Positions 1 to 64,000 of a stretch of DNA of 64,000 bases are shown one piece after another. How positions within the stretch are numbered: the stretch's first letter is position 1; every line of letters starts with the position of its first letter. The notes beneath the pieces were generated by a model, which saw nothing but the letters and a program-made list of their open reading frames with translations, was not told the DNA's origin and ran no database searches. The translations under genes were made by a program, and so were the position numbers. The stretch spans positions 1 to 64,000 of the forward strand of contig NZ_BONQ01000151.1 in the NCBI RefSeq assembly GCF_016862795.1, read 5' to 3'. Source of the stretch: Dactylosporangium siamense. Its GTDB lineage: Bacteria; Actinomycetota; Actinomycetes; Mycobacteriales; Micromonosporaceae.

Positions 1-68
1 ACGGCCGGAAAGCGATCAACGCTGATAGGTTCTGAGCACCCTCGCTCAGCGTCAGCCACGGAGACTGC

Positions 69-1877
69 ATGCCGCGTATCCGATTGTTGTTCGTACCCAG
101 TCGGCGGCAACTGATCCGGGCTGCGATCGTGGCGGTTGCCGTCGGCATGAGCGCGACGTACGTGCTGCAGGACGCGGGGCCGCCGTCTGACAAGGCTGAC
201 GTCGTGTGGCAGGTGGACCTCGGACTGTTCTCCGCGATGCTGACCGCGGTGACTATCGTGTTCGCGGTCACGATCACACCGCAGACCCGCTGGCCGTCGT
301 TCGGGGACCTCATGCGGGCGATGGCCGCGTTGTCCTGGCTGGCGACGGCGACAGTCGGCATCATGTGCGCGGCGGCCGGGGACATCTGGTCGCACTCGGG
401 ACTTGCGGCAGCGGGCGCCGTGCTCACGGTTGTGCAGCTCGGGTTCGGGCTCGACTCGTTGTGGGTGCTGATGCGGTTCCGGTCGGCGGCTGGGCGGCGG
501 AAGATCCTCGTCCGGCTGACCAGTCGGAGGTTGCACCGGGCGGCGGATGCCGGGCTGCCGAGCGTGGAGCATCACGAGCTGGCGGACCTGAACGACGAGA
601 TCGAGTACTCGATTGACCGAAGTGACGTTGCGGAGATCGCGGCCCGCGTGTCAGAGATCGTGGACGGCTGCCAGGACGACAAGACGGCCGATCAGGCACG
701 CCACCGCCTGGCGTTGCTGACGCACCTGACGGAGCGGCTCGGCCGGTCGGTGCTGTTCGAGTCGCTGACCGGCGACGCAGCGCGGGTGGCGATGCCGCCG
801 TTGGTACGTGGGGTGCTGCAGACCAGCTGGCGGCTCAGCGAGCTGACCTTCCCGAACCGGGAGACCGCCGAGCGAGACGAGGCCGCCGCTGCGGTCGCGC
901 TCGGCCAGGTCTGCCGCGTCATCGCCTGGCTGCAGCAATGTGCGCAGGAGCGGTTGCAGACCGATCCGAACGACCCGGCGAGCCGCCAGATCGGCATCGC
1001 GTTGAGTCAGGGCCGCCAGCAGATCGTGCTGTTCGTGGACCCCGACCCGCCGGGTTTCTTCCGGGCGGAGAGCGACCCCTGGCCGTACGGGTTCAGCGAC
1101 CCGCGCGCCGTCCTGTTGTGGCTGTCCGCGCTGTGCGAGTTCGGCGGAAGCCACGCGGGCGTCGGCCTGTACATCCTGTGCGAGGTGCTGACCGGGGAAA
1201 AGTTCTTCGGCAACTACTGGGACGACGCCTGCGTGTTCACCGAGATCGAGCGGCGGATCGGCAGGGATGGGGAGCGCTCCACGACCGCGGGTGGCCTCGT
1301 ATCGGCGTGCGGTGGCCTGGGTACGGTCAGCCTCGACCTGGCCGCCACGGTGATCGCGGGGCTGCGGAACCGGAACTTCGTGCCGCCGGCCGGGTGGGAG
1401 TCGGACGCGAGCTACTCCACCGACAAGCGGTACCTGCGCAGCCAGCTGACGATGTTCGCCACGTACGACTGCTTGCCCGACGAGCACGCCGCACTCGACT
1501 GGGTCGCCGAGGCGCTGCTCAGCGCGCCGACGCGGCGCTGCGTGGAGAACGTGGTTCGGGACGCGTACGTCCAGCATGCCGAGCCGAGCCGGATACCCAG
1601 ACGCTCCCTCGGCGAGCGTCCCGGCGCGGTGGTCCTCGCGGCGCTCGTCCGGCTGGCCATGCACCGCCCGGCGCAGGCAGAGGCGTTCGTCGGCCGGCTG
1701 CCGGCGCCGTTGCTCGGCGGGGCGCTGCAGCAGGCGCGGTTCAGCCTGCGAGCGTCCACGCCCGCCGAACCGGTGGCGTCCATGTGGACGGTGTCGGCGC
1801 GACGGCTGCTGCCACCACGGCCGGAGCAGGAGCGGGAGCTGTTGAGCATCGTCGGGGAGGTACTGGCTCGTGACTGA
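69..1877 (+). CDS. Hypothetical membrane protein with large soluble domain
   Basis: A 602-residue protein that I do not recognise. Four hydrophobic stretches near residues 17-33, 47-71, 80-104 and 110-136 look like membrane helices. The remaining ~460 residues are soluble, alpha-helical in appearance and rich in Ala, Arg and Glu. The ATG is preceded by GGAGA at a suitable distance. The last eight bases overlap the next gene, so the two are probably translationally coupled. It lies toward the left, cargo end of the integrated element. No catalytic motif is visible; sensor, transporter-associated or defence roles cannot be told apart from sequence alone. Confidence 0.6.
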   Translation: MPRIRLLFVPSRRQLIRAAIVAVAVGMSATYVLQDAGPPSDKADVVWQVDLGLFSAMLTAVTIVFAVTITPQTRWPSFGDLMRAMAALSWLATATVGIMCAAAGDIWSHSGLAAAGAVLTVVQLGFGLDSLWVLMRFRSAAGRRKILVRLTSRRLHRAADAGLPSVEHHELADLNDEIEYSIDRSDVAEIAARVSEIVDGCQDDKTADQARHRLALLTHLTERLGRSVLFESLTGDAARVAMPPLVRGVLQTSWRLSELTFPNRETAERDEAAAAVALGQVCRVIAWLQQCAQERLQTDPNDPASRQIGIALSQGRQQIVLFVDPDPPGFFRAESDPWPYGFSDPRAVLLWLSALCEFGGSHAGVGLYILCEVLTGEKFFGNYWDDACVFTEIERRIGRDGERSTTAGGLVSACGGLGTVSLDLAATVIAGLRNRNFVPPAGWESDASYSTDKRYLRSQLTMFATYDCLPDEHAALDWVAEALLSAPTRRCVENVVRDAYVQHAEPSRIPRRSLGERPGAVVLAALVRLAMHRPAQAEAFVGRLPAPLLGGALQQARFSLRASTPAEPVASMWTVSARRLLPPRPEQERELLSIVGEVLARD

Positions 1878-2421
1878 CGACGTGGACGCGCAGTGGATCG
1901 CCGCGCCCGGCGCGATCGAGGCCGCCGAGACGGTCTGGGTCGTCCAGCTCGCCGATCGTTGGCTCCTCGACCCAGCGTCGGCGGGCGTGCGGGATGCCTT
2001 GGACCTGGCCGTCGCGAAGCGGCTGCTGCGGTCGCCGGAGCGCATCACGGTTCGCCGGCTGTTGCACTACGACCCGCCGAGCGATCTCGGCGGCGCGGTC
2101 GGGTACGAGCGGGCAAAGCTGGAGCATGAGGACTGGTTGGCCAGGGTGCGGCGGCAGCTCGCGTACGTCGGTGCGGCCGGAAGCATGGACCGCAGTGGCA
2201 CGCCGGACTGCGACTACCTGATCCGTCTGGTCATCCTGCCCAGGGCGGGACGGCAGTCGGCGGTGACGCCCCCGGACGGCATCTGGATCGACACCCCACC
2301 GCCTGACGTTGTCCTCGAAGCGTGGGCCGGCGAAGGGCTGATCGCGTTGGATCCGCACGAGGAGAATGTCGTCGGCCCGTACAGCGATCGGAACCCATTG
2401 TGGGTCGGCATCATGACGTGA
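1870..2421 (+). CDS. Hypothetical protein coupled to upstream membrane gene
   Basis: A 183-residue soluble protein with no family I recognise. It starts with GTG inside the last codons of the upstream membrane-protein gene (8-bp overlap), a strong sign that the two are made together. The composition is Trp- and Asp-rich with a mixed alpha/beta look, and there is no signal peptide or membrane segment. Convergent with the next gene, which ends 42 bp away. Function unknown. Confidence 0.6.
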   Translation: MTDDVDAQWIAAPGAIEAAETVWVVQLADRWLLDPASAGVRDALDLAVAKRLLRSPERITVRRLLHYDPPSDLGGAVGYERAKLEHEDWLARVRRQLAYVGAAGSMDRSGTPDCDYLIRLVILPRAGRQSAVTPPDGIWIDTPPPDVVLEAWAGEGLIALDPHEENVVGPYSDRNPLWVGIMT

Positions 2422-2462
2422 TAGGCCGACCTGCTAATTGACCTAGTGACAGCGGACATCCG

Positions 2463-3053
2463 TCATAGATACTGCAGAGGGTCCTCTATCTCGCATCCTT
2501 CTGATTGCATCCTGGATCGGAATCTCGCTCCAGCGTCTGCAAGCTGCGCGGCCATCCTCGCCCAGGTTTCGGTTGGTGGTGGCACATCTCGTTCTTCCCT
2601 GATCCAGACGCCAAGCCAGATGTAGCAATTAAAGCGTACCGCAAACACGGCGCTTTTGGCGTGTAGCTCTCCCGCTGAGACCATGTCCATGATCTCTGAG
2701 CTCAAGAAAAGGTACCGACGCACTGTCGGATCGGAGACGTAAATAGACTCGAAGGAAATTACCTTGGCTAGGCCACTCGCAAATTGCTTCGCTTCGTCGT
2801 CGGTGGCGTCAGTTAGTGTGACATTGTGCTCGCGGATATAGGAGAGCATGGTCTCGGCTGCCTGTCGCTCGCGCTCTCTGAGTTCACGCTTCCTGTCGCG
2901 TGTGTCCTGAACAGCCTGATTCCGCTCTGCGTCCTGGAGCATGGCTTGGCGAATACGATCGGCTTGGCGTCGCGCGGAAATCCTAGATGTTAGGTCGCCG
3001 ATAAGTACGAACGCCCCGCCCAGCGCGCTTGCAATCAGGGTTGTAACGTCCAT
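2463..3053 (-). CDS. Hypothetical protein with N-terminal membrane segment and coiled coil
   Basis: About 196 residues, not recognised. I start it at the ATG preceded by GGAGGG; a longer in-frame ATG at 3116 lacks such a site. A short hydrophobic segment at residues 4-19 is followed by a highly charged Arg/Glu/Gln helix (about residues 23-70), probably a coiled coil, then a compact C-terminal domain with a Trp-rich stretch. Codon use and base composition are visibly less GC-rich than in neighbouring genes, and the 214-bp gap after its start is also AT-richer, which suggests separate acquisition. No function is proposed. Confidence 0.6.
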   Translation of the reverse strand: MDVTTLIASALGGAFVLIGDLTSRISARRQADRIRQAMLQDAERNQAVQDTRDRKRELRERERQAAETMLSYIREHNVTLTDATDDEAKQFASGLAKVISFESIYVSDPTVRRYLFLSSEIMDMVSAGELHAKSAVFAVRFNCYIWLGVWIREERDVPPPTETWARMAAQLADAGARFRSRMQSEGCEIEDPLQYL

Positions 3054-3267
3054 GAACGCCCTCCGTATCGCCCGGTCTGACTTCAACGTAGGACGTTGGC
3101 GCAACGGCAGCGGCAAGTGATCTTCGCGAAAGTATGTAAATCTGTAGATTCCCGGACGGTTGGTGCAACCGTCTATAGTTCGGCGTCTTATATGATCTTT
3201 GGCTCCTGTTTGATACGCGATGCGATCTACTGGATGCTGGCATCGCTACCCCGCACCGCTATGGACG

Positions 3268-3774
3268 TCACAGCTTCGGCACGACCGGTGCCGGGAGTTG
3301 CGCGGCCCAAGAATTGAGGACGTCAGCGGCTTGGGCGTGGAGTTCACCGGCGGCGGCTTCGACGCGGAGGGTGCGCAGGTCGGACTTTACCGTGAGCTCG
3401 CGGTAGAGCTGCAAGTCTTCGAAACCGTACGTGCCGACGTCGTAGCTCGACGCGCCGTACACAAGTCGAGGGATGCGCGCCCAGTAGCAGGCGACCAGGC
3501 ACATCGGGCAGGGCTCGCTGCTGGCGTACATGACGGCGTCGGTCATGATGTGACGCTGGAGGACCTGGCCGGCGTTGCGCAGGGCCATGACCTCGGCGTG
3601 GGCGGTCGGGTCCATCAGCTCGACGACGCTGCTGGTGCCCTCGGCGATGACCTTGCCGTCGATGACGATGATGGCGCCGAACGGGGTCTTGCCTTCGTCT
3701 TCGAGGGCGTGGCGGGAGATGTCGATCGCGCGGCTCAGGAACTCGGAGTCGGTCGCGCTGAGGCTTACCTGCAT
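3268..3774 (-). CDS. Nucleoside deaminase (CMP/dCMP deaminase fold, guanine deaminase-like)
   Basis: A zinc-dependent cytidine/guanine deaminase family enzyme of about 168 residues, the usual length. The two zinc-site motifs are intact: THAEVMA-like (seen as TAHAEVMA, with the His ligand and catalytic Glu) and PCPMC (two Cys ligands). Deamination of a free base or nucleoside is the expected reaction; the exact substrate cannot be read from sequence. I choose the internal ATG at 3774, which has an AGGA site; an earlier ATG at 3813 lacks one. It lies 40 bp downstream of the GntR gene stop on the same strand. One copy of the element's 17-bp palindrome lies just before it and may control it. Probably cargo of the element. 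Confidence 0.85.
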   Translation of the reverse strand: MQVSLSATDSEFLSRAIDISRHALEDEGKTPFGAIIVIDGKVIAEGTSSVVELMDPTAHAEVMALRNAGQVLQRHIMTDAVMYASSEPCPMCLVACYWARIPRLVYGASSYDVGTYGFEDLQLYRELTVKSDLRTLRVEAAAGELHAQAADVLNSWAAQLPAPVVPKL

Positions 3775-3808
3775 GGGTCCTGTCCTTTGAAGGGTTCGTG
3801 GGTACGGC

Positions 3809-3825
3809 GTCAAGTCAGGCTTGAC
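3809..3825. promoter_or_regulatory. 17-bp palindrome GTCAAG-N5-CTTGAC, copy 1
   Basis: Perfect 6-bp arms with a 5-bp spacer (TCAGG). It spans the stop codon of the GntR gene and lies 35 bp upstream of the deaminase start. The same arms recur at 8599..8615 and 13198..13214 within this element. A protein-binding operator is inferred. Confidence 0.6.
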
Positions 3826-4645
3826 GCTTCTTCGGCCATGGGCGAAGTGGCGTGACGAAGTGCAGCTCGGTGCGGTCCGCCGGGTAGTCGGCGTCAGACG
3901 TCTCGATCACCCGGCCGTCGGCGTCGATCGAGATCCGGCGGCAGAAGATGAGCGGTACGCCTGCCGAAAGCCCCCAGAGCTGGGCCTCCACCGTCGTGGG
4001 CATCCTGGCGGTGACCTCGTCGACCATCTTCATGATCTCCACGCCCACCGTCGACAGCTGGTGTTGGGTACCGCCTGGCCAGGGTTCGTTGTTCGGGTCG
4101 AGCAACGCCGGGTTGCCCTTCACGATGTCGAGCGGGATGTGCGAGACGCTCCACGACAACCGTAGGTCGGTGTCCGGGTCGGTCGCCTCCCACTGCCGGC
4201 GGAGCATGAGCGTCGTGGGCTCGACGTCGAACACCTTCGCCAGTTCGGGTCCTGCCTGGACCCGGTCGTACTGCGATGAGAACCGCTGGGCGCCGATGGA
4301 CATGTTGAGGTTGGTCTCGGCCTCGCCGATGGCGCCGCGTTCGGCTTCCGGCTGGAGGGCCAGGTCCTTCTCGATCTGATGCCGCTCCGAGGAGCGGATC
4401 ACCCGCCGGGGCGGGATGCGTACGACGGGCGCCTTGCCGCGTCCCGAGGTGATGAGGCCCTGCGCTCTGAGCAGGGCAATCGCGCCGCGTGCGGAGTTCA
4501 TGCCGCATGACCACTTGGCGCTGATCTCGGCCAGCGTGGGCAGCGCCGCGCCGGGAGGAAGCTCGCCGCGCTCGATCTGCATGCGGATGTCGTCCGCGAT
4601 CCGGAGGTGGATCGGCGGGCGGACGGCGGTGGGACGCGGCTCCAT
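3815..4645 (-). CDS. GntR/HutC-family transcriptional regulator of the AICE
   Basis: A DNA-binding repressor of about 276 residues. The N-terminal winged helix (residues ~10-80, PPGAALPTLAEISAKWSCG region) is GntR type; the C-terminal part (~100-270) fits a UTRA effector-binding domain. AICEs such as pSAM2 use a GntR repressor (KorSA) to silence transfer and replication genes, and this gene is divergent from the transfer operon in the same way. I chose the ATG at 4645, which has GGAG before it; an ATG at 4654 is possible but has no ribosome site and abuts the operator. Inverted GTTTGTGG-type sites begin at 4656, so autoregulation is likely. Confidence 0.85.
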   Translation of the reverse strand: MEPRPTAVRPPIHLRIADDIRMQIERGELPPGAALPTLAEISAKWSCGMNSARGAIALLRAQGLITSGRGKAPVVRIPPRRVIRSSERHQIEKDLALQPEAERGAIGEAETNLNMSIGAQRFSSQYDRVQAGPELAKVFDVEPTTLMLRRQWEATDPDTDLRLSWSVSHIPLDIVKGNPALLDPNNEPWPGGTQHQLSTVGVEIMKMVDEVTARMPTTVEAQLWGLSAGVPLIFCRRISIDADGRVIETSDADYPADRTELHFVTPLRPWPKKRQA

Positions 4646-4655
4646 GCTCTCCATC

Positions 4656-4749
4656 TTTGCAGGTTTGTGGACGAACCTCTTGTGACTCACGCTCCGCACA
4701 TCTACGCTCACCATTAGAAAGTTTGTCCACAAACCCACAAACCTGCAAA
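4656..4749. promoter_or_regulatory. Divergent operator/promoter region between GntR gene and transfer operon
   Basis: A 15-bp perfect inverted repeat: TTTGCAGGTTTGTGG at 4656-4670 and its reverse complement at 4735-4749. Between them lies a palindrome, GTTTGTCCACAAAC, at 4721-4734, and a related half-perfect site, GTTTGTGGACGAAC, at 4663-4676. The repeats touch the start of the GntR gene on one side and end 18 bp before the membrane-protein start on the other. Binding by the adjacent GntR regulator is the natural inference; transfer-recognition repeats are an alternative. Confidence 0.75.
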
Positions 4750-4766
4750 CAGCAGTGGAGGTTCGG

Positions 4767-5627
4767 ATGGGTCTGAGCAGGCTCTTTGGTGGCGGGAGGG
4801 TCGGCACGATCGCGCTTGTCGACGCGCCGGTGTCGCGCTCGTATGCGCAGAAGGCCCGGCTGGCGTTCTTCGCCGGTGGCGCTGTCGGTGCTGCTGCGGC
4901 CGCAGCCGCGCTGTTCGTGGCGGGGATGTCCGGCTGGGCGGCGGTGCCGCTGGGACTCGTCATCGGTGCGGTGCTCGGCTTGACGCTGGCGGTGTTCGTG
5001 GCGGCGTGGCCGGTGCTACGGGCGCTGTGGTGGTGGGCGATCGAGATCGGTGCAGCGCTCGGGGTGGCGGCGCCGCTGACGTGGCTGGCGCACGCGACTT
5101 CTGCGTGGGTGTCGCTGGTCCTGGTGCTGCTGGTCGCCGGTCCCGTCGCGGCCGTGCCAGGGCTGCGGCGCCAGGTGGTGGCGTGGGCGTGGTGCGTGAT
5201 CGTGCGGCATCGGCTGCGGCTGTGCTTCTCACAGGTCATCCGCACTGCCGGCCAGGCCCGGGCGGGGAGCCTGCCGCTGATCCTGTGGGCGAAGCCGACC
5301 CCTGCGGGTGAGCGGGTCTGGGTGTGGCTGCGGCCCGGTCTCGACCTGGCGGCCCTGGACGGCAAGGCGGGTCAGTTGGCGGTGGCGTGCTGGGCGTCTG
5401 AGGTCCGGGTGGTGCGGGCGTCGGCGCGGTTCGCGGCGCTGATCCGGGTCGACCTGTCCCGCCGTGACCCCCTGGCCGGTGACCACGTCTCACCGCTCGC
5501 CGCGTTGTTCGCGAACATGCCCGGCCCGACCGCCCCGGCTGAGACCGGCCACGCGGAGGCGTGGGCCCTGGACCTGGAGGACGTGGCGGCGCCTGAGCCG
5601 GTGGAACAGCCGAGGGGTCGTCGCTGA
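4767..5627 (+). CDS. Membrane protein of AICE transfer module
   Basis: About 286 residues. I start at the ATG with GGAGG five bases upstream rather than the GTG at 4755, which would place the ribosome site inside the gene. Roughly four membrane helices lie between residues 30 and 135 (long Ala/Val/Leu/Gly runs). A soluble region (~150-250) follows, containing WVWLRPGLDL, reminiscent of the segment before the motor domain in TraB/FtsK-type proteins. It is the first gene of the putative transfer operon under the GntR-controlled promoter. Together with the soluble FtsK-like motor 500 bp downstream it may form a split TraB; that is inference. Confidence 0.7.
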   Translation: MGLSRLFGGGRVGTIALVDAPVSRSYAQKARLAFFAGGAVGAAAAAAALFVAGMSGWAAVPLGLVIGAVLGLTLAVFVAAWPVLRALWWWAIEIGAALGVAAPLTWLAHATSAWVSLVLVLLVAGPVAAVPGLRRQVVAWAWCVIVRHRLRLCFSQVIRTAGQARAGSLPLILWAKPTPAGERVWVWLRPGLDLAALDGKAGQLAVACWASEVRVVRASARFAALIRVDLSRRDPLAGDHVSPLAALFANMPGPTAPAETGHAEAWALDLEDVAAPEPVEQPRGRR

Positions 5628-5724
5628 GTAGTCGCTGACGGGTTCCGTCCTGCCCGGCGTCGGTCGGGTGGGTGCGGTGGCCGCCAGGGGTTGGCGTGCT
5701 GGACGTAGCTGAGGGAGTGACGTT

Positions 5725-6186
5725 GTGGCGAACGAGATGACGGTGGTCGGGAACCTGACCGCCGATCCGGAGCTGCGGTACACGGACAAGGGTGTCGCGA
5801 TGGCCCGGTTCACGGTGGCCTCCACGCCCCGTGTGCGGGACAAGGCGAGCAACGAGTACCGGGACGGGGAGCCGCTGTTCCTGACCTGCACGGCGTGGCG
5901 GACCCTCGCCGAGCATCTGGCGGAGTCGTTGACCAAGGGCGCCCGGGTGGTCGTGGTCGGTCGGTTGCGGCAGTCGCGGTGGGAGGACGACAAGGGCGAG
6001 AAGCGCTCGATGATCCAGCTCGATGTGGACGAGGTCGGGCCGTCGCTGCGGTTCGCGACCGCGAAGGTCGCCAAGCTCACCCGCTCCGGCGCCTCCACTG
6101 GGGACGGGTTCGCGCCGGCGTTCGACGGTGACGACGCGTGGGCGTCGGCGTCGTCCGAGCGCCCGGCCCTGGCTTCGGCTGCTTGA
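5725..6186 (+). CDS. ssb: Single-stranded DNA-binding protein
   Basis: A 153-residue OB-fold SSB. The N-terminal core ([40 protein letters not shown]) is typical of the family. It would protect single strands made during rolling-circle replication of the element. Start is GTG, with a weak AGGGAG-type site upstream. The C-terminus ends in [10 protein letters not shown] and lacks the conserved acidic DDDIPF-like tip that host SSBs use to recruit partners. Its 3' end probably overlaps the FtsK-like gene. Confidence 0.93.
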
Positions 6187-7120
6187 GGTCCGGTCCGATG
6201 TCGACGAGACGCTGGATGACCTGTTCGAGGAAGCGGAACCCGCCGGGATCACGGTCCCGGCGGGGGTGCGCGACCTGAACATGTCCATCTTCGACCGGGT
6301 GTTCCTCGGCATCGATGACGTCGGCGCCTCGGTCAGCGTCCCGCTGATCTATCGGAACCTGCTGATCGGCGGGGAGCCGGGTGGCGGGAAGAGCAGCCTG
6401 CTCAACGTGATCGTCGCGCATGCGGCGCTGAGCTTGGACTGTCGGTTGTGCCTGTTCGACGGCAAGCAAGTCGAACTGGGGCAGTGGGAGTCGTGCGCGG
6501 ACGTGTTCGTCGGCCCGGACATCCGTCACGCCATCGCCACGTTGCAGCGGCTGCAGATCGTGATGGACAACCGGTACCGGTATCTGCGGTGGCGGCTGCG
6601 CCGGAAGATCCGCCCGAACGACAAGTTCTCCCCGATCTTGATCGCGATCGACGAACTCGCGTACTACACGGCGACGATCGGCGACAAGAAGCAGCGGGAG
6701 GACTTCTCGGGCCTCGTCCGGGACCTCGTGGCTCGGGGTCGGGCGGTGGGGATCATCGTGGTCGCGGCGACGCAGCGGCCGTCGTCGGACATCATCCCCA
6801 CGAGCTTGCGGGACCTGTTCGCGTACCGGGCGGCGTTCCGCTGCACCACCGACTCGTCCTCCGACATCATCCTGGCGAACGGGTGGGCGAACCGCGGCTG
6901 GTCCGCGACGTCGATTCCCCCGACGAGCCGGGGCACGAACCTGCTCATCGCCGAGGGCGGCGTGCCGCTGCTGATGCGGACCGCGTGGCTGGATGACGAC
7001 ACCTGCGGCCGGATCGCCACGTACGCCGCTGGCCGCCGCGCCGAGGCGCGCGAGCTGCGCATCACGATCCCTGACCCGAACGCCAAGAAGCGGCGTCCGC
7101 TCGACGTCGTCGCAGCGTGA
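6128..7120 (+). CDS. FtsK/SpoIIIE-type DNA translocase (TraB-like), start uncertain
   Basis: An FtsK/HerA-fold ATPase. It has a Walker A ([10 protein letters not shown], about residues 80-89 from the chosen start), a Walker B (ILIAIDEL, about 170-177) and the downstream [20 protein letters not shown] segment seen in FtsK motors. In AICEs this protein moves double-stranded DNA between hyphae. The start is uncertain: GTG at 6128 overlaps ssb by 59 bp, and GTG 6266 and ATG 6281 are alternatives, none with a clear ribosome site. Whichever is used, there are no N-terminal membrane helices and no obvious C-terminal winged helix, so it is shorter than classical TraB. The membrane part may be the protein at 4767..5627. 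Confidence 0.88.
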
Positions 7121-7135
7121 ACTAGGAGCCCTGTC

Positions 7136-7555
7136 ATGACCAAGAACCTGCCCGCCCAGACCCCTCGGGTCATCCACTACGTCGACACCGCCACGCGTCC
7201 CGGCGGCGCCGACCTGACCAACGTCCCCCCGGCCGTCCTCGCCCTGGCTCTCGCTGACGCGATGGGCCGCCAGCACCGGCAGAGCATGCAGCGGCGGGAC
7301 CAGTACGCGGCCTGGCAGCGCCGCCAGGACGAGATCCGCCGGCACGACCGCAAGGTCCGGCGGGCGCTGCTCATCGCGACCCCGGCCGTGCTCGGCGGTC
7401 TCGCGGCCGGTGGCTGGCTGCTGGCACAGATCACGATCACCGCGATCTCGACCTCAACGGTCGTGGGTGCCGTCGTCGCTGTGGCCGTGCTCGTCGCGCT
7501 CGGCGGCACGGTCGGGCGGCGGTGCGTGACGGTCGTGCAGCACTGGCACGAATAG
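7136..7555 (+). CDS. Small two-helix membrane protein of the element
   Basis: 139 residues: a charged, Gln/Arg-rich N-terminal half (~40-75), then two membrane helices (about 78-97 and 103-125) and a short tail. ATG with GGAG upstream, 15 bp after the FtsK-like gene, so in the same operon. Size, topology and position fit the Spd (plasmid spread) proteins found beside tra in actinomycete elements; sequence-level recognition is lacking. Confidence 0.6.
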   Translation: MTKNLPAQTPRVIHYVDTATRPGGADLTNVPPAVLALALADAMGRQHRQSMQRRDQYAAWQRRQDEIRRHDRKVRRALLIATPAVLGGLAAGGWLLAQITITAISTSTVVGAVVAVAVLVALGGTVGRRCVTVVQHWHE

Positions 7556-7732
7556 CCCACTGCGGCGCCTGGCCGCTTCCGTGCGGGCCGCGACCCCCAG
7601 ATCTGAGGGGTGCGCGGCTCGGGCGGTGGTCGCCAGGGCCAGCCGACGACACCGGATCAGTCGCCCTGAGAAGCGTTCCGGTGCCGCCGGTCCTAACCAC
7701 CGACAGCCCTCCAATGGAAGGAGACGGTTGCG

Positions 7733-8587
7733 ATGCACCCTACCCAAATTCAGGTCACGGACACCGTGATCACCGCCCGTGTCACCGGCCTGCCGGCCGC
7801 TGGTAAGGCGTCAGGTGCCGATGACTCGGTCCGTGACGCGCTGCTGGCCGCCGGGAAGTACCTGTCGGAGCACGGCTGGAACCAGCGTGAGTACTACGCG
7901 GACCCGAACGCTGTGAACCCTGCGGCGTGCCTGGTCGGTGCCCTGTCGATGGTCTGCTACGGCTACCCCGCAGCGGACCCGTCGGGCAACGTCACGCACC
8001 CGTGCTGGCCGACGTTCGCCACGGCGGTGCAGCAGCTGAACACCTACGCCGACGACACGTTCGGCGAGATCGGCGGCGTGTACGGGTTCAACGACGTGGA
8101 CGGCCGCACCGTCGGGGAAGTCCTCGCGGTGCTGTGGGAAGTGGCGCTGCCGATGCCCGCGCCATGGTGCGAGTGCAACGACGAGACGATGCGCCTCAGC
8201 CAGTACAAGCCGTTCAGCGCGATCGGCGACGGCCTGACGGACCAGCTCCACGTGTCGCGGATGTACACGTGCCGGGCCTGTGGGCTGTACGAGTCCGCCG
8301 GCGTGGACAACCCGGACGACCAGGTGGTGGTCCGGGCGTTGCACCGGGTCTGGTTGAAGCAGCTCCCGCACGAGGGAGACCCGCACGTCGCGGGCACCTC
8401 GGAGGACTGCGACGCCTGCGTCGAGCACTGCCACTGCGACAGCGGCTTCGACGAGTGCGCGTACCACACCGGCAACTACAGCGAGGACGGCGACGAGTAC
8501 GACGACGGGAAACCGTCGCCGTGGCACGTGCCCGGCGACCCGCAGTTCGGTACCGGTCAGGGCTCGGCTCTGGGTGGTGCCGAATGA
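7733..8587 (+). CDS. DUF6197-like protein with cysteine-rich C-terminus
   Basis: 284 residues. The N-terminal ~130 residues (pattern LLAAGKYLSEHGW ... ACLVGALSMVCYG ... FNDVDGRTVGEVL) resemble DUF6197 proteins, common on actinobacterial elements and of unknown function. After it come several CxC/CxxC groups (WCEC, CRACG) and a very Cys/His/Asp-rich block near residues 220-245 (CDACVEHCHC, CAYH), which probably binds metal. ATG with AAGGAG upstream. Its end overlaps the next gene by four bases (ATGA). Confidence 0.6.
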   Translation: MHPTQIQVTDTVITARVTGLPAAGKASGADDSVRDALLAAGKYLSEHGWNQREYYADPNAVNPAACLVGALSMVCYGYPAADPSGNVTHPCWPTFATAVQQLNTYADDTFGEIGGVYGFNDVDGRTVGEVLAVLWEVALPMPAPWCECNDETMRLSQYKPFSAIGDGLTDQLHVSRMYTCRACGLYESAGVDNPDDQVVVRALHRVWLKQLPHEGDPHVAGTSEDCDACVEHCHCDSGFDECAYHTGNYSEDGDEYDDGKPSPWHVPGDPQFGTGQGSALGGAE

Positions 8588-9267
8588 GCGCGCGGAGCGT
8601 CAAGCCCGGCTTGACAGTGAAGTCGGGCAAGCGGGCGAAGCGGGCCAAGCGGGTCGTGGAGTCCAGCGAGTTCGACGCGTTCGCACGGCGGATCCTGCGG
8701 GCCTACGCCCGTCGGGTCGCGGCCGGCGACATCGAGGCGCTCGCTGGGTTGGCGATGTTGTCCGGCGAGGTCGACGCGGTGGTGCGGGAGGCCGTTCGCG
8801 GTCTTCGTGCGGTGCCGTACCGGTACTCGTGGGACGAGATCGGCTCCCGGCTCGGCGTGTCCCGGCAAGCGGTCCAGATGCGCTACGGCGACAAGTCGGA
8901 GCGTCCCGGTCTGGACCGTCGGCTCACCGAAGCGGGCCTGACGGTGTCGGTGTCGACGCTCGTCGACGTGTTCGCCGCCCATCACCCCGGTTCGCCGGTT
9001 CCTTCGGCGTGCCCGGGGTGTGGTCACCGGTACCAGGGCGACTCGACCGAGTGCCCGTCCCTGTCCACCGTGCGTCCGCTGCTGTTCAGCAGGCGCGCCG
9101 AGGACAAGCAGGCGGTTGCCCGCCTGACCTCCGATCAGCTCGACGACCTGCACGACCGCAAGACGGCCCGCAAGAGCCGCCAAGCGGCGAGGCAGGCGTC
9201 CCGACCGGCGCCATCCCCGGCCCGCGACGTACCGACCCTGTTCGACCTCGTCAACGGAAAGGGCTGA
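8584..9267 (+). CDS. Helix-turn-helix DNA-binding protein with zinc-ribbon-like motif
   Basis: 227 residues. A basic N-terminus is followed by a helical domain; WDEIGSRLGVSRQAVQMRYG (about residues 81-100) is a clear helix-turn-helix like those of sigma region 4 or Sir-type regulators. CPGCGHRY with a later Cys (about 140-153) suggests a zinc site. It is coupled to the upstream gene through an ATGA overlap. A copy of the GTCAAG-N5-CTTGAC palindrome lies inside its first codons. It could be the protein that binds this palindrome, but that is speculation. Confidence 0.65.
   Translation: MSARSVKPGLTVKSGKRAKRAKRVVESSEFDAFARRILRAYARRVAAGDIEALAGLAMLSGEVDAVVREAVRGLRAVPYRYSWDEIGSRLGVSRQAVQMRYGDKSERPGLDRRLTEAGLTVSVSTLVDVFAAHHPGSPVPSACPGCGHRYQGDSTECPSLSTVRPLLFSRRAEDKQAVARLTSDQLDDLHDRKTARKSRQAARQASRPAPSPARDVPTLFDLVNGKG
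8599..8615. promoter_or_regulatory. 17-bp palindrome GTCAAG-N5-CTTGAC, copy 2
   Basis: Perfect arms with spacer CCCGG, within codons 6-11 of the helix-turn-helix gene, fifteen bases after its start. Its arms match the copies at 3809 and 13198. A site here could block transcription or translation of this gene. Confidence 0.55.
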
Positions 9268-9272
9268 CCGCC

Positions 9273-9656
9273 ATGTACAACAACGCTGCTCGTGCTGCTC
9301 AGGTCCTGCGTCACAGCGCGCAACGCATCGCTGACGGACACCGGTACTGGCTCCAGTACCCGGTCTCGCCGCGTCCAGCTGGCGTGATCGAAACGCTCGC
9401 CGTCATCGCGTCGGGCGACCGGTACTGGCGCAACCTGGCCGGTTGCAAGGACCTGTACGCCGCCGACCCGGAGTTCGCCGAGATCGTGGACATGTTCCGC
9501 GACTACCTCGCCGCGTCCGGCCGGCTGACCATCCAGGACCGGGAGGGCCTCAACCAGGTCCTGTCCTGGTGCACCGACCCGGCAGTGACCACCCCCGAGG
9601 TGGTCCAGGCCATGCGGGCCGCAGCCAAGTACCACAGCAGCCCGGTCGGTGCCTGA
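9273..9656 (+). CDS. Hypothetical protein of the AICE
   Basis: 127 residues, soluble, no recognised domain. It is helical and Ala/Arg/Tyr-rich, with no signal peptide or membrane segment. It starts six bases after the previous stop and ends at the start of the DUF2637-type gene (TGATG overlap), so it is inside the replication operon. Proteins of this size at this position are common in AICEs; function unknown. Confidence 0.6.
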   Translation: MYNNAARAAQVLRHSAQRIADGHRYWLQYPVSPRPAGVIETLAVIASGDRYWRNLAGCKDLYAADPEFAEIVDMFRDYLAASGRLTIQDREGLNQVLSWCTDPAVTTPEVVQAMRAAAKYHSSPVGA

Positions 9657-10705
9657 TGGCCGATAAGCAGGTCACGGGAGAACCCCGGCTCGCGTCGTTC
9701 GCGTCCTGGCTCGTGCTGGCAGCCTCGTTCGGGCTGTCCACAGGGACCTGGATCGCGCTCGCCGTCCTGGCCGGGTTCACCGGCAAAGCCACCATCGGCG
9801 AGGTCACGCTGCACCAATCGTGGCTCCTGCCGCTCGCGGTCGACGGCTACGTCGTCATCGCGTTGGTGCTGTGGATGTCGTCGGTCCCGGCGAAGGTCGC
9901 AGCGTTCGCGAAGAAGAACACCTACGGTGCCGCCGGTATCGGTATCGCGGCCCAGTCGGCGTATCACGCGCTGACGATCTGGACCGAGACCGAAATCCTC
10001 TGGCGCGCGGTCTTCGCGGCGGTCATCGGCGCGCTGCCGCCGACCGTCGCCGGGCTCGCCGTGCACATGCGCGCACTCATCCGTCGAGAACGCGGAACAG
10101 CCGCACCACTCGACACCCAACACACCAACGAAACTGTCGTGACACCGCACGATGCGACCCGGACCCCGGGGCACGACGCGGCGTCAACATATGGCCTGGC
10201 AGCCAACACCGTGCCCGAGCAACCGCCCGGCACGACCTCTGACGACGACAACCGTCCGGCCGAACCCGCCTCCGTGGCGGCACCGGCCCTGACCCAGGCG
10301 GTCACGCCGACCCCGGCGGAACTCGCCGAGCGGGTCCGGCCACGCCCGATCCACGCGACACCGACGGCCCCGGCCGCCGTACCCGGCCCCGCTGCCCGTC
10401 CTGGCCCGGCCCGGCCGACCAGCCCGACCACCCCGGCCCAGCCGTTGGCACCGCCCGCGAGCGACCCACCGGTCATCTCGCCGGCCAGTGCACAACACCA
10501 GCAGCCGCTGGTGGACCCGGCGTTGCTCGACCGCGCCCGGACCATCGCCAGGCAGTACCTCGCCGACACCGGCATGCCGATCATCGCCGGACAGCTCGCG
10601 CTGCGACTGCGCGTGTCCTCGGAAACCGCAACGCAGATCCTCACCGTCATCGGCAACGACCACCCGACCGTCAACGGCCACCGCCCCGCAAAGGCGACCC
10701 GGTGA
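9656..10705 (+). CDS. DUF2637-type membrane protein (Spd-like)
   Basis: 349 residues. Four membrane helices in the first ~140 residues match DUF2637 proteins, which sit directly before rep in AICEs and are associated with plasmid spread. A long Pro/Ala/Thr-rich linker (~150-280) leads to a small helical C-terminal domain (about 290-345) that may be a winged helix (YLADTGMPIIAGQLALRLRV). The stop overlaps a GTG at 10702 by four bases. That GTG looks like the original start of rep (see 10702..10776). Confidence 0.75.
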   Translation: MADKQVTGEPRLASFASWLVLAASFGLSTGTWIALAVLAGFTGKATIGEVTLHQSWLLPLAVDGYVVIALVLWMSSVPAKVAAFAKKNTYGAAGIGIAAQSAYHALTIWTETEILWRAVFAAVIGALPPTVAGLAVHMRALIRRERGTAAPLDTQHTNETVVTPHDATRTPGHDAASTYGLAANTVPEQPPGTTSDDDNRPAEPASVAAPALTQAVTPTPAELAERVRPRPIHATPTAPAAVPGPAARPGPARPTSPTTPAQPLAPPASDPPVISPASAQHQQPLVDPALLDRARTIARQYLADTGMPIIAGQLALRLRVSSETATQILTVIGNDHPTVNGHRPAKATR

Positions 10706-10776
10706 CTGTCTCGACGTCCAGCGTCGCGCCCGAAGCTTCTGCCTCGGGCACGGCCCCGGCCGCCGAGCCGACCCGG
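10702..10776 (+). other. Probable remnant of the original rep start
   Basis: GTG at 10702 overlaps the preceding stop as GTGA, the usual coupling between the DUF2637-type gene and rep. The 25 codons that follow (MTVSTSSVAPEASASG...) are Ser/Thr/Ala/Pro-rich like the leaders of RepSA proteins. The frame then runs into the antisense gene 10777..11466 rather than into rep, which begins 800 bp later in another frame. I infer an insertion that separated the old start from rep. Confidence 0.45.
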
Positions 10777-11466
10777 CTACACCCAGATGAAGCGGTCAGT
10801 CCAGGTGCCATCGCCGCTCACGTACCGCTGGAACGCCTCGATCACATCGCTGAGATCCGAGGCCCAGGTGATGCGCAACGTGCCAACACCGGTCGTGACG
10901 AGCGTCAGACGGTACAGACCCTCCGGGTCGCCGGTCCGGTCGGTGGGAAGGACCTGGAGGCTCGTGCCGTTGTCGCGATGCCGCAGCAGCACGAAGGAGT
11001 TCTCAGCCGACAGCCTGCGCAGGGTCTGCTCGATGTGTGCCGGCGCGGGATTCACCGACCGGGAACCGTCGCAGGACCCCAGGAGATGTCCTTCGCCGTC
11101 GTTGGCGACATCCGGGATGCTCGTGGCACCGGTCTGCGGCGAGTAGCAGACCAACTGGTGGTAGTCGGCAAGCTCCCGCACGTGCGCGGGCATGTCATCG
11201 GCCTCGGCCGCCGCGATGGACATGCATACGGACACCGGTGTCGTGGCGAAGCGTGCCGCCCACGGCGATCGCCGGTCGGTCTCCTCACCGATGACGGTGC
11301 CCAGCTCGGGATAGAGCCCGATCAGCTGCCGGTAGAACGCTGCAACCTGTGGCTGCGTCGGGGCGACGCCATGAACACCGGCGACGCTGAGCTTCCGGTA
11401 CCGCTCAGCCACCTGCTGCTCCGTGACCGGTCCGGGTTCGAACCAGACACCGACACCGAAGCTCAT
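10777..11466 (-). CDS. Hypothetical protein, antisense insertion in the rep operon
   Basis: 229 residues, soluble, not recognised. The N-terminus (MSFGVGVWFEPGPVTEQQVA) resembles a class of uncharacterised actinobacterial proteins. The C-terminal ~85 residues alternate beta-like strands and may form a small ligand- or protein-binding domain of the kind seen in immunity-type proteins. It is the only minus-strand gene between 4.7 and 15.2 kb, and it breaks the otherwise tightly packed operon just before rep. Best read as late cargo of the element. Confidence 0.6.
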   Translation of the reverse strand: MSFGVGVWFEPGPVTEQQVAERYRKLSVAGVHGVAPTQPQVAAFYRQLIGLYPELGTVIGEETDRRSPWAARFATTPVSVCMSIAAAEADDMPAHVRELADYHQLVCYSPQTGATSIPDVANDGEGHLLGSCDGSRSVNPAPAHIEQTLRRLSAENSFVLLRHRDNGTSLQVLPTDRTGDPEGLYRLTLVTTGVGTLRITWASDLSDVIEAFQRYVSGDGTWTDRFIWV

Positions 11467-11501
11467 CAGGTCACGGTATCCGGTGCCACGGGACGGACGC
11501 T

Positions 11502-13184
11502 GTGGTGACCTCCACCGCTGCCGCGTCGCCGGGTGCGCTGGCGTTGATGGCCCGCTCGACGGACGTCCGCCTGCAGGCGATCGCCCGCGCCGCCCGACCC
11601 GACTACCCGGCGTGGCTGTCGCACGTGAAGGCCGCGTCCGGGTGCACCCGTCCGGTCCGGCTCGCCGGCACGATGCTGACCATCGAGACGGCTACCGGTC
11701 GGCTCCTCGCGTCGGCGGACACGGCCCGGATGCCCGACGGGGTCATCTACAAGGCGTGCGGCAACCGGCGTGACAGCGTCTGCCCGTCCTGCTCGCAGAC
11801 GTACAAACGCGACGCGTACCAGCTGATCCGGGCCGGGCTCGTCGGCGGCCTCGGCGTCCCCGAGCACGTCACCGAACACCCAGCGGTGTTCCCGACGTTC
11901 ACCGCGCCCAGCTTCGGCGAGGTCCACACCCGCGTCGTCAAACGCCACACCTGCGGCAGGCGGGCCACCTGCGACTGCCGCCCCGACCCGTGCCACGCCC
12001 GCCGCGACCTCAGCGTCTGCCCGCACGGCCGGCGCCTGGTCTGCTTCGCCCGGCACGACCTCACCGACCAGAACCTCGGCACCCCGATGTGTCTGGACTG
12101 CTACGACCACGCCGCGCAGGTCGTGTGGAACCTGCAGTCCACCGAACTGTGGCGGCGCACGGCTGAGGCGATCCGCAAGTACATCCGCCGCCTCGCCCGG
12201 GCCAGAGGCCTCGACCCCAAGACCTTCCGGCTCGCCATGGGCAAGGCCGCCGAGATGCAACGCCGGGGCGTCATCCACTTCCACGCCATCATCCGCCTCG
12301 ACGGCACCGACCCCGACAACCCCGACGACCCCGGCGCGACCGTTCCACCGCCGGCTGGGATCGACGCGCACGACCTGGTCGCCGCGGTCGAACACGCCGC
12401 CCGCGTCACCCGGTTCACCACGCCGCCGCACCCTGCTGTCCCGAACGGGTGGCGGATGACGTGGGGCGAGCAGCTCCTGACGAAAATCATCACGGTTGCC
12501 GCTGACGGCGACGTCACCGACGGGATGGTCGCCGCGTACCTCGCCAAGTACGCCACCAAATCCACCGAGGTCACCGGCCACACCTCGAGCCGCCTCACCG
12601 ACACGACCATCAACGTGTACGCCGACCCCGACGGCACCCACACCGAACGCCTCGTCGACGCCTGCTGGACCCTCGGCGGCCCCCGCTGGCCGGTGCAGGG
12701 CCCCACCTGCGGCCGGCCGTGCCTGCACCGCAGCTGCACCGCCATCCTGCAACCACCGCCGTGGCGGCCGACGCTGGCCGGACCGCTCTGCAGCCTCAAC
12801 CACAAGGTCGGCGCCTGCGGCCACCGCAGCTGCGCCACGATCCGCGTCGCGACCACCGACCCCGCCGCACCATGGCGACGGCTACGCCGATGGGCCCACA
12901 TGCTCGGCTTCGGCGGCCACTTCCTGACCAAATCCCGCCGGTACACCGCGACGTTCGCGTTCCTCCGCAACCGCCGCGTCGTCTTCCGCCGCACCGAAAC
13001 CAGCGGCCCACAGACCGCCGGCCAGACCCTCGACGAGCCGACGACCCTCGTCGTCAACTTCCTCGCCTTCGTCGGCGCCGGGTGGCTCTCCCCCGCTGAC
13101 GCGATGCTCGCCAACACCTCCGCCGCCATGGCCCGTGAGCACCAGGACAAGGCACGGGAGTACCTGACCAGCATCGCCGCATGA
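11502..13184 (+). CDS. repSA: RepSA-type rolling-circle replication initiator
   Basis: 560 residues. A Cys-rich N-terminal region (ACGNRRDSVCPSC, about 86-98, with more Cys/His up to ~215) precedes the HUH-type nuclease core: GVIHFHAII (about 255-263) carries the metal-binding His pair and VAAYLAKYATK (about 343-353) the catalytic-Tyr motif. It nicks the origin to start replication of the excised element. Starts are GTG at 11502 or 11505, without a good ribosome site; the usual coupling to the DUF2637-type gene is broken by the antisense insertion, so expression may be altered. Confidence 0.92.
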   Translation: MVTSTAAASPGALALMARSTDVRLQAIARAARPDYPAWLSHVKAASGCTRPVRLAGTMLTIETATGRLLASADTARMPDGVIYKACGNRRDSVCPSCSQTYKRDAYQLIRAGLVGGLGVPEHVTEHPAVFPTFTAPSFGEVHTRVVKRHTCGRRATCDCRPDPCHARRDLSVCPHGRRLVCFARHDLTDQNLGTPMCLDCYDHAAQVVWNLQSTELWRRTAEAIRKYIRRLARARGLDPKTFRLAMGKAAEMQRRGVIHFHAIIRLDGTDPDNPDDPGATVPPPAGIDAHDLVAAVEHAARVTRFTTPPHPAVPNGWRMTWGEQLLTKIITVAADGDVTDGMVAAYLAKYATKSTEVTGHTSSRLTDTTINVYADPDGTHTERLVDACWTLGGPRWPVQGPTCGRPCLHRSCTAILQPPPWRPTLAGPLCSLNHKVGACGHRSCATIRVATTDPAAPWRRLRRWAHMLGFGGHFLTKSRRYTATFAFLRNRRVVFRRTETSGPQTAGQTLDEPTTLVVNFLAFVGAGWLSPADAMLANTSAAMAREHQDKAREYLTSIAA

Positions 13185-13197
13185 ACGTCGATCCCCC

Positions 13198-13214
13198 GTC
13201 AAGGACAGCTTGAC
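13198..13214. promoter_or_regulatory. 17-bp palindrome GTCAAG-N5-CTTGAC, copy 3
   Basis: Perfect arms, spacer GACAG, in the 54-bp gap between rep and xis, 25 bases before the xis start. This position is well suited to control of excision and integration. Same arms as the copies at 3809 and 8599. Confidence 0.65.
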
Positions 13215-13238
13215 ACCACATCGATGAGAGGAACTGGC

Positions 13239-13580
13239 ATGACGCCCGCCGACCCGGACCGAGGTCGCACGGCTCAGGTGCTGCACCGCCCGGCTGACGT
13301 GGCGGCGATGCTGCGCTGCTCTGAGTGGTGGGTCAAGGAGCAGGCCCGCAAGCGGCGGATCCCGTACGCGTGGATCGGCGGCGGCTACCGGTTCACCGAT
13401 GAGCACGTCGCCGCGATCATCCGTGGGGCCGAGGTGCTCCCGGGCGACGCGGCACCCGTCCAGGTCATCGCCGCGCCGACGCGCCGGCCTGAGCCGGTGG
13501 CAGCGGTCGAGCCGGTGACCCGACTCCGGGCGAGGACACCCCGGCGGGCGCTGCGGGACGTCTCGCAATCAGCGGCATGA
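13239..13580 (+). CDS. xis: Excisionase (MerR-like helix-turn-helix)
   Basis: About 113 residues. The winged-helix core (DVAAMLRCSEWWVKEQARKR ... GGGYRFTDEHVAAII, about residues 16-62) is the excisionase/MerR fold. A basic Pro/Arg/Ala tail follows. Xis bends the attachment-site DNA so that the integrase excises the element. I use the ATG at 13239, which has GAGAGGAA upstream, rather than the one at 13224. It ends 30 bp before int. Confidence 0.88.
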   Translation: MTPADPDRGRTAQVLHRPADVAAMLRCSEWWVKEQARKRRIPYAWIGGGYRFTDEHVAAIIRGAEVLPGDAAPVQVIAAPTRRPEPVAAVEPVTRLRARTPRRALRDVSQSAA

Positions 13581-13610
13581 CGCGCACACAACAGGAAGGA
13601 ACTGATCGGG

Positions 13611-15122
13611 ATGGGGTTCGCTGAGAAGCGCACCGACTACTGGCGTGGCCGGTACAAGGGAGCAACCGGCAAGTACGAATCGGTCAAGGACGAGGCGGGC
13701 CGCACGGTCCGGTTCAGCACCCGCCGCAAGGCGGAGCAGGCAGCCGACGAAGCCGAGGCCAAGGTGCGCGCCGGGATCCTCCAGCAGTTGGCTGCGGCGC
13801 CGATGACGTTCGGCGCGTACGCGAACCGCTGGTACGACCGCCTCGACCTAGCCCCGTCGACCATGCAGAACTACCGCAACCGCCTGGAGGAGCACCTGCT
13901 GCCGGCGTTCGAGCACCATGACCTCCGCGCGATCACCGAGGACGAGGTCCGAGCGTGGGAGCAGCGGGAACGTGCCCTGGTCTACGCCGAGTCGAGCATC
14001 AAGTCCTGGCGGGCGCTGCTGCACCTGGTCCTGGCCGACGCGCAGAGCGACGGCCTGATCGCGGCGAACCCGGCGACCCGCCGCCGGGGCCGGGGCAAGC
14101 GGGCCGGGCGGTCACAGAAGCGGGCACCGGAGAAGACCATCACGACCGTCCTCGGGGTGCTGCTCATCGCCGAGCGGCTGGCGCTGCTGTCGGGCCGGGA
14201 CGAGGAGTTCGTGGTCTGTGTCCTGCTCGCGTTCACCGGGATGCGCTTCGGTGAGATGGTCGGCCTGGAGACCCGGTTCGTGCGGCACGACGCGATCCGG
14301 ATCGAGTGGCAGCTCTACGAGCTCGACACCGGCGAGTTGGTCCGCTGCCCGCCCAAGGACGACTCGTACCGCACCGTGTTCATCCCGGCCTGGCTGGCAA
14401 AGCTGGTCCGGGAGCACATCGCGCACGCGGCACCGAAGCCGTGCACGTGCCACGGGTACGTCTACACGTTCAGCGGTCACCGGGCGGCGAACAAGGCAGC
14501 GCAGCGACCGGGACCGAAGCTGGTCGACGTCGCCAGGCGGGCCGGCGTCGCGGTCGGCACCGTCTCCAACGTCCTCAACGGCCGGGTCTCCGTCTCCGAC
14601 GGCACCCGCGAGAAGGTGGAGTCGGCCATCCAGGACCTCGGCTACGTACGGGGCGCCGCAGGAGGCGAGCTGGCCGCGCATCAGCGCCGCAGCGGGTTCG
14701 CGATGTGGCTGTTCCAGCCCGCCGTGACCGGCAGGTACCCGCAGAAGGCACCCCTGCTCCCCCGGCCCGTGCCGATCCTCGGCGAGCCCTGGCCGGGCGT
14801 GCCGATCCGGGGACGGAACAGCACCCTGCACGCCGACGCATGCTGGCTGCCGATCGCGGCGGGCCTGACCCCGCACGGCTTCCGCCACACCTACAAGACG
14901 GTCATGGAAGAACTCGGCACCCCGGCGCCGCTGATGGACGACCAGATCGGCCACGAGGACGGCTCGATCCAGGCCCGCTACTCCCACTCGACGTCGAAGA
15001 TGGTCGCGACCCTCCTCGATGGCCTGACCGACCTCTGGGTCGAGGCGCTCGACGCCCGCCGCCGGATGCGACCCGGATCACCGGTGACGGTGCTCGATCG
15101 ACTCCTGCGGGAGAAGTCGTGA
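13611..15122 (+). CDS. int: Tyrosine site-specific integrase with embedded LacI-type helix-turn-helix
   Basis: 503 residues, longer than the usual ~400. An N-terminal arm/SAM-like region (1-160) is followed by a catalytic domain with the Arg of TGMRFGEM (about 211), HGFRHTYK (about 422-429), GHEDGS and the nucleophile Tyr in RYSHST (about 457). Between the first Arg and the H-x-x-R box, residues ~301-350 (KLVDVARRAGVAVGTVSNVL, then a hinge-like DGTREKVESAIQDLGY) form a LacI-family DNA-binding domain. It integrates the element into the adjacent tRNA-Val. ATG with GGAAGG upstream. Confidence 0.93.
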   Translation: MGFAEKRTDYWRGRYKGATGKYESVKDEAGRTVRFSTRRKAEQAADEAEAKVRAGILQQLAAAPMTFGAYANRWYDRLDLAPSTMQNYRNRLEEHLLPAFEHHDLRAITEDEVRAWEQRERALVYAESSIKSWRALLHLVLADAQSDGLIAANPATRRRGRGKRAGRSQKRAPEKTITTVLGVLLIAERLALLSGRDEEFVVCVLLAFTGMRFGEMVGLETRFVRHDAIRIEWQLYELDTGELVRCPPKDDSYRTVFIPAWLAKLVREHIAHAAPKPCTCHGYVYTFSGHRAANKAAQRPGPKLVDVARRAGVAVGTVSNVLNGRVSVSDGTREKVESAIQDLGYVRGAAGGELAAHQRRSGFAMWLFQPAVTGRYPQKAPLLPRPVPILGEPWPGVPIRGRNSTLHADACWLPIAAGLTPHGFRHTYKTVMEELGTPAPLMDDQIGHEDGSIQARYSHSTSKMVATLLDGLTDLWVEALDARRRMRPGSPVTVLDRLLREKS

Positions 15123-15176
15123 GGAACGACCAAGATCTTCTCCCAGAATTCTCCCCAGGGGGTCAGGAGAACGAGA

Positions 15177-15211
15177 AAGGACCGGCGCCCTTGTGGGGCT
15201 TACCGGTCCTT
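15177..15211. terminator. Bidirectional hairpin between int and tRNA-Val
   Basis: AAGGACCGG at 15177-15185 pairs perfectly with CCGGTCCTT at 15203-15211, with a 17-nt loop. It lies between the convergent int gene and tRNA-Val, and on the tRNA strand it is followed by TTCTC. Likely terminates both. Confidence 0.6.
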
Positions 15212-15224
15212 ACCTGGTGTTACT

Positions 15225-15299
15225 TGGTGGGCGATACTGGGTTTGAACCAGTGACCTCTTCCGTGTCAAGGAAGCGCGCTCCCACTGCGCCAATCGCCC
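15225..15299 (-). tRNA. tRNA-Val (anticodon GAC), AICE integration site
   Basis: The minus strand folds into a cloverleaf: acceptor GGGCGAT/ATCGCCC, anticodon stem CTTCC/GGAAG around TTGACAC (anticodon GAC), and a T-arm with GGTTCAAACCC. CCA is encoded (15225-15227). The 3' end faces int, as expected for attR in the 3' half of the tRNA, so the element has kept the gene intact. Confidence 0.95.
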
Positions 15300-15333
15300 T
15301 AGCTGAGGTGCCCCACCGTGGTGTGGCCTCTCG

Positions 15334-15404
15334 AGGTGGGAACGGGATTTGAACCCGTGTACACGGCTTTGCAGGCCGTTGCCTCGCCTCTCGGCCACCC
15401 CACC
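15334..15404 (-). tRNA. tRNA-Cys (anticodon GCA)
   Basis: The minus strand folds with acceptor GGTGGGG/TCCCACC, anticodon loop CTGCAAA and T-arm GGGTTCAAATCCC. Discriminator U; CCA is not encoded. It belongs to the Gly-Cys-Val cluster read from 15493 leftward. Confidence 0.95.
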
Positions 15405-15420
15405 GTGGTCACTTTTCCCG

Positions 15421-15493
15421 AGCGGACGACGAGATTCGAACTCGCGACCCTCACCTTGGCAAGGTGATGCGCTACCAGCTGCGCTACGTCCGC
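15421..15493 (-). tRNA. tRNA-Gly (anticodon GCC), copy 1
   Basis: Cloverleaf on the minus strand with acceptor GCGGACG/CGTCCGC and anticodon loop TTGCCAA. First gene of the Gly-Cys-Val cluster. Identical over all 73 bases to the plus-strand copy at 16749, but without encoded CCA. Confidence 0.95.
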
Positions 15494-15603
15494 ACCGCCC
15501 GGCCAGTTGTGCACCCGGCGACGGATGCAAACTCTAGCCGACCCTCATCCCCCATGCCAAACCGGTATCCCGATCCGGCGTGTCAACGGAAGAAACACAG
15601 AGG

Positions 15604-16641
15604 TCACGGGGCGGAGGCGGTGAGGCCGGCGCAGGTGGAGAGGCCCGCGTAGCGCTGGCTGAGCTTGGTCGCGGCGGCGCCGGTGAGCAGGGTGGGCTGG
15701 CCGGTGTCGGAGACGACAGCGGGGAGGAACTCCCGGCGGGTGACAGCGCGGCCCCGGACGGTGAGGCGCAGGACGCCGGTCTCGACGCTCTTGGAGGTGC
15801 CGTACCAGAGGAAGTTGCCGAGGCCGTACGCGACGAACGTGGGGCCGAGCCAGCCGGAGCCCTGCAGGGTGTGGGCGTGGGCGCCGATGATCAGGTCGGC
15901 GCCGGCGGCGGAGAGTTTGCCGGCGAAGGTCTTCTGGGCGCTGTTGGCGCAGCTGTTGCCCTCGTCACCCCAGTGGTTGAACACGATGACGAGGTCGGCC
16001 TGCTGGCGGGCGGCGGTGACGGCGGCGACGGCGCGGGTCGTGTCGAAGGCCATGGCGACGCCGGGCTTCGACGGGCCGGGGGCCCAGCTGGACGCGAGCT
16101 CGCCGACCTGGCTGAAGCCGAGGACGGCGATCTTCACGCCGCGGACGGTGGTCAGCCAGGGGCGGTACGCCGCGTCGACGTCCGCGCCGGCACCGAACGC
16201 GGGGAAGCCGGCCGCGTGCAGCGCGTCGAGGGTGTCGAGGAGGCCGACGCGGCCGTAGTCGAGGGTGTGGTTGTTGGCGATGCTGACCGCGTCGATGCCG
16301 GCGGCCTTCAGGGCGTCGATCGCGACGGGAGTGGTGCGGAAGTGATAGGTCTTGGGCTCCTCGGTCCCCCTGGACGTGATCGCGGTCTCCAGGTTGACGA
16401 TCGTGAGGTCCGCCCCGGACAGCTGCGACGCGACCGGGCCGAACGCGGTCGCCGGGTCCTTGAGCAGCTTCGCGGTGCGGTCCATGAAGTGCACGTCCCC
16501 GGCGAACACGAGCGTCAGGTCGACCGGGGCCGGCGAGGAAGGGACCGCGGGCAACGCGGCAGCCGAGGACGGAGGAGGCGCAGGCGCAGGCGAGGCAGCC
16601 GAGGAGCAGCCGGCAAGCAGCAGCGGAATCACGAGCACCAT
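15604..16641 (-). CDS. CapA-family lipoprotein (poly-gamma-glutamate synthesis-type metallophosphatase fold)
   Basis: About 345 residues. A lipoprotein signal (VLVIPLLLAGC lipobox) and an Ala/Pro/Ser linker precede a CapA/PGA_cap domain with LVFAGDVHFMDR, NLETAI, IANNHTLDYG, FNHWGDE and GAHAHTLQG, matching a calcineurin-like metal site. Family members act in capsule or poly-gamma-glutamate export, but lone actinobacterial copies have no proven role. I start at ATG 16641; GTG codons a little upstream (16662) are possible. It lies alone between two inverted tRNA-Gly genes. Confidence 0.85.
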   Translation of the reverse strand: MVLVIPLLLAGCSSAASPAPAPPPSSAAALPAVPSSPAPVDLTLVFAGDVHFMDRTAKLLKDPATAFGPVASQLSGADLTIVNLETAITSRGTEEPKTYHFRTTPVAIDALKAAGIDAVSIANNHTLDYGRVGLLDTLDALHAAGFPAFGAGADVDAAYRPWLTTVRGVKIAVLGFSQVGELASSWAPGPSKPGVAMAFDTTRAVAAVTAARQQADLVIVFNHWGDEGNSCANSAQKTFAGKLSAAGADLIIGAHAHTLQGSGWLGPTFVAYGLGNFLWYGTSKSVETGVLRLTVRGRAVTRREFLPAVVSDTGQPTLLTGAAATKLSQRYAGLSTCAGLTASAP

Positions 16642-16748
16642 TCGCCTCACGGCGATCACGCTAACGGGTGACGCCCCCCTCCGGGAACGCAACACGACGA
16701 TGCGCTACAGTCGAACGGCACCAAGGTTCAACAGCAACAACGTGCAAC

Positions 16749-16821
16749 GCGGACGTAGCGCAGCTGGTAGCGCATCACCTTGCCAAGGTGAGGGTCGCGA
16801 GTTCGAATCTCGTCGTCCGCT
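16749..16821 (+). tRNA. tRNA-Gly (anticodon GCC), copy 2
   Basis: Acceptor GCGGACG/CGTCCGC, D-arm AGCGCAGCTGGTAGCGC, anticodon loop TTGCCAA, T-arm GAGTTCGAATCTC. CCA follows at 16822-16824. Sequence identical to the minus-strand copy at 15421..15493. Confidence 0.96.
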
Positions 16822-16833
16822 CCAAAAAGCAGG

Positions 16834-18546
16834 TCACACGCCGTAGGGCAGCGCCCTACGGCGGGCCGCCGGGATCGGCGTTGCCGGTGTCTTCGCGAGC
16901 AGCCACAGCGGATTCGAGACCCCCGCGACCGTCTTGTCCTTCAGTCGCACCTGTGACCGCACGTAGGTGCCCGGCTTGACCGTCGTCCGTGCGGTCCCGG
17001 TCTTCACGGACACCACCGACGTGGACGGCTGCAGGCCGGTGCCCAGCTTGCCGGTGATGATCTCCAGGGTCGCGCCCTTCGGCAGTTTCGTCGCCGACAC
17101 GTCGAGCGCCACCGGTGCCGAGCCGACCAGGACCGCGCCCATGTAGGAGACGTCGCCGACGCGCAGGTCCATGGCGCCGCGGTACGAGGTCAGGTCCGTG
17201 AACCAGGCGGCGCCCGCCGACAGCGCCCGCAGCAGGTCCGCGCGGCGCTTCGACGGCGACCACACGTGGCTGACGAAGTGCTCCTCGTTTGCGGCCCAGT
17301 CGGTCGCGTCATGGTCGTCGCTGGAGCCCAGGGCGGTGAAGAACACGCCGTTGCGGGCCGCGACGTCGAACACCCACAGCAGGTCCTCCAGGGGATCCCG
17401 GCCGATCTCGACGAGGTCGACGCCGAGGGCGCCCCGCGTCACGACCAGGTTCGCCAGTTCGTCGCGTTTCGCCACGTCCATCGGGTGGTTCCAGCAGACG
17501 AGACCGCCGTGCGCGTGCAGCCAGCGGACCATGGACGCGGTCAGCGCGGCGTCGTTGTCGCGCACCGGCGGGCTCGGAAAGGCGGGCAGCGTCAGGTCGC
17601 CGCCGAACCAGTTCAGGTGCCGCACCATCGACACCTCGAGGGCCCGGTACTGCGTCACGTCCGGATACCGGAGCGCGACCGCGTCGATGATCGAGGCGCG
17701 CAGCTGCTCGCCGGCCTGGCCCGCGCGGCGGCTCCGGTTGAACGTCAGCCGGTCGGCGACGAACCGGCCCTGCCGGACCTCCAGCGCGAGCCCGGTCAGC
17801 GCGTTGTCGCCGGCGACGATGTCGGGCCACAGCTTGGCGATGTCGTCGCGGAGCACGAAGGTGAACCGCTGCCACGCGCCCGGCTGAACGGGCAGCCGGA
17901 CCGTGCCCTGCGCTCCGTCGGCCTTGTGCGTGACCTTGTCGACGTCGCCGATCTGGTACGCGACGCGCAGGATCCCCTTCCCCGGCTGGTTGGACAGCTG
18001 CAGGTCCAGTGTGAGTGCCCCGCCGCTGCCGATCTGCTCCGGCAGCACGTCCAGGGTCAGTGTGGTGTCGTCGACGCAGGCGTTCGCCATCGCGTTCCAC
18101 GCCACGCCCTCGAAGCGGACCGCGCCGGCGCCGGTGGCGGTGAGCCGCAGCGCCTTGCCGGGGCCGTCGTGCGGCGAGTGCGGGGCCGCGACGAAGTCGG
18201 CGCCGTGGCTGCCGGGTTTGCCCACGACGTGCTGCTTCCACGTCCAGGCGAGCCCGTGCTCGGGTTCGGCGGTGCCGTCGAAGTGCACGGCCTGCCGGTG
18301 CCCGGCCGCGGCGATGCGGAAGTCGTGGTCGGTGAACCAGACCACGTCGACCTTGTGCTTGCGGGCCTGGTCCAGGTGCGCGGCGTAGCTCGCCACGCCC
18401 TCACTGAACGGCCCATGGATGTGCGTCGCCATGCTGACCGGCCGCGGAACCGGAGCCGCAGCAGCAGCCGCAGCCGGAAGCGCGGCCGCAGCCGGCACAG
18501 CGGCGGCAGCGAGCAGCACGCCACGCCGGGAAACCCCCGTATCCAC
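16834..18546 (-). CDS. Tat-exported PHP-domain-like metal-dependent hydrolase
   Basis: About 570 residues. The N-terminus has a twin-arginine signal (SRRGVLLAAAA and an Ala-rich core). After cleavage the protein begins with a PHP-like metal motif (THIHGPFSEG, WFTDHD), and other likely metal-site groups appear later (CWNHPMD, GSSDDHD). A beta-rich insert (~150-280) may be a carbohydrate-binding-like domain and the last ~100 residues are beta-rich too. The reaction cannot be told; secreted phosphoesterase-type activity is plausible. I start at GTG 18546 because AAGG precedes it and it puts the Arg pair near the N-terminus. Divergent from the AfsR-like gene. Confidence 0.7.
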   Translation of the reverse strand: MDTGVSRRGVLLAAAAVPAAAALPAAAAAAAPVPRPVSMATHIHGPFSEGVASYAAHLDQARKHKVDVVWFTDHDFRIAAAGHRQAVHFDGTAEPEHGLAWTWKQHVVGKPGSHGADFVAAPHSPHDGPGKALRLTATGAGAVRFEGVAWNAMANACVDDTTLTLDVLPEQIGSGGALTLDLQLSNQPGKGILRVAYQIGDVDKVTHKADGAQGTVRLPVQPGAWQRFTFVLRDDIAKLWPDIVAGDNALTGLALEVRQGRFVADRLTFNRSRRAGQAGEQLRASIIDAVALRYPDVTQYRALEVSMVRHLNWFGGDLTLPAFPSPPVRDNDAALTASMVRWLHAHGGLVCWNHPMDVAKRDELANLVVTRGALGVDLVEIGRDPLEDLLWVFDVAARNGVFFTALGSSDDHDATDWAANEEHFVSHVWSPSKRRADLLRALSAGAAWFTDLTSYRGAMDLRVGDVSYMGAVLVGSAPVALDVSATKLPKGATLEIITGKLGTGLQPSTSVVSVKTGTARTTVKPGTYVRSQVRLKDKTVAGVSNPLWLLAKTPATPIPAARRRALPYGV

Positions 18547-18704
18547 CCTCCGACCTTGCCCGCCTTGCCGCGCGTACCGCAGCGGAACAGCGAAAACGCA
18601 ACGTTGTACGGCGCTCCGCCTCCCCCGTTGCCGAGCCGGAGCGCCGTCCACCGACAAGGATCACGGTTGCCCCGAACGAAAACCTTGCTGAATGCTTGAG
18701 GTCG

Positions 18705-21461
18705 ATGTCCCACGATCATGAACGGCTCGAGATCCGGCTCCTCGGCGCCGTGGAGGTCCGCACCGGCGGGCACCCGGCGGCCATCGGGCACCCGAGGCAG
18801 CGGGCGGTCCTGGCGGCGCTCGCCGTCGACGCCGGCGCTTCGGTCCGGGTCGACCAGATCGTCGACCGGGTCTGGGGCGAGGAGGTGCCGGACCAGGTCC
18901 GCCAGTCCGTCTACGCCTACGTCGCCCGGCTCCGGCACGTGGTGCCGATCGTCCGGCGCGCCCGCGGGTATGTGCTGGACGTCGACCCGGACGTGGTCGA
19001 CCTGCACCGGTTCCGCCGGCTCGCGGCCACGGCACCGCGCGCGGCGCTGGACCTGTGGCACGGCACGCCGCTCGCCGACGTGGAGGGCGCCTGGGCGGCG
19101 GCGACCCGCACGCACTGGCGGCAGGAGCAGCGCGACGCGACGGTCGCCTGGGCCGACGACGAGCTGCGGCGCGGGCGGGCCCCGGCGGTCATCGGACCCC
19201 TCGCCGCGGTCGTCGCCGCGCACCCCCTCGCGGAGCAGCCGGTGGAGCGGCTGATGCGGGCGCTGCAGGCCGAGCGGCGCTACGCGGAGGCCCTCGACGT
19301 GTACGCCCAGCTGCGCGAACGGCTCGCCGGGGCGCTCGGCGCCAGCCCGGGACCGTCCCTGCAGGCGTTGCACCGCTCGATCCTGCTCGGGGAGACTCCC
19401 GCGGCGCAGCCGGAGCCACGGTCCGCCGGAAACGACGGGACGGCGCCATCGGTACCGGCGCAGCTGCCGCTGGATGTGCGCGGGTTCGCCGGGCGGGAGG
19501 CGACGATCGCGGAGCTGGACGCGCTCGCCGACGGCACCGACGTGACCAGCACGGCCGTGGTGATCTCGGCGCTGTCCGGGACCGCCGGGGTCGGCAAGAC
19601 CGCCCTGGCGGTGCACTGGGCGCACCGGGCCGCGCGCCGGTTCCCCGACGGCCAGCTGTACGTCAACCTGCGCGGGTTCGGGCCGCCCGGTGCGGTGGCC
19701 GGCGCCGACGAGGCGATGCGGGTCCTGCTCGACGGGCTCGGGGTGCCCGCCGAGCGGGTGCCGGCCGGGATCGACGCGCAGGCGGCGCTGTACCGCAGCG
19801 CCATCGCCGGCCGGCGGATGCTGATCCTCGTCGACAACGCCCGCGACGCCCGGCAGGTCCGGCCGTTGCTGCCGGGAGCGCCCGGCTGCCTGGTCCTGGT
19901 GACGAGCCGGGACAGCCTCACCGGCCTGGTCGCCGGCGAGGGGGCGGTGCCGCTGCCGCTCGACCTGCTCAGCCGCCGCGAGGCCCGCGAGCTGCTGGCC
20001 GGGCGGCTCGGCGCGGACCGGGTGGCGCGCGAGCCGGAGGCGGTCGAGGAGATCGTCGACCGGTGCGCCCGGCTGCCGCTCGCGCTCGCCATCGCCGCCG
20101 CGCGGGTCGCCACCGACCCGCGGCGGGCCCTCGGTGACGTCGCCCGCGAGCTCGCCGACGCCGAACACCGGCTCGACCCGTTCGCCGGGACCGACGCCAT
20201 GACCGACGTGCGGGCCGTGTTCTCGTGGTCCTACCACCGGCTGAGCCCGGCCGCCGCGCGGATGTTCCGCCTGCTCGGGCTGCACCCCGGCGACGACGTC
20301 ACGGCACCGGTCGCGGCCAGCCTGACCGGCACGCCGGCGCGGCGGGCCGCGGCGGTCCTGGCCGAGCTCGCCGAGGTGCACCTGCTCACCGAGGCGCAGC
20401 CCGGCCGGTACGGCTTCCACGACCTGCTGCGGGCCTTCGCCCAGGAGCAGGCGGCCGGCGACCCGGGCGCGCCCGCGGCGCTGCGCCGGCTGTTCGACCA
20501 CTACCTGCACAGCGCCGCCGACGCCGCGCCGCGGCTGGACCCGTTCCGCGGGAGGGTGCCGCTGCCGCCGGTCGCACCCGGCACGGTGCCGGAGGAGTTC
20601 ACCGGTCAGGACGACGCGACGGCGTGGTTCGCCGCCGAGTACCGCGCGCTCATGGCCGCCGTATCCCTGACCGCCGGTTCCGACGACCCGGGGCTCGCCC
20701 TGCATCCGGCCCGGCTGGCCCGCGCCCTGATCGACTATCAGCAGCGCACCGGGCGCTGGGGCGACGAGCTCGCCGCGCACGACGCCGCGGCGCGGGCCGC
20801 CCGGCAGCGCGGCGACCGGCTCGGCGAGGCGTACGCGGCGCACGGGATCGCCCGGGCGAACGGGTATCTCGGCCGGCCCGACGCGGCCCGCGACGCGGGG
20901 CTGCGGGCCGCCGAGCTGTACCGCGACGCCGGGCTGCCCGTCGCCGAGGCCGACGCGCACAGCAGCATCGCCGCCGCGATGCTCACCGCGCACCGCCTCC
21001 CCGAGGCGCTCGAGCACGCCCGGCGACTGGTCGAGCTCGCCACGGCGCACGGCGGGCCGGTCGACCAGGCGCAGGGGCTCAACACGTACGGCTACACCCT
21101 CACGCTGCTCGGCCGGTTCGACGAGGCGCTCGTCCCCCTCGAGCGGGCCCTGGACCTGCAGTCCGCGTCCAGCGACGGGCACGGCGCCGCGTACACCCTC
21201 GACAGCATCGCGCTGGTCTGCCTGAGCCTGGGCCGGCTCGACGAGGCGGCCGGGCACTACCGGCGCTCGCTGGAACTGTTCGACCAGGCGGGCGACCGCT
21301 TCGGCAAGGTCTTCCCGCTGCGCGGCCTCGGTGACCTGTTCGCCGCGCGCGGCGACCGCGACGCGGCCCGGGAGACCTATGCGCAGGCGCTGCGGATCAG
21401 CCGTGAGATGGACGCCAACCCCCGCACGGCGGAGCTGGAGGAACGCATCGGCAAGCTGTGA
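18705..21461 (+). CDS. AfsR/SARP-family transcriptional regulator (winged helix, BTAD, NB-ARC, TPR)
   Basis: About 918 residues. Order: OmpR-like winged helix (~6-90: EIRLLGAVEVRTGG, PRQRAVLAALAV), bacterial transcriptional activator domain (~95-225), STAND/NB-ARC ATPase with Walker A SGTAGVGKTALAV (near 290-300), and C-terminal TPR repeats (~650-910). Such regulators often switch on secondary metabolism or morphology genes. The ATG at 18705 has GAGG upstream; TTG at 18696 is less likely. It ends directly against the convergent yaaA gene. No biosynthetic cluster is visible beside it, so the target is unknown. Confidence 0.9.
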   Translation: MSHDHERLEIRLLGAVEVRTGGHPAAIGHPRQRAVLAALAVDAGASVRVDQIVDRVWGEEVPDQVRQSVYAYVARLRHVVPIVRRARGYVLDVDPDVVDLHRFRRLAATAPRAALDLWHGTPLADVEGAWAAATRTHWRQEQRDATVAWADDELRRGRAPAVIGPLAAVVAAHPLAEQPVERLMRALQAERRYAEALDVYAQLRERLAGALGASPGPSLQALHRSILLGETPAAQPEPRSAGNDGTAPSVPAQLPLDVRGFAGREATIAELDALADGTDVTSTAVVISALSGTAGVGKTALAVHWAHRAARRFPDGQLYVNLRGFGPPGAVAGADEAMRVLLDGLGVPAERVPAGIDAQAALYRSAIAGRRMLILVDNARDARQVRPLLPGAPGCLVLVTSRDSLTGLVAGEGAVPLPLDLLSRREARELLAGRLGADRVAREPEAVEEIVDRCARLPLALAIAAARVATDPRRALGDVARELADAEHRLDPFAGTDAMTDVRAVFSWSYHRLSPAAARMFRLLGLHPGDDVTAPVAASLTGTPARRAAAVLAELAEVHLLTEAQPGRYGFHDLLRAFAQEQAAGDPGAPAALRRLFDHYLHSAADAAPRLDPFRGRVPLPPVAPGTVPEEFTGQDDATAWFAAEYRALMAAVSLTAGSDDPGLALHPARLARALIDYQQRTGRWGDELAAHDAAARAARQRGDRLGEAYAAHGIARANGYLGRPDAARDAGLRAAELYRDAGLPVAEADAHSSIAAAMLTAHRLPEALEHARRLVELATAHGGPVDQAQGLNTYGYTLTLLGRFDEALVPLERALDLQSASSDGHGAAYTLDSIALVCLSLGRLDEAAGHYRRSLELFDQAGDRFGKVFPLRGLGDLFAARGDRDAARETYAQALRISREMDANPRTAELEERIGKL

Positions 21462-22202
21462 CTACAGCGCCGCGACGTGGATGTCGAGCTCGGCGGGCCG
21501 GCGCACCCGGACGTCGTAGCCGAGGTCGCGGACGGCGGCGGCGAGCGCGGCCGGGGTGCGGGGGCGGGCGCCGGCGAGCAGCAGCGCGCGCACCAGGCGG
21601 CCCTTGGTGGCCTTGTTGAAGTGGCTGACGACCTTGCCGCCGTGCAGGACGCGGACGCTGACGGCGTTGCGGGGGGTCCACATCCCGGTGTACGCCGAGG
21701 ACCGCAGGTCCAGCACGAGCATGTCGCCGGCGAGCTCGTCGAGGACCGGGGGCAGCGCCGAGCGCCAGTGCGCGGTGAGGGCGCCGGTGGTGGGCAGCCG
21801 CACGCCGATCGAGCAGCGGTACGTCGGGACCCGGTCGGCGGGTCGCAGCGCACCCCACAGGCCGGAGAAGATCAGCAGCTGCTTGCGGGCGCGGGCGAGC
21901 GCCGGGCCGGTCAGCGACGCCAGGTCGAGCGCGTCGTAGAGGACGCCGGTGTACAGCGCGGCGGCCGGCACGGCCGGGGCGGTGCGCAGGTGCCCGTTGC
22001 GGGCCGCCTCGTCCGCCAGGCCCGGGGTCAGTCCGAGCGTCGCGAGGGCGAGCTCCGGGTCGCCGCTGAGCTTCACCAGGTCGTCGATGACCGCGGTGCG
22101 GGCGGCGGACAGCGCCGGCAGGCCGAGCCGGTCGAGGTCCAGGGGCGCGCCGCGGCGCGGGGCGGCGGCCTTCCCCTCGGACGGTGGCAGCAGGATCAGC
22201 AC
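21462..22202 (-). CDS. yaaA: Peroxide stress protein YaaA family (DUF328/UPF0246)
   Basis: About 246 residues. It begins (V)LILLPPSEGK, the family hallmark, and contains YTGVLYDAL, IFSGLWGALRP, PTYR and SHFNKATKGRLVRALL. In E. coli YaaA limits oxidative DNA damage by lowering free iron, and it binds DNA. The GTG at 22202 gives the canonical N-terminus. Convergent with the AfsR-like gene without a gap; the sigma factor gene ends 36 bp upstream on the same strand. Confidence 0.88.
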   Translation of the reverse strand: MLILLPPSEGKAAAPRRGAPLDLDRLGLPALSAARTAVIDDLVKLSGDPELALATLGLTPGLADEAARNGHLRTAPAVPAAALYTGVLYDALDLASLTGPALARARKQLLIFSGLWGALRPADRVPTYRCSIGVRLPTTGALTAHWRSALPPVLDELAGDMLVLDLRSSAYTGMWTPRNAVSVRVLHGGKVVSHFNKATKGRLVRALLLAGARPRTPAALAAAVRDLGYDVRVRRPAELDIHVAAL

Positions 22203-22238
22203 CGCCCGAGGGTACAAGGGACTGTTGCGACAGAGCCC

Positions 22239-23126
22239 TCAGGCGTGCCGGCCGGCCTGCAGGAACGGCATGCCGTGGTGGTTCGTCTGCGCCAGGCGGC
22301 TGTTGAGGTTGCCGGCGCTGGCGATCTTGTCGTGGTACGCCTCGCGCCGGCGGGCCACGCAGCCCGTCGGCTTGTCGCTGATCGAGACGAGATCCGGGTC
22401 GAGGTGCGTGTTGAGGCCGTCGCGCAGCAGCATGAGCGCCTCGGCGCGCAGCTGGGAGACCCGTGACTCGGTGACACCGAGGTCGTGGGCGATCTCCATC
22501 ATGGGGCGCTCCTGGAAGAAGTACCCCTTGACGACCTTGCCGAGGCGTTCGGGGAGCGCCTCGACGGCGTTGTGCAGGTAGCCGATCCGTTCCCGGTGCA
22601 GGATCAGGTCCTCCGGGCCGGCGGCCCGCTCCGGCACCATGTCCTCGGCGCTGCCGGCCGCGAACCCCTGCAGGGACAGCACCGCGGCCCGCTGCACGTC
22701 GTCGTCGATCGACTGGAGCTCGTCGACGCTGACGCCCAGCGCCTCGGCCAGCTCATGGTTGGTCGGGGTGCGTCCGAGCGCCGCGGTCAGTTCCTGTTGC
22801 ATCGCGTCGGCCTGCCTGGCCCTGGCCCGCACCGACCGGCTCGCCCAGTCCAGCCCGCGCAGCTCGTCGAGGATCGCGCCCCGGATGCGGGTCGTGGCGA
22901 AGCTGCCGAACGGGATGCCCCGGCTCGGGTCGAACGCCTTCGCGGCGCCGGCCAGGGCCGCCATGCCGGCGGAGACCAGGTCTTCGCGGCTGACGTGGGC
23001 GGGTAGGCGTCCGAGCGTCTGGCGCACCAGATGCCCGACGAGTGGCAGGTGCTCGCGGATCAGATCCTCGAGCTCGCGGCCTTCCAACTGGACCTTGAGC
23101 GTGGCACCCTCAAGGGTCGCTGTCAT
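22239..23126 (-). CDS. FliA/WhiG-family sigma factor
   Basis: About 295 residues. Region 2 (HLPLVGHLVRQTLGRLPAHV, EDLVSAGMAALAGAAKAFDP, FGSFATTRIRGAILDELRGL), region 3 and region 4 with a helix-turn-helix (PMMEIAHDLGVTESRVSQLR) match the flagellar/sporulation group-3 sigma factors. A ~60-residue tail beyond region 4 is unusual for the family. In actinomycetes such factors drive motility or sporulation genes. ATG 23126 has GAGGGGGA upstream. Divergent from the recQ-like gene. Confidence 0.92.
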   Translation of the reverse strand: MTATLEGATLKVQLEGRELEDLIREHLPLVGHLVRQTLGRLPAHVSREDLVSAGMAALAGAAKAFDPSRGIPFGSFATTRIRGAILDELRGLDWASRSVRARARQADAMQQELTAALGRTPTNHELAEALGVSVDELQSIDDDVQRAAVLSLQGFAAGSAEDMVPERAAGPEDLILHRERIGYLHNAVEALPERLGKVVKGYFFQERPMMEIAHDLGVTESRVSQLRAEALMLLRDGLNTHLDPDLVSISDKPTGCVARRREAYHDKIASAGNLNSRLAQTNHHGMPFLQAGRHA

Positions 23127-23326
23127 CGGTTCCCCCTCGTGTCTGTGGTGAACCCCGTGCAGGCGGTCCACCTGCTGACACGAAGAACTTTCGGCTACGA
23201 AGGGTGCTGGCGCCGTCACTTTCGGGTGCCTTTTGGTTGCGAGACGGTGAGAGTGCTCAGATTCGGCGTGTCGCAGAAACTCGCTCAGCGCGCCGTGGCA
23301 TTCGAACACCGGTACAGTCGCCCGCG

Positions 23327-25045
23327 ATGAATCTTGTACCGCTCGCACCCCGCCTACGCCGCGTCGCACGCCAGCACTTCGGCTGGGAACAGCTGCGCGC
23401 AGGACAGCTTCCGCCGATGCGCGCCCTGCTCAAGCGGCGGGACGCTCTCGTGGTGTTACCCACCGGCGGCGGAAAGTCCGCGATCTACCAGGTCCCGGCG
23501 ATGCTGCTGCCCGGACCCACTGTCGTCATCTCACCACTCCTCGCGCTGCAGCAGGACCAGATCGCCGGACTGAACCGCCGCCAGGACGGTCAGGCGGTCC
23601 GGATCAGCTCGGCGGAGACGCCCAACCAGCAGAAGGCCGCCCTGGAGGCGCTGCGCGCCGGCACCGCCAGGTTCCTGTTCATCACGCCGGAGCAGCTCGG
23701 CAACCCCGCCAGGCTGGCGGAGGTGCGTGACCTCAAGCCGAGCATGGTGGCGGTCGACGAGGCGCACTGCGTCTCCGCCTGGGGCTACGACTTCCGCCCC
23801 GACTACCTGCAGCTCGGCCACCTCATCCGGGAGCTCGGCGACGGGAAGCGCCGGCCGGTGATCGTGGCCCTCACCGCGACGGCGTCGCCGCCCGTGCGCG
23901 CGGACATCACCGAGTCCCTCGGGCTGCACGACCCGTTCACGCACGTCGCCGGCCTCGACCGGGCCAACCTGGAGCTGGCGACGGTGCACTGCACCAGCGA
24001 CGAGCAGCGCTGGCAGCGGCTGCTCGCCCAGGTGCGGAAGGAGCCGCGGCCCGGGATCGTGTACGCGCCGACGCGGGCCATCGCCGAGCAGTACGCGACC
24101 CGGCTCACCGAGCACGGCGTCGAGGCGGTCGCGTTCCACGCCGGGCTCGCGTCCGGTGAGCGGACCCGCCGGTACACCGACTTCATGGCCGACAAGATCC
24201 CGGTCATGGTCGCGACCAGCGCCTTCGGCATGGGCGTCGACAAGCCCAACATCCGCTGGGTGCACCACGTGGCGCTGCCGGACTCCCCCGACAGCTACCT
24301 GCAGGAGATCGGCCGCGCCGGCCGGGACGGCGAGGCGTCGCGCACGGTGCTGTTCTTCCGGCCCGAGGACGTGTCGCTGCAACGGTTCTTCGCCGCCGGC
24401 GCCCCCGACGGCCACGAGCTCACCCAGCTCGCCGCGGCGCTGCGCGAGGGCCCGGTCAGCCGGACCGCCCTCGCCACCCGCAGCGGGCTGCCGGCCCGGA
24501 AGGTCACCTCGCTGCTGAGCCTCCTGGAGCAGGTCGGCGCCGTCGAGGTGCTGTCCGGCAACAAGATCGGCACCCCCCGCTACGCGCCCACCCCGGCCGA
24601 GGCGTCCCGGCTCGCCCTCGCCCAGTTCGAGCGGCACCAGACGCTGCGGCGATCCAGGATCGACATGATGCGCCAGTACGCGGAGAGCGCCAACTGCCGC
24701 GGCAACTCGCTGCTCGCGTACTTCGGCGAACAGGCCGAACGGGCGTGCGGGCACTGCGACAACTGCGCCAACGGCACCGTCGTGGTCGACCCGGTGGTGC
24801 CGCACGTGCCGTGGTACCGGCGGATCTTCCGCAGGACCACGACGACCCTTCCCGCGGACGAGATCCCGGTCGTCGACCTGGCGCGGCCGTTCCCGGTGTC
24901 GAGCGAGGTCCGGCACACCGCCTGGGGCACCGGCACCGTCATGGCCTACGAGCAGGACCGGGTCGTCGTGCTGTTCGAGGAGGTCGGGTACAAGACGCTG
25001 TCGGTGCCGATCGTGCAGAAGTCGAAGCTGCTGGAGCCCGTCTGA
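23327..25045 (+). CDS. RecQ-family ATP-dependent DNA helicase
   Basis: About 572 residues. Helicase core: PTGGGKSA (Walker A, ~45-52), VDEAHCVSAWG (DEAH, ~143), ALTATASPP, ATSAFGMGVDKPN and QEIGRAGRDG. A RecQ zinc site with Cys near 457 and CGHCDNC (~474-480) follows. No HRDC domain is visible; the last ~90 residues are different, with a small beta-rich end (AWGTGTVMAYEQDRVVVLFE). It unwinds forked or recombination DNA in repair. ATG at 23327 lies about 200 bp from the divergent sigma factor gene. Confidence 0.93.
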   Translation: MNLVPLAPRLRRVARQHFGWEQLRAGQLPPMRALLKRRDALVVLPTGGGKSAIYQVPAMLLPGPTVVISPLLALQQDQIAGLNRRQDGQAVRISSAETPNQQKAALEALRAGTARFLFITPEQLGNPARLAEVRDLKPSMVAVDEAHCVSAWGYDFRPDYLQLGHLIRELGDGKRRPVIVALTATASPPVRADITESLGLHDPFTHVAGLDRANLELATVHCTSDEQRWQRLLAQVRKEPRPGIVYAPTRAIAEQYATRLTEHGVEAVAFHAGLASGERTRRYTDFMADKIPVMVATSAFGMGVDKPNIRWVHHVALPDSPDSYLQEIGRAGRDGEASRTVLFFRPEDVSLQRFFAAGAPDGHELTQLAAALREGPVSRTALATRSGLPARKVTSLLSLLEQVGAVEVLSGNKIGTPRYAPTPAEASRLALAQFERHQTLRRSRIDMMRQYAESANCRGNSLLAYFGEQAERACGHCDNCANGTVVVDPVVPHVPWYRRIFRRTTTTLPADEIPVVDLARPFPVSSEVRHTAWGTGTVMAYEQDRVVVLFEEVGYKTLSVPIVQKSKLLEPV

Positions 25046-25123
25046 CCCCGGGTGCGTTCCTGAGGTCCGTGCCCCGGCGGTGGTCGGCAGGCGCCGCTGC
25101 CGGCCACCGCCTAGGCTGGGGAC

Positions 25124-25540
25124 ATGACTGAGCTGCCCGTCGACCAGCGTGAGTACAACCGCAAGCTGATCGCCGAGTTCCGCGCCTCCGGGCGAAGGAT
25201 CGAGGACCGGCCGCTCCTGCTGCTCACCACCGCCGGCCGCAGGAGCGGGCAGCCGCGCACGACGCCGATGATGTACATCCGCGTCGACGACGGCATGTAT
25301 GTCATCGCCTCGAACGCGGGCGCCGTCAATGACCCGGACTGGTTCCGCAACCTGGTCGCCGAGCCGGCCGTCACCGTGGAGGCGGAGGGCGAGGAGTACG
25401 CCGCTGTCGCCCGCCCCGTCGCCGATGAGGACCGGCCCGTGCTCTGGACCAGGATCTGTGAGCGCTACCCGTTCTTCACCGAGCACCAGAACGGCGTCGA
25501 GCGGAAGATCCCCGTGGTCGAGCTGCTCAGACGGGGCTGA
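25124..25540 (+). CDS. Deazaflavin (F420)-dependent nitroreductase-family oxidoreductase
   Basis: 138 residues, the normal size for the Ddn-like split-barrel family. LLLLTTAGRRSGQPRTTPMMY, YVIASNAGAVNDPDWFRNL and YPFFTEHQ are characteristic. These enzymes use F420H2 to reduce varied substrates; the physiological one is usually unknown. ATG start. The 3' end overlaps the convergent small gene by 14 bp. Confidence 0.9.
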   Translation: MTELPVDQREYNRKLIAEFRASGRRIEDRPLLLLTTAGRRSGQPRTTPMMYIRVDDGMYVIASNAGAVNDPDWFRNLVAEPAVTVEAEGEEYAAVARPVADEDRPVLWTRICERYPFFTEHQNGVERKIPVVELLRRG

Positions 25541-25886
25541 TCACCTTCTCGGGCGTCAGGTGCTCGCGGTTGACGGCCTCCTCGACCAGGTCCCCGGCCC
25601 ACCAGCCGTCGCCGTGGAACTCCTCGGGGATCTCGTCCTCCCACGGATCGAGGCCGAGGCCCTCCATCGCGTCGAACCACGCGTCGCGCCGCGACGCCGG
25701 CAGGCGCCCGCCGCACCACGGGCAGTACCCGATCACCGTCATCGACGTGCCGCCGTCCCGGACCGGCAGCCCGTACTCGTCGAACTTCGCGTCGTAGACC
25801 ACGACCACGTCCGGGTCGTCCTCGCCGTCCTCCGACTCGGACAGGGCCAGTTGAGCACGCATGCCGTCGCAGCAATGTTTACGCAC
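25527..25886 (-). CDS. DUF6980-like small metal-binding protein
   Basis: About 119 residues. It starts (GTG) RKHCCDGM and later has YCPWCGGRLP, two paired-Cys groups likely to hold zinc, with an acidic middle (VVVVYDAKFDEYGLPVRDGGTS). The pattern matches DUF6980 proteins; function unknown. The GTG gives the conserved KHCC start, although no ribosome site is seen. Overlaps the convergent F420 gene by 14 bp. Confidence 0.65.
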   Translation of the reverse strand: MRKHCCDGMRAQLALSESEDGEDDPDVVVVYDAKFDEYGLPVRDGGTSMTVIGYCPWCGGRLPASRRDAWFDAMEGLGLDPWEDEIPEEFHGDGWWAGDLVEEAVNREHLTPEKVISPV

Positions 25887-26084
25887 GGCACGCAGTATGG
25901 CGGGCCCGTTCTGTCGGGTGTCCGGCAGGAGGACAACTGTCGTTTCGGGGATAGTCCAGGCCCCTGACCACGGTATACGCTCCCGCCACTGGCACGTTCC
26001 GGGGATTCGACGCCACCAGGGCGCTCCTAGTGTCATCACCTGAATCGCAAATCCACACCCCCCGCCATACCGAGAGGACCCACC

Positions 26085-26495
26085 ATGAGCGAGTACGACG
26101 GCGGCGACACCGGCGCGGACTACGGCCACGTCGAGACCGGCCAGGAGCACGAGTCGCTCGACCAGCTGCACCAGGTCGACGCCAGCGAGTCCGACTACAA
26201 CAACCAGTTCAACGTCTACGAGCAGGACCACGCGTCGGCCGAGAACACCTCGTTCGACCAGGGCCACCACGTCGAGTACAGCAACCCGGACGGCGCGCAC
26301 TACGAGGAGTCGGACTTCACGTCCTACGACCACTCGGCCGCCGAGTCGGACCACGTCTTCGCCGCCGAGGGCAGCGAGTCGTCGCACCAGGCCGAGTTCT
26401 CGCAGCTCGACGCGCTGCAGGCGCAGCTGGACTCCGCGTTCTCGCAGGCCACCGTCATCGACACCGACACCCCGCCGTCGATCGCCGCCGGCTGA
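26085..26495 (+). CDS. Highly acidic low-complexity hypothetical protein
   Basis: 136 residues, unrecognised. Asp, Glu, Ser, His, Tyr and Gln dominate and Lys/Arg are nearly absent, so the predicted charge is very negative. Repeated SE/SD-H and DxxxAE patterns suggest a disordered chain; no Cys, signal peptide or membrane helix. The ATG has GAGGA upstream, and the coding bias is clear. It stands alone, with a strong hairpin terminator 21 bp after the stop. Confidence 0.7.
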   Translation: MSEYDGGDTGADYGHVETGQEHESLDQLHQVDASESDYNNQFNVYEQDHASAENTSFDQGHHVEYSNPDGAHYEESDFTSYDHSAAESDHVFAAEGSESSHQAEFSQLDALQAQLDSAFSQATVIDTDTPPSIAAG

Positions 26496-26516
26496 TCGTC
26501 TGCTTTCGCTCTTTGG

Positions 26517-26546
26517 ACGCCGGCCCGCTACCTCGTGGGCCGGCGT
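26517..26546. terminator. Bidirectional hairpin terminator
   Basis: ACGCCGGCCC at 26517-26526 pairs perfectly with GGGCCGGCGT at 26537-26546 around a 10-nt loop. It follows the acidic-protein gene and overlaps the last codons of the convergent regulator gene. Confidence 0.75.
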
Positions 26547-27517
26547 TCCGCGTTTCGTGGTGTTCCGAGCAGCGCGTCGGCGAGGTCGGTGCGGATGTTG
26601 AGCACAGTACGGCCGTCGCGGTGCGCGGTGACCAGGCCGGCCGCGCGCAGCGCCGCCAGGTGCTGGGAGACGCCGCCGGCGGTCAACCCGGTCCGCGCCG
26701 CGAGGGCCGTCGTCGACGCCGGCGCCGACAGCTCGACCAGCAGCCGCGCCCGGGACCTGCCGAGGACCGCGGCGACCCCGTCCGGCGCGCGGGCGGGCCG
26801 CTCCCACAGCCCGCCCGTACCCCGTGGGGGGTACGCCAACTGGGCGAGCCGCCCCGTCGAAACGGTCAGAATCGACGGCCACACGAACACCGACGGGATC
26901 AGGACGAGCCCGCCGCCGTCGGGCACGTCGTCCGCCGTGCACCACCGTTGCGCGACCGACAGCGTGTCGTCGGCCCATCGCACCTGCTCGTGCAGGTCGT
27001 TGAGCAGGCCGCCGACCCCGTCCGCGGCGAGGGCCCTCGCGCGGGTGAACACCTCCGCCTCGAGCAGCCGCCGGATCCGTGGCCAGTCGGGGGCGAGTGC
27101 CACGTCGAAGTAGTCGCCGAGCTGCGTCGCGAGCCGCTCCAGCAGCCCGTCCGGCGGCTTGTCCAGCGACTTGTCCAGCGGCTTGTCCAGCGGCGCCGCT
27201 CCGGGCCATTGCGCCGCCACCTCCGCTTCCGGGGTGGCGCGCAACGCCTCCAGCTCCGCCGGCAGCTCCGCGAACAGCCCGGCCGGCGCCGGGGTCAGGA
27301 AGTCCGGCACGTACGCCGGGCCCGGCGGCACCAGCCGCCACAGCTCGCTCTCCGTCAGCCGGCCGAGCCGGGGCCTGACCCGGCGGACCCACGGCAGGTG
27401 GATCGCGTGGGCGCCGGGGTCGCGCAGCACGCGGATGCTGGCGATCGTCTCCCACAGCGGCGAGATCGCGAACCGCACCCGGGCGACCCCGCCGGCGGAC
27501 AGTCCGATGGCGACCAT
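26528..27517 (-). CDS. ArsR-family winged-helix regulator (DUF5937-type)
   Basis: About 329 residues. The N-terminal region (VRFAISPLWETIASIRVLRD) matches DUF5937 regulators and the C-terminal ~75 residues form an ArsR-type winged helix (LAARTGLTAGGVSQHLAALRAAGLVTAHRDGR). Residues near 110-122 hold a short repeat, LDKPLDKSLDKP, from a threefold 12-bp DNA repeat. ATG at 27517 lies 54 bp from the divergent PEP mutase family gene, which it probably controls. Confidence 0.8.
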   Translation of the reverse strand: MVAIGLSAGGVARVRFAISPLWETIASIRVLRDPGAHAIHLPWVRRVRPRLGRLTESELWRLVPPGPAYVPDFLTPAPAGLFAELPAELEALRATPEAEVAAQWPGAAPLDKPLDKSLDKPPDGLLERLATQLGDYFDVALAPDWPRIRRLLEAEVFTRARALAADGVGGLLNDLHEQVRWADDTLSVAQRWCTADDVPDGGGLVLIPSVFVWPSILTVSTGRLAQLAYPPRGTGGLWERPARAPDGVAAVLGRSRARLLVELSAPASTTALAARTGLTAGGVSQHLAALRAAGLVTAHRDGRTVLNIRTDLADALLGTPRNAERRPTR

Positions 27518-27571
27518 GCAGTCCAGACTAAAACGTTGGAGCGGCACCGCCGGCGCCGGAAGGATGGCGGC

Positions 27572-28366
27572 ATGACCGACGCCACGCTGTTCCGTTCCCT
27601 GCACAACGCCGCCGACCCGCTCGTCCTCGTCAACGCGTGGGACGCCGCGTCCGCGCGGATCGTCGCCGCCGCCGGCGCCCGAGCGGTCGCCACCACCTCC
27701 GCCGGGGTCGCCTGGACGCTCGGGGTGCCCGACGGCGACGCGCTCACCCGGGACGCGATGCTCGTGCACCTGGCCCGGGTCGTCGCCGCCGTGGACGTGC
27801 CGGTGACTGCGGACGTCGAGTCGGGCTTCGGCACGGACCCGGACGCCGTCGCCGAGACGCTGCGCGGGGTCGCCGCGGCCGGCGCCGTCGGCGTCAACCT
27901 GGAGGACACGCTGCGCGGCGACCGCCCCGGGCTGCGCGACGTCGCCGACCAGGCGGAGCGGATCGCGGCCGCCCGCGCCGCGGCGCCGGACGTCTACATC
28001 AACGCGCGCATCGACACGTACCTGCGCGGCGCGGACGACCTCGACGGCACCCTCGCGCGGGCCCGCGCCTACCTGGACGCCGGGGCGAGCGGGATCTTCG
28101 TGCCCGGCGTCGTGGACGCGGCCACGATCACCGCGCTCGCCGCCGCCATCCCGGCGCCGCTGAACATCCTCGTCGGCCCGGGCGCGCCGTCCGTCGCGGA
28201 GCTCGCCAAGCTGGGCGTGGCCAGGGTCAGCCTCGGCTCGGGCGTGGCGGAGGCGGCCTACACCGTCGCCCGGCGCGTCGCGGAGGAGGCCTTCACCGCG
28301 GGCACGTACACGAGCCTCGACGGCGCCGACGGGTACGGCGACCTCAACGCCCTCATGTCCCGCTAG
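27572..28366 (+). CDS. Isocitrate lyase/PEP mutase superfamily protein
   Basis: 264 residues, typical length. NAWDAASARIVAAAGARAVATTSAGVAW, VPVTADVESGFG, GVNLEDT and YINARIDTY mark the PEP mutase/ICL barrel; the Asp/Glu metal-site residues are present. The KKCGH-type motif of true isocitrate lyases is absent, so a small-molecule C-C or P-C lyase is expected, substrate unknown. ATG with AGGA upstream. Ends three bases before the convergent reductase gene. Confidence 0.88.
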   Translation: MTDATLFRSLHNAADPLVLVNAWDAASARIVAAAGARAVATTSAGVAWTLGVPDGDALTRDAMLVHLARVVAAVDVPVTADVESGFGTDPDAVAETLRGVAAAGAVGVNLEDTLRGDRPGLRDVADQAERIAAARAAAPDVYINARIDTYLRGADDLDGTLARARAYLDAGASGIFVPGVVDAATITALAAAIPAPLNILVGPGAPSVAELAKLGVARVSLGSGVAEAAYTVARRVAEEAFTAGTYTSLDGADGYGDLNALMSR

Positions 28367-28369
28367 CTG

Positions 28370-29500
28370 TCACTGCAGCAGCTTCAGCGCCGTCCTGACC
28401 GGCAGGCGCTCCACGGTGTGTTCGAAGGACGTCTCGCCCAGGCAGAACCGCTCGAACATGCGCCAGCCCGGCGGGGTCCTCAGCATCGCGTGGAAGAGCC
28501 CGGGCCGGCGGCTGAACGTGTCCAGCAGGCGCCGCCCAGCGGTCATCGCCGGGACGAGGGTCCGCTGCACGGCGGTGACGTAGCCGTCGAGGTCGCCGCT
28601 CGCCGCCGCCGCGCCGGCGAGGCTGCCGGAGCGCACCGCGAAGCTGATCCCCTCGCGGGTCCACGGCTCCAGCAGGCCCGCCGCGTCACCGGCCACCAGG
28701 ACCCGGCCGGTCCGCAGCGGCGACGTCGCGGTGCGGCAGCGGGTCAGGTGCCCGGAGTCGTGCACGGGTTCGATGCCGTCCAGGCCGAGCCGGGTGACGA
28801 AGTCGCGCAGGTACCGTTTCGTGCGCTCGCCCTGGCCCCGGGCGGCGATCACGCCGACGGTGAGGACGTCGTCCTTCGGGAACACCCACGCGTAGGAGCC
28901 CGGCAGCGGGCCCCAGTCGATGAGCAGCCGGCCCTTCCAGCGGGCGGCGACGCCGGCCGGCACCGGCAGTTCGACCTCCAGGCCGAGGTCGACCTGGCCG
29001 TACTCGACGCCGGCGTGGCGGGCGGTGATCCCGGACGAGCCGTCGGCGCCGATGACGGTCCGTCCGGTGACGGTTTCGCCGTCCGCCAGCCGTACCACGA
29101 CCGCGTCGCCGGTCTGCTCGAGCGACCGTGCCGTGACCGACTGCCGGACGACCGCACCGGCCTTCTCCGCGGCGACCCGCAGCGCGTCGTCGAACTGCGG
29201 CCGGCGCACCATCAGCAGCAGCGGCCGCCCGCGGCGCCCGGACCGGGCGAACGCCCGCCGGCCGTCGTGGGTGAAGTCGACCCGCGTGATGTGGTCGTCG
29301 GCGGGGATGTCGATGCGGTCCGCGACCGCCTGGAGGGTGAACCCGATCAGCCCGCCGCCGCAGGTCTTGTACCGGGGGTGCACCGCCTTCTCCAGCACCA
29401 GCGTCCTCGCCCCGCCGGCCGCCGCCGCGTGCGCCGCCGACAGTCCGGCCGGTCCCCCGCCGACGACGACCACGTCCCAGTGCTGCTTGGGTTCACTCAC
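28370..29500 (-). CDS. Geranylgeranyl reductase-family FAD-dependent oxidoreductase
   Basis: 376 residues. N-terminal FAD motif DVVVVGGGPAGLSAA (about 9-23), YKTCGGGL, MVRRPQFDDAL and the second FAD motif VLVAGDAAGLLEPWTREG identify the GGR family, which reduces isoprenoid chains (menaquinone or lipid side chains) or acts on related substrates. No partner isoprenoid gene is adjacent. Divergent from the carbonic anhydrase gene by 95 bp. Confidence 0.88.
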   Translation of the reverse strand: MSEPKQHWDVVVVGGGPAGLSAAHAAAAGGARTLVLEKAVHPRYKTCGGGLIGFTLQAVADRIDIPADDHITRVDFTHDGRRAFARSGRRGRPLLLMVRRPQFDDALRVAAEKAGAVVRQSVTARSLEQTGDAVVVRLADGETVTGRTVIGADGSSGITARHAGVEYGQVDLGLEVELPVPAGVAARWKGRLLIDWGPLPGSYAWVFPKDDVLTVGVIAARGQGERTKRYLRDFVTRLGLDGIEPVHDSGHLTRCRTATSPLRTGRVLVAGDAAGLLEPWTREGISFAVRSGSLAGAAAASGDLDGYVTAVQRTLVPAMTAGRRLLDTFSRRPGLFHAMLRTPPGWRMFERFCLGETSFEHTVERLPVRTALKLLQ

Positions 29501-29595
29501 CCGAGCAGCCTAGGAGGTCGGCTTTCACAGGTGAGATTGGCCTCGTGTGATGCAGACGTCATCCGAATGAGTGACCGATCTGTTTCACTGGCGGG

Positions 29596-30084
29596 ATGTC
29601 GGCGATCGACCATCTCATCCACGCCAATGAGCAGTACGCGAGCACCTTCCCGGGCCCGCGTCCGCTGCGCCCGCGCCTGCGGCTGACCGTCATCACGTGC
29701 ATGGACTCGCGCCTGGATCTCTTCGGCGCGCTCGGCCTGGAAATCGGCGACGCGCACCTCATCCGCAACGCCGGCGGCCTGCCGACGGAGGAGGTGCTGC
29801 GCTCTCTCGCGATCAGCCAGCGCCGGCTCGGCACCCGCGAGGTCGTCCTGATCCACCACACCGAGTGCGGCATGCAGGGGTTCGACGACGACGAGTTCCG
29901 CGCGACGCTGTCCGCCGAGACCGGCCGGACGCCGGGCTGGGACGTGCCCGGCTTCAGCGACCTGCACGACACCATGCGTTCCTCGATCGCCACGGTACGT
30001 GAATGCGCCTGGCTGCCACACCGGGAAGACGTGCGCGGGTTCATCTTCGACGTCGGCACCGCGAAGATCGAAGAGGTGCACTGA
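29596..30084 (+). CDS. Beta-class carbonic anhydrase
   Basis: 162 residues. The zinc site is intact: CMDSR (Cys35 with the Asp37/Arg39 pair) and HHTECGM (His88, Cys91). It interconverts CO2 and bicarbonate; the short form resembles mycobacterial-type beta enzymes. ATG start. Ends five bases before the SDR gene, so they are co-transcribed. Confidence 0.93.
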
Positions 30085-30089
30085 CCCCG

Positions 30090-30863
30090 GTGCGGTCCTT
30101 CGTTGTCACGGGCGGCGGCCGGGGAGTCGGCCGCGCGGTCGTGACCCGGCTGCTCCGCGACGACGCCTCCGCCGTCGTCGTGCTGGAGCACGACCCGGCG
30201 GCACTGACCTGGGTCGACGACCAGGTTTTTGCGGGGCGGCTCGTGGGACTCACCGGCGACGCCGGTGACGAGGCGGTCACCGAGCGCGCCGCCGACCTCG
30301 CCGAGGCGCGCGGACCCCTCGCGGGCTGGGTCAACAACGCCGCCGTCTTCCGCGACGCGTGGATCGACACGGTGCCGGCGCGCGAGCTCCTCGCCCTGGT
30401 GACGGCGAACCTGGCACCGGCCGTGGCGGGCAGCGCCACCGCCGTGCGCCGCTTCCGCGCGGCCGGCCACGGCGGCGCCGTCGTCAACGTCTCCTCCCAC
30501 CAGGCGCAACGCGCGGTGCGCGGCGCGCTGCCGTACGCGACGGCGAAGGCCGCGATCGAGGGCCTGACCCGCGCCCTCGCCGTCGACCACGGCCCGCACG
30601 GCATCCGGGTCAACGCCGTCGCCCTCGGGTCGATAGGGACCGAACGTTCGGCCTCGTACCTTGCCGCCCGCCCACCGGACGAGGCCGCCCACATCGTGGA
30701 CCAGCTCGCCCAGCTGCACCCGCTGGGGCGGCCCGGCGGCGCGGACGAGGTCGCCGAGGTGGTCGCATTCCTGCTCTCCCCGGCCGCGTCGTTCGTCACC
30801 GGGGCGGTGCTGCCGGTCGACGGCGGCCGCGCCGCCAGGGGCGCCGACCCCGAGTCCCGCTGA
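30090..30863 (+). CDS. Short-chain dehydrogenase/reductase (SDR)
   Basis: 257 residues. [12 protein letters not shown] is the NAD(P)-binding glycine motif, WVNNAAVF the NNAG-like motif, VVNVSSHQ and YATAKAA provide the catalytic Ser/Tyr/Lys, and [10 protein letters not shown] ends the fold. Substrate unknown. GTG start five bases after the carbonic anhydrase stop; no functional link between the two is evident. Confidence 0.92.
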
Positions 30864-30972
30864 GCCTTTTCCGGTTCGGCCGTCGAGTCCGGCGCCGCGA
30901 GGTAAACAGCGGGGGTTCGCGCGAGGGGCGGCAGGCCGCCACGGACGCCGGTGATGCTGCACGATCGATCCC

Positions 30973-31557
30973 ATGCGATACGGGGGGCGGCTGAACCGCA
31001 TCGAGTTCACTGCGCTGATCGACCAGCGGGCGAACCGGATCCGCGCGAGCGCCGCCGCGCTGCCGCTGTACGGGATGGCCGGCTGGACCGGTCCGTGCCG
31101 GATCGGCAGCTGGGCCTGGGACGACGACCGGCTCGTGCACGCGGGGCTGACGTTCGGCGACCCGGCGTCCGGCGGCTGGGTCGAGGTCGTCACCACCGCC
31201 GGCCCGCCGCTGCCGCTGCTCATCGACATGCGGGTCGCGGCCGTGATGCCGCAGCCACCCGAGGACCGCAAGACGTACGAACGCAACCTCCGCGCCGCGT
31301 CGACGCCGGCCCCGCACCGGGTCGGGATCACGGTCGACGGCATCCCGAAGCCATTCCAGCGCTGGCCCGACCAGCAGGTGCTGCCGGCGCGGAAGGGCTG
31401 GCTGGCGGTCCTCGACGAGGTGCCGGGGCTGCTGCTGCGGGTGTCGGACCTGGCACCGGCGGAGATCCGGCTGGCCAGGGTCGGCGACCTGGAGCCCCAC
31501 CTGGTCGGGACCAGGGCGCAGCTGCTCGCCGGCTACGACGCGGACCCTTCCGTCTGA
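30973..31557 (+). CDS. Hypothetical protein
   Basis: 194 residues with good actinomycete codon bias and an ATG start. It appears beta-rich, with many Trp and Pro (WTGPCRIGSWAWDDDR, GWVEVVTTAGPPLP, HRVGITVDG), and no signal peptide or membrane segment. I do not recognise the family. Convergent with the small membrane protein gene. Confidence 0.6.
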   Translation: MRYGGRLNRIEFTALIDQRANRIRASAAALPLYGMAGWTGPCRIGSWAWDDDRLVHAGLTFGDPASGGWVEVVTTAGPPLPLLIDMRVAAVMPQPPEDRKTYERNLRAASTPAPHRVGITVDGIPKPFQRWPDQQVLPARKGWLAVLDEVPGLLLRVSDLAPAEIRLARVGDLEPHLVGTRAQLLAGYDADPSV

Positions 31558-31617
31558 ATGCTTCCCGGCCGCCGTTCCCCGGCCGCTGCTTCCCGGCCGC
31601 CGTTTCCCGATCCGCGC

Positions 31618-32058
31618 TCAGTACCGCGACGCGAGGGCCTGCGCGAAGTTGACCCGCTGCAGTGCCTCGGCGGCGTGCTGCGGCGAGTACACCACCTCCC
31701 GCGCCAGGTAGTGGAACTGCCCCGCCTGCACCGACACGATCATCGGCCCCGACATCGTGTGCGTCTTCGCAGTCAGGAAAAACAACCCGAACAGCAGAAA
31801 CAGACTCAGCCCACAGGTGAACGGCACCATGATCACGGCCAGGATCGCGCACGCCACGCCCAGCCCGATCCCCCAGCCCGCCGTCGTCGTCATCGGCACC
31901 GGCTGCGAGACCACCATCCACCGGCTGCCGTGGATCGGCCAGACCCCGACCGGCGTGTAGATGGCACGACCGTCGACGCGCACGTCACCGATCTGCACAT
32001 CAGGCCCGGTGTAGGCGGGAAGATCACCGCCGCCGCTGTACGGGATGGGCAACGTCAC
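31618..32058 (-). CDS. Hypothetical membrane protein
   Basis: About 146 residues. GTG at 32058 gives a Gly/Pro-rich soluble start, two adjacent membrane helices near residues 60-98 (AGWGIGLGVACAILAVIM and the following FTCGLSLFLLFGLFFL) and a beta-like cytoplasmic end. No family recognised. Upstream for 430 bp there is only low-complexity DNA. Confidence 0.6.
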   Translation of the reverse strand: MTLPIPYSGGGDLPAYTGPDVQIGDVRVDGRAIYTPVGVWPIHGSRWMVVSQPVPMTTTAGWGIGLGVACAILAVIMVPFTCGLSLFLLFGLFFLTAKTHTMSGPMIVSVQAGQFHYLAREVVYSPQHAAEALQRVNFAQALASRY

Positions 32059-32118
32059 GTGAGCATTGTGACGTGTCACCCCCCGCCCGCGGGACCCCCA
32101 CCCGGCCGCCTCGCCCCC

Positions 32119-32470
32119 GGTCACCCGGTCACCCGGTCACCCGGCCAGCATGCCCTGTACCCCCACCGCAGCGCCCGGGTCGGCCCGCGGCGCCGTACCC
32201 CGCCCGCAACGCCCTTTGCCCGACCGCACCGCACCGCACCACCGCACCGCACTGGGCCACTGCACGCACTCGGCCACCGGGCAACTGCGTCACCGCACCG
32301 CACGGCACTGGGCCACTGGGCCACCGCACGCGCTCGGCCACCACGTCGCACTGGGCAACCGGGCCAGTACGTCACCGCACCCCACTGGGCCGCACCGGGC
32401 CACTGCGCCACCGCGCCGCACCGCGCCGCGCCGCGCCGCGCCGGGCCACCGCACCGCCCCTCGCGACAAC
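32119..32470. repeat. Low-complexity repeat region
   Basis: Three tandem copies of the octamer GGTCACCC at 32119-32142, then about 280 bp of degenerate units built from CACCGCACC and ACTGGGCCAC. The plus strand is rich in C and A. Open frames here are repetitive Pro/His/Arg or Ala/Gly strings, so I see no gene between 32059 and 32491. Confidence 0.6.
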
Positions 32471-32491
32471 GGGACACCGCACCGTGCCGCC

Positions 32492-32616
32492 ATGCCCCGG
32501 CCGGGTTGGGCCCGCACCTGGCGGCCGGGCCTGTGGGTAGCGGGTCTGGCGGGCATCGGTGGAGATCTGCTGGTGTTCGGCCTTGATTCCGGTGTGCTGC
32601 TGCCGAATGGGCTGGT
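32492..32616 (+). pseudogene. Possible frameshifted 5' end of the GGDEF gene
   Basis: ATG at 32492 opens a frame reading MPRPGWARTW... and then a hydrophobic segment (WVAGLAGIGGDLLVFGLDSG) that looks like a real membrane helix. It continues naturally into the GGDEF protein only if the frame changes near 32615. The main open frame begins with GTG at 32617. A one-base deletion or a sequence error is suspected. Confidence 0.4.
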
Positions 32617-34002
32617 GTGCTGCGGTACGTCCGCGACGGGGTCGAGCCCGTCCTCGTCCTGCTCGTCATCGCCGTGCTGCGGCACGTCGGGATCGCCGGC
32701 ACCGCGCCCTTCTGGCTGTTGGCGCTGACGCTGCTGCTCGGCATGGCCTATCAGCAGCCCGCCGTCCAGCGTCGCCTCGCCGCCGGTGACCTCTCCCGCC
32801 GTTTGTGGCCCCGGCTCGCGCTCCACATGCTGATGACCTCGGCCGCCATGTACCTGCTCGGTTGGGGGTCGCTGCTCGCCATGGCCCACTTCCACATCAT
32901 GTCGATGCATCTGGAGTGGTCCGGCGCCCGGGCGTGGCGCCCCGCCGTCGTGTCCAGCGCGGTCTGCATCGGGCTCGGCCAGCTCGCGATCGTGGCCGGC
33001 CTGCACAGCTACCTGCCGCAGCCGGAGGTCCACGGTGTCGCCGCCCTGGTCATCGTCGGGGTCGCCACGACCGGGCGGACCCTCGGCCGATCCGTCGCGC
33101 GGCAGGAACGCGCGGAGGCCGCCCTGCGCAGCAACGCCGACCGCTTCCGGGTCCTCGTCCAGGACTCGTCCGACATCATCACCGTCAGCACCGCGCAGGG
33201 CGACATCACCTATGTCAGCTCCGCCGCCGACCACGTCGTCGGCGTGCCCGCAGAGCAGCTTCTCGGCCGTGGCTTCTGGTCCCTCATCCATCCCGACGAC
33301 GTCGCCGCCGCCCGCGCCCTGCACACCCGGGTCCTCGCCGCCGGGCCCCACGACAGCCAGCGCGGCGAGCTGCGCGTCCGTTCCGCCGGCGGTGAGTGGC
33401 GCTGGCACGAGATCAGCTCCCGGAATCTCCTCGACCACCCGGCGGTCCGCGGCATCGTCGGTCATCACCGTGACATCACCGAACGCCGCGCCGCCCGCGA
33501 ACGCATCGAATACCAGGCGACCCACGACGCTCTGACCGGGCTCGTCAATGCCCAGACCTTCGTGCCCGCCCTGGAACGCGCCCTGGCCGACCACGCCGGC
33601 CCTCTCGGCCTGCTGTTTCTCGACCTGGACGGCTTCAAGCAGGTCAACGACACTCTCGGGCATCACGTCGGCGACGATCTGCTCACCGAGATCGGCCACC
33701 TGATCCGCTCCGCCACGAACCCGCGGGACGTCGTCGGCAGGCTCGGCGGCGACGAGTTCGGCGTCCTGCTCCCCCACGTCGCCGACCCGGCCGCCGCGCT
33801 CGCCGTGGCCCGCCGCATCGTCACCGCCATCGACCGCGACCTGTCCGTCGCCGGACACCGCGTCCGCGTCGGTTGCAGCATCGGCGTCGCGATGAGCACG
33901 CCCGGTGTCGACGCCAAGGACCTGCTCCGCCAGGCGGACCTCGCCATGTACGAAACCAAACGCCTCCGCCGCAATGGCTGCCAGCTCTTCGTCGCGGCGT
34001 AG
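32617..34002 (+). CDS. Membrane-anchored PAS-GGDEF diguanylate cyclase
   Basis: 461 residues in the present frame. Several membrane helices (about 8-165), a PAS domain (about 175-295, DRFRVLVQDSSDIITVS ... VVGHHRDITERR-like) and a GGDEF domain with an intact GGDEF (about 377-381) and LFLDLDGFKQVNDTLGH. It should make cyclic di-GMP, a signal controlling development in actinomycetes. No RxxD inhibitory site is obvious upstream of GGDEF. The first helix probably lies in another frame (32492..32616), so the N-terminus is doubtful. Confidence 0.85.
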   Translation: MLRYVRDGVEPVLVLLVIAVLRHVGIAGTAPFWLLALTLLLGMAYQQPAVQRRLAAGDLSRRLWPRLALHMLMTSAAMYLLGWGSLLAMAHFHIMSMHLEWSGARAWRPAVVSSAVCIGLGQLAIVAGLHSYLPQPEVHGVAALVIVGVATTGRTLGRSVARQERAEAALRSNADRFRVLVQDSSDIITVSTAQGDITYVSSAADHVVGVPAEQLLGRGFWSLIHPDDVAAARALHTRVLAAGPHDSQRGELRVRSAGGEWRWHEISSRNLLDHPAVRGIVGHHRDITERRAARERIEYQATHDALTGLVNAQTFVPALERALADHAGPLGLLFLDLDGFKQVNDTLGHHVGDDLLTEIGHLIRSATNPRDVVGRLGGDEFGVLLPHVADPAAALAVARRIVTAIDRDLSVAGHRVRVGCSIGVAMSTPGVDAKDLLRQADLAMYETKRLRRNGCQLFVAA

Positions 34003-34067
34003 GCCGCAGCTTCGCGACCCCTGCGGCGGTGCCGAGAACAGGACGGCGGGGACGGCACAGGCGCGGT

Positions 34068-34517
34068 TCATCGCTGCCCCAGGTGCTCCGCGAGCCGGTC
34101 GAAGAACTGGCGCCAACCGGCGACGGCATCCTCAGCGCGGGCGGCGTCGGTGGTGAGCCCCTGCTGCCGCATGGTCATCTCGGTGCCGCCGTCACCGGTC
34201 GGCTTGAACATCACGCTGACGGTCGAGGCGGTGCCGCTGGTCGTGTCGTCAGGGTGGCCCGTCGTCATGACGAGCCGGGCGGGGGCGTCGAGCTCTCGAT
34301 AGACACCACCGAGTGCGTGCTCGTTACCGGCGTCGTCGAGCATGACGACCTGCCAGGCGCCGCCCGGCCGGGTCTGCATGACGATGCGGTCCTCCGGCAT
34401 GGTGAACTCCCGCGGGCCGAACCACCGACTGAAGCCGGCGGGCGTGGTCCACGCCCGGTAGACCCGTTGCGGCTCCGCGGCGAGCTTGCGGGTGATCGAA
34501 TACTCGGCAGTGTGCAC
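34068..34517 (-). CDS. SRPBCC (AHSA1-type) domain protein
   Basis: 149 residues, one START/Bet v1-like domain: VYRAWTTPAGFSRWFGP and a C-terminal GWRQFFDRLAEHL helix are classic AHSA1 features. Such proteins bind small hydrophobic ligands; the role is unknown. GTG at 34517 with AAGGAG upstream. Third gene of the ArsR-SRPBCC-SRPBCC operon. Confidence 0.85.
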   Translation of the reverse strand: MHTAEYSITRKLAAEPQRVYRAWTTPAGFSRWFGPREFTMPEDRIVMQTRPGGAWQVVMLDDAGNEHALGGVYRELDAPARLVMTTGHPDDTTSGTASTVSVMFKPTGDGGTEMTMRQQGLTTDAARAEDAVAGWRQFFDRLAEHLGQR

Positions 34518-34597
34518 GCTGCGCTCCTTGCCAGTGCGGAGGAGCCGGCCCGGTCGCCGGCTCCCCCGGGGTGTCGTCGCCGGCTCCTCCGACGCGG

Positions 34598-35335
34598 TCA
34601 GGCGTAGGCGGCGGCGAGCCACTCCGACCAGGTCCGCGCCGCCGCCTCCTGGTCGATGTCGGCGAACACGTGATGGCCGGTGAAGAGCATGCCGCCGCCG
34701 CCCACGAACCGCAGCAGCGCGTCGTCGGTGCGCACGCCCAGGAAACCGGGCTCCACGACCACGTCGACCACGCCGGTGACGTCCTGCCCCTCGATGGTGA
34801 ACTGCACCTTGTCGCCCTCGACGACGGGTTCGGTCAGGCCGACGGCGGCGATGACACCGGACCACGCCCGCTCCTGGTCGGACTGCTGCGGGCCGAACGC
34901 GGTGACCGGCACCGCGGTGCGACCAGGGAAATGCACCAGATACTGCTCGAGCGTGCGCAGGTAGAGCGGGTTGCCTTTGCGCAGCGCGTCATACTGCTCC
35001 TCCCAGTCGCCGGTCAGGATGCCGCTGTGCACCAGCCGCAGCGCGGTGCTCCCACCGTCGCGGCCTTCGACCAGGTACTCGAAAGCCATGAACGCGCCGC
35101 TCTCGTCGGGCGTGCCCTGGTAGGCGAAACGGTGCGGCGGCTCCCACGCGGTGACCGTCGACTCGGCGGTGAAGCCGGGCATCGTGAGTGACCCACGACC
35201 GCCGACCCGGGGCTCGACCTCGCTCTTGCCCATGAACCACGAGTCGATGCCGGGCCCGGTGGCGATGGCCTCCCAGACCTGCTCGGGCGTTGCCGCGATG
35301 TCGATGTCGTGGGTGAGCTCGAATTCGTGCGACAT
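34598..35335 (-). CDS. SRPBCC (AHSA1-type) domain protein, two-part
   Basis: 245 residues. The first ~145 are an SRPBCC domain (DIAATPEQVWEAIATGPGID, WEPPHRFAYQGTPDE). The rest (VPVTAFGPQQSDQERAW onward) looks like a second, diverged fold that ends in EAAARTWSEWLAAA. ATG with AAGGAG upstream, one base after the ArsR-type gene stop, so tightly co-transcribed with it. Confidence 0.85.
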   Translation of the reverse strand: MSHEFELTHDIDIAATPEQVWEAIATGPGIDSWFMGKSEVEPRVGGRGSLTMPGFTAESTVTAWEPPHRFAYQGTPDESGAFMAFEYLVEGRDGGSTALRLVHSGILTGDWEEQYDALRKGNPLYLRTLEQYLVHFPGRTAVPVTAFGPQQSDQERAWSGVIAAVGLTEPVVEGDKVQFTIEGQDVTGVVDVVVEPGFLGVRTDDALLRFVGGGGMLFTGHHVFADIDQEAAARTWSEWLAAAYA

Positions 35336-35336
35336 G

Positions 35337-36008
35337 TCAGGACTCCTTGGTCTCGGGACGGTGCTGAATCTCGATCTGAACGTCGAGGTCGGCGTCGACG
35401 GCCGCCGCGTCCATCGGACGCGTGACTTCCGGACGCAGGCTGGGGTGGAGGGCGACAATGACCCGGTGGTCCCGGCCGCCTTCGGCGTGCTCGTCGTGGT
35501 AGCGGCTGACCAGCGCGGCCACGGCCGCAGTCAGCTCCTGGGTGAACGCCGCCCGGTCGGCCGCCGACGCGAACCGCACGGTCCCGTCGAGGGCGAAGGT
35601 GGCTACCGGCTTGCCTGCCCGGGCCGCCCCGGTGATGAGCGTGCCGACCTCTTTGACGAGTCGGGCCGCGACCGCCAGCAGCCATCGCGCGGACAACCTG
35701 TCAGGCGATCTGGCCGGGTCGGGGGCGACGGCCGCGAGCGCCGTCGGCGAGATCACGAACGAGGCGGCGGCGGCCCGCAGCACCCGCTCCGTGACGTTTC
35801 CTTTGCGCCGCTCCTCGACCAGCTCGACCAGGCCGTGCGCCTCGAGCGTCCTGAGGTGATAGTTCACCTTCTGCCGGGGCAGTCCGACGATCGCCGCGAG
35901 ACTGGTCGCCGAATGGGGCTCCACCAGCAACGCCAGCAGCCGCGTCCGGATCGGGTCCAGCGCTACCTCGGCGGCGCCTGACTCCTCGATGACACCCACT
36001 TCGAACAT
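35337..36008 (-). CDS. ArsR-family transcriptional regulator
   Basis: About 223 residues. The winged helix lies at ~15-85 (LDPIRTRLLALLVEPHSATS, VGLPRQKVNYHLRTLEAHGLV). A longer effector region follows and no metal-binding Cys pair is seen. Pairing of an ArsR regulator with SRPBCC genes is common in actinobacteria. I chose ATG 36008; a TTG at 36044 would start inside the palindrome CCTGTC-AA-GACAGG. Probably autoregulates and represses the divergent ltrA. Confidence 0.85.
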   Translation of the reverse strand: MFEVGVIEESGAAEVALDPIRTRLLALLVEPHSATSLAAIVGLPRQKVNYHLRTLEAHGLVELVEERRKGNVTERVLRAAAASFVISPTALAAVAPDPARSPDRLSARWLLAVAARLVKEVGTLITGAARAGKPVATFALDGTVRFASAADRAAFTQELTAAVAALVSRYHDEHAEGGRDHRVIVALHPSLRPEVTRPMDAAAVDADLDVQIEIQHRPETKES

Positions 36009-36036
36009 GCGAGAACCGTAACCGCCGACAAGTTCC

Positions 36037-36050
36037 CCTGTCAAGACAGG
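36037..36050. promoter_or_regulatory. Palindromic operator between ArsR-type gene and ltrA
   Basis: CCTGTC-AA-GACAGG, 14 bp, in the short divergent gap. Outer TTGTC-like half sites flank it (ACAAG at 36029-36033, TTGTC at 36056-36060). A site for the adjacent ArsR regulator is inferred. Confidence 0.55.
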
Positions 36051-36055
36051 AAAAA

Positions 36056-37228
36056 TTGTCAGTGCTCGTCGCTACAGTGACCGCTGTGACATCCCAGGTG
36101 CGGGGACCCCGGGTCTCCACCATCGAGTTGTTCTTCGATCTCGTGTTCGTCTTCACCGTGACCCAGTTCGCCACCGTGCTGGTCAAGCACGTCGACGTGA
36201 CTCATGCCCTCCGGGTGCTGCTGATGCTCGGCATCATCTGGTGGATGTATGCGGGCTACGCCTGGCTCACCAACGCGGTGGCCCCGAGCAGCACGCTGCG
36301 CCGCACCCTGCTGCTCACCGGCATGGCCGGGTTCATGGTCATCGCCCTGTCGATCCCCTACGCGTTCGACGGTGACGGATGGGCCTTCGGCGTCGGGTAT
36401 GTCATCGTCACCGCCGTCCACTCCGCCCTGTTCCTGCAGGCCGACGACAACGCCTCCATCGGTGCCGCGATCGCCGGGCTGGCCCCGATCAACGGCACCG
36501 CCGCGCTCCTGGTGCTGGTCGGCGGATTCCTCGACGGGCCGTGGCACTACGGGCTGTGGACGGCGGCACTCGCGCTGGTCATCGCCGCGCCGCACCTGCA
36601 GCGTATGGGCACCTGGACGATCAACGCGGGACACTTCGCGGAGCGGCACGGGCTGGTCGTCATCGTCGCCATCGGCGAGTCGGTGATCGCGATCGGCCTG
36701 GCCTTCGAGGGCATGCACCTCGACCCGTCCACGCTCATCGTGGCGCTGCTGGGCCTGTGCATCGCGTATTACCTGTACTGGAACTACTTCTCCGGCGACG
36801 AGACCCGCGCCGAGCACGCACTGCACGCCATCACCGACCCCACCCGCAAGGCCCGCGTCGCAGTCCAGGCCTGGGGCTACGCGCACTACTTCCTGATCGC
36901 CGGCATCGTGTTCACCGCGGTCGGCGTGAAGCTGTCGGTGGGTCACGCCCTCGAGCCGCTGCACTGGCCGAGCGCCATCGTCCTGAGCGCCGGCGCCGCC
37001 ACGTTCCTGCTCGGCCACGCCGCGTTCTTATCGATCCTGAAGGTGCCCGGTGCCTGGTATCGCGTGGCCGCCGCGGCCGGCGTCCTGGCGGTGATCCCGC
37101 TCGGACACTGGCGGGCCGTCGCTCAGCTCACCGCGATCCTGGTCGTGATGGCGGCTGCGGTCATCGCCAGGGACCTGAAGACCGTCCGCGTCGAGCACAC
37201 CACCGCCATTCACGACTTCGGCCGCTGA
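36056..37228 (+). CDS. ltrA: Low temperature requirement protein A (LtrA) family membrane protein
   Basis: About 390 residues with ten or more membrane helices. TIELFFDLVFVFTVTQFA near the N-terminus is the LtrA signature, and HFAERHGLVVIVAIGESVI is a second conserved block. Function in actinomycetes is not established; the name comes from a Listeria cold-growth phenotype. The start is uncertain: TTG 36056 and GTGs at 36062, 36077 and 36086 are all in frame, and the first overlaps operator-like sequence. Divergent from the ArsR-type gene. Confidence 0.88.
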   Translation: MSVLVATVTAVTSQVRGPRVSTIELFFDLVFVFTVTQFATVLVKHVDVTHALRVLLMLGIIWWMYAGYAWLTNAVAPSSTLRRTLLLTGMAGFMVIALSIPYAFDGDGWAFGVGYVIVTAVHSALFLQADDNASIGAAIAGLAPINGTAALLVLVGGFLDGPWHYGLWTAALALVIAAPHLQRMGTWTINAGHFAERHGLVVIVAIGESVIAIGLAFEGMHLDPSTLIVALLGLCIAYYLYWNYFSGDETRAEHALHAITDPTRKARVAVQAWGYAHYFLIAGIVFTAVGVKLSVGHALEPLHWPSAIVLSAGAATFLLGHAAFLSILKVPGAWYRVAAAAGVLAVIPLGHWRAVAQLTAILVVMAAAVIARDLKTVRVEHTTAIHDFGR

Positions 37229-37433
37229 CACGTCCGGACCGGAAACCCCCACGCGCCGGACGGCGATCTTCGCCACGGGAGCGTGCTCGCCCTGCGCGCC
37301 AGGCACGTGGGGGTCCGTGACCGCGGGCGACACGTCGCGGTGAGACCACAACGGTCACGGACGCGTCGAACCTGGTGAATTCCGGGAGCGGGCTCCCACG
37401 GCCCGGGCAACCCCCACGGCACGGGCAACCCCG

Positions 37434-37520
37434 ACGGCACGCGCGGCACGCGCGGCACGCGCGGCACGCGCGGCACGGGCGGCACGGGCGGCACGGGCGG
37501 CACGGGCGGCACGGGCGGCA
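37434..37520. repeat. Tandem 9-bp repeats
   Basis: Four copies of ACGCGCGGC then five of ACGGGCGGC. Reading frames across it give only simple repeats (Ala-Arg, Gly-Thr, Cys-Arg-Pro), so it is not read as coding. It lies in the 620-bp gap 37229-37848, which otherwise holds a hairpin and a 19-bp repeat near 37.8 kb but no gene I can support. Confidence 0.8.
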
Positions 37521-37755
37521 CCGCAGTCCCGTCGACCCGGCCGCCCCTGTCGACCCAGCCACGACACAACTGGCCGCCGTCTGACATCAACCACAACGGA
37601 CCAGCGCTGACCGCCCCCTACACCACCAGCGCGGAGGTGACCTTGCGCAACCCATGCACTTCGATCGGTGTCATGGGCACATCGAAGCCGGTGCACCTGC
37701 TACCACGGGACGACCGGAGGACGGACGACGGTTGTCCACCCGACGGTGGACAGGC

Positions 37756-37797
37756 GTCGAGCCGGAAGACCTGGGCGGGTAGGTCTCCCGGCTCGAC
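37756..37797 (-). terminator. Long hairpin terminator downstream of discoidin-protein gene
   Basis: GTCGAGCCGG-A-AGACCT pairs with AGGTCT-C-CCGGCTCGAC around an 8-nt loop: sixteen base pairs with one mismatch. It lies about 50 bp past the stop of the minus-strand discoidin/beta-helix gene. Confidence 0.75.
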
Positions 37798-37842
37798 AGT
37801 TACCTGAACAAAGAACAGTTACCTGAACAAGGAACAGTTACC
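37796..37842. repeat. 19-bp direct repeat, 2.5 copies
   Basis: Unit ACAGTTACCTGAACAAAGA at 37796, again (one change) at 37815, with a partial third at 37834. Located between the hairpin and the discoidin-protein stop codon. Role unknown. Confidence 0.7.
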
Positions 37843-37848
37843 GGAGCG

Positions 37849-40557
37849 TCACGGCCCGGCCGTCACATAGATGATCTGGTTGGCCGTGTTGGCGGGTCCC
37901 GCCGTGTTGTTGATGACGTGGTTGATCGTGCCCACGCCGCCGAGCGAGACGCTGACCATGTTGCGGAACTGGATGCCGGACTTCACCGGCACCTCGAAGG
38001 AGCGTTCGCCGACGACGGCGGGGTTGACGTTGAAGTAGCAGTAGCTGCCCAACCCCCACGCCTGGTGCGTGTTCACCGAGTCGGCGACCTTGTAGGCGGC
38101 CCAGCCCCGGGTGGAGCCGTTCATCCACGCGGCCTGGTTCGGCGGGTCGTAGGGCATCTCGTTCTGGAAGAAGTACGTGCGGCCGCCGTTGCCGTTCCAG
38201 ATGACCTGGTACTGCTGGTAGTGCTCGACGAACAGCCCGTACATCGTGACGTCGTTGCCGTTGACGACCATGCCGTTCTGGCCCTTGCTGACGGTCCAGC
38301 CGTAGGTGCCGGCGTTGCCGTGGTCGGCCCGCCAGACCCACATGTGGTCGCCGATCACGTTGTTGCTGTTGACCTGCAGGCTGACCGTGGCGTTGCCGAC
38401 GTGGGCGCCGCCGATGCGGAAGTACACGTCGTGCAGCGAGGTCGGGTTGGCGGCGTGCGAGGCCGACGAGCCGGCCGGGCCGAGCTCGACCAGGGTCGGG
38501 GAGTTGACCGTGCCGGCGTCGATGAGGATGCCGGCGAGCTTCACGCCGTCGACGTCGGCGACCTTGATCGCGGTGACGCCGCCGTCCGGCACGAACGTCG
38601 CCAGGCCGAGGCCCAGGATGACCGTGTTCGGGTTGTTGACCTGCAGTGCCTGGTTCAGGTGGTAGACGCCGGGGGTCACCAGGAGGTGCCGGCCGGCGGC
38701 GAGGGCCGCGTTGATCTGCGCCGCGGTGTGGCCGGGGCGGACGATGAAGAACTGGTCGAGGGAGATCGACGAGCCCGCCGGGGTCTTGCCGAACCAGCTG
38801 GTGCCGGTCGTGTTGGCCTGCAGCGCCGGGACGAACACCCGGTAGGTGCCGGTGCCGTCGAGGTACAGGAACGGCTTCTCCCGCTGCAGCGGCGTCTGGT
38901 TGATGACCGTGTGCGACGGGTTCGGGAAGTTCGGCGGCGGGGCGCCCTGGACGCCCTGGAAGACCATGTTCCACACGGAACCGGCCCAGCTGCCGAGCTC
39001 GCTGTTGCGGGTGTACCACTGCTGCTGCGAGCCGGACACGACCCGGCCGTCGACCTTGGTGTCGGCCATGAGACCGCCGGAGGACCAGCCGTCGCCACCG
39101 TTCCAGAGCTGGATCTCGTTGTTGGCGCCGCGCAGGTGCATGCGGCGGTACTGCACCGCCTGCGACACCGCCCAGCGCTCGACCTGCACGCCGTTGCCGG
39201 TGTTCGGCAGGGTCACGGACAGGTTCTCCGCGCCGCGCCAGAAGTTCTGGGTGGCGTTGCCGCCGAACCAGGTGGCCTCGGCCCGGACGTGGCCGTTGAT
39301 GTTGACGTCGTCGGGTGAGAAGCCGAGGCCGGCGACCTGGGTGTAGAAGCCGATGTTGGCGTCGATCGTGTGGTTGCCGGGCTTGAACAGCACCGCGTAG
39401 CGCTCGGTGCCGAACTGGTTGGTCTCCTGGCCGGCGAAGATCTGGTTGAGCCGGGCCTGCGCGGCCGCCTGCTGTGACGGGTCGTAGACGGAGACGTTGG
39501 GGCCGAAGTTCGGGTTCTTCGGGTCGGGCGTCTCGATCGGCCCGGTGCTGGTCGACGTGCTGGGCGACGGCGAGGTCGAGCCACCGGTGCCGGTGTACAC
39601 CTCGAACTCCCACAGCGACACGCCCCACTGGGTCGCCTTGGCGGTGGCGTTGATCCGCACGTACCGGCCGTTGCCGGTCACGTCGAGGGTCTGCACCCCG
39701 CCGGTGCCGGTGGTGGTCGAGTAGATCGAGGTCCACACGGCGTTGTCGGTCGAGGCCTGGATCTGGAAGGCGGTCGCGTACGCGGCCTCCCAGCGCAGGA
39801 TCACCCGGCAGATCGGCAGGACCGAGCCCAGGTCGACGGTGAGCGACTGCGGGACGACGGCGGCGCTGGCCCAGCGGGTGCCGGTGTTGCCGTCGACGGC
39901 GGCGCTGGCGGGCGTGCCGGCGTTCTCGGTCGAGGAGGCGGTGGCCGGGCGGGCGATCGCGCGGTTCGTCGGGCCGCAGGTCTGGCCGGTCGGGGAGAGC
40001 TCGCCGTAGACCTGGAACTCCCACAGCGAGTAGCCGTAGGCGGTGTTGCGCACGGTGCCGTACATCCGCACGTAGCGGCCGGTGCCGGTCACGTTGAGCG
40101 TCTGGGTGCCGCCCGCGCCGGTGGTCGTGGTGTAGACAGACGTCCAGGTGGCGGCGTCGTTGGAGATCTGGATCTGGAACGCCTTGCCGGAGGCGGCCTC
40201 CCAGTTGAGCACGACCTGGGACAGCGCGGCGGGCGCGCCGAGGTCGACCTGGATCCACTGCGGGTCGCTGAACGCGCTGGCCCAGCGGGTGCCGGTGTTG
40301 CCGTCGGTGGCGGCGGTGGCGGCGGTGCCGGCGTTCTCACTGGACGAGGCGGTGGTGGGCTTGCCCTGCGAGAGCAGGGTCGGCGCGGCGCTCGCGTTGG
40401 GCAGCGCGATCGCGGCGACGGCGGTGGACAGCATCAGCGTGGCGGCCCCACCGAGGAGCCAGCGTCGCAGGGCAGAGCGACGCCTCCCCCCGGGTGCGGA
40501 CCCGGCATCCGCCGAGGCATGCGCCGAGGCATAGCGCGACATACGCGGAAATTTCAT
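37849..40557 (-). CDS. Secreted protein with two discoidin (F5/8 type C) domains and a probable beta-helix catalytic region
   Basis: 902 residues. A signal region (LLGGAATLMLSTAVAAIALP) ends near residue 58. Two F5/8 type C sugar-binding domains follow at about 62-185 and 197-325; both carry NAGT...AVDGNTGTRWAS-type cores. After a Ser/Thr/Pro linker comes a ~550-residue domain rich in Asn, Gly and short strands (NNVIGDHMWVWRADHG, NGNDVTMYGLFVEHYQQYQV) that reads as a right-handed parallel beta-helix, the fold of many glycosidases and lyases. Related proteins are sometimes labelled adenylyl cyclase without basis. Next to a sugar importer and a GH1 enzyme, polysaccharide attack is likely; substrate unknown. 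Confidence 0.75.
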   Translation of the reverse strand: MKFPRMSRYASAHASADAGSAPGGRRRSALRRWLLGGAATLMLSTAVAAIALPNASAAPTLLSQGKPTTASSSENAGTAATAATDGNTGTRWASAFSDPQWIQVDLGAPAALSQVVLNWEAASGKAFQIQISNDAATWTSVYTTTTGAGGTQTLNVTGTGRYVRMYGTVRNTAYGYSLWEFQVYGELSPTGQTCGPTNRAIARPATASSTENAGTPASAAVDGNTGTRWASAAVVPQSLTVDLGSVLPICRVILRWEAAYATAFQIQASTDNAVWTSIYSTTTGTGGVQTLDVTGNGRYVRINATAKATQWGVSLWEFEVYTGTGGSTSPSPSTSTSTGPIETPDPKNPNFGPNVSVYDPSQQAAAQARLNQIFAGQETNQFGTERYAVLFKPGNHTIDANIGFYTQVAGLGFSPDDVNINGHVRAEATWFGGNATQNFWRGAENLSVTLPNTGNGVQVERWAVSQAVQYRRMHLRGANNEIQLWNGGDGWSSGGLMADTKVDGRVVSGSQQQWYTRNSELGSWAGSVWNMVFQGVQGAPPPNFPNPSHTVINQTPLQREKPFLYLDGTGTYRVFVPALQANTTGTSWFGKTPAGSSISLDQFFIVRPGHTAAQINAALAAGRHLLVTPGVYHLNQALQVNNPNTVILGLGLATFVPDGGVTAIKVADVDGVKLAGILIDAGTVNSPTLVELGPAGSSASHAANPTSLHDVYFRIGGAHVGNATVSLQVNSNNVIGDHMWVWRADHGNAGTYGWTVSKGQNGMVVNGNDVTMYGLFVEHYQQYQVIWNGNGGRTYFFQNEMPYDPPNQAAWMNGSTRGWAAYKVADSVNTHQAWGLGSYCYFNVNPAVVGERSFEVPVKSGIQFRNMVSVSLGGVGTINHVINNTAGPANTANQIIYVTAGP

Positions 40558-40715
40558 GATCCTGCCTGTCAGTCGGGGGACGTGGCGGGGATCCAGACCG
40601 GGCTGGTTGGCGGTTCCCGGTCCGTGATCTGGGCGGTGAGCGGTGGACAACAGACACGCCGAAGCCAGGCGGGGCATCGACGGTCGTCGGCATGGGCGTG
40701 CCGACCGTGGTGCAA

Positions 40716-40733
40716 TGAGAGAGCGCTCTCTCA
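40716..40733. promoter_or_regulatory. 18-bp perfect palindrome, LacI/CebR-like operator
   Basis: TGAGAGAGCGCTCTCTCA in the 474-bp divergent gap (40558-41031) between the discoidin-protein gene and the sugar ABC operon. Its GAGCGCTC core matches the CebR/BglR-type operator TGGGAGCGCTCCCA of Streptomyces cellobiose genes. No LacI regulator is in the window. The rest of the gap has no gene I can support. Confidence 0.75.
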
Positions 40734-41031
40734 GAACCACGAGTGTTACGCCGGGGTTGCGTCGCCGTCAAGACAAACTTCTATCGCGACGTGAACAATC
40801 CCCTTATGCGGCTTTTGTGGAACGGGCCCGACCTTGACGTCCTGAAAGCGCCCCACTTTAATGACGACATTATTTAAGTCTCGATAGAAACTGGTCGCGG
40901 CAACACACCCCCCGTTCGGCTGGGACCAGCACCACCCCACCCCCTGTCGAGCGCGCGACCGTCACACCGCAGCCCCAACCCCTGCGGTCGCCTCGGCACG
41001 CCGGTCGGCACCCATCGAAAGGGCAGACACC

Positions 41032-42324
41032 GTGGCGGGACGACGAAGGCTCGCATTACTGATGGCGGCCGCCCTGCTGACCGGTTCGCTCGCCGCGTGC
41101 GGCGAACCCGTGGCGGACGCCAAGACCCTCACGTACTGGGCGAGCAACCAGGGCAGCAGTCTCGAGTTCGACAAGCAGACCCTCGCGCCGGTCCTCGAAC
41201 GCTTCGAGCAGCAGACCGGCATCCACGTCAAGGTCGAGGTCGTGCCGTGGTCGGACCTGCTCAACCGGCTCCTCGCCGCGGCCACGTCCGGGCGGGGCCC
41301 CGACGTGGTCAACATCGGCAACACCTGGTCGGCGTCGCTGCAGGCGACGAACGCGCTGATCTCGTTCGACCCGCAGGCGTTCGACCGCATCGGCGGCAAG
41401 GACCGGTTCGTGCCGGCGGCCCTGGCCGCGGCGGGCGCGCCGGGCAAGGCACCGGCGGCGGTGCCGTTGTACTCGCTGTCCTACGCGCTCTACTACAACA
41501 AGCAGATGTTCGCCGACGCCGGCATCAGCAAGCCCCCGGCGACGTGGGAGGAGCTCGTCGAGGTGGGCAAGAAGCTCACCAACGGCAAGCAGTGGGGCCT
41601 GGCGATCGAGGGCGCCAACCCGTCGGAGAACGCGCACCACGCGTTCACGTTCAGCCAGCAGTACGGCGGCGAGTGGTTCGACGTCAGCGGCAAGCCCACG
41701 TTCGACACGGATCAGAACGTCGCGGCGATCAAGCGGTACATCGACCTGATGGCCGTGGACAAGATCGTCAACCCGAGCAACGCCGAGTACGCGAAGAACG
41801 AGTCGCTGTCCGACTTCGCCAACCGCAAGGCGGCGATGCTGCTGTGGCAGGCGGCCGGTTCGGCGTTCCAGGCGCAGGGGATGAGCCCGGAGGAGTACGG
41901 CATCGCGCAGGTGCCGTTCCCGGCGAACCCACCGGCCGGCGGCAAGAAGGTCAACAGCATGGTCGCCGGGATCAACATCGCGGTCTTCCGGCACAGCAGG
42001 AACCTGGAGGGGGCGATGGAGTTCGTGAAGTTCATGACCAGCGACGCCGAGCAGGTCGCCCTCAACAAGGTGTACGGCTCGCTGCCGTCGGTGAAGGCGG
42101 CCCTGGCGGACCCGGCGTTCGCCGCGCCGGAGCAGAAGGTCCTCGCCGAGGTGCTCAACTCGACGGCGTCGCCGCTGCCGCAGGTCACCACGGAGAGCCA
42201 GTTCGAGACCCTGGTGGGCGCCGTGATGAAGGAACAGTTCGCGAACGCCGCGAACGGCAAACCGATCACCGCCGCCGCGATCCGGGCGAAACTGAAGGCC
42301 GTCGAGCAACGGATGAAGGGATGA
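41032..42324 (+). CDS. Sugar ABC transporter substrate-binding lipoprotein
   Basis: 430 residues. Lipoprotein signal with SLAAC lipobox, then an extracellular solute-binding family 1 fold (LTYWASNQG, VNIGNTWSASLQA, LYSLSYALYYNKQMFADAGI, WGLAIEG, FVKFMTSDAEQVAL). It captures an oligosaccharide outside the membrane for the two permeases that follow. GTG start. Overlaps the first permease by four bases (ATGA). Confidence 0.93.
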   Translation: MAGRRRLALLMAAALLTGSLAACGEPVADAKTLTYWASNQGSSLEFDKQTLAPVLERFEQQTGIHVKVEVVPWSDLLNRLLAAATSGRGPDVVNIGNTWSASLQATNALISFDPQAFDRIGGKDRFVPAALAAAGAPGKAPAAVPLYSLSYALYYNKQMFADAGISKPPATWEELVEVGKKLTNGKQWGLAIEGANPSENAHHAFTFSQQYGGEWFDVSGKPTFDTDQNVAAIKRYIDLMAVDKIVNPSNAEYAKNESLSDFANRKAAMLLWQAAGSAFQAQGMSPEEYGIAQVPFPANPPAGGKKVNSMVAGINIAVFRHSRNLEGAMEFVKFMTSDAEQVALNKVYGSLPSVKAALADPAFAAPEQKVLAEVLNSTASPLPQVTTESQFETLVGAVMKEQFANAANGKPITAAAIRAKLKAVEQRMKG

Positions 42325-43370
42325 CCCGCCCGATGGGGGCGCGGGGGTCCGCGGCGGTGCCCGTCCGCCGGCCCATGCACGCCGCACCCGACGTGCGCCA
42401 GCACCACGCCCGCGCGGTGGGCGCCCCACCGAAGCAGCGCAGCCAGCGCCAGCGGCGCCGCCGCCGGATCCGGTCGAAGTACCTGCCGTACCTGCTGGTC
42501 GCCCCGGCCGTGGTCCTGGAGATCGGCATCCACGTGGTGCCGATGCTGGTCGGCGTGTGGATGAGCCTGCTGGAACTGACCCAGTTCCACATCCAGGACT
42601 GGTCCACGGCACCGTTCGTCGGGATCGACAACTACGCCGCGACCGTCAACTTCCACAGCGAGACCGGCAAGGCGCTGCTGAAGTCGTTCGGCATCACCGT
42701 GCTGTACACGTCGCTGTCGGTGTTCCTGTCGTGGCTGTTCGGGCTGTCCGCGGCGGTGTTCATGCAGCGGCCGTTCAAGGGCCGGGCGCTGCTGCGCACC
42801 CTGTTCCTGACCCCGTACGCGCTGCCCGTCTACGCGGCCGTCATCACCTGGGGTTTCCTGTTCCAGCGCGACACCGGCCTGATCAACCACGTGCTGGTCG
42901 ACCAGCTCGGGCTCGTCGACGGCGAGCGGCCGTTCTGGCTCATCGGCGAGAACAGCTTCTGGGCGCTGCTGATCGTGTCGGTGTGGCGGACCTGGCCGTT
43001 CGCGCTGCTGTGCATCACCGCCGGACTGCAGAACGTGTCGACGGAGATGTACGAGGCCGCCGCGATCGACGGCGCCGGCTTCTGGCGGCGGCTGAGCTCG
43101 GTGACGCTGCCGTCGCTGCGCCCGGTCAACCAGGTGCTGCTGCTGGTGCTGTTCCTGTGGACGTTCAACGACTTCAACACCCCGTACGTGCTGTTCGGCG
43201 GGTCCGCGCCACCGGAGGCGGACCTGATCTCGATCCACATCTACAACAGCTCGTTCAGCACCTGGGACTTCGGCATGGGCTCGGCGATGTCCGTGGTCCT
43301 GCTGCTGTTCCTGCTGCTGGTCACCGCGGTGTACCTGATGATCACGAACCGCAGGAGGATCCATGCGTGA
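42321..43370 (+). CDS. Sugar ABC transporter permease (MalF type)
   Basis: 349 residues. A long basic N-terminal tail (~60 residues) is followed by six membrane helices and the EAA loop (EMYEAAAIDGAGFWRRLSSV) that contacts the ATPase. Coupled to the binding-protein gene by ATGA and to the second permease by an 8-bp overlap. No ATPase gene is in the operon, as usual in actinomycetes, where a shared MsiK-type ATPase serves many importers. Confidence 0.93.
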   Translation: MTRPMGARGSAAVPVRRPMHAAPDVRQHHARAVGAPPKQRSQRQRRRRRIRSKYLPYLLVAPAVVLEIGIHVVPMLVGVWMSLLELTQFHIQDWSTAPFVGIDNYAATVNFHSETGKALLKSFGITVLYTSLSVFLSWLFGLSAAVFMQRPFKGRALLRTLFLTPYALPVYAAVITWGFLFQRDTGLINHVLVDQLGLVDGERPFWLIGENSFWALLIVSVWRTWPFALLCITAGLQNVSTEMYEAAAIDGAGFWRRLSSVTLPSLRPVNQVLLLVLFLWTFNDFNTPYVLFGGSAPPEADLISIHIYNSSFSTWDFGMGSAMSVVLLLFLLLVTAVYLMITNRRRIHA

Positions 43371-44202
43371 GGGCCGGGGCGAGCGGATCGCCCGCTGGAT
43401 CGTGCTGAGCCTCCTGGCGCTGTTCGTGCTGACGCCGCTGTTCGTGATGGTGAGCTCGGCGTTGAAGCCGCTGCAGGACGTCCAGGACGACTTCACCTGG
43501 CTGCCCTCGACGCTGACGTTCCAGGCGTTCGTCGACATGTGGAGCACCGTCCCGCTCGGCAACTACCTGCTCAACAGCGTGATCGTGTCGACGGTCGCGG
43601 CGGTGTTCTCGGTGTCGATCGCGGTCTTCGCGGCGTTCGCGATCAGCCGGTACCGGTTCCGCGGCCGGGGCGTGTTCTCGGTCGCGGTGCTGTCGACGCA
43701 GATGTTCCCCGGCATCCTGTTCCTGCTGCCGCTGTTCCTGATCTACGTGAACCTGGGCACGGCGACCGGGATCGAGCTGTACCAGACCCGGCTCGGCCTG
43801 GTCATCACGTACCTGACGTTCTCGTTGCCGTTCTCGATCTGGATGCTGGTCGGCTACTTCGACTCGATCCCGCGGGGGCTGGACGAGGCCGCGCAGGTCG
43901 ACGGCGCCGGGTCGATGCGCACGCTGTTCACCGTCATCCTGCCCACGGCCGTGCCGGGGATCGTCGCGGTCACCGTGTACGCGTTCATGACCGCGTGGGG
44001 CGAGGTGCTGTTCGCCTCGATCATGACGGACCAGGACAGCCGCACCCTCGCCGTCGGCCTGCAGGCCTACTCGACGCAGTTCCAGGTGTACTGGAACCAG
44101 GTGATGGCCGCGTCCCTGGTCGTCAGCATCCCGGTCGTGGCCGGCTTCCTGGCGTTGCAACGGTATTTCGTGGCCGGTCTGACCGCCGGCGCCGTCAAGT
44201 AG
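43363..44202 (+). CDS. Sugar ABC transporter permease (MalG type)
   Basis: 279 residues, six membrane helices, EAA loop [21 protein letters not shown]. Pairs with the MalF-type protein to form the channel. ATG with AGGAGG upstream. Sixty bp before the GH1 gene, which is in the same operon. Confidence 0.93.
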
Positions 44203-44261
44203 CGCCGGGCAACACTGCCGAAACCCGTCCTCATCGCAGCTTCACAGAGGAGAACCGCCCC

Positions 44262-45632
44262 GTGCTGGATCTGTCCGACCTCCCATCGAACTTCATCTGG
44301 GGCTCCGCCACGGCGGCGTACCAGATCGAAGGCGCCGTCACGGAAGACGGCCGTGGACCGTCCATCTGGGACACGTTCAGCCACGCGCCCGGCAACGTCG
44401 ACAACGGCGACACCGGCGACGTGGCCTGCGACCACTACCACCGCTGGCCGGAGGACATCGCGCTGATGCGCCGGCTGAACCTGGAGGCGTACCGGTTCTC
44501 GGTGGCGTGGCCGCGGATCCTCCCGGCGGGGACCGGCGCGGTGAACGGGGCGGGTCTCGACTTCTACGACCGGCTCGTCGACGGTCTCCTGGAGGCGGGC
44601 ATCCGGCCGTTCGCGACGCTGTACCACTGGGACCTGCCGCAGGCGTTGCAGGACGCCGGCGGCTGGCCCCGGCGGGAGACGGCCGAGGCGTTCGCGGACT
44701 ACGCGGCGATCGTCGCGGGCCGGCTCGGGGACCGGGTCGCGGACTGGAACACGGTCAACGAGCCGCTGTGCGTGTGCTGGATCGGCCACCTCGAGGGCCG
44801 GATGGCGCCGGGCGAGCGGGACCTGACCCGGGCCGTGCACGCGTCGCATCACGTGCTGCTCGGCCACGGCCTGGTCAACCAGGCGATCCGGGCGTCGGCG
44901 CAGCTGCCGCCGGCGGTCGGGATCGTGCTGAACCTGAGCCCGACGGAGCCGGGTTCCGACCGGCCCGAGGACGTGGCCGCGGCGCGGCGCGCGGACGGGC
45001 ACATCAACCGCTGGTGGCTGGACCCGCTGCACGGGCTCGGCTACCCGGCGGACCTGCTGGACACCTACCAGGTGGACCTGCCGGTCCGCGACGGCGACCT
45101 GGACCTGATCGCGGCGCCGACGGAGTTCCTCGGGATCAACTACTACTTCCGGCAGGTCATCGTCGACGACCCGGCGAGCCGGGCGCCGTTCATCCGGCAG
45201 ATCCCGGTGCCGGGGTCGATCGAGACGGCGATGCCGTGGGAGGTCCACGCCAAGGGCCTGGAGGACATCCTGGTCCGGGTCGCGGAGACCTACCGGCCGC
45301 GCAGCATCCTGATCACGGAGAACGGCTCGGCCTGGGCCGACACCGTCGAGCCCAGCGGTGAGGTGCAGGACAAGGAGCGCGTCGACTACCTGGAGCAGCA
45401 CCTGGAGGCGGTCCGCAACGCGGTCGTGCGGGGCGCGCCGGTCGACGGCTACTTCGCCTGGTCCCTGCTGGACAACTTCGAGTGGGGCTACGGCTACGAC
45501 AAGCGGTTCGGTCTGGTCCGGGTCGACTACGACACGCAGAAGCGCACGATCAAGGCGAGCGGGCACCGGTACGCGGAGCTGATCAGAGCCCATCGCGCCG
45601 CCCATCCGGTTTCTCACGATTCGGTGATCTAG
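44262..45632 (+). CDS. GH1 family beta-glucosidase
   Basis: 456 residues, normal for GH1. [15 protein letters not shown] at the start, the acid/base Glu in TVNEP (about 164-168), the nucleophile Glu in ITENG (about 350-354), and [22 protein letters not shown] near the end. There is no signal peptide, so it splits imported beta-linked disaccharides or oligosaccharides in the cytoplasm. GTG start with AGAGGAGAA upstream. Last gene of the importer operon. Confidence 0.94.
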
Positions 45633-45703
45633 GGTCGATGTGGGGTGCTGCCGGGTAAGGGGACCGGGAGCACCACCGGACCTGCCACCGAGGAGACGTG
45701 ATC

Positions 45704-46144
45704 ATGAGCTCTGACACCGCGAGCTGGGACCCGGCACCGGACGAGGAGGGCCAGCTCTCCGTCGAGGACACCCTGTCGGACCGCGGCCTGGCCGATGCCC
45801 TGGACGAGGGGTACTCACCGCCGGAGAAACCCCTGGGACTCAACACGTTCGGCGTCACCCAGGCCGAGGCGCAGCGGGGCGAGTCCTGGGACCAGCGCAT
45901 CGCGCAGGAGGAGCCGGACCCGACGGCCCGGCCCGATCTGGACGACTACGGCACCACGACCGAGTCCGGGGAGTTCTTCGACGCCGGCGAGGTCGGCGAC
46001 CGGCGGGCCGGCCGCCTCGTCGCCCCGGACGAGGGCTGGGGCGAGGACGAGGAGAAGGACGAGATCGGCTCCGACGTCGGCATCGACGGCGGCGCCGCGT
46101 CGGCCGAGGAGGCCGCCATGCACATCATCGACGTCGAGCGCTGA
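45704..46144 (+). CDS. DUF5709 family protein
   Basis: 146 residues, very acidic. VEDTLSDRGLADALDEGYSPPEKP and RIAQEEPDP, RAGRLVAPDEG, EEAAMHIIDV are the conserved blocks of DUF5709, an actinobacterial family of unknown function. ATG 45704 with AGGAG eight bases upstream. Its last 199 bp are antisense to the open tail of the convergent permease gene. Confidence 0.88.
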   Translation: MSSDTASWDPAPDEEGQLSVEDTLSDRGLADALDEGYSPPEKPLGLNTFGVTQAEAQRGESWDQRIAQEEPDPTARPDLDDYGTTTESGEFFDAGEVGDRRAGRLVAPDEGWGEDEEKDEIGSDVGIDGGAASAEEAAMHIIDVER

Positions 46145-47391
46145 GGCACCTGGACACGCCGGGCACGCCGGGCGGTGGCCGCCTGATAACCGAGAGCGAC
46201 CACCGCCACCCCCGCCGCCCACGCGACATACCATCCAGTGAGGGCGAGCAGCCCGACTACGCACAGCAATGCCACCATCGCGGTCCGCCGCGACCAGGTG
46301 CCGGCCGGTAGGAGCTTCACGGCCGCGGCCGTGCCGAGGACGTAGACGACGACGAACGACGCGGTCGTGGCCAGCATCAGCGGCCTCGTGCCGACCCCCA
46401 GCGGCCCGGCGGCGACGACGGTCGCGCCGGCGAGCCCGGCCGCCACGGCCAGGGACCGGCGGGGCACCTCGCCGGCTCCGGCGCCCCTGGCGAACCAGGC
46501 GGGCAGGGCCCCGTCGCGGCCCAGCGCCGCGCCCAGCTTGGCGGCCCCGGCGAAGTAGGCGTTGACGGCGCCGGCAGTGAGCAGCAGCGCGACCACCGCG
46601 GTGAGGACCTTCACGTCGCGGCCGAGGCCGATGGTGAGCAGCTCGGCGAGGGGCGCCTCGACGGCGCCGGCCCGGGGGCCGAGGACGAGCTGGCTGGTGG
46701 TGGCGACGAGCAGGTAGAGCACGCCGACGACGGCGACCGCGATCCAGGTGGCGCGGGGCACGTCGCGGCGGGGGTCGCGGTAGTCGGCGGCGAGCGAGGT
46801 GAGGGCCTCCCAGCCGGCGAACCCCCAGACCAGCACGGCGACGGCGGGGCCGACCGCGAGCCAGCCGTGCGGGGCGAAGGGCCGCAGGTTGGCGAGGTCC
46901 GCGTGCGGCAGCGCGGTGCCGACGGCGAGCAGCAACAGTCCGGCCAGGACGGCGGCGAGGACGAGCTGCGCCTTGCCGGAGACCTTCACGCCGCCGAAGT
47001 TCAGCCCGGCGACGACGACGATGAGGGCGCCGGCGGTGAGCAGCGTGGTGCGGTGGCCGCCGCCGAAGGCCGCCGTGACGTAGGCGGCGCCGAAGCTCGC
47101 CGCGGGCAGGAAACCGACGGGCACCGCGACGTAGAAGATCCAGCCGACGACGGCGGCGGCGCGCGGGCCGAACGCGGCGCCGACATACGTGGAGACCCCG
47201 CCGGCGTCGGGATACCTGGCGCCGAGGGCGGCGAAGGTGGCCGCGAGGGGCGCGGACAGCACGACGAGGGCGAGCCACGCGACGAGCGAGGCGGGGCCCG
47301 CGATCTGGGCGCCGAGGGCCGGCAGGGCGATCACGCCGGTGCCGAGGACGGCACCGACGGACAGGGCGGCGCCTTGCTTGACGGTGAGCAT
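45946..47391 (-). CDS. APC family amino acid permease
   Basis: 481 residues as an open frame, with about 12 membrane helices up to residue ~410 (GAALSVGAVLGTGVIALPAL; ARYPDAGGVSTYVGAAFG; GFAGWEALTSLAADYRDP). This is the YjeH-like/basic APC type for amino acid uptake or export. The last ~65 residues are Ser/Pro-rich and read antisense through the DUF5709 gene; they probably have no function. Divergent, 35 bp away, from a MocR regulator that may control it. Confidence 0.88.
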   Translation of the reverse strand: MLTVKQGAALSVGAVLGTGVIALPALGAQIAGPASLVAWLALVVLSAPLAATFAALGARYPDAGGVSTYVGAAFGPRAAAVVGWIFYVAVPVGFLPAASFGAAYVTAAFGGGHRTTLLTAGALIVVVAGLNFGGVKVSGKAQLVLAAVLAGLLLLAVGTALPHADLANLRPFAPHGWLAVGPAVAVLVWGFAGWEALTSLAADYRDPRRDVPRATWIAVAVVGVLYLLVATTSQLVLGPRAGAVEAPLAELLTIGLGRDVKVLTAVVALLLTAGAVNAYFAGAAKLGAALGRDGALPAWFARGAGAGEVPRRSLAVAAGLAGATVVAAGPLGVGTRPLMLATTASFVVVYVLGTAAAVKLLPAGTWSRRTAMVALLCVVGLLALTGWYVAWAAGVAVVALGYQAATARRARRVQVPQRSTSMMCMAASSADAAPPSMPTSEPISSFSSSSPQPSSGATRRPARRSPTSPASKNSPDSVVVP

Positions 47392-47426
47392 ACGATGACG
47401 CTAAACCCGGGCTTGGCCCGGTTGAA

Positions 47427-48884
47427 GTGCCAATTGATCACGGGTTGCATTGGGCCAAGTTGGAACTGCACATCAGCCTCGAAGGCCGCGGTGACCAGGC
47501 CGCCCGCATCTACCGGCAGGTCCGTGACGCGATCCTCGACGGGCGGCTGCGGGCCGGGGACCGGGTGCCGCCGAGCCGGGACCTCGCCCGGCAGCTGGCG
47601 GTGTCGCGCAACACGGTCGCGGCCGCCTACGACCGGCTCGTCGGCGACGGGTTCCTGGAGGGCCGGGCGGGCGCGGGCACGTTCGTGGCGATGCCGGCAC
47701 CGGGCGGGTCGCGGCGGGCGCCGGTCGGGGCGCTGCGACCGTCACCGCGCTGGGCGGTGCTCGCCGGTGAGCTCGCCGCCGACCTCTCCGCCCGGCCGCC
47801 GACCAGGAAGGCCCGCTACGACCTGCGGGCCGGGCACCCCGACGGCGGCCTGTTCCCCCTCGCGACCTGGCGGCGGCTGCTCACGCGGTCGTTGCGCGCC
47901 GACGCCGAGTACGCCGACCCGGCGGGCCTGGAGCGGCTGCGCGCGGCGATCGCGCGGGCCGTGGGGCTGTCCCGGTCCGTGCGGGCGGCCGCGGCGGACG
48001 TGATCGTCACCAACGGCGCGCAGCAGGGCCTGGACCTCGTCGGCCGGGTGCTGATCGAGCCGGGGTCGGTGGTCGCCGTCGAGGAGCCCGGCTACCCGCC
48101 GGCGCGGCTCGCCTTCACCGCACTCGGCGCCCGCGTGGTCCCGGTCCCGGTCGACGGCGACGGCCTGGTCGTGGACGCGCTGCCCCGCTCGGCCCGGCTG
48201 GTGTACGTGACGCCGTCGCACCAGTACCCCCTCGGCGTTCCCATGTCACTGACCCGCCGCGCGGCGCTGCTCGGGTGGGCGGAGCGGCACGGCGCGGCGA
48301 TCGTCGAGGACGACTACGACAGCGAGTTCCGCTTCTCCGACCGGCCCCTGGAGCCGCTGCAGAGCCTGGACCGGGCGGGCAGGGTCGTCTACGTCGGTTC
48401 GTTCGCCAAGACACTGCTGCCCGCGCTGCGGCTCGGGTTCCTGGTGCCGCCGGCGTCGCTGCGGCCGGCGCTGGTCGCGGCGAAGCGTCTCGCCGACTGG
48501 CACGTCGAGCCGGCCGCGCAGGCGGCCCTGGCCGACTTCATCGACGAGGGACTCCTGCGGCGGCACGTGCGGACGGTGACGCGGGTGTACGCGGCCCGCC
48601 ACGAACTGGTGACCACCGCCGCACGGGGTCCCCTCGCCGACCGGTTCACGCCGGTGCCGTCCTCGGCCGGGCTGCACGTGACGCTGCTCGCCGCCGCCCA
48701 CGTCGACGTGCCGCGGACCCTCGCCCGGCTGCGGGACGCGGACGTCGCCGTGGAAGGGCTCGCCGGCTTCTACACCGCCGCCGCGCCGGCGGACGGCCTC
48801 GTCATCGGGTACGGCATGATCACCGCCGGGGATCTGCCGGCCGCCCTGGACCTGCTGGACCGCGCCTCCCGCCCGTTGGGGTGA
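47427..48884 (+). CDS. MocR/PdxR-family regulator (GntR helix with aminotransferase-like domain)
   Basis: 485 residues. A winged helix (about 26-90: QIYRQVRDAIL-like, VPPSRDLARQLAVSRNTVAAAY) is fused to a fold-type I aminotransferase domain (NGAQQGLDLVGRVLIEPG, EDDYDSEFRF, the PLP lysine in GSFAKTLLPALRLGF). These regulators sense PLP or amino acid derivatives and often control vitamin B6 or amino acid transport genes. Start GTG 47427; later TTGs are possible. Divergent from the APC permease, its likely target. Confidence 0.9.
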   Translation: MPIDHGLHWAKLELHISLEGRGDQAARIYRQVRDAILDGRLRAGDRVPPSRDLARQLAVSRNTVAAAYDRLVGDGFLEGRAGAGTFVAMPAPGGSRRAPVGALRPSPRWAVLAGELAADLSARPPTRKARYDLRAGHPDGGLFPLATWRRLLTRSLRADAEYADPAGLERLRAAIARAVGLSRSVRAAAADVIVTNGAQQGLDLVGRVLIEPGSVVAVEEPGYPPARLAFTALGARVVPVPVDGDGLVVDALPRSARLVYVTPSHQYPLGVPMSLTRRAALLGWAERHGAAIVEDDYDSEFRFSDRPLEPLQSLDRAGRVVYVGSFAKTLLPALRLGFLVPPASLRPALVAAKRLADWHVEPAAQAALADFIDEGLLRRHVRTVTRVYAARHELVTTAARGPLADRFTPVPSSAGLHVTLLAAAHVDVPRTLARLRDADVAVEGLAGFYTAAAPADGLVIGYGMITAGDLPAALDLLDRASRPLG

Positions 48885-48918
48885 CAGCGCGGCCCGCGCC
48901 GCCCGCTACGGTGTACGG

Positions 48919-49779
48919 ATGCTCGTGCGCCGCGTCGCCGCCCTCACCGCGCTCGCGGTCGGTCTCGCCGGTGGGGTCACCGCCTGCGGCGGGAAGGCCA
49001 AACCGCAGGCCCGGCCGCCGGCCGCCACGACGTCACCGGCGTCGGCGGCCCCGTCGGAGTCCGCGCCCGCCTCACCCGCCGCTCCTGTGACGACCCCGCC
49101 GGCCGCCCCGGCCGCCGCCGGCATCCCGACGATCACGTATACGAAGGGCGCCGCGGGGTTCCCCGCCGACCCGGACCAGTCCTCGACGGTGCCGCTGACC
49201 GAGGGGCTGCACCCGACGGCGAAGCTCGCCGCCTACGACGCGCCCGGCGGCACCGCCCGCGCCTACCTGACCCCCGACATCAGCGGCGTGCAGCTGGTGA
49301 TGCCGATCGTGGCGAAGCAGGCCGGCTGGGTCGCGGTGCTGCTGCCGACGATCAACCGCAGCGTCGGCTGGCTCCCCGCCGGCAACTGGACCACCGTGCC
49401 GCTGCGCGACCAGGTCATCGTGCGCCGCGGCGCGTTCACGCTCACCTGGGTCCGCGACGGCGTCGCGCAGCAGACGTGGACCGTGACCGTCGGCGCGGCG
49501 GCGACCCAGACCCCGCTGGGGCGCACGTTCGTCCTGGGCCGCTCGCGCCTGTCCAGCCAGGTCTACGCCGGGCTCGACGTCCTCGCGCTCGGCGCCGTCC
49601 CGGACGACAAGGGCGCCGTCGCCGACGGCCTCGAAGACGCGCACACCGGCATCCACGCCTGGTACCGCAACGAGTTCGGCTTCCGCAAGTCCAACGGTTG
49701 CGTCCGGATGCCCCCGGCGGCCCAGAAGGTCCTCCTCGACTCGGTCGCCAGCGGCACCAGCGTCGTCGTCCTGCCCTGA
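48919..49779 (+). CDS. L,D-transpeptidase (YkuD family) lipoprotein
   Basis: 286 residues. Lipoprotein signal (GGVTACGG), an Ala/Pro/Thr-rich linker (~25-70), a small SH3-like middle region, then a YkuD domain with HTGIHAW and SNGCVRM carrying the catalytic His and Cys. It should make 3-3 cross-links or anchor proteins in the cell wall. ATG at 48919, 34 bp after the MocR gene stop. Confidence 0.9.
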   Translation: MLVRRVAALTALAVGLAGGVTACGGKAKPQARPPAATTSPASAAPSESAPASPAAPVTTPPAAPAAAGIPTITYTKGAAGFPADPDQSSTVPLTEGLHPTAKLAAYDAPGGTARAYLTPDISGVQLVMPIVAKQAGWVAVLLPTINRSVGWLPAGNWTTVPLRDQVIVRRGAFTLTWVRDGVAQQTWTVTVGAAATQTPLGRTFVLGRSRLSSQVYAGLDVLALGAVPDDKGAVADGLEDAHTGIHAWYRNEFGFRKSNGCVRMPPAAQKVLLDSVASGTSVVVLP

Positions 49780-49841
49780 TCGTCGGTCGGGAATCATCCC
49801 CTTCACTGGCGCTTCACCGCCGACGGTTTACCGTTGGGAGG

Positions 49842-50489
49842 GTGATCCGTACAGTGGCACTGATTGGTATCGACGGCGCCGGCAAGTCCACCCAGGCGCG
49901 GTGGCTCGCCGACTGGCTCGACGCGAGCGGCGTGCCCGCCCGCTACCACCGCAACGCCGCCGGACGGGTCTTCTTCGGCCGGCTGGCGCAGCGACTCGGC
50001 CGGCGCGACGCCGAGCACCTGCTCGGGGTGCGGCTGTTCCTGCTGGTGGAGACGCTGCTGCGGGGGCTCGTCATCACCCGCGCGCTGCTCCTGTCGCGGC
50101 TGACCGGCACCGTGGCCGTCATGGACCGCTACACCTACTGCCAGTACACCAGCATCACCGTCCGCGGCGGGCGCCCCCGGCTCGCACGGCTGCTGTTCCG
50201 GCTGCTGCCGCAGCCCGAGCTGGTCCTCTACCTGGCGGTGCCGCCCCTGGTGGCGCAGGCCCGGGTCGACGCGCGGGGCAAGGACCACGAGGACCTGGAC
50301 TACCTGACGGCGTGCGACGCGGCGTACCGGGGACTGCCGGAGGCCGGCCGGTTCACCGTCGTCGACGCGGGCACGGACCCGTCGGCGGTGCAGACCCAGC
50401 TGCGCGAGGCGGTGCAGCGCGACCTGCTGCCGGACTCGGCGCGCCGCCACCCGTCCCGCGCCGCGCAGCACCTGCTCCCGATCGGGTGA
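49842..50489 (+). CDS. Thymidylate kinase-like nucleoside monophosphate kinase
   Basis: 215 residues. P-loop ALIGIDGAGKSTQARWL (about 6-22), a DRY motif in VMDRYTYCQYTS, and the PELVLYLAVPPLVAQARV segment match the thymidylate kinase fold. Standard Tmk residues are only partly kept, so dTMP may not be the substrate. GTG start. Confidence 0.78.
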   Translation: MIRTVALIGIDGAGKSTQARWLADWLDASGVPARYHRNAAGRVFFGRLAQRLGRRDAEHLLGVRLFLLVETLLRGLVITRALLLSRLTGTVAVMDRYTYCQYTSITVRGGRPRLARLLFRLLPQPELVLYLAVPPLVAQARVDARGKDHEDLDYLTACDAAYRGLPEAGRFTVVDAGTDPSAVQTQLREAVQRDLLPDSARRHPSRAAQHLLPIG

Positions 50490-50596
50490 CCTGGTCGCCG
50501 GTCGGGGACGCGACCGGCCGGACGCCGGTTAGCGTCGATGTCTCGGGTCACGCGGGCAGCTGAGGTTCGCGACCGGGGTTGGCGAAAGGAACGCGC

Positions 50597-51289
50597 GTGT
50601 TCTCCACCGGCGACGATCCCGCGGCACGGCTGCGACACGAGCTGCACACCCCGCTGACGTCGATCCTCGCGTACACCCGGCTGCTGCGCGACGACCTGGC
50701 CGGCGCTCCCGCGGCCGACGCGCTGACCGAGGGCGTCGCGTGCCTCGACGCGATCGACCGCAACGCGGTGCGGCTGCAGCGCTACGTCGACGGGGTCGTC
50801 CTCCCGCTCGCCGCCACCGACCCCACCGATGCCGCCGGCGCCGGTGACGGGCCGCACCGGCAGGGCGCGACGGATCTGGTCGCGGTGCTCCGCGACGCCG
50901 TCGACCTGGCCCGCCGGGTCGCGGTCGCGGGTGCGGTGAGCATCCACGCGGACGCGCCGGCGACGGTGCCGGTCGCCGTCGACGACCTCGTCTGCCGGCA
51001 CCTCGTCGGGCAGCTCGTGCTGTGGCTGGCGACGGCCGCGCCGAGCCGCGCGCACATCGAGATCGCGTTGCGGGCCGACCCGGTCCCGGCGATCGACGCG
51101 AGGATCGTCGGGCACGGTGAGCTGACCGCGCCGCAGCCCCGGCCGAGCGACCCGCAGAAACCCGCGGACCTACGGGTGGCGAGCGCCGTGGCGAGCCTGT
51201 GCGGCGGCGAGGTCCGCCTCGACGAGACGTCGTTCCGCCTCACCCTGCCGGCGAGCGTCCTGGCCACGGCGAGCCGCCGCTCCCCGTGA
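50597..51289 (+). CDS. Histidine-kinase-like protein with HisKA box but degenerate ATPase region
   Basis: About 230 residues. RLRHELHTPLTSILAYTRLL near residue 11 is a phospho-acceptor H box. The rest (~95-225) resembles a GHKL ATPase in layout but lacks clear N, G1 and G2 boxes. No sensor domain or membrane helix. It may be a phosphotransfer or decoy partner rather than an active kinase. GTG at 50597 with AAAGGA upstream. Its stop lies in a duplicated 26-bp hairpin unit. Confidence 0.6.
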   Translation: MFSTGDDPAARLRHELHTPLTSILAYTRLLRDDLAGAPAADALTEGVACLDAIDRNAVRLQRYVDGVVLPLAATDPTDAAGAGDGPHRQGATDLVAVLRDAVDLARRVAVAGAVSIHADAPATVPVAVDDLVCRHLVGQLVLWLATAAPSRAHIEIALRADPVPAIDARIVGHGELTAPQPRPSDPQKPADLRVASAVASLCGGEVRLDETSFRLTLPASVLATASRRSP

Positions 51290-51332
51290 CCGCTGTGGTC
51301 ACCGGTTCCCCGTGACCGCTGTGGTCACCGGT
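51281..51332. repeat. Tandem duplication of a 26-bp hairpin unit (terminator-like)
   Basis: Two perfect 26-bp copies in tandem, each containing the inverted repeat GTGACC-GCTGT-GGTCAC. The first copy includes the stop codon of the kinase-like gene, and the second ends two bases before the convergent PIN gene's last base (51335). Two stacked hairpins may end transcription both ways. Confidence 0.7.
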
Positions 51333-51334
51333 TC

Positions 51335-51733
51335 TCAGAGCTCGACGAGGCCGTCGAGCTCGCCGATGGCGCGGCGGACGGCCGGGGCGTGCGCGGTGAG
51401 CAGGCGCGCCTCGTGGCGGTGCGCCTCGGCGACCGCGTGGGCGAGGCCGAGGCTGCCGTTGAGCCGGGACGCCAGCCGCCCCAGGCCGACCGCGTCGGCA
51501 CCGCCGAGCGGCGCGACCGTGACCGTGCCGAGCAGCGCGTCGAGGCGGGCGAGCTCCTCGGCATAGGCGAGCTCGCTGCGGGTCTCGGCGAGCGCCACCG
51601 CCGGGACGACGACGGTGCCGCCGTCGGCGAGGACGGTGCTGACGAGCTCGTCGACGCCGGTGTCGCCCTGGGTGTAGGCGAGCACCGCCGACGCGTCGAG
51701 CACCAGGCGGGTCGGCTCGGGCCGGTCGTTCAT
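51335..51733 (-). CDS. VapC-like PIN domain protein with altered active site
   Basis: 132 residues, PIN fold. The first acidic residue (LVLDASAVLAYTQ) and the second (VALAETRSEL) are present. The C-terminal block that normally holds two Asp residues reads GSLGLAHAVAEAHRHEARLLTAH, with Leu/His where Asp is expected, so nuclease activity is doubtful. Overlaps the small upstream gene by four bases (ATGA), as in toxin-antitoxin pairs. Confidence 0.78.
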   Translation of the reverse strand: MNDRPEPTRLVLDASAVLAYTQGDTGVDELVSTVLADGGTVVVPAVALAETRSELAYAEELARLDALLGTVTVAPLGGADAVGLGRLASRLNGSLGLAHAVAEAHRHEARLLTAHAPAVRRAIGELDGLVEL

Positions 51734-51882
51734 GACCAGCCCATGAGTTCGCGGACCTGCTCACGGGACTCGGTGCGGGCCTCGGCGGTGACGTGCGCGC
51801 CGGCGTCGTCGAGCCGTTTGCGGGCCCGGGCGCGGCGCTCCTCGTCGGATGCGGGAGCCGGCTCGGGGTCGATCTCGGTCAT
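51730..51882 (-). CDS. Small antitoxin-like protein paired with PIN gene
   Basis: A 50-residue charged helical protein (MTEIDPEPAP ... EQVRELMGWS). Its stop overlaps the PIN gene's ATG, the typical antitoxin-toxin arrangement. It is too short to hold a DNA-binding domain as well as a toxin-binding helix; only the helix is apparent. VapB-like role inferred from context. Confidence 0.6.
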   Translation of the reverse strand: MTEIDPEPAPASDEERRARARKRLDDAGAHVTAEARTESREQVRELMGWS

Positions 51883-51935
51883 GGCGTGACCGTACCGCGT
51901 CACATCGACCGACGCGGTCCCCCGAAGCGCCGGGT

Positions 51936-52757
51936 TCAGCGACTGTGGGAGCGGAACGCGACCGGGTCGAACCGTCCGTGCAGCAGCGGCGCGAGCCAGT
52001 GCGGCGCCTCCCGCCGGAACAGCGCCGGGGCGAGCGCGCCGGCCCCTTCGGGCACGGCCCCGACCAGGTCACCGGCGAGGTCGTGCAGGTTCGTGCGGTG
52101 CACCAGCTCGGGCTCGGCCGGCCACGAGCCGAGGACGACGGCGGCCGGGACGTCCCGGTGGGCGAGGGCCTGCAGCGTCAGCGCCGTGTGGTTGAGCGTG
52201 CCGAGACCGGGCCGGGCGACGACGATGACGGTCGCGCCGAGCGCGGCGGCGAGGTCCAGGACCGTCCATCCGCCCTCCCCCATCGGCACGAGCAGGCCGC
52301 CGGCGCCCTCGATGAGGGTGATGTCGTGGTCCTCGACGATCGTGCGCAGGGCGAGCTGCGCCATGACCGCGGTCAGCGGGTCCTCCCCCGCGACCCGCGC
52401 CGCGGCGAGCGGCGCCAGAGGGTCGGGGAAGCTGGCCAGGGTCCGCACGGTGACGGGCTCCGCGAGGCGCAGGACGGTCGCGGCGTCGGGCTCGTCGCCG
52501 TCGGCGGTGCCGGTCTGCGCGGGCTTGACCACCGCGACGCGGCGCCCGGCGGCGGTCGCGGCGGCGGCGACGGCGGCGGTGACGATGGTCTTGCCGACGC
52601 CGGTGTCGGTGCCGGTGACGATGACGGCGCCGGAGATCGGCTCGGTCGCCGCGGGGGTCGCGGCCTCCTCGAGGAGCGCCTCGGACCGCAGCGCCTCGGC
52701 GAGGAGCGCCTCGGCGGGCAGGACGTCACGGGGCTCGGCGGGTCGCGGGTCGCTCAC
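51936..52757 (-). CDS. bioD: Dethiobiotin synthetase
   Basis: 273 residues. VIVTGTDTGVGKTIVTAAVA is the BioD P-loop, VVKPAQTG the substrate loop and IEGAGGLLVPM the third motif. It closes the ureido ring of dethiobiotin from DAPA, CO2 and ATP. The first ~40 residues are an extra acidic Ala/Glu/Leu-rich segment with internal repeats; a later start would remove it, but no other in-frame start has a better site. Downstream of bioF on the same strand. Confidence 0.93.
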   Translation of the reverse strand: MSDPRPAEPRDVLPAEALLAEALRSEALLEEAATPAATEPISGAVIVTGTDTGVGKTIVTAAVAAAATAAGRRVAVVKPAQTGTADGDEPDAATVLRLAEPVTVRTLASFPDPLAPLAAARVAGEDPLTAVMAQLALRTIVEDHDITLIEGAGGLLVPMGEGGWTVLDLAAALGATVIVVARPGLGTLNHTALTLQALAHRDVPAAVVLGSWPAEPELVHRTNLHDLAGDLVGAVPEGAGALAPALFRREAPHWLAPLLHGRFDPVAFRSHSR

Positions 52758-52797
52758 GGCTGCCTCTCAGTGCCTTTCCGGGTCATTGCCGTGTCTA

Positions 52798-52813
52798 CGG
52801 CCCGCTCGGGCCG
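52798..52813 (-). terminator. Small GC hairpin between bioF and bioD
   Basis: CGGCCCG and CGGGCCG with a 2-nt loop, four bases after the bioF stop. It may reduce read-through into bioD; no T-run follows. Confidence 0.35.
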
Positions 52814-52817
52814 GTCC

Positions 52818-53990
52818 TCACGGGCGTTCCTTGACCACGATGTCGAGCGCGTGCTCGAACGCCGCCGGTGGCACGCCGACGTTGACGGTGAGCCGGAGGC
52901 GCGACCGACCGTCCGGTGTGGACGGTGGGCGGAAGCAGCCTACCGCGACGCCCCGGTCCCGGCAGGCGGCCGCCCACGCGAAGGCCTCGTCGGCGCTGGG
53001 CGCCGCGACGGAGATGACCCCGCCGTCGGGGTCGGAGACCTCGAGGCCCTCGGCGCGCAGCCGGGCGACGGCGAGGGCGGCCCTGGCGGCCAGCTCGGCC
53101 CGCCGGTCGTCGCCGGCGGCGAGCAGGTCGAGGGCGGCGAGGGCACCGGCGGCGACGACCGGCGGCAGGGCGGTGTCGTAGATGAACGTGCGGCCGGTGT
53201 CCACGAGGTGCCGGCGCAGCTGCCGCGGGCCGGCGACGACACCGCCGGCCGCGCCCAGGGACTTCGACAGGGTCGCGGTGACGATCACGTCGGGCCGCCC
53301 GGCCAGGCCGGCGGCGGCGACCCCACCGGCGCCGCCGGGCCCGATGACGCCGAGGGCGTGGGCGTCGTCGACGAGCAGCAGCGCGCCGCCGGGGTGCGCC
53401 CGGCAGGCGGCGTGCAGCTCGGCGAGGGGGGCCAGGTCACCGTCGACGGAGAACACGCTCTCGGTGACGACGACGGCGGGCCGGTCCGGCTGGGCGGCGA
53501 GCAGCGCCCGGACCGCGCCGGGGTCGGCGTGCGGCGCGACGACGGTGCCGGCGCCCTCCCTGGCGGCGCGGCCGGCGCAGGCGAGCCGGCAGCCGTCGAC
53601 GATCGAGGCGTGGTTGTGCGCGTCGGACACGACGAGCGTGCCGGGGCGCACCAGGGCCCGGATCGCGCCGAGGTTGGCGAGGTAGCCGGAGGAGTACACG
53701 AGCGCGGTCTGCGCGCCGAGCAGCCGGGCCAGCCCGTCCTCGAGGGCCTGGTGCACACCCGTCGAGCCCCGCACGAGCCGCGACCCGGTCGCACCGAGCC
53801 CGTAGTCCGCGAGGGCCCGCGCCGCGGCGGCGAGGACCTCGGGGTGCCGGGACAGGCCGAGGTAGTCGTTGCCGGCGAGGTCGATCACGTCGTCACCGGC
53901 GTCGCGGGGGCGCAGCTCCCGGCGCAGCCCGGCGGCCTGCCGCGCGGCGGCCTCACCGTCCAGTGTGGACAGCCACGATCCGTCTTCCAT
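52818..53990 (-). CDS. bioF: 8-amino-7-oxononanoate synthase
   Basis: About 390 residues, a PLP enzyme of the alpha-oxoamine synthase family. DLAGNDYLGLSRHPEV, GLGATGSRLVRGSTGVHQALE, DAHNHASIVDG, LLLVDDAHALGVIGPGG and the PLP lysine in TATLSKSLGAAGG are all present. It joins pimeloyl thioester and alanine. ATG at 53990 has GAGGA upstream; a longer start (54029) runs into the promoter. Divergent from bioB, 107 bp away. Confidence 0.94.
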   Translation of the reverse strand: MEDGSWLSTLDGEAAARQAAGLRRELRPRDAGDDVIDLAGNDYLGLSRHPEVLAAAARALADYGLGATGSRLVRGSTGVHQALEDGLARLLGAQTALVYSSGYLANLGAIRALVRPGTLVVSDAHNHASIVDGCRLACAGRAAREGAGTVVAPHADPGAVRALLAAQPDRPAVVVTESVFSVDGDLAPLAELHAACRAHPGGALLLVDDAHALGVIGPGGAGGVAAAGLAGRPDVIVTATLSKSLGAAGGVVAGPRQLRRHLVDTGRTFIYDTALPPVVAAGALAALDLLAAGDDRRAELAARAALAVARLRAEGLEVSDPDGGVISVAAPSADEAFAWAAACRDRGVAVGCFRPPSTPDGRSRLRLTVNVGVPPAAFEHALDIVVKERP

Positions 53991-54097
53991 CGCCACATCC
54001 TCGCACCGCCGTTGTGGAACTCCTACCATGTCGATTGTCTGATGTGCACAATTTCACCGTCTCCCCGCCCGGCCCTAACGTTTTGTAAGGTACGAGC

Positions 54098-55081
54098 ATG
54101 CTTGCTGCTGCCAAGGCCGTCATCGACACCGGCGTCGGGCTCGACCTCGACGGTGTCCTCGCGGTGCTGCGCTGCTCCGACGAGGAGCTGCCCGAATATC
54201 TCGCGATCGCGCACGAGGTGCGGATGACGTGGTGCGGCCCGGAGGTCGAGGTCGAGGGCATCGTCTCGCTCAAGACCGGCGGCTGTCCCGAGGACTGCCA
54301 CTTCTGCTCGCAGTCCGGCCTGTTCACGTCCCCGGTGCGGGCGGTCTGGCTCGACATCCCGTCGCTGGTCGAGGCGGCGAAGCAGACCGCCGCGACCGGA
54401 GCCACCGAGTTCTGCATCGTCGCGGCGGTGCGCGGCCCCGACGAGCGGCTCATGTCGCAGCTCGCCGACGGGGTCGCGGCGATCCGCGAGGCGGTCGACA
54501 TCAACATCGCCGCGTCGCTGGGCATGCTGACCCAGGATCAGGTGGACCGGCTGTCGGCCCTGGACATCCACCGCTACAACCACAACCTGGAGACCGCCCG
54601 GTCGCACTTCCCGCAGGTCGTCACCACCCACACGTGGGAGGAGCGGTGGGACACGCTGCGCATGGTCCGCGACGCCGGCATGGAGGTCTGCTGCGGCGGC
54701 ATCCTCGGCCTCGGTGAGACCGTCGAGCAGCGGGCCGAGTTCGCGATCCAGCTGCAGGAGCTCGACCCGCACGAGGTCCCGCTCAACTTCCTCAACCCGC
54801 GCCCCGGCACCCCGCTGAGCGACCAGCCGGTGCTCGACCCGAAGGACGCGCTGCGGGCCGTCGCCGCGTTCCGCCTGGCCCTGCCGCGCACCCTGCTGCG
54901 CTACGCCGGCGGCCGCGAGATCACCCTCGGCGACCTCGGCACCCGCGACGGCCTCCTCGGCGGCGTCAACGCGGTGATCGTCGGCAACTACCTCACGACC
55001 CTGGGCCGCTCCCCCGACCAGGACCTGGCCCTGCTCGACGAGCTGCGCATGCCGGTCAAGGCGCTCTCGGCGACGCTGTGA
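54098..55081 (+). CDS. bioB: Biotin synthase (radical SAM)
   Basis: 327 residues. The radical-SAM cluster Cys are in [14 protein letters not shown], with further BioB blocks [33 protein letters not shown] and YAGGREIT. It inserts sulfur into dethiobiotin. ATG with TAAGG-type site upstream. Its stop overlaps the GTG of the bsaP-like gene, so the two are coupled. Confidence 0.95.
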
Positions 55082-55305
55082 ACGCCCCGAACGGCACGGA
55101 CACCACTGTCTGGTGCGACCGCTGCGGCGAGCCCCTGACCGGGGCGGCGCCATCCGGCACGGCGCCGCACGAGGCGTGCGCGGCGGCGCGGGAGCTCGAG
55201 CCGCCGCGGTTCTGCCCGCGGTGCCGCCGCCGGATGAAGGTCCAGGTCCTGCCGAAGGGCTGGTCCGCCACCTGCGTCGAGCACGGCACCACCGGCCCCG
55301 CCTGA
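55078..55305 (+). CDS. bsaP: Biotin synthase auxiliary protein (BsaP-like)
   Basis: 75 residues, with Cys at 13, 16, 34, 46, 49 and 66: WCDRCGEPL and [18 protein letters not shown]. This matches the small Fe-S protein that follows bioB in mycobacteria and other actinobacteria and supports BioB turnover. GTG start overlapping the bioB stop (GTGA). Followed by a strong terminator. Confidence 0.85.
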
Positions 55306-55315
55306 TCCCGTCCCC

Positions 55316-55365
55316 TGATCCGGTGGACCTCGTGCAGCCCTGAGTGCGCAAGGTCCACCGGATCA
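55316..55365. terminator. 15-bp perfect inverted repeat terminator
   Basis: TGATCCGGTGGACCT at 55316-55330 and its exact reverse complement at 55351-55365, with a 20-nt loop. It separates bsaP from the convergent monooxygenase gene and can act in both directions. Confidence 0.8.
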
Positions 55366-55376
55366 TGAGCGATTCG

Positions 55377-56600
55377 TCAGGAGGACGTCGGGCCGGCCCA
55401 TTCGGCGGCCGCGGCGGCCGCCCGGTCGAGGGTGCGCGGGTTGGCCCGGCCGAGCGCGGCGCCCATCGCACGGCTGGTGAGGCCGCCCCGGGGTTGCAGG
55501 ACTGCGGACGCCTTGCGGCTCTGCTGCAGGACCCGGGTCGCCCTGGGGCGGCGCAGGCGGCTGTACTCGTCCAGGGCGGGCCCCAGCGGTCCCCGCACGT
55601 TGGCGAGCACCGCCTGCAGGGTCGCGACGTCCTCCAGGGCCAGGCAGGCGCCCTGAGCGAGGTGGTGCGGCATGGCGTGGGCGGCGTCGCCGATCAGGGC
55701 GTAGCCGCCGGTGCCGGCCCGCACGCCGAAGGTCTCCGGCAGCGGGGCCAGCTCGCCGATCGGATCCTGGACCAGGTCGTCGGGTTCGGTCGCGGCGAGC
55801 AGCTGCGGGATCGGGGCGTGCCAGCCGGCGAACCAGCGGCGCAGCAGCGCCAGCTGGCCCGCGGGAGGTTCGGGGCGCAGGGCGCCGGGGACGGTCGCGA
55901 CCCAGGAGATGCCGCCGCGGGTCGAGCCGCCGGACGAGCCGCGCTCGCCGAGGGAGGCGAACGTGAAGCGGTGGCCGCCGTCGAGGGTCTCGCCGTGCGG
56001 CGGGAGGCCCGGTGGCAGGTCGGGGATGCGATACCACGGGATGACGGCCCGCCACGCGGCGAAGCCGCCGCTGGTGAAGCTGGTCGCCGGCGCGAGCCGG
56101 CGGCGGATCGCGCTCTGCACGCCGTCGGCGGCGACGATGAGGTCCGCCTCGAACGTGGTGCGGCCGTCGCCGACGGCGGGGCGTTCGCGGCGCACCCGGG
56201 CGGGCTGCACCTCGATGGCGTTGCGGATGTCGACCTGGTCGCTCAGGCCGGCGATGAACGCGTCGTGCAGGTCCTCGCGGTGCACCACCACCGGCGGCGA
56301 CTCGACGTCCCCGCCGTCGAGTGCGCCGGTGCCGGCCCCGGCGACGGGACGGACCAGCCACTGCCCGTCGGGGCGGCGGATGCCGACCGGCGGGACGGGC
56401 GTGGCGATGCCGTCCAGACCGCCGGCGAGCCCGAGGCCACGCAGCGCCCGGACCCCGTTGGGCCACAGGACGAGCGCGCCGCGGCCCGGGCGGAGCCGGT
56501 CGTCACGTTCCAGGAGGGTGACCTGCCAGCCGGTCCGGGCGAGCGCGCCGGCCGCGGCGATCCCGCCGATGCCGGCGCCCACCACGACAGCGGTGCGCAT
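55377..56600 (-). CDS. FAD-dependent monooxygenase
   Basis: 407 residues. N-terminal VVVGAGIGGIAAAGALARTGW (FAD), a central IVAADGVQSAIRRRL (DG motif) and GGYALIGDAAHAMPHHLAQGA (GD motif) identify a class A flavin hydroxylase of the PHBH/salicylate hydroxylase type. Substrate unknown. ATG start; lgt ends 12 bp upstream of it on the same strand's far side, so the two may be co-transcribed. Confidence 0.9.
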   Translation of the reverse strand: MRTAVVVGAGIGGIAAAGALARTGWQVTLLERDDRLRPGRGALVLWPNGVRALRGLGLAGGLDGIATPVPPVGIRRPDGQWLVRPVAGAGTGALDGGDVESPPVVVHREDLHDAFIAGLSDQVDIRNAIEVQPARVRRERPAVGDGRTTFEADLIVAADGVQSAIRRRLAPATSFTSGGFAAWRAVIPWYRIPDLPPGLPPHGETLDGGHRFTFASLGERGSSGGSTRGGISWVATVPGALRPEPPAGQLALLRRWFAGWHAPIPQLLAATEPDDLVQDPIGELAPLPETFGVRAGTGGYALIGDAAHAMPHHLAQGACLALEDVATLQAVLANVRGPLGPALDEYSRLRRPRATRVLQQSRKASAVLQPRGGLTSRAMGAALGRANPRTLDRAAAAAAEWAGPTSS

Positions 56601-56612
56601 CCGCTCGCTACC

Positions 56613-57689
56613 TCAGCCCTTGTTCAGCGACGGGCTCGACGAACCGCTGGACGCGTCCTCGGACGGTGCCTCACCGTCCTCGGCCGGGACGTTCTCCGGG
56701 GAAGGCTCGTCGTCGGCCACCGGCTCCTCGACCGCCGACTCGTCGGCCGCCGCCGGGGCATCGTCAGCGGCGTCGTCAGCGGCGTCGCCGCCCACCGCCG
56801 GCTGCTCCCCGTCGGTGACGACGGTGATGCGGCCGTTCTCGTCATACGTGACCCGCTCCTGCGGGCCGCGCACGAGCACGAAGTAGGCCAGGGCCGCGGC
56901 GAAGACCACCAGCGCGGTCCAGTTGTTGAGCCGCATACCCAGGAAGTGGTGAGCCTCGTCGATGCGCAGCGCCTCGATCCAGAACCGGCCCACGCAGTAC
57001 AGCGCGACGTACAGCGCGAACGCCCGGCCGCGGCCGAGGGTCCAGCGCTTGTCCACGTACCAGACGGCGGCGGCGACACCGATGCACCACAGGAACTCGT
57101 ACAGGAACGTGGGGTGGAAGGTCCCGAGCTCGAGCGCCTTGCCGTTGGCCATCTGGGCGTGGCCGGCGCTGGCGTCCCAGTTGTAGACCTTCAGGCCCCA
57201 CGGCAGGTCGGTCGGCTTGCCGTAGAGCTCGTTGTTGAACCAGTTGCCCCAGCGGCCCAGTGCCTGCGCGACGGGCAGGCCGACGGCCAGGGTGTCGGCG
57301 GCCATCGCGAAGGGCAGGTTGAGCCGGCGGCAGGCGATGTACGCGCCGACGGCGCCGCCCGCGATGCCGCCCCAGATGCCGAGGCCGCCCTCCCAGATCT
57401 TGAACGCCTTGATCAGGTCGCCGCCCTCACCGAAATACGCCTCGGGCGAGGTGATCACGTGATAGATCCGGGCACCGATGATGCCGGCGGGAACCGCCCA
57501 CACCGCGATGTCGAGGATCACCCACGGCGGCGCGCCGCGCTGGCGCAGCCGCCGGTCGGCGATGAAGCACGCGGCGACGATGCCGAGCACGATGCACAGC
57601 GCATAGGCGCGCAACGGCACCGGTCCCAGGTCCCACACGCCCTGCGTGGGGCTGGGGATCACAGCAAGGGGGGTAAGGGCAGCATCCAC
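56613..57689 (-). CDS. lgt: Prolipoprotein diacylglyceryl transferase
   Basis: About 358 residues. Seven membrane helices and the Lgt signature GRWGNWFNNELYG, plus YHVITSPEAYFG and HPTFLYEFLW. It transfers diacylglycerol to the lipobox Cys of lipoproteins, several of which are encoded in this window. A long acidic Asp/Glu/Ala/Ser tail (~75 residues) follows, as is frequent in actinomycete Lgt. GTG 57689 gives the usual N-terminus. Confidence 0.94.
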   Translation of the reverse strand: MDAALTPLAVIPSPTQGVWDLGPVPLRAYALCIVLGIVAACFIADRRLRQRGAPPWVILDIAVWAVPAGIIGARIYHVITSPEAYFGEGGDLIKAFKIWEGGLGIWGGIAGGAVGAYIACRRLNLPFAMAADTLAVGLPVAQALGRWGNWFNNELYGKPTDLPWGLKVYNWDASAGHAQMANGKALELGTFHPTFLYEFLWCIGVAAAVWYVDKRWTLGRGRAFALYVALYCVGRFWIEALRIDEAHHFLGMRLNNWTALVVFAAALAYFVLVRGPQERVTYDENGRITVVTDGEQPAVGGDAADDAADDAPAAADESAVEEPVADDEPSPENVPAEDGEAPSEDASSGSSSPSLNKG

Positions 57690-57841
57690 GGGTGCACACG
57701 CTACCGCCGATCGGCTGAAACGCGATGCTCCGGGTTCGCCCAATTCGCCACCCGTCGACGCGCGGACATACCCTCCTACCGGCGAAGATCACCACCAGCG
57801 AAGCTATCGCAACGGTCCGCTATGGCGCCTAGAGTGCGAAT

Positions 57842-58342
57842 ATGAGCTACGAAGTCACGTCTGCCGTTGCCGCGATCATCGAGGATGCCTCCGGCCGCGT
57901 GCTGCTGTGCCAGCAGGCGGGCGGCCACCAGCTGTGGGGTCTGCCCGGCGGCCGGGTCCGCGCCGCGGAGAGCCCGGTGCACGCCGCGGTCCGCGACATC
58001 TTCGAGGAGACCGGCCTGGAGGCCGAGATCGTGGAGCTCGTCGGCATGTACGAGGTGACCGGCGACGGCTGCGGCGAGGCGGTCCCCGACCTGTTCGTGC
58101 ACGTGTTCCGCGGCCGCCTGGGCGGCCGGCTGGAGGGTGGCGGGCCGGCGTTGAACGCGCCCGGCCGGATCAGCCGCCTGGCATGGCACGACCCGGCGTC
58201 GTTGCCGGAGCCGCTGACCGCCACCACCCGCACCGCCATCGCCGACGCCGGCGCCGGCCGCACCGGGGTGATCCGCAAAATCACCCGGGACGACCTGCGT
58301 GAGGCGCGGCAGGAGGCCCCGCAGGAGGTCGCGGTCGCGTGA
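57842..58342 (+). CDS. NUDIX hydrolase
   Basis: 166 residues. The Nudix box is intact in GGRVRAAESPVHAAVRDIFE followed by ETGL (GX5EX7REXXEEXG pattern, with Asp-Ile for two consensus positions). VLLCQQAGGHQLWGLPGG precedes it. It hydrolyses a nucleoside diphosphate linked to another moiety; target unknown. ATG start; 34 bp before the SGNH gene. Confidence 0.9.
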   Translation: MSYEVTSAVAAIIEDASGRVLLCQQAGGHQLWGLPGGRVRAAESPVHAAVRDIFEETGLEAEIVELVGMYEVTGDGCGEAVPDLFVHVFRGRLGGRLEGGGPALNAPGRISRLAWHDPASLPEPLTATTRTAIADAGAGRTGVIRKITRDDLREARQEAPQEVAVA

Positions 58343-58376
58343 AAATACGGTCGCGGCCGGATGATCTACTGGTCGC

Positions 58377-59035
58377 GTGGCCTATTACGCGCTCGGCGAC
58401 TCCATCTCGATCGACGACTATGCCGGTGGCCCGGGCCTGGGCGCCGCCTCGCTGCTCGCCGACGACCTCGGCATCGACCTGACCATGCTCGCCCGTGACG
58501 GTGCGACCAGCGACGACGTCGTGCGCCACCAGCTGGACCGGGTCGAGGGCCGGCCCGCCCTGATCACGCTGACCATGGGCGGCAACGACCTGCTCACGAC
58601 GCTGTTCGCGCCCGCGAAGGTCGGGCTGCCACCGGATCTGGACGCGGCGCACCGCACCGTGGCGCAGGTGGCCACCAACTACGCGATCGCCCTGCCGGCC
58701 CTCACCGCGACCGGCGCCCGGGTCGTCCTTCCACCGTGTACGACCCGACCGACGGCACCGGCGACCTGTCCTGGGTGGGGCTGCCCGCCTGGGAGGGCGG
58801 CCTGGAGGTCCTGGCGGCGCTCAACACCGCGATCCGCGACGCGGCCGCCCGGCACGGGGCCGCGGTCGCCGACCTGCACGCCGCGTTCCTCGGCCACGGC
58901 GCCAAGGCCGGCGACGTGACCGGCGCCGAGCCCCGGCCGGACAACCGGGACCTGTGGCTGTGCGGGCACATCGAACCCAACGCGTGGGGCGCCGAAGCCG
59001 TCCGCGACACCTGGCGGGCCGCCCTGCGCGGCTGA
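58377..59035 (+). pseudogene. SGNH/GDSL hydrolase, single-base frameshift
   Basis: The first frame (GTG 58377) encodes YYALGDSISIDDY (GDS block) and ITLTMGGNDLLT (GND block). It then goes out of frame near 58730. A second frame from about 58735 to 59035 encodes VYDPTDGTGD and the final block LWLCGHIEPNAWGA, with the expected His. One missing base in GTCCTT-CCACC would join them into a ~220-residue SGNH esterase. True mutation or sequencing error cannot be told apart here. Confidence 0.8.
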
Positions 59036-59040
59036 CCGCC

Positions 59041-59189
59041 CACCCACAGCGGCCAGCGCCACCACCAAGCGGCCGGCCGCCACAAGCAGCGGCCAGCACC
59101 ACCACCAAGCGACCCAGCGCCACCACCGAGCGGCCAGCGCCACCACCGAGCGGCCGGCCGCCACAAGCAGCGGCCGGCGCCACCCACAG
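59041..59189. repeat. Imperfect tandem repeats of about 35-40 bp
   Basis: Units built from AGCGGCCAGCGCCACCACC and AGCGGCCGGCCGCCACAAGC, with CACCCACAG at both ends. It fills the gap between the SGNH pseudogene and the convergent metG gene. Confidence 0.75.
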
Positions 59190-59192
59190 GCG

Positions 59193-60644
59193 TCAGCGTC
59201 GTGGAAACACCGGGTCGGGGACGCCGACCCGGTCACCGTCGCCGAGCTGGGCGGCGAGCCGCGCCGCACCCGCCGGCAGGAACGGCCCCAGCTCCCGCAC
59301 CACCGACCGGCACGCCGCCACCAGCTCGGCCAGGACCCGGTCGAGCTCCGCGCCCGCGCCCGCGTCACCCGCCGCCTCCCGCTTCGCCAGGTCCCACGGC
59401 CGGGTCGCCTCGACGAGGCGGTTACCGGCCGCGACGGCGGCCCAGATCGCCTCGGTCGCCGCGCGCGGGTCGAACACCGCCAGGGCCCGGTCGACCGCCG
59501 CGGGCAGCGCCGGGTCCGCGCCGGCGAGGTAGGGCACCGCGCCGCCCCGGTACCGCTGCACCAGGCCGATCGTGCGGTTCACGAGGTTGCCGAGACCGTT
59601 GGCGAGGTCCTGGTGGTACCGCTGCAGCAGCCGCTCCTCGGTGAAGTCCGTGTCTCCCAGCGGCGCCACCTCCCGCAGCAGCCACCAGCGCAGCGCGTCG
59701 GCGCCGTAGCGGCCGGCGAGGTCCGCCGGGTCGACCGCGTTGCCGGCGCTCTTGGACAGCTTGGCACCGTCGATGGTCAGGTACTCGTGCACGAAGATCG
59801 CGGTCGGCAACGGCAGGCCCGCGGACAGCAGCAGCGCCAGCCAGTACACGGCGTGGAAGCGCACGATCCCCTTGCCGATCACGTGCACCCGCGAGGCGCT
59901 GTCCTGCCACCACTCGCGATGCGGCGAGCCGTCGAGCGCGCCCAGCGCGGTCACGTAGTTGGCCAGGGCGTCCCACCAGACGTAGATGACCTGCGACGGG
60001 TCGCCGGGCACCGGGATGCCCCACCCGCCGGCGCGGGCCGCGGGCCGGGAGACGCTGATGTCCTGCAGCCCGGCCCGGACGAACGCGAGGACCTCGTTGC
60101 GCTTCGCGGCCGGTTCGACCCGCACCTCCTCGGAGGTGAGGGCCTTCAGGATGCGCTCGGTGTACCCCGACAGCCGGAAGAACCAGTTGGACTCGGTGAT
60201 CACTTCGAGCGGGGCGTCGTGCTCGGCGCACTGCTCGGAGGGTTCGTAGAACTGCTCACAGCCCTGGCAGTACCGGCCCTGGTAGTCACGGCGGTAGAAG
60301 TCGCCGCGCTCGGCGGTGCGCCGCCACAGCTCCTCGACGCCGCGGGCGTGCCGCGGGTCCTCGGAGGTGCGGATGAAGTCGTCGAACGACAGGTCGAGCA
60401 CGCCGCGCAGGGCGGCGAACCGGTCCGCGTTGGCGGCGACGAAGCGGGCCACGTCGACGCCCGCCGCGGCGGCCGCGGTGACGTTCTTCAACGCGTTCTC
60501 GTCGGTGCCGGTGAGGAACCGGACGGGTTCCCCGCGCAGCCTGCGGTGCCGGGCGAGGACGTCGGCCTGGACGAGCTCCAGGGCGTGGCCGAGGTGCGGG
60601 GCGGCGTTGACATACGGGATGGCGGTGGTGACGTAGAAGCTCAT
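59193..60644 (-). CDS. metG: Methionyl-tRNA synthetase
   Basis: 483 residues, the short form without a C-terminal tRNA-binding domain. HLGHALE (HIGH motif, ~17-23), the zinc knuckle CQGCEQFY...CAEHDAPLE, EWWQDSASRVHVIGKGIVRFH and KLSKSAGN (KMSKS motif, ~294-301) are present. It charges tRNA-Met. ATG start; the 140-bp leader holds a Met-rich short frame and a hairpin. Whether it is the only MetRS of the cell cannot be judged. Confidence 0.93.
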   Translation of the reverse strand: MSFYVTTAIPYVNAAPHLGHALELVQADVLARHRRLRGEPVRFLTGTDENALKNVTAAAAAGVDVARFVAANADRFAALRGVLDLSFDDFIRTSEDPRHARGVEELWRRTAERGDFYRRDYQGRYCQGCEQFYEPSEQCAEHDAPLEVITESNWFFRLSGYTERILKALTSEEVRVEPAAKRNEVLAFVRAGLQDISVSRPAARAGGWGIPVPGDPSQVIYVWWDALANYVTALGALDGSPHREWWQDSASRVHVIGKGIVRFHAVYWLALLLSAGLPLPTAIFVHEYLTIDGAKLSKSAGNAVDPADLAGRYGADALRWWLLREVAPLGDTDFTEERLLQRYHQDLANGLGNLVNRTIGLVQRYRGGAVPYLAGADPALPAAVDRALAVFDPRAATEAIWAAVAAGNRLVEATRPWDLAKREAAGDAGAGAELDRVLAELVAACRSVVRELGPFLPAGAARLAAQLGDGDRVGVPDPVFPRR

Positions 60645-60690
60645 GACGGATCTCCGGTCTGCGGACCCCGAAGGGACGGACCTGATCCGG

Positions 60691-60714
60691 CTCGCCCCAG
60701 AACGCGGGGGCGAG
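60691..60714 (-). promoter_or_regulatory. Hairpin between Met-rich leader and metG, possible attenuator
   Basis: CTCGCCCC and GGGGCGAG, eight perfect pairs around an 8-nt loop, 12 bases after the leader-peptide stop and 46 bases before metG. The leader contains CGCCCC (near 60751-60762), which could compete for the GGGGCG arm. No T-run is seen. Confidence 0.45.
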
Positions 60715-60725
60715 TGGTGAGCGGA

Positions 60726-60779
60726 CTAGCGCACGCCGACGGACCCCATGACGGGGCGCATCATTCGGCGGGCGTACAT
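60726..60779 (-). CDS. Putative Met-rich leader peptide of metG
   Basis: A 17-residue frame, MYARRMMRPVMGSVGVR, with four Met including the start. TACGCT sits six bases before the ATG like a promoter -10 box, so the mRNA could be leaderless. Its end (SVGVR-stop) echoes the end of the upstream propeller gene (AVGVR-stop) in a short DNA repeat. No ribosome site; chance occurrence is possible. Confidence 0.35.
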   Translation of the reverse strand: MYARRMMRPVMGSVGVR

Positions 60780-60783
60780 GCGA

Positions 60784-62079
60784 CTAGCGTACCCCGACCG
60801 CGATGAGCTTCTCGAGGGCCGCGAAGTACACGTGGTCGCCGCTCAGCAGCAGCGGCTCGGCGCCGTGCAGGGCGTCGAACGCGAGGTCGTGCCGGGCCAG
60901 GACGGTCCCGTCGGCGGCGTCGAGCGCGAGCAGCTCGACCCGGTGCTCGGGGGCGCCGTCGCGCAGCAGGAAGTGGTAGACGACGTCGTACACCACGCCG
61001 CCGCCGTTGACCGGGGACCAGTAGGACGTGGCGACCTCCGCGCCGGCGATGCCCCAGTCGCGGGTCCAGCGGACCGCGCCGTCGCCGACCGCGAACCCGG
61101 CGGCGTGCCCGTGGGCGTCGAAGACCATGAGGGTCTGCCCGTCGGTGGTCGCCGACCGCGGATCGAGCAGGGTGCCGGTGTCGCACCAGCGCCGGGCGCC
61201 GTCGGCGACGGTGTGGGCGCAGACCCCGCCGGTGCCGGTGGTGTAGGCGATGCCGCCGGCCGCGATCAGCCACGGCCCGCTCACGTCCTGCCGCCACACC
61301 CGGGTGCCGGTGCGCAGGTCGAAAGCGGCCAGCCCCGCAGTGGACCCCGTGCCGCTGGTGCCGCCGGTCTCGAACGTCTGCAGGGCGAGGCCGGCGTCGG
61401 CGACCGGCGGGTGCAGGCCCGCCTCGCCGTCCAGGGGCGCGGTCCACGCCGTGGTGCCGTCGGCGAGCCGCAACGCGGTCAGGGTGGCGCCGGCGGCGCG
61501 CAGCACCAGGTCTCCCGCGACGGTGTAACCGCCGGACACCTCGTCGGGCAGCGCCGTCTCCCACACCGTTTCGCCGCGGCCGGTGTACGCGTTGAGGTGC
61601 CGCTCGAGGAGGCTCCCCGTCGCCGGGTCGAACGTCTGCGACTCGACCAGCAGGCCGCCCGGTCCGGTCCCGGACGGCCCGGTGGCGAGCTGGCCGAACA
61701 CGCGGCCGGGGACGTCGACGACGGCACCGAGGTCGGCGCCGGTGACCGCGTCGTAGCGGCGGATCTGGCCGGTCGGGCCGCCGGAGGACCGCAGCAGCGT
61801 CCCGTCGGCGACGACGGCACCGCCGACCTGTTCCTCGGGCCGGGCGGCGGGGGCGGTCCACACGGTGCCGAGCCGGCCCGCCGCGGCGACCCCCAGGTCG
61901 CGGGTGACCGGCTGGAACCCGGCGCGGCCGGGCCCGTTGCCGTCCTGCCGCCAGCCGGCGTCGACCACGGCCGGCGCCGGCGTCCCCGGTCGCTGCGCGG
62001 CCGGTAGGGCCAGGGCAACGCCGGCAGGCGCCGAGGCGAGCAGGAGCGCTACAGGTACCAAACGGAAAAATCGCCGCAC
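60784..62079 (-). CDS. Secreted PQQ-like beta-propeller protein
   Basis: About 431 residues. A signal segment (LVPVALLLASAPAGVALALP) is followed by repeated blades with W-containing strands and ADGT.L, DGTTAWTAPL, DGARRWCD, DGAVRWTRD motifs, as in PQQ/BamB-type propellers. It probably binds proteins or ligands outside the membrane. GTG at 62079, 48 bp downstream of trpA on the same strand. Confidence 0.8.
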   Translation of the reverse strand: MRRFFRLVPVALLLASAPAGVALALPAAQRPGTPAPAVVDAGWRQDGNGPGRAGFQPVTRDLGVAAAGRLGTVWTAPAARPEEQVGGAVVADGTLLRSSGGPTGQIRRYDAVTGADLGAVVDVPGRVFGQLATGPSGTGPGGLLVESQTFDPATGSLLERHLNAYTGRGETVWETALPDEVSGGYTVAGDLVLRAAGATLTALRLADGTTAWTAPLDGEAGLHPPVADAGLALQTFETGGTSGTGSTAGLAAFDLRTGTRVWRQDVSGPWLIAAGGIAYTTGTGGVCAHTVADGARRWCDTGTLLDPRSATTDGQTLMVFDAHGHAAGFAVGDGAVRWTRDWGIAGAEVATSYWSPVNGGGVVYDVVYHFLLRDGAPEHRVELLALDAADGTVLARHDLAFDALHGAEPLLLSGDHVYFAALEKLIAVGVR

Positions 62080-62126
62080 GCCGGGCTCAACGACGGGGGT
62101 CGGGCCCGGTGACTGCCAGGAGCTGC

Positions 62127-62941
62127 CTAGCGGCGGCGGACGCCCTCGGCGAGGTCGGCGCTGAGCGCGGCGATCGCGGCGACACCTTCGGCGGGCGTCG
62201 CGGCGTCCTGCAGGCAGCGCACCAGGGCACTGCCGACGATGACCCCGTCGGCGAACGCGCCGACCTCCGCGGCCTGGTCGCCGTTGGAGACGCCGAGCCC
62301 GACCGCGACCGGCACGTGCTGGTCCGCCGCCTTCGAAGCGGCTCTGATCCGCTCGACGAGGGCCGGCGCGGCGGTGCTGGTGCTGCTGCGGGCGCCGGTG
62401 ACGCCCATGACGCTGGTCGCGTAGACGAAGCCGCGGCACCGGCCGGCGGTCATCGCGATCCGGGCGTCGGTCGAGGACGGCGACACCAGGAACACCCGGT
62501 CGAGGTCGTGCGCGTCGGAGGCCTCCAGCCACGGTCCGGACTCGTCGGGGATCAGGTCGGGCGTGATCAGCCCGGCGCCACCCGCGGCGGCGAGGTCGGC
62601 GGAGAACCGCTCGACCCCGTAGCGCTCGACCAGGTTCCAGTACGTCATGACGAGGATCGGAGCCCCCGCGGCGGCGACCGCCTCGACGGTGCGCAGGCCG
62701 TCGGCGACCCGGAAGCCGCCCGCCAGGGCCGCCTCGGTGGCGCGCTGGATGACCGGGCCGTCCATGACCGGGTCGGAGTACGGCAGGCCGACCTCGACGA
62801 TGTCCACCCCGTTGTCGATCATCGCCTTGATCGCGTCGATCGCGCCGGGCACGGTCGGGAACCCGGCCGGCAGGTAGCCGATCAGCGCGCTGCGACCCTC
62901 CGCGCGGGCCTTCTCGAACGCGACCGAAACACTCACTGTGC

Positions 62942-62945
<4 letters not shown>
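62127..62945 (-). CDS. trpA: Tryptophan synthase alpha subunit
   Basis: About 272 residues, a TIM barrel. [30 protein letters not shown] (catalytic Glu), [10 protein letters not shown] (catalytic Asp) and [14 protein letters not shown] are conserved. It splits indole-3-glycerol phosphate into indole for TrpB. GTG 62945 overlaps the trpB stop (GTGA); a GTG three codons later is also possible. Confidence 0.95.

Positions 62946-64000
<1,055 letters not shown>

Follow-up and report, generated by a model that had tools for sequence, protein, structure and literature searches.

One question raised by this locus is why a very short reading frame, rich in methionine codons, should lie just ahead of a gene for methionyl-tRNA synthetase (MetRS). 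The window, a stretch of 64,000 nucleotides from Dactylosporangium siamense, carries both on its minus strand. A preliminary description had proposed a leader peptide and attenuator: slow decoding when charged tRNA-Met is scarce would change the folding of the RNA and raise expression of the gene, metG. The elements from which it built this are present in the sequence: a 17-codon frame ahead of metG with methionine at codons 1, 6, 7 and 11, running from an ATG at 60779-60777 to a TAG at 60728-60726 (ATG TAC GCC CGC CGA ATG ATG CGC CCC GTC ATG GGG TCC GTC GGC GTG CGC TAG); the -10-like TACGCT directly 5' of it (60791-60786); and an eight-pair GC hairpin, CTCGCCCC/GGGGCGAG, spanning 60714-60691 (60714-60707 with 60698-60691), before the metG start at 60644. 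The similarity it noted between the end of the leader and that of the upstream gene, VGVR and stop in each (GTACGCTAGTC/GTGCGCTAGTC), exists; as a sequence feature it looks incidental, because relatives do not keep it. The -10 element of the leader shares bases with that gene's stop codon (TACGCTAG, 60784-60791). The architecture of the element, its conservation, frame, covariation, ribosome-position-dependent fold and MetRS-family specificity have been computed here, and very probably it is a classical ribosome-mediated attenuator of an auxiliary MetRS gene, with charged tRNA-Met as its signal.

Table 1. Features of the leader and its neighbours, in window coordinates.
Feature	Position	Strand	Basis or remark
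Upstream gene, weakly similar to BamB-type beta-propellers	60784-62532	minus	
-10-like TACGCT (TANNNT), 6 nt 5' of leader ATG	60786..60791	minus	TANNNT in 66/85 leaders
Leader ORF, 17 codons, MYARRMMRPVMGSVGVR then stop, probably leaderless	60726..60779	minus	frame kept in 61/61 relatives
Arm 0 (GTACGCC), outer helix with arm 2prime	60771..60777	minus	own-versus-swapped test; coordinates from fold
Control codons Met-Met (ATGATG, codons 6 and 7)	60759..60764	minus	pair in 69/85 leaders
Arm 1 (GCCCC), partner arm 2	60753..60757	minus	covariation
Arm 2 (GGGGT), partner arm 1 or arm 3	60743..60747	minus	covariation and folding
Arm 2prime (GGCGTGC), partner arm 0	60731..60737	minus	own-versus-swapped test and fold
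Arm 3 (CTCGCCCC), 5' arm of terminator-like hairpin	60707..60714	minus	3:4 covariation
Arm 4 (GGGGCGAG), 3' arm of terminator-like hairpin, no T-tract after it	60691..60698	minus	covariation
Shine-Dalgarno-like GGAG of metG	60652..60655	minus	sequence
Auxiliary type-1 methionyl-tRNA synthetase gene, 483 aa	59193..60644	minus	TIGR00398 above cut-off; solved relatives type-1

The simplest account would be chance. For comparison, 85 leaders of this design were curated, nearly all actinobacterial; the counts include close relatives many times, and footprint size, arm choice and sequence relatedness affect the numbers given below. The shared design consists of TANNNT, a start codon, a Met pair with a C-rich arm immediately 3' of it, the G-rich partner of that arm and a second hairpin. 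As in an attenuator, the leader frame holds codons for the amino acid of the gene that would be controlled: an adjacent Met pair in 69 of the 85, and a single internal Met codon, with no adjacent pair, in the remaining 16. The fourth Met of the window (codon 11) is not conserved, its position being Thr in the nearest relative (L088). Because this first extraction required an in-frame Met, it was repeated without that demand, starts being set solely by TANNNT plus 6-7 nt; ATGATG was then in frame in 61 of 61 distinct cases, over eight lengths and with zero intervening stop codons. To judge from the sequences, the leader is far beyond chance: relatives repeat its start codon, its Met codons 6-7, its two stems and its -10 element. 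The preliminary description had staked its proposal on conservation of the Met codons, and codons 6 and 7 are indeed conserved across metG leaders.

The spacing of the -10 element bears on how the frame is read. TANNNT lies 6 or 7 nt 5' of the leader ATG in 66 of the 85 leaders, where about 0.2 would be expected at any one position, and it is all but absent at other distances. In actinobacteria, such a spacing implies that transcription starts at the AUG itself. The leader ORF is probably translated from a leaderless transcript; for the attenuator model we infer both this transcript start and the translation of the leader.

The RNA pairings were examined in two ways. Stems 1:2 and 3:4 together show 70 double-changed cells in the window's subgroup (21.6 +/- 3.6 when shuffled) and 19 in the other subgroup (4.0 +/- 1.8 when shuffled), in alignments that were fitted to the structure and are hence biased towards it; sliding the partner columns strongly reduces the signal. 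The outer helix, 0:2prime, was first spotted by eye in the alignments and then tested: over the 85 leaders, own partners average -15.4 kcal/mol and swapped ones -12.0 (p = 0.0002), and own partners likewise pair better among 33 dissimilar leaders. In one predicted form in the window, GTACGCC is paired with GGCGTGC.

Do these pairings respond to the position of a ribosome? In simulations, the ribosome footprint was masked and the RNA folded as it would stand before synthesis of arm 4. The 2:3 pairing then forms in 78 of the 85 leaders (~91%) when the ribosome sits at the Met pair, in 2 (2%) when there is none, and in 12 (14%) when it sits at the stop codon. When the stall is moved codon by codon, the frequency of 2:3 peaks at the two Met positions (0.91). 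Two codons further on it is down to 0.35; on the 5' side it stays at 0.88 and 0.80 for shifts of two and three codons, one and two before the Met pair, and is 0.26 for a shift of seven. The pairings 1:2, 2:3 and 3:4 are predicted to exclude one another, and a ribosome stalled at the control codons would cover arm 1. The 2:3 pairing has no own-partner specificity against swapped partners (0.54), because all arms are C- or G-rich. In the full-length RNA, most stalled leaders still prefer 3:4; therefore, the switch must be kinetic, and kinetic switching is a general trait of attenuation.

The preliminary description had a different competition in mind, between the leader's CGCCCC (arm 1) and the GGGGCG arm of the hairpin (arm 4). 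By sequence this is possible; own partners do no better than swapped ones (0.50), and the pairing was rejected for want of specificity. In the folding model, competition with the terminator comes from the G-rich arm 2 together with the sequence that follows it, predicted to pair with arm 3. The class of mechanism first proposed, a Met-codon leader and attenuator before a MetRS gene, is supported by the comparative evidence; its choice of competing arms is not, 2:3 taking the place of 1:4.

The proposed sequence of events is as follows. Transcription would begin at the leader AUG or beside it, with a ribosome entering the short ORF at once. With ample Met-tRNA, the ribosome would pass Met-Met and reach the stop codon, where arm 2 would be kept from arm 3; the 3:4 hairpin would form, and expression would be stopped. 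With scarce Met-tRNA, the ribosome would wait at the Met pair, covering arm 1; arms 2 and 2prime would pair with arm 3, 3:4 would come too late, and MetRS would be made. With no ribosome at all, arms 0 and 1 would pair with 2prime and 2, 3:4 would form, and the gene would be off. Termination and the response to Met-tRNA are the parts of this model that we infer.

The output of the switch may be read in another way, as an effect of the same leader and the same Met stalling on translation, with folds that hide or expose the metG Shine-Dalgarno site. The window invites this reading: there, as in its nearest relative, no T-tract follows 3:4 and no canonical terminator was found, and the predicted accessibility of the Shine-Dalgarno site rises from 0.17 to 0.51 once arm 4 is free. 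Translational control has, moreover, been described for mycobacterial cysteine leaders (PMC13236596). Across 71 leaders, however, accessibility of the site is independent of arm 4 (0.25 and 0.25), so that sequestration of the site was rejected as a general mode of control; and the bases directly 3' of hairpin 3:4 are T-rich family-wide (0.31 versus 0.16, Wilcoxon 5e-9), which favours termination. Transcription termination is preferred; translational control, the main rival, seems unlikely without being far-fetched.

Other rivals dispense with the charging of tRNA-Met or with the leader frame. In nascent-peptide arrest, the sequence of the leader peptide, not the supply of Met-tRNA, would halt the ribosome; the core MMRP..G..GVR is well conserved in the window's subgroup, as this would have it. 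The other subgroups, however, have different residues around Met-Met and read the stem in another frame: MMRP in the window's group gives way to MMPR, MMAP, MMAR, MMTR, MMGP or MMSR elsewhere, the residues after the pair changing with the reading frame of the stem. The predicted outer helix can account for the conserved GVR-stop end without invoking the peptide. What is conserved is the Met codons and the RNA pairings, whereas the other peptide residues and the frame of the stem vary; peptide arrest is very improbable.

The covariation of the stems would also suit an RNA whose structure is itself the receptor for tRNA, a metabolite or a protein, the ORF being incidental. Against this, the Rfam search gave no match to the T-box (RF00230), SAM or other families: no T-box at E <= 1 in window positions 59000-62000 or at gathering in six related loci, and no SAM or related methionine riboswitch in either set. 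Further, the frame and start codon are kept in 61 of 61 cases, and the -10-to-ATG spacing is fixed; direct binding is, on these grounds, highly doubtful. An Rfam hit to CRISPR-DR29 at 59504 fell below its own cut-off and was discarded. That the ORF only feeds ribosomes to metG, by reinitiation or coupling and with no regulation, as has been proposed for such leader ORFs in actinobacteria (PMC4833913), is scarcely credible: in the window type, ~80-100 nt separate the stop codons from metG, and coupling explains neither the Met pair nor the competing stems nor their geometry.

What gene, then, would the ribosome-mediated attenuator control? The 483-aa protein passes the TIGR00398 metG cut-off, and its closest solved structures are mycobacterial and other type-1 MetRS (the division into type 1 and type 2 used here is that of PMC9071491). 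The same 12.7 Mb genome (G000) encodes another MetRS, in a 607-aa frame on contig C69 (102442-103965; L119, L131), whose best solved relatives belong to the type-2 group: 1rqg, the human cytosolic enzyme and that of E. coli. Because of this type-2-group enzyme, the metG of the window is an auxiliary copy. The housekeeping gene on C69 is without a Met leader. Two types of MetRS reside in one genome, a leadered auxiliary type 1 and a housekeeping type 2 with no leader. Among 27 genomes searched for a second MetRS, mostly carriers of the leadered metG, all but one (G059) have one above or near the cut-off. A third MetRS-like match in the Dactylosporangium genome (contig C139, 32788-33927; 647-aa frame) scores 179 bits, below the family cut-off, and several other genomes have extra matches that resemble it.

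The element is closely tied to this family. The exact pattern ATGATGCGCCCCN{3,6}GGGGC has 10 matches in 395 genomes of the class (a reversed control has 2); nine of these are immediately 5' of a MetRS gene of this type, and the tenth is within a coding region. Covariance models were built per subtype, because a mixed alignment of both (A2), since rejected, had one column out of register. The model of the window's subgroup, run against 61 relatives, gave eight matches at E <= 6e-4, all of them metG leaders and one per genome; three weaker matches were unrelated, and most of the weaker matches of the second subtype's model were unrelated terminators or coding DNA. Among 30 MetRS loci examined, the element is present before all five auxiliary copies and absent before the 25 others, mostly housekeeping copies of the same genomes. 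The leader had no match in plasmid records; a DNA query against relatives gave mostly chance matches past a few genomes.

Some auxiliary MetRS genes have no leader by the criteria used; a few genes counted among these (L058, L073) nevertheless have a leader visible on inspection. Upstream of metG in L058 and L098, eight T follow hairpin 3:4, as in a textbook intrinsic terminator. Two others (L057, L099) have three consecutive Met codons upstream of metG (GRMMM), and their downstream layout differs; they may form a third subtype. A leader of the kind described here, MTRTSHFRMMAPPQGPVRVRA and stop, occurs in L081, a record labelled a Thermoleophilia MAG; the element may extend beyond the window's class, or the gene may have been transferred. 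The leader in a record named Rhodococcus rhodnii (L026) is almost identical to that of Kibdelosporangium (L024), a likeness due to recent transfer or to a mislabelled assembly.

In many actinobacteria, a Met-pair mini-gene within a switchable hairpin very probably turns on a spare MetRS at low charged Met-tRNA. This suggests that these soil bacteria keep a MetRS of another type as a spare, in the way that Streptomyces does with TrpRS; such a reserve hints at natural inhibitors of MetRS. As the start and the control residue of the sensor are both Met, its behaviour in severe shortage becomes a testable question. A more daring reading, offered tentatively and doubtful as a whole, supposes a widespread, undescribed actinobacterial RNA family whose leaderless ORF senses both initiator and elongator tRNA-Met. 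Because Met supplies both the start and the control codons, moderate shortage would turn the spare enzyme on and total loss of charging would switch it back off; the response to Met-tRNA shortage would have a peak, and in nature an inhibitor of the housekeeping type-2 MetRS would set it off.

Among described classical attenuators, none is known to us that works through methionine codons. The full-text literature covered yielded no Met-codon attenuator at a MetRS gene, a scope that does not by itself prove novelty. Vecchione and Sello are said to have placed, in 2010, the auxiliary, inducible trpRS1 of S. coelicolor under an attenuator. The actinobacterial survey of Seliverstov et al. (2005; PMC1262725) reported that it had found no RNA structure conserved at methionine operons, and gave Streptomyces trpS2 and leuS as candidate attenuators of synthetase genes.

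The nature of the element is best seen beside known systems. Like the T-box (RF00230), it would control a synthetase gene by tRNA charging; unlike it, the T-box binds tRNA directly and needs no leader peptide. The pheST attenuator of gamma-proteobacteria, mentioned in PMC1262725, resembles it in being ribosome-mediated and in placing a synthetase operon under codons for the amino acid that the enzyme handles; it uses Phe codons and belongs to another phylum. Mycobacterial poly-cysteine ORFs (Canestrari et al. 2020, as cited in PMC13236596) are reported to be likewise leaderless, short, actinobacterial and rich in repeated control codons; they differ in using cysteine, in serving sulfur genes and in being described as translation attenuation. 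The attenuators of trpS2, leuS and trpRS1 have Trp or Leu codons where this one has Met, and here the amino acid of the control codons is also the first residue of the leader. In the metG leader, the predicted outer helix 0:2prime encloses hairpin 1:2. With them the metG leader shares a short ORF, codons for the amino acid of the synthetase and competing hairpins; with trpRS1, which is inducible, it also shares service to an auxiliary synthetase.
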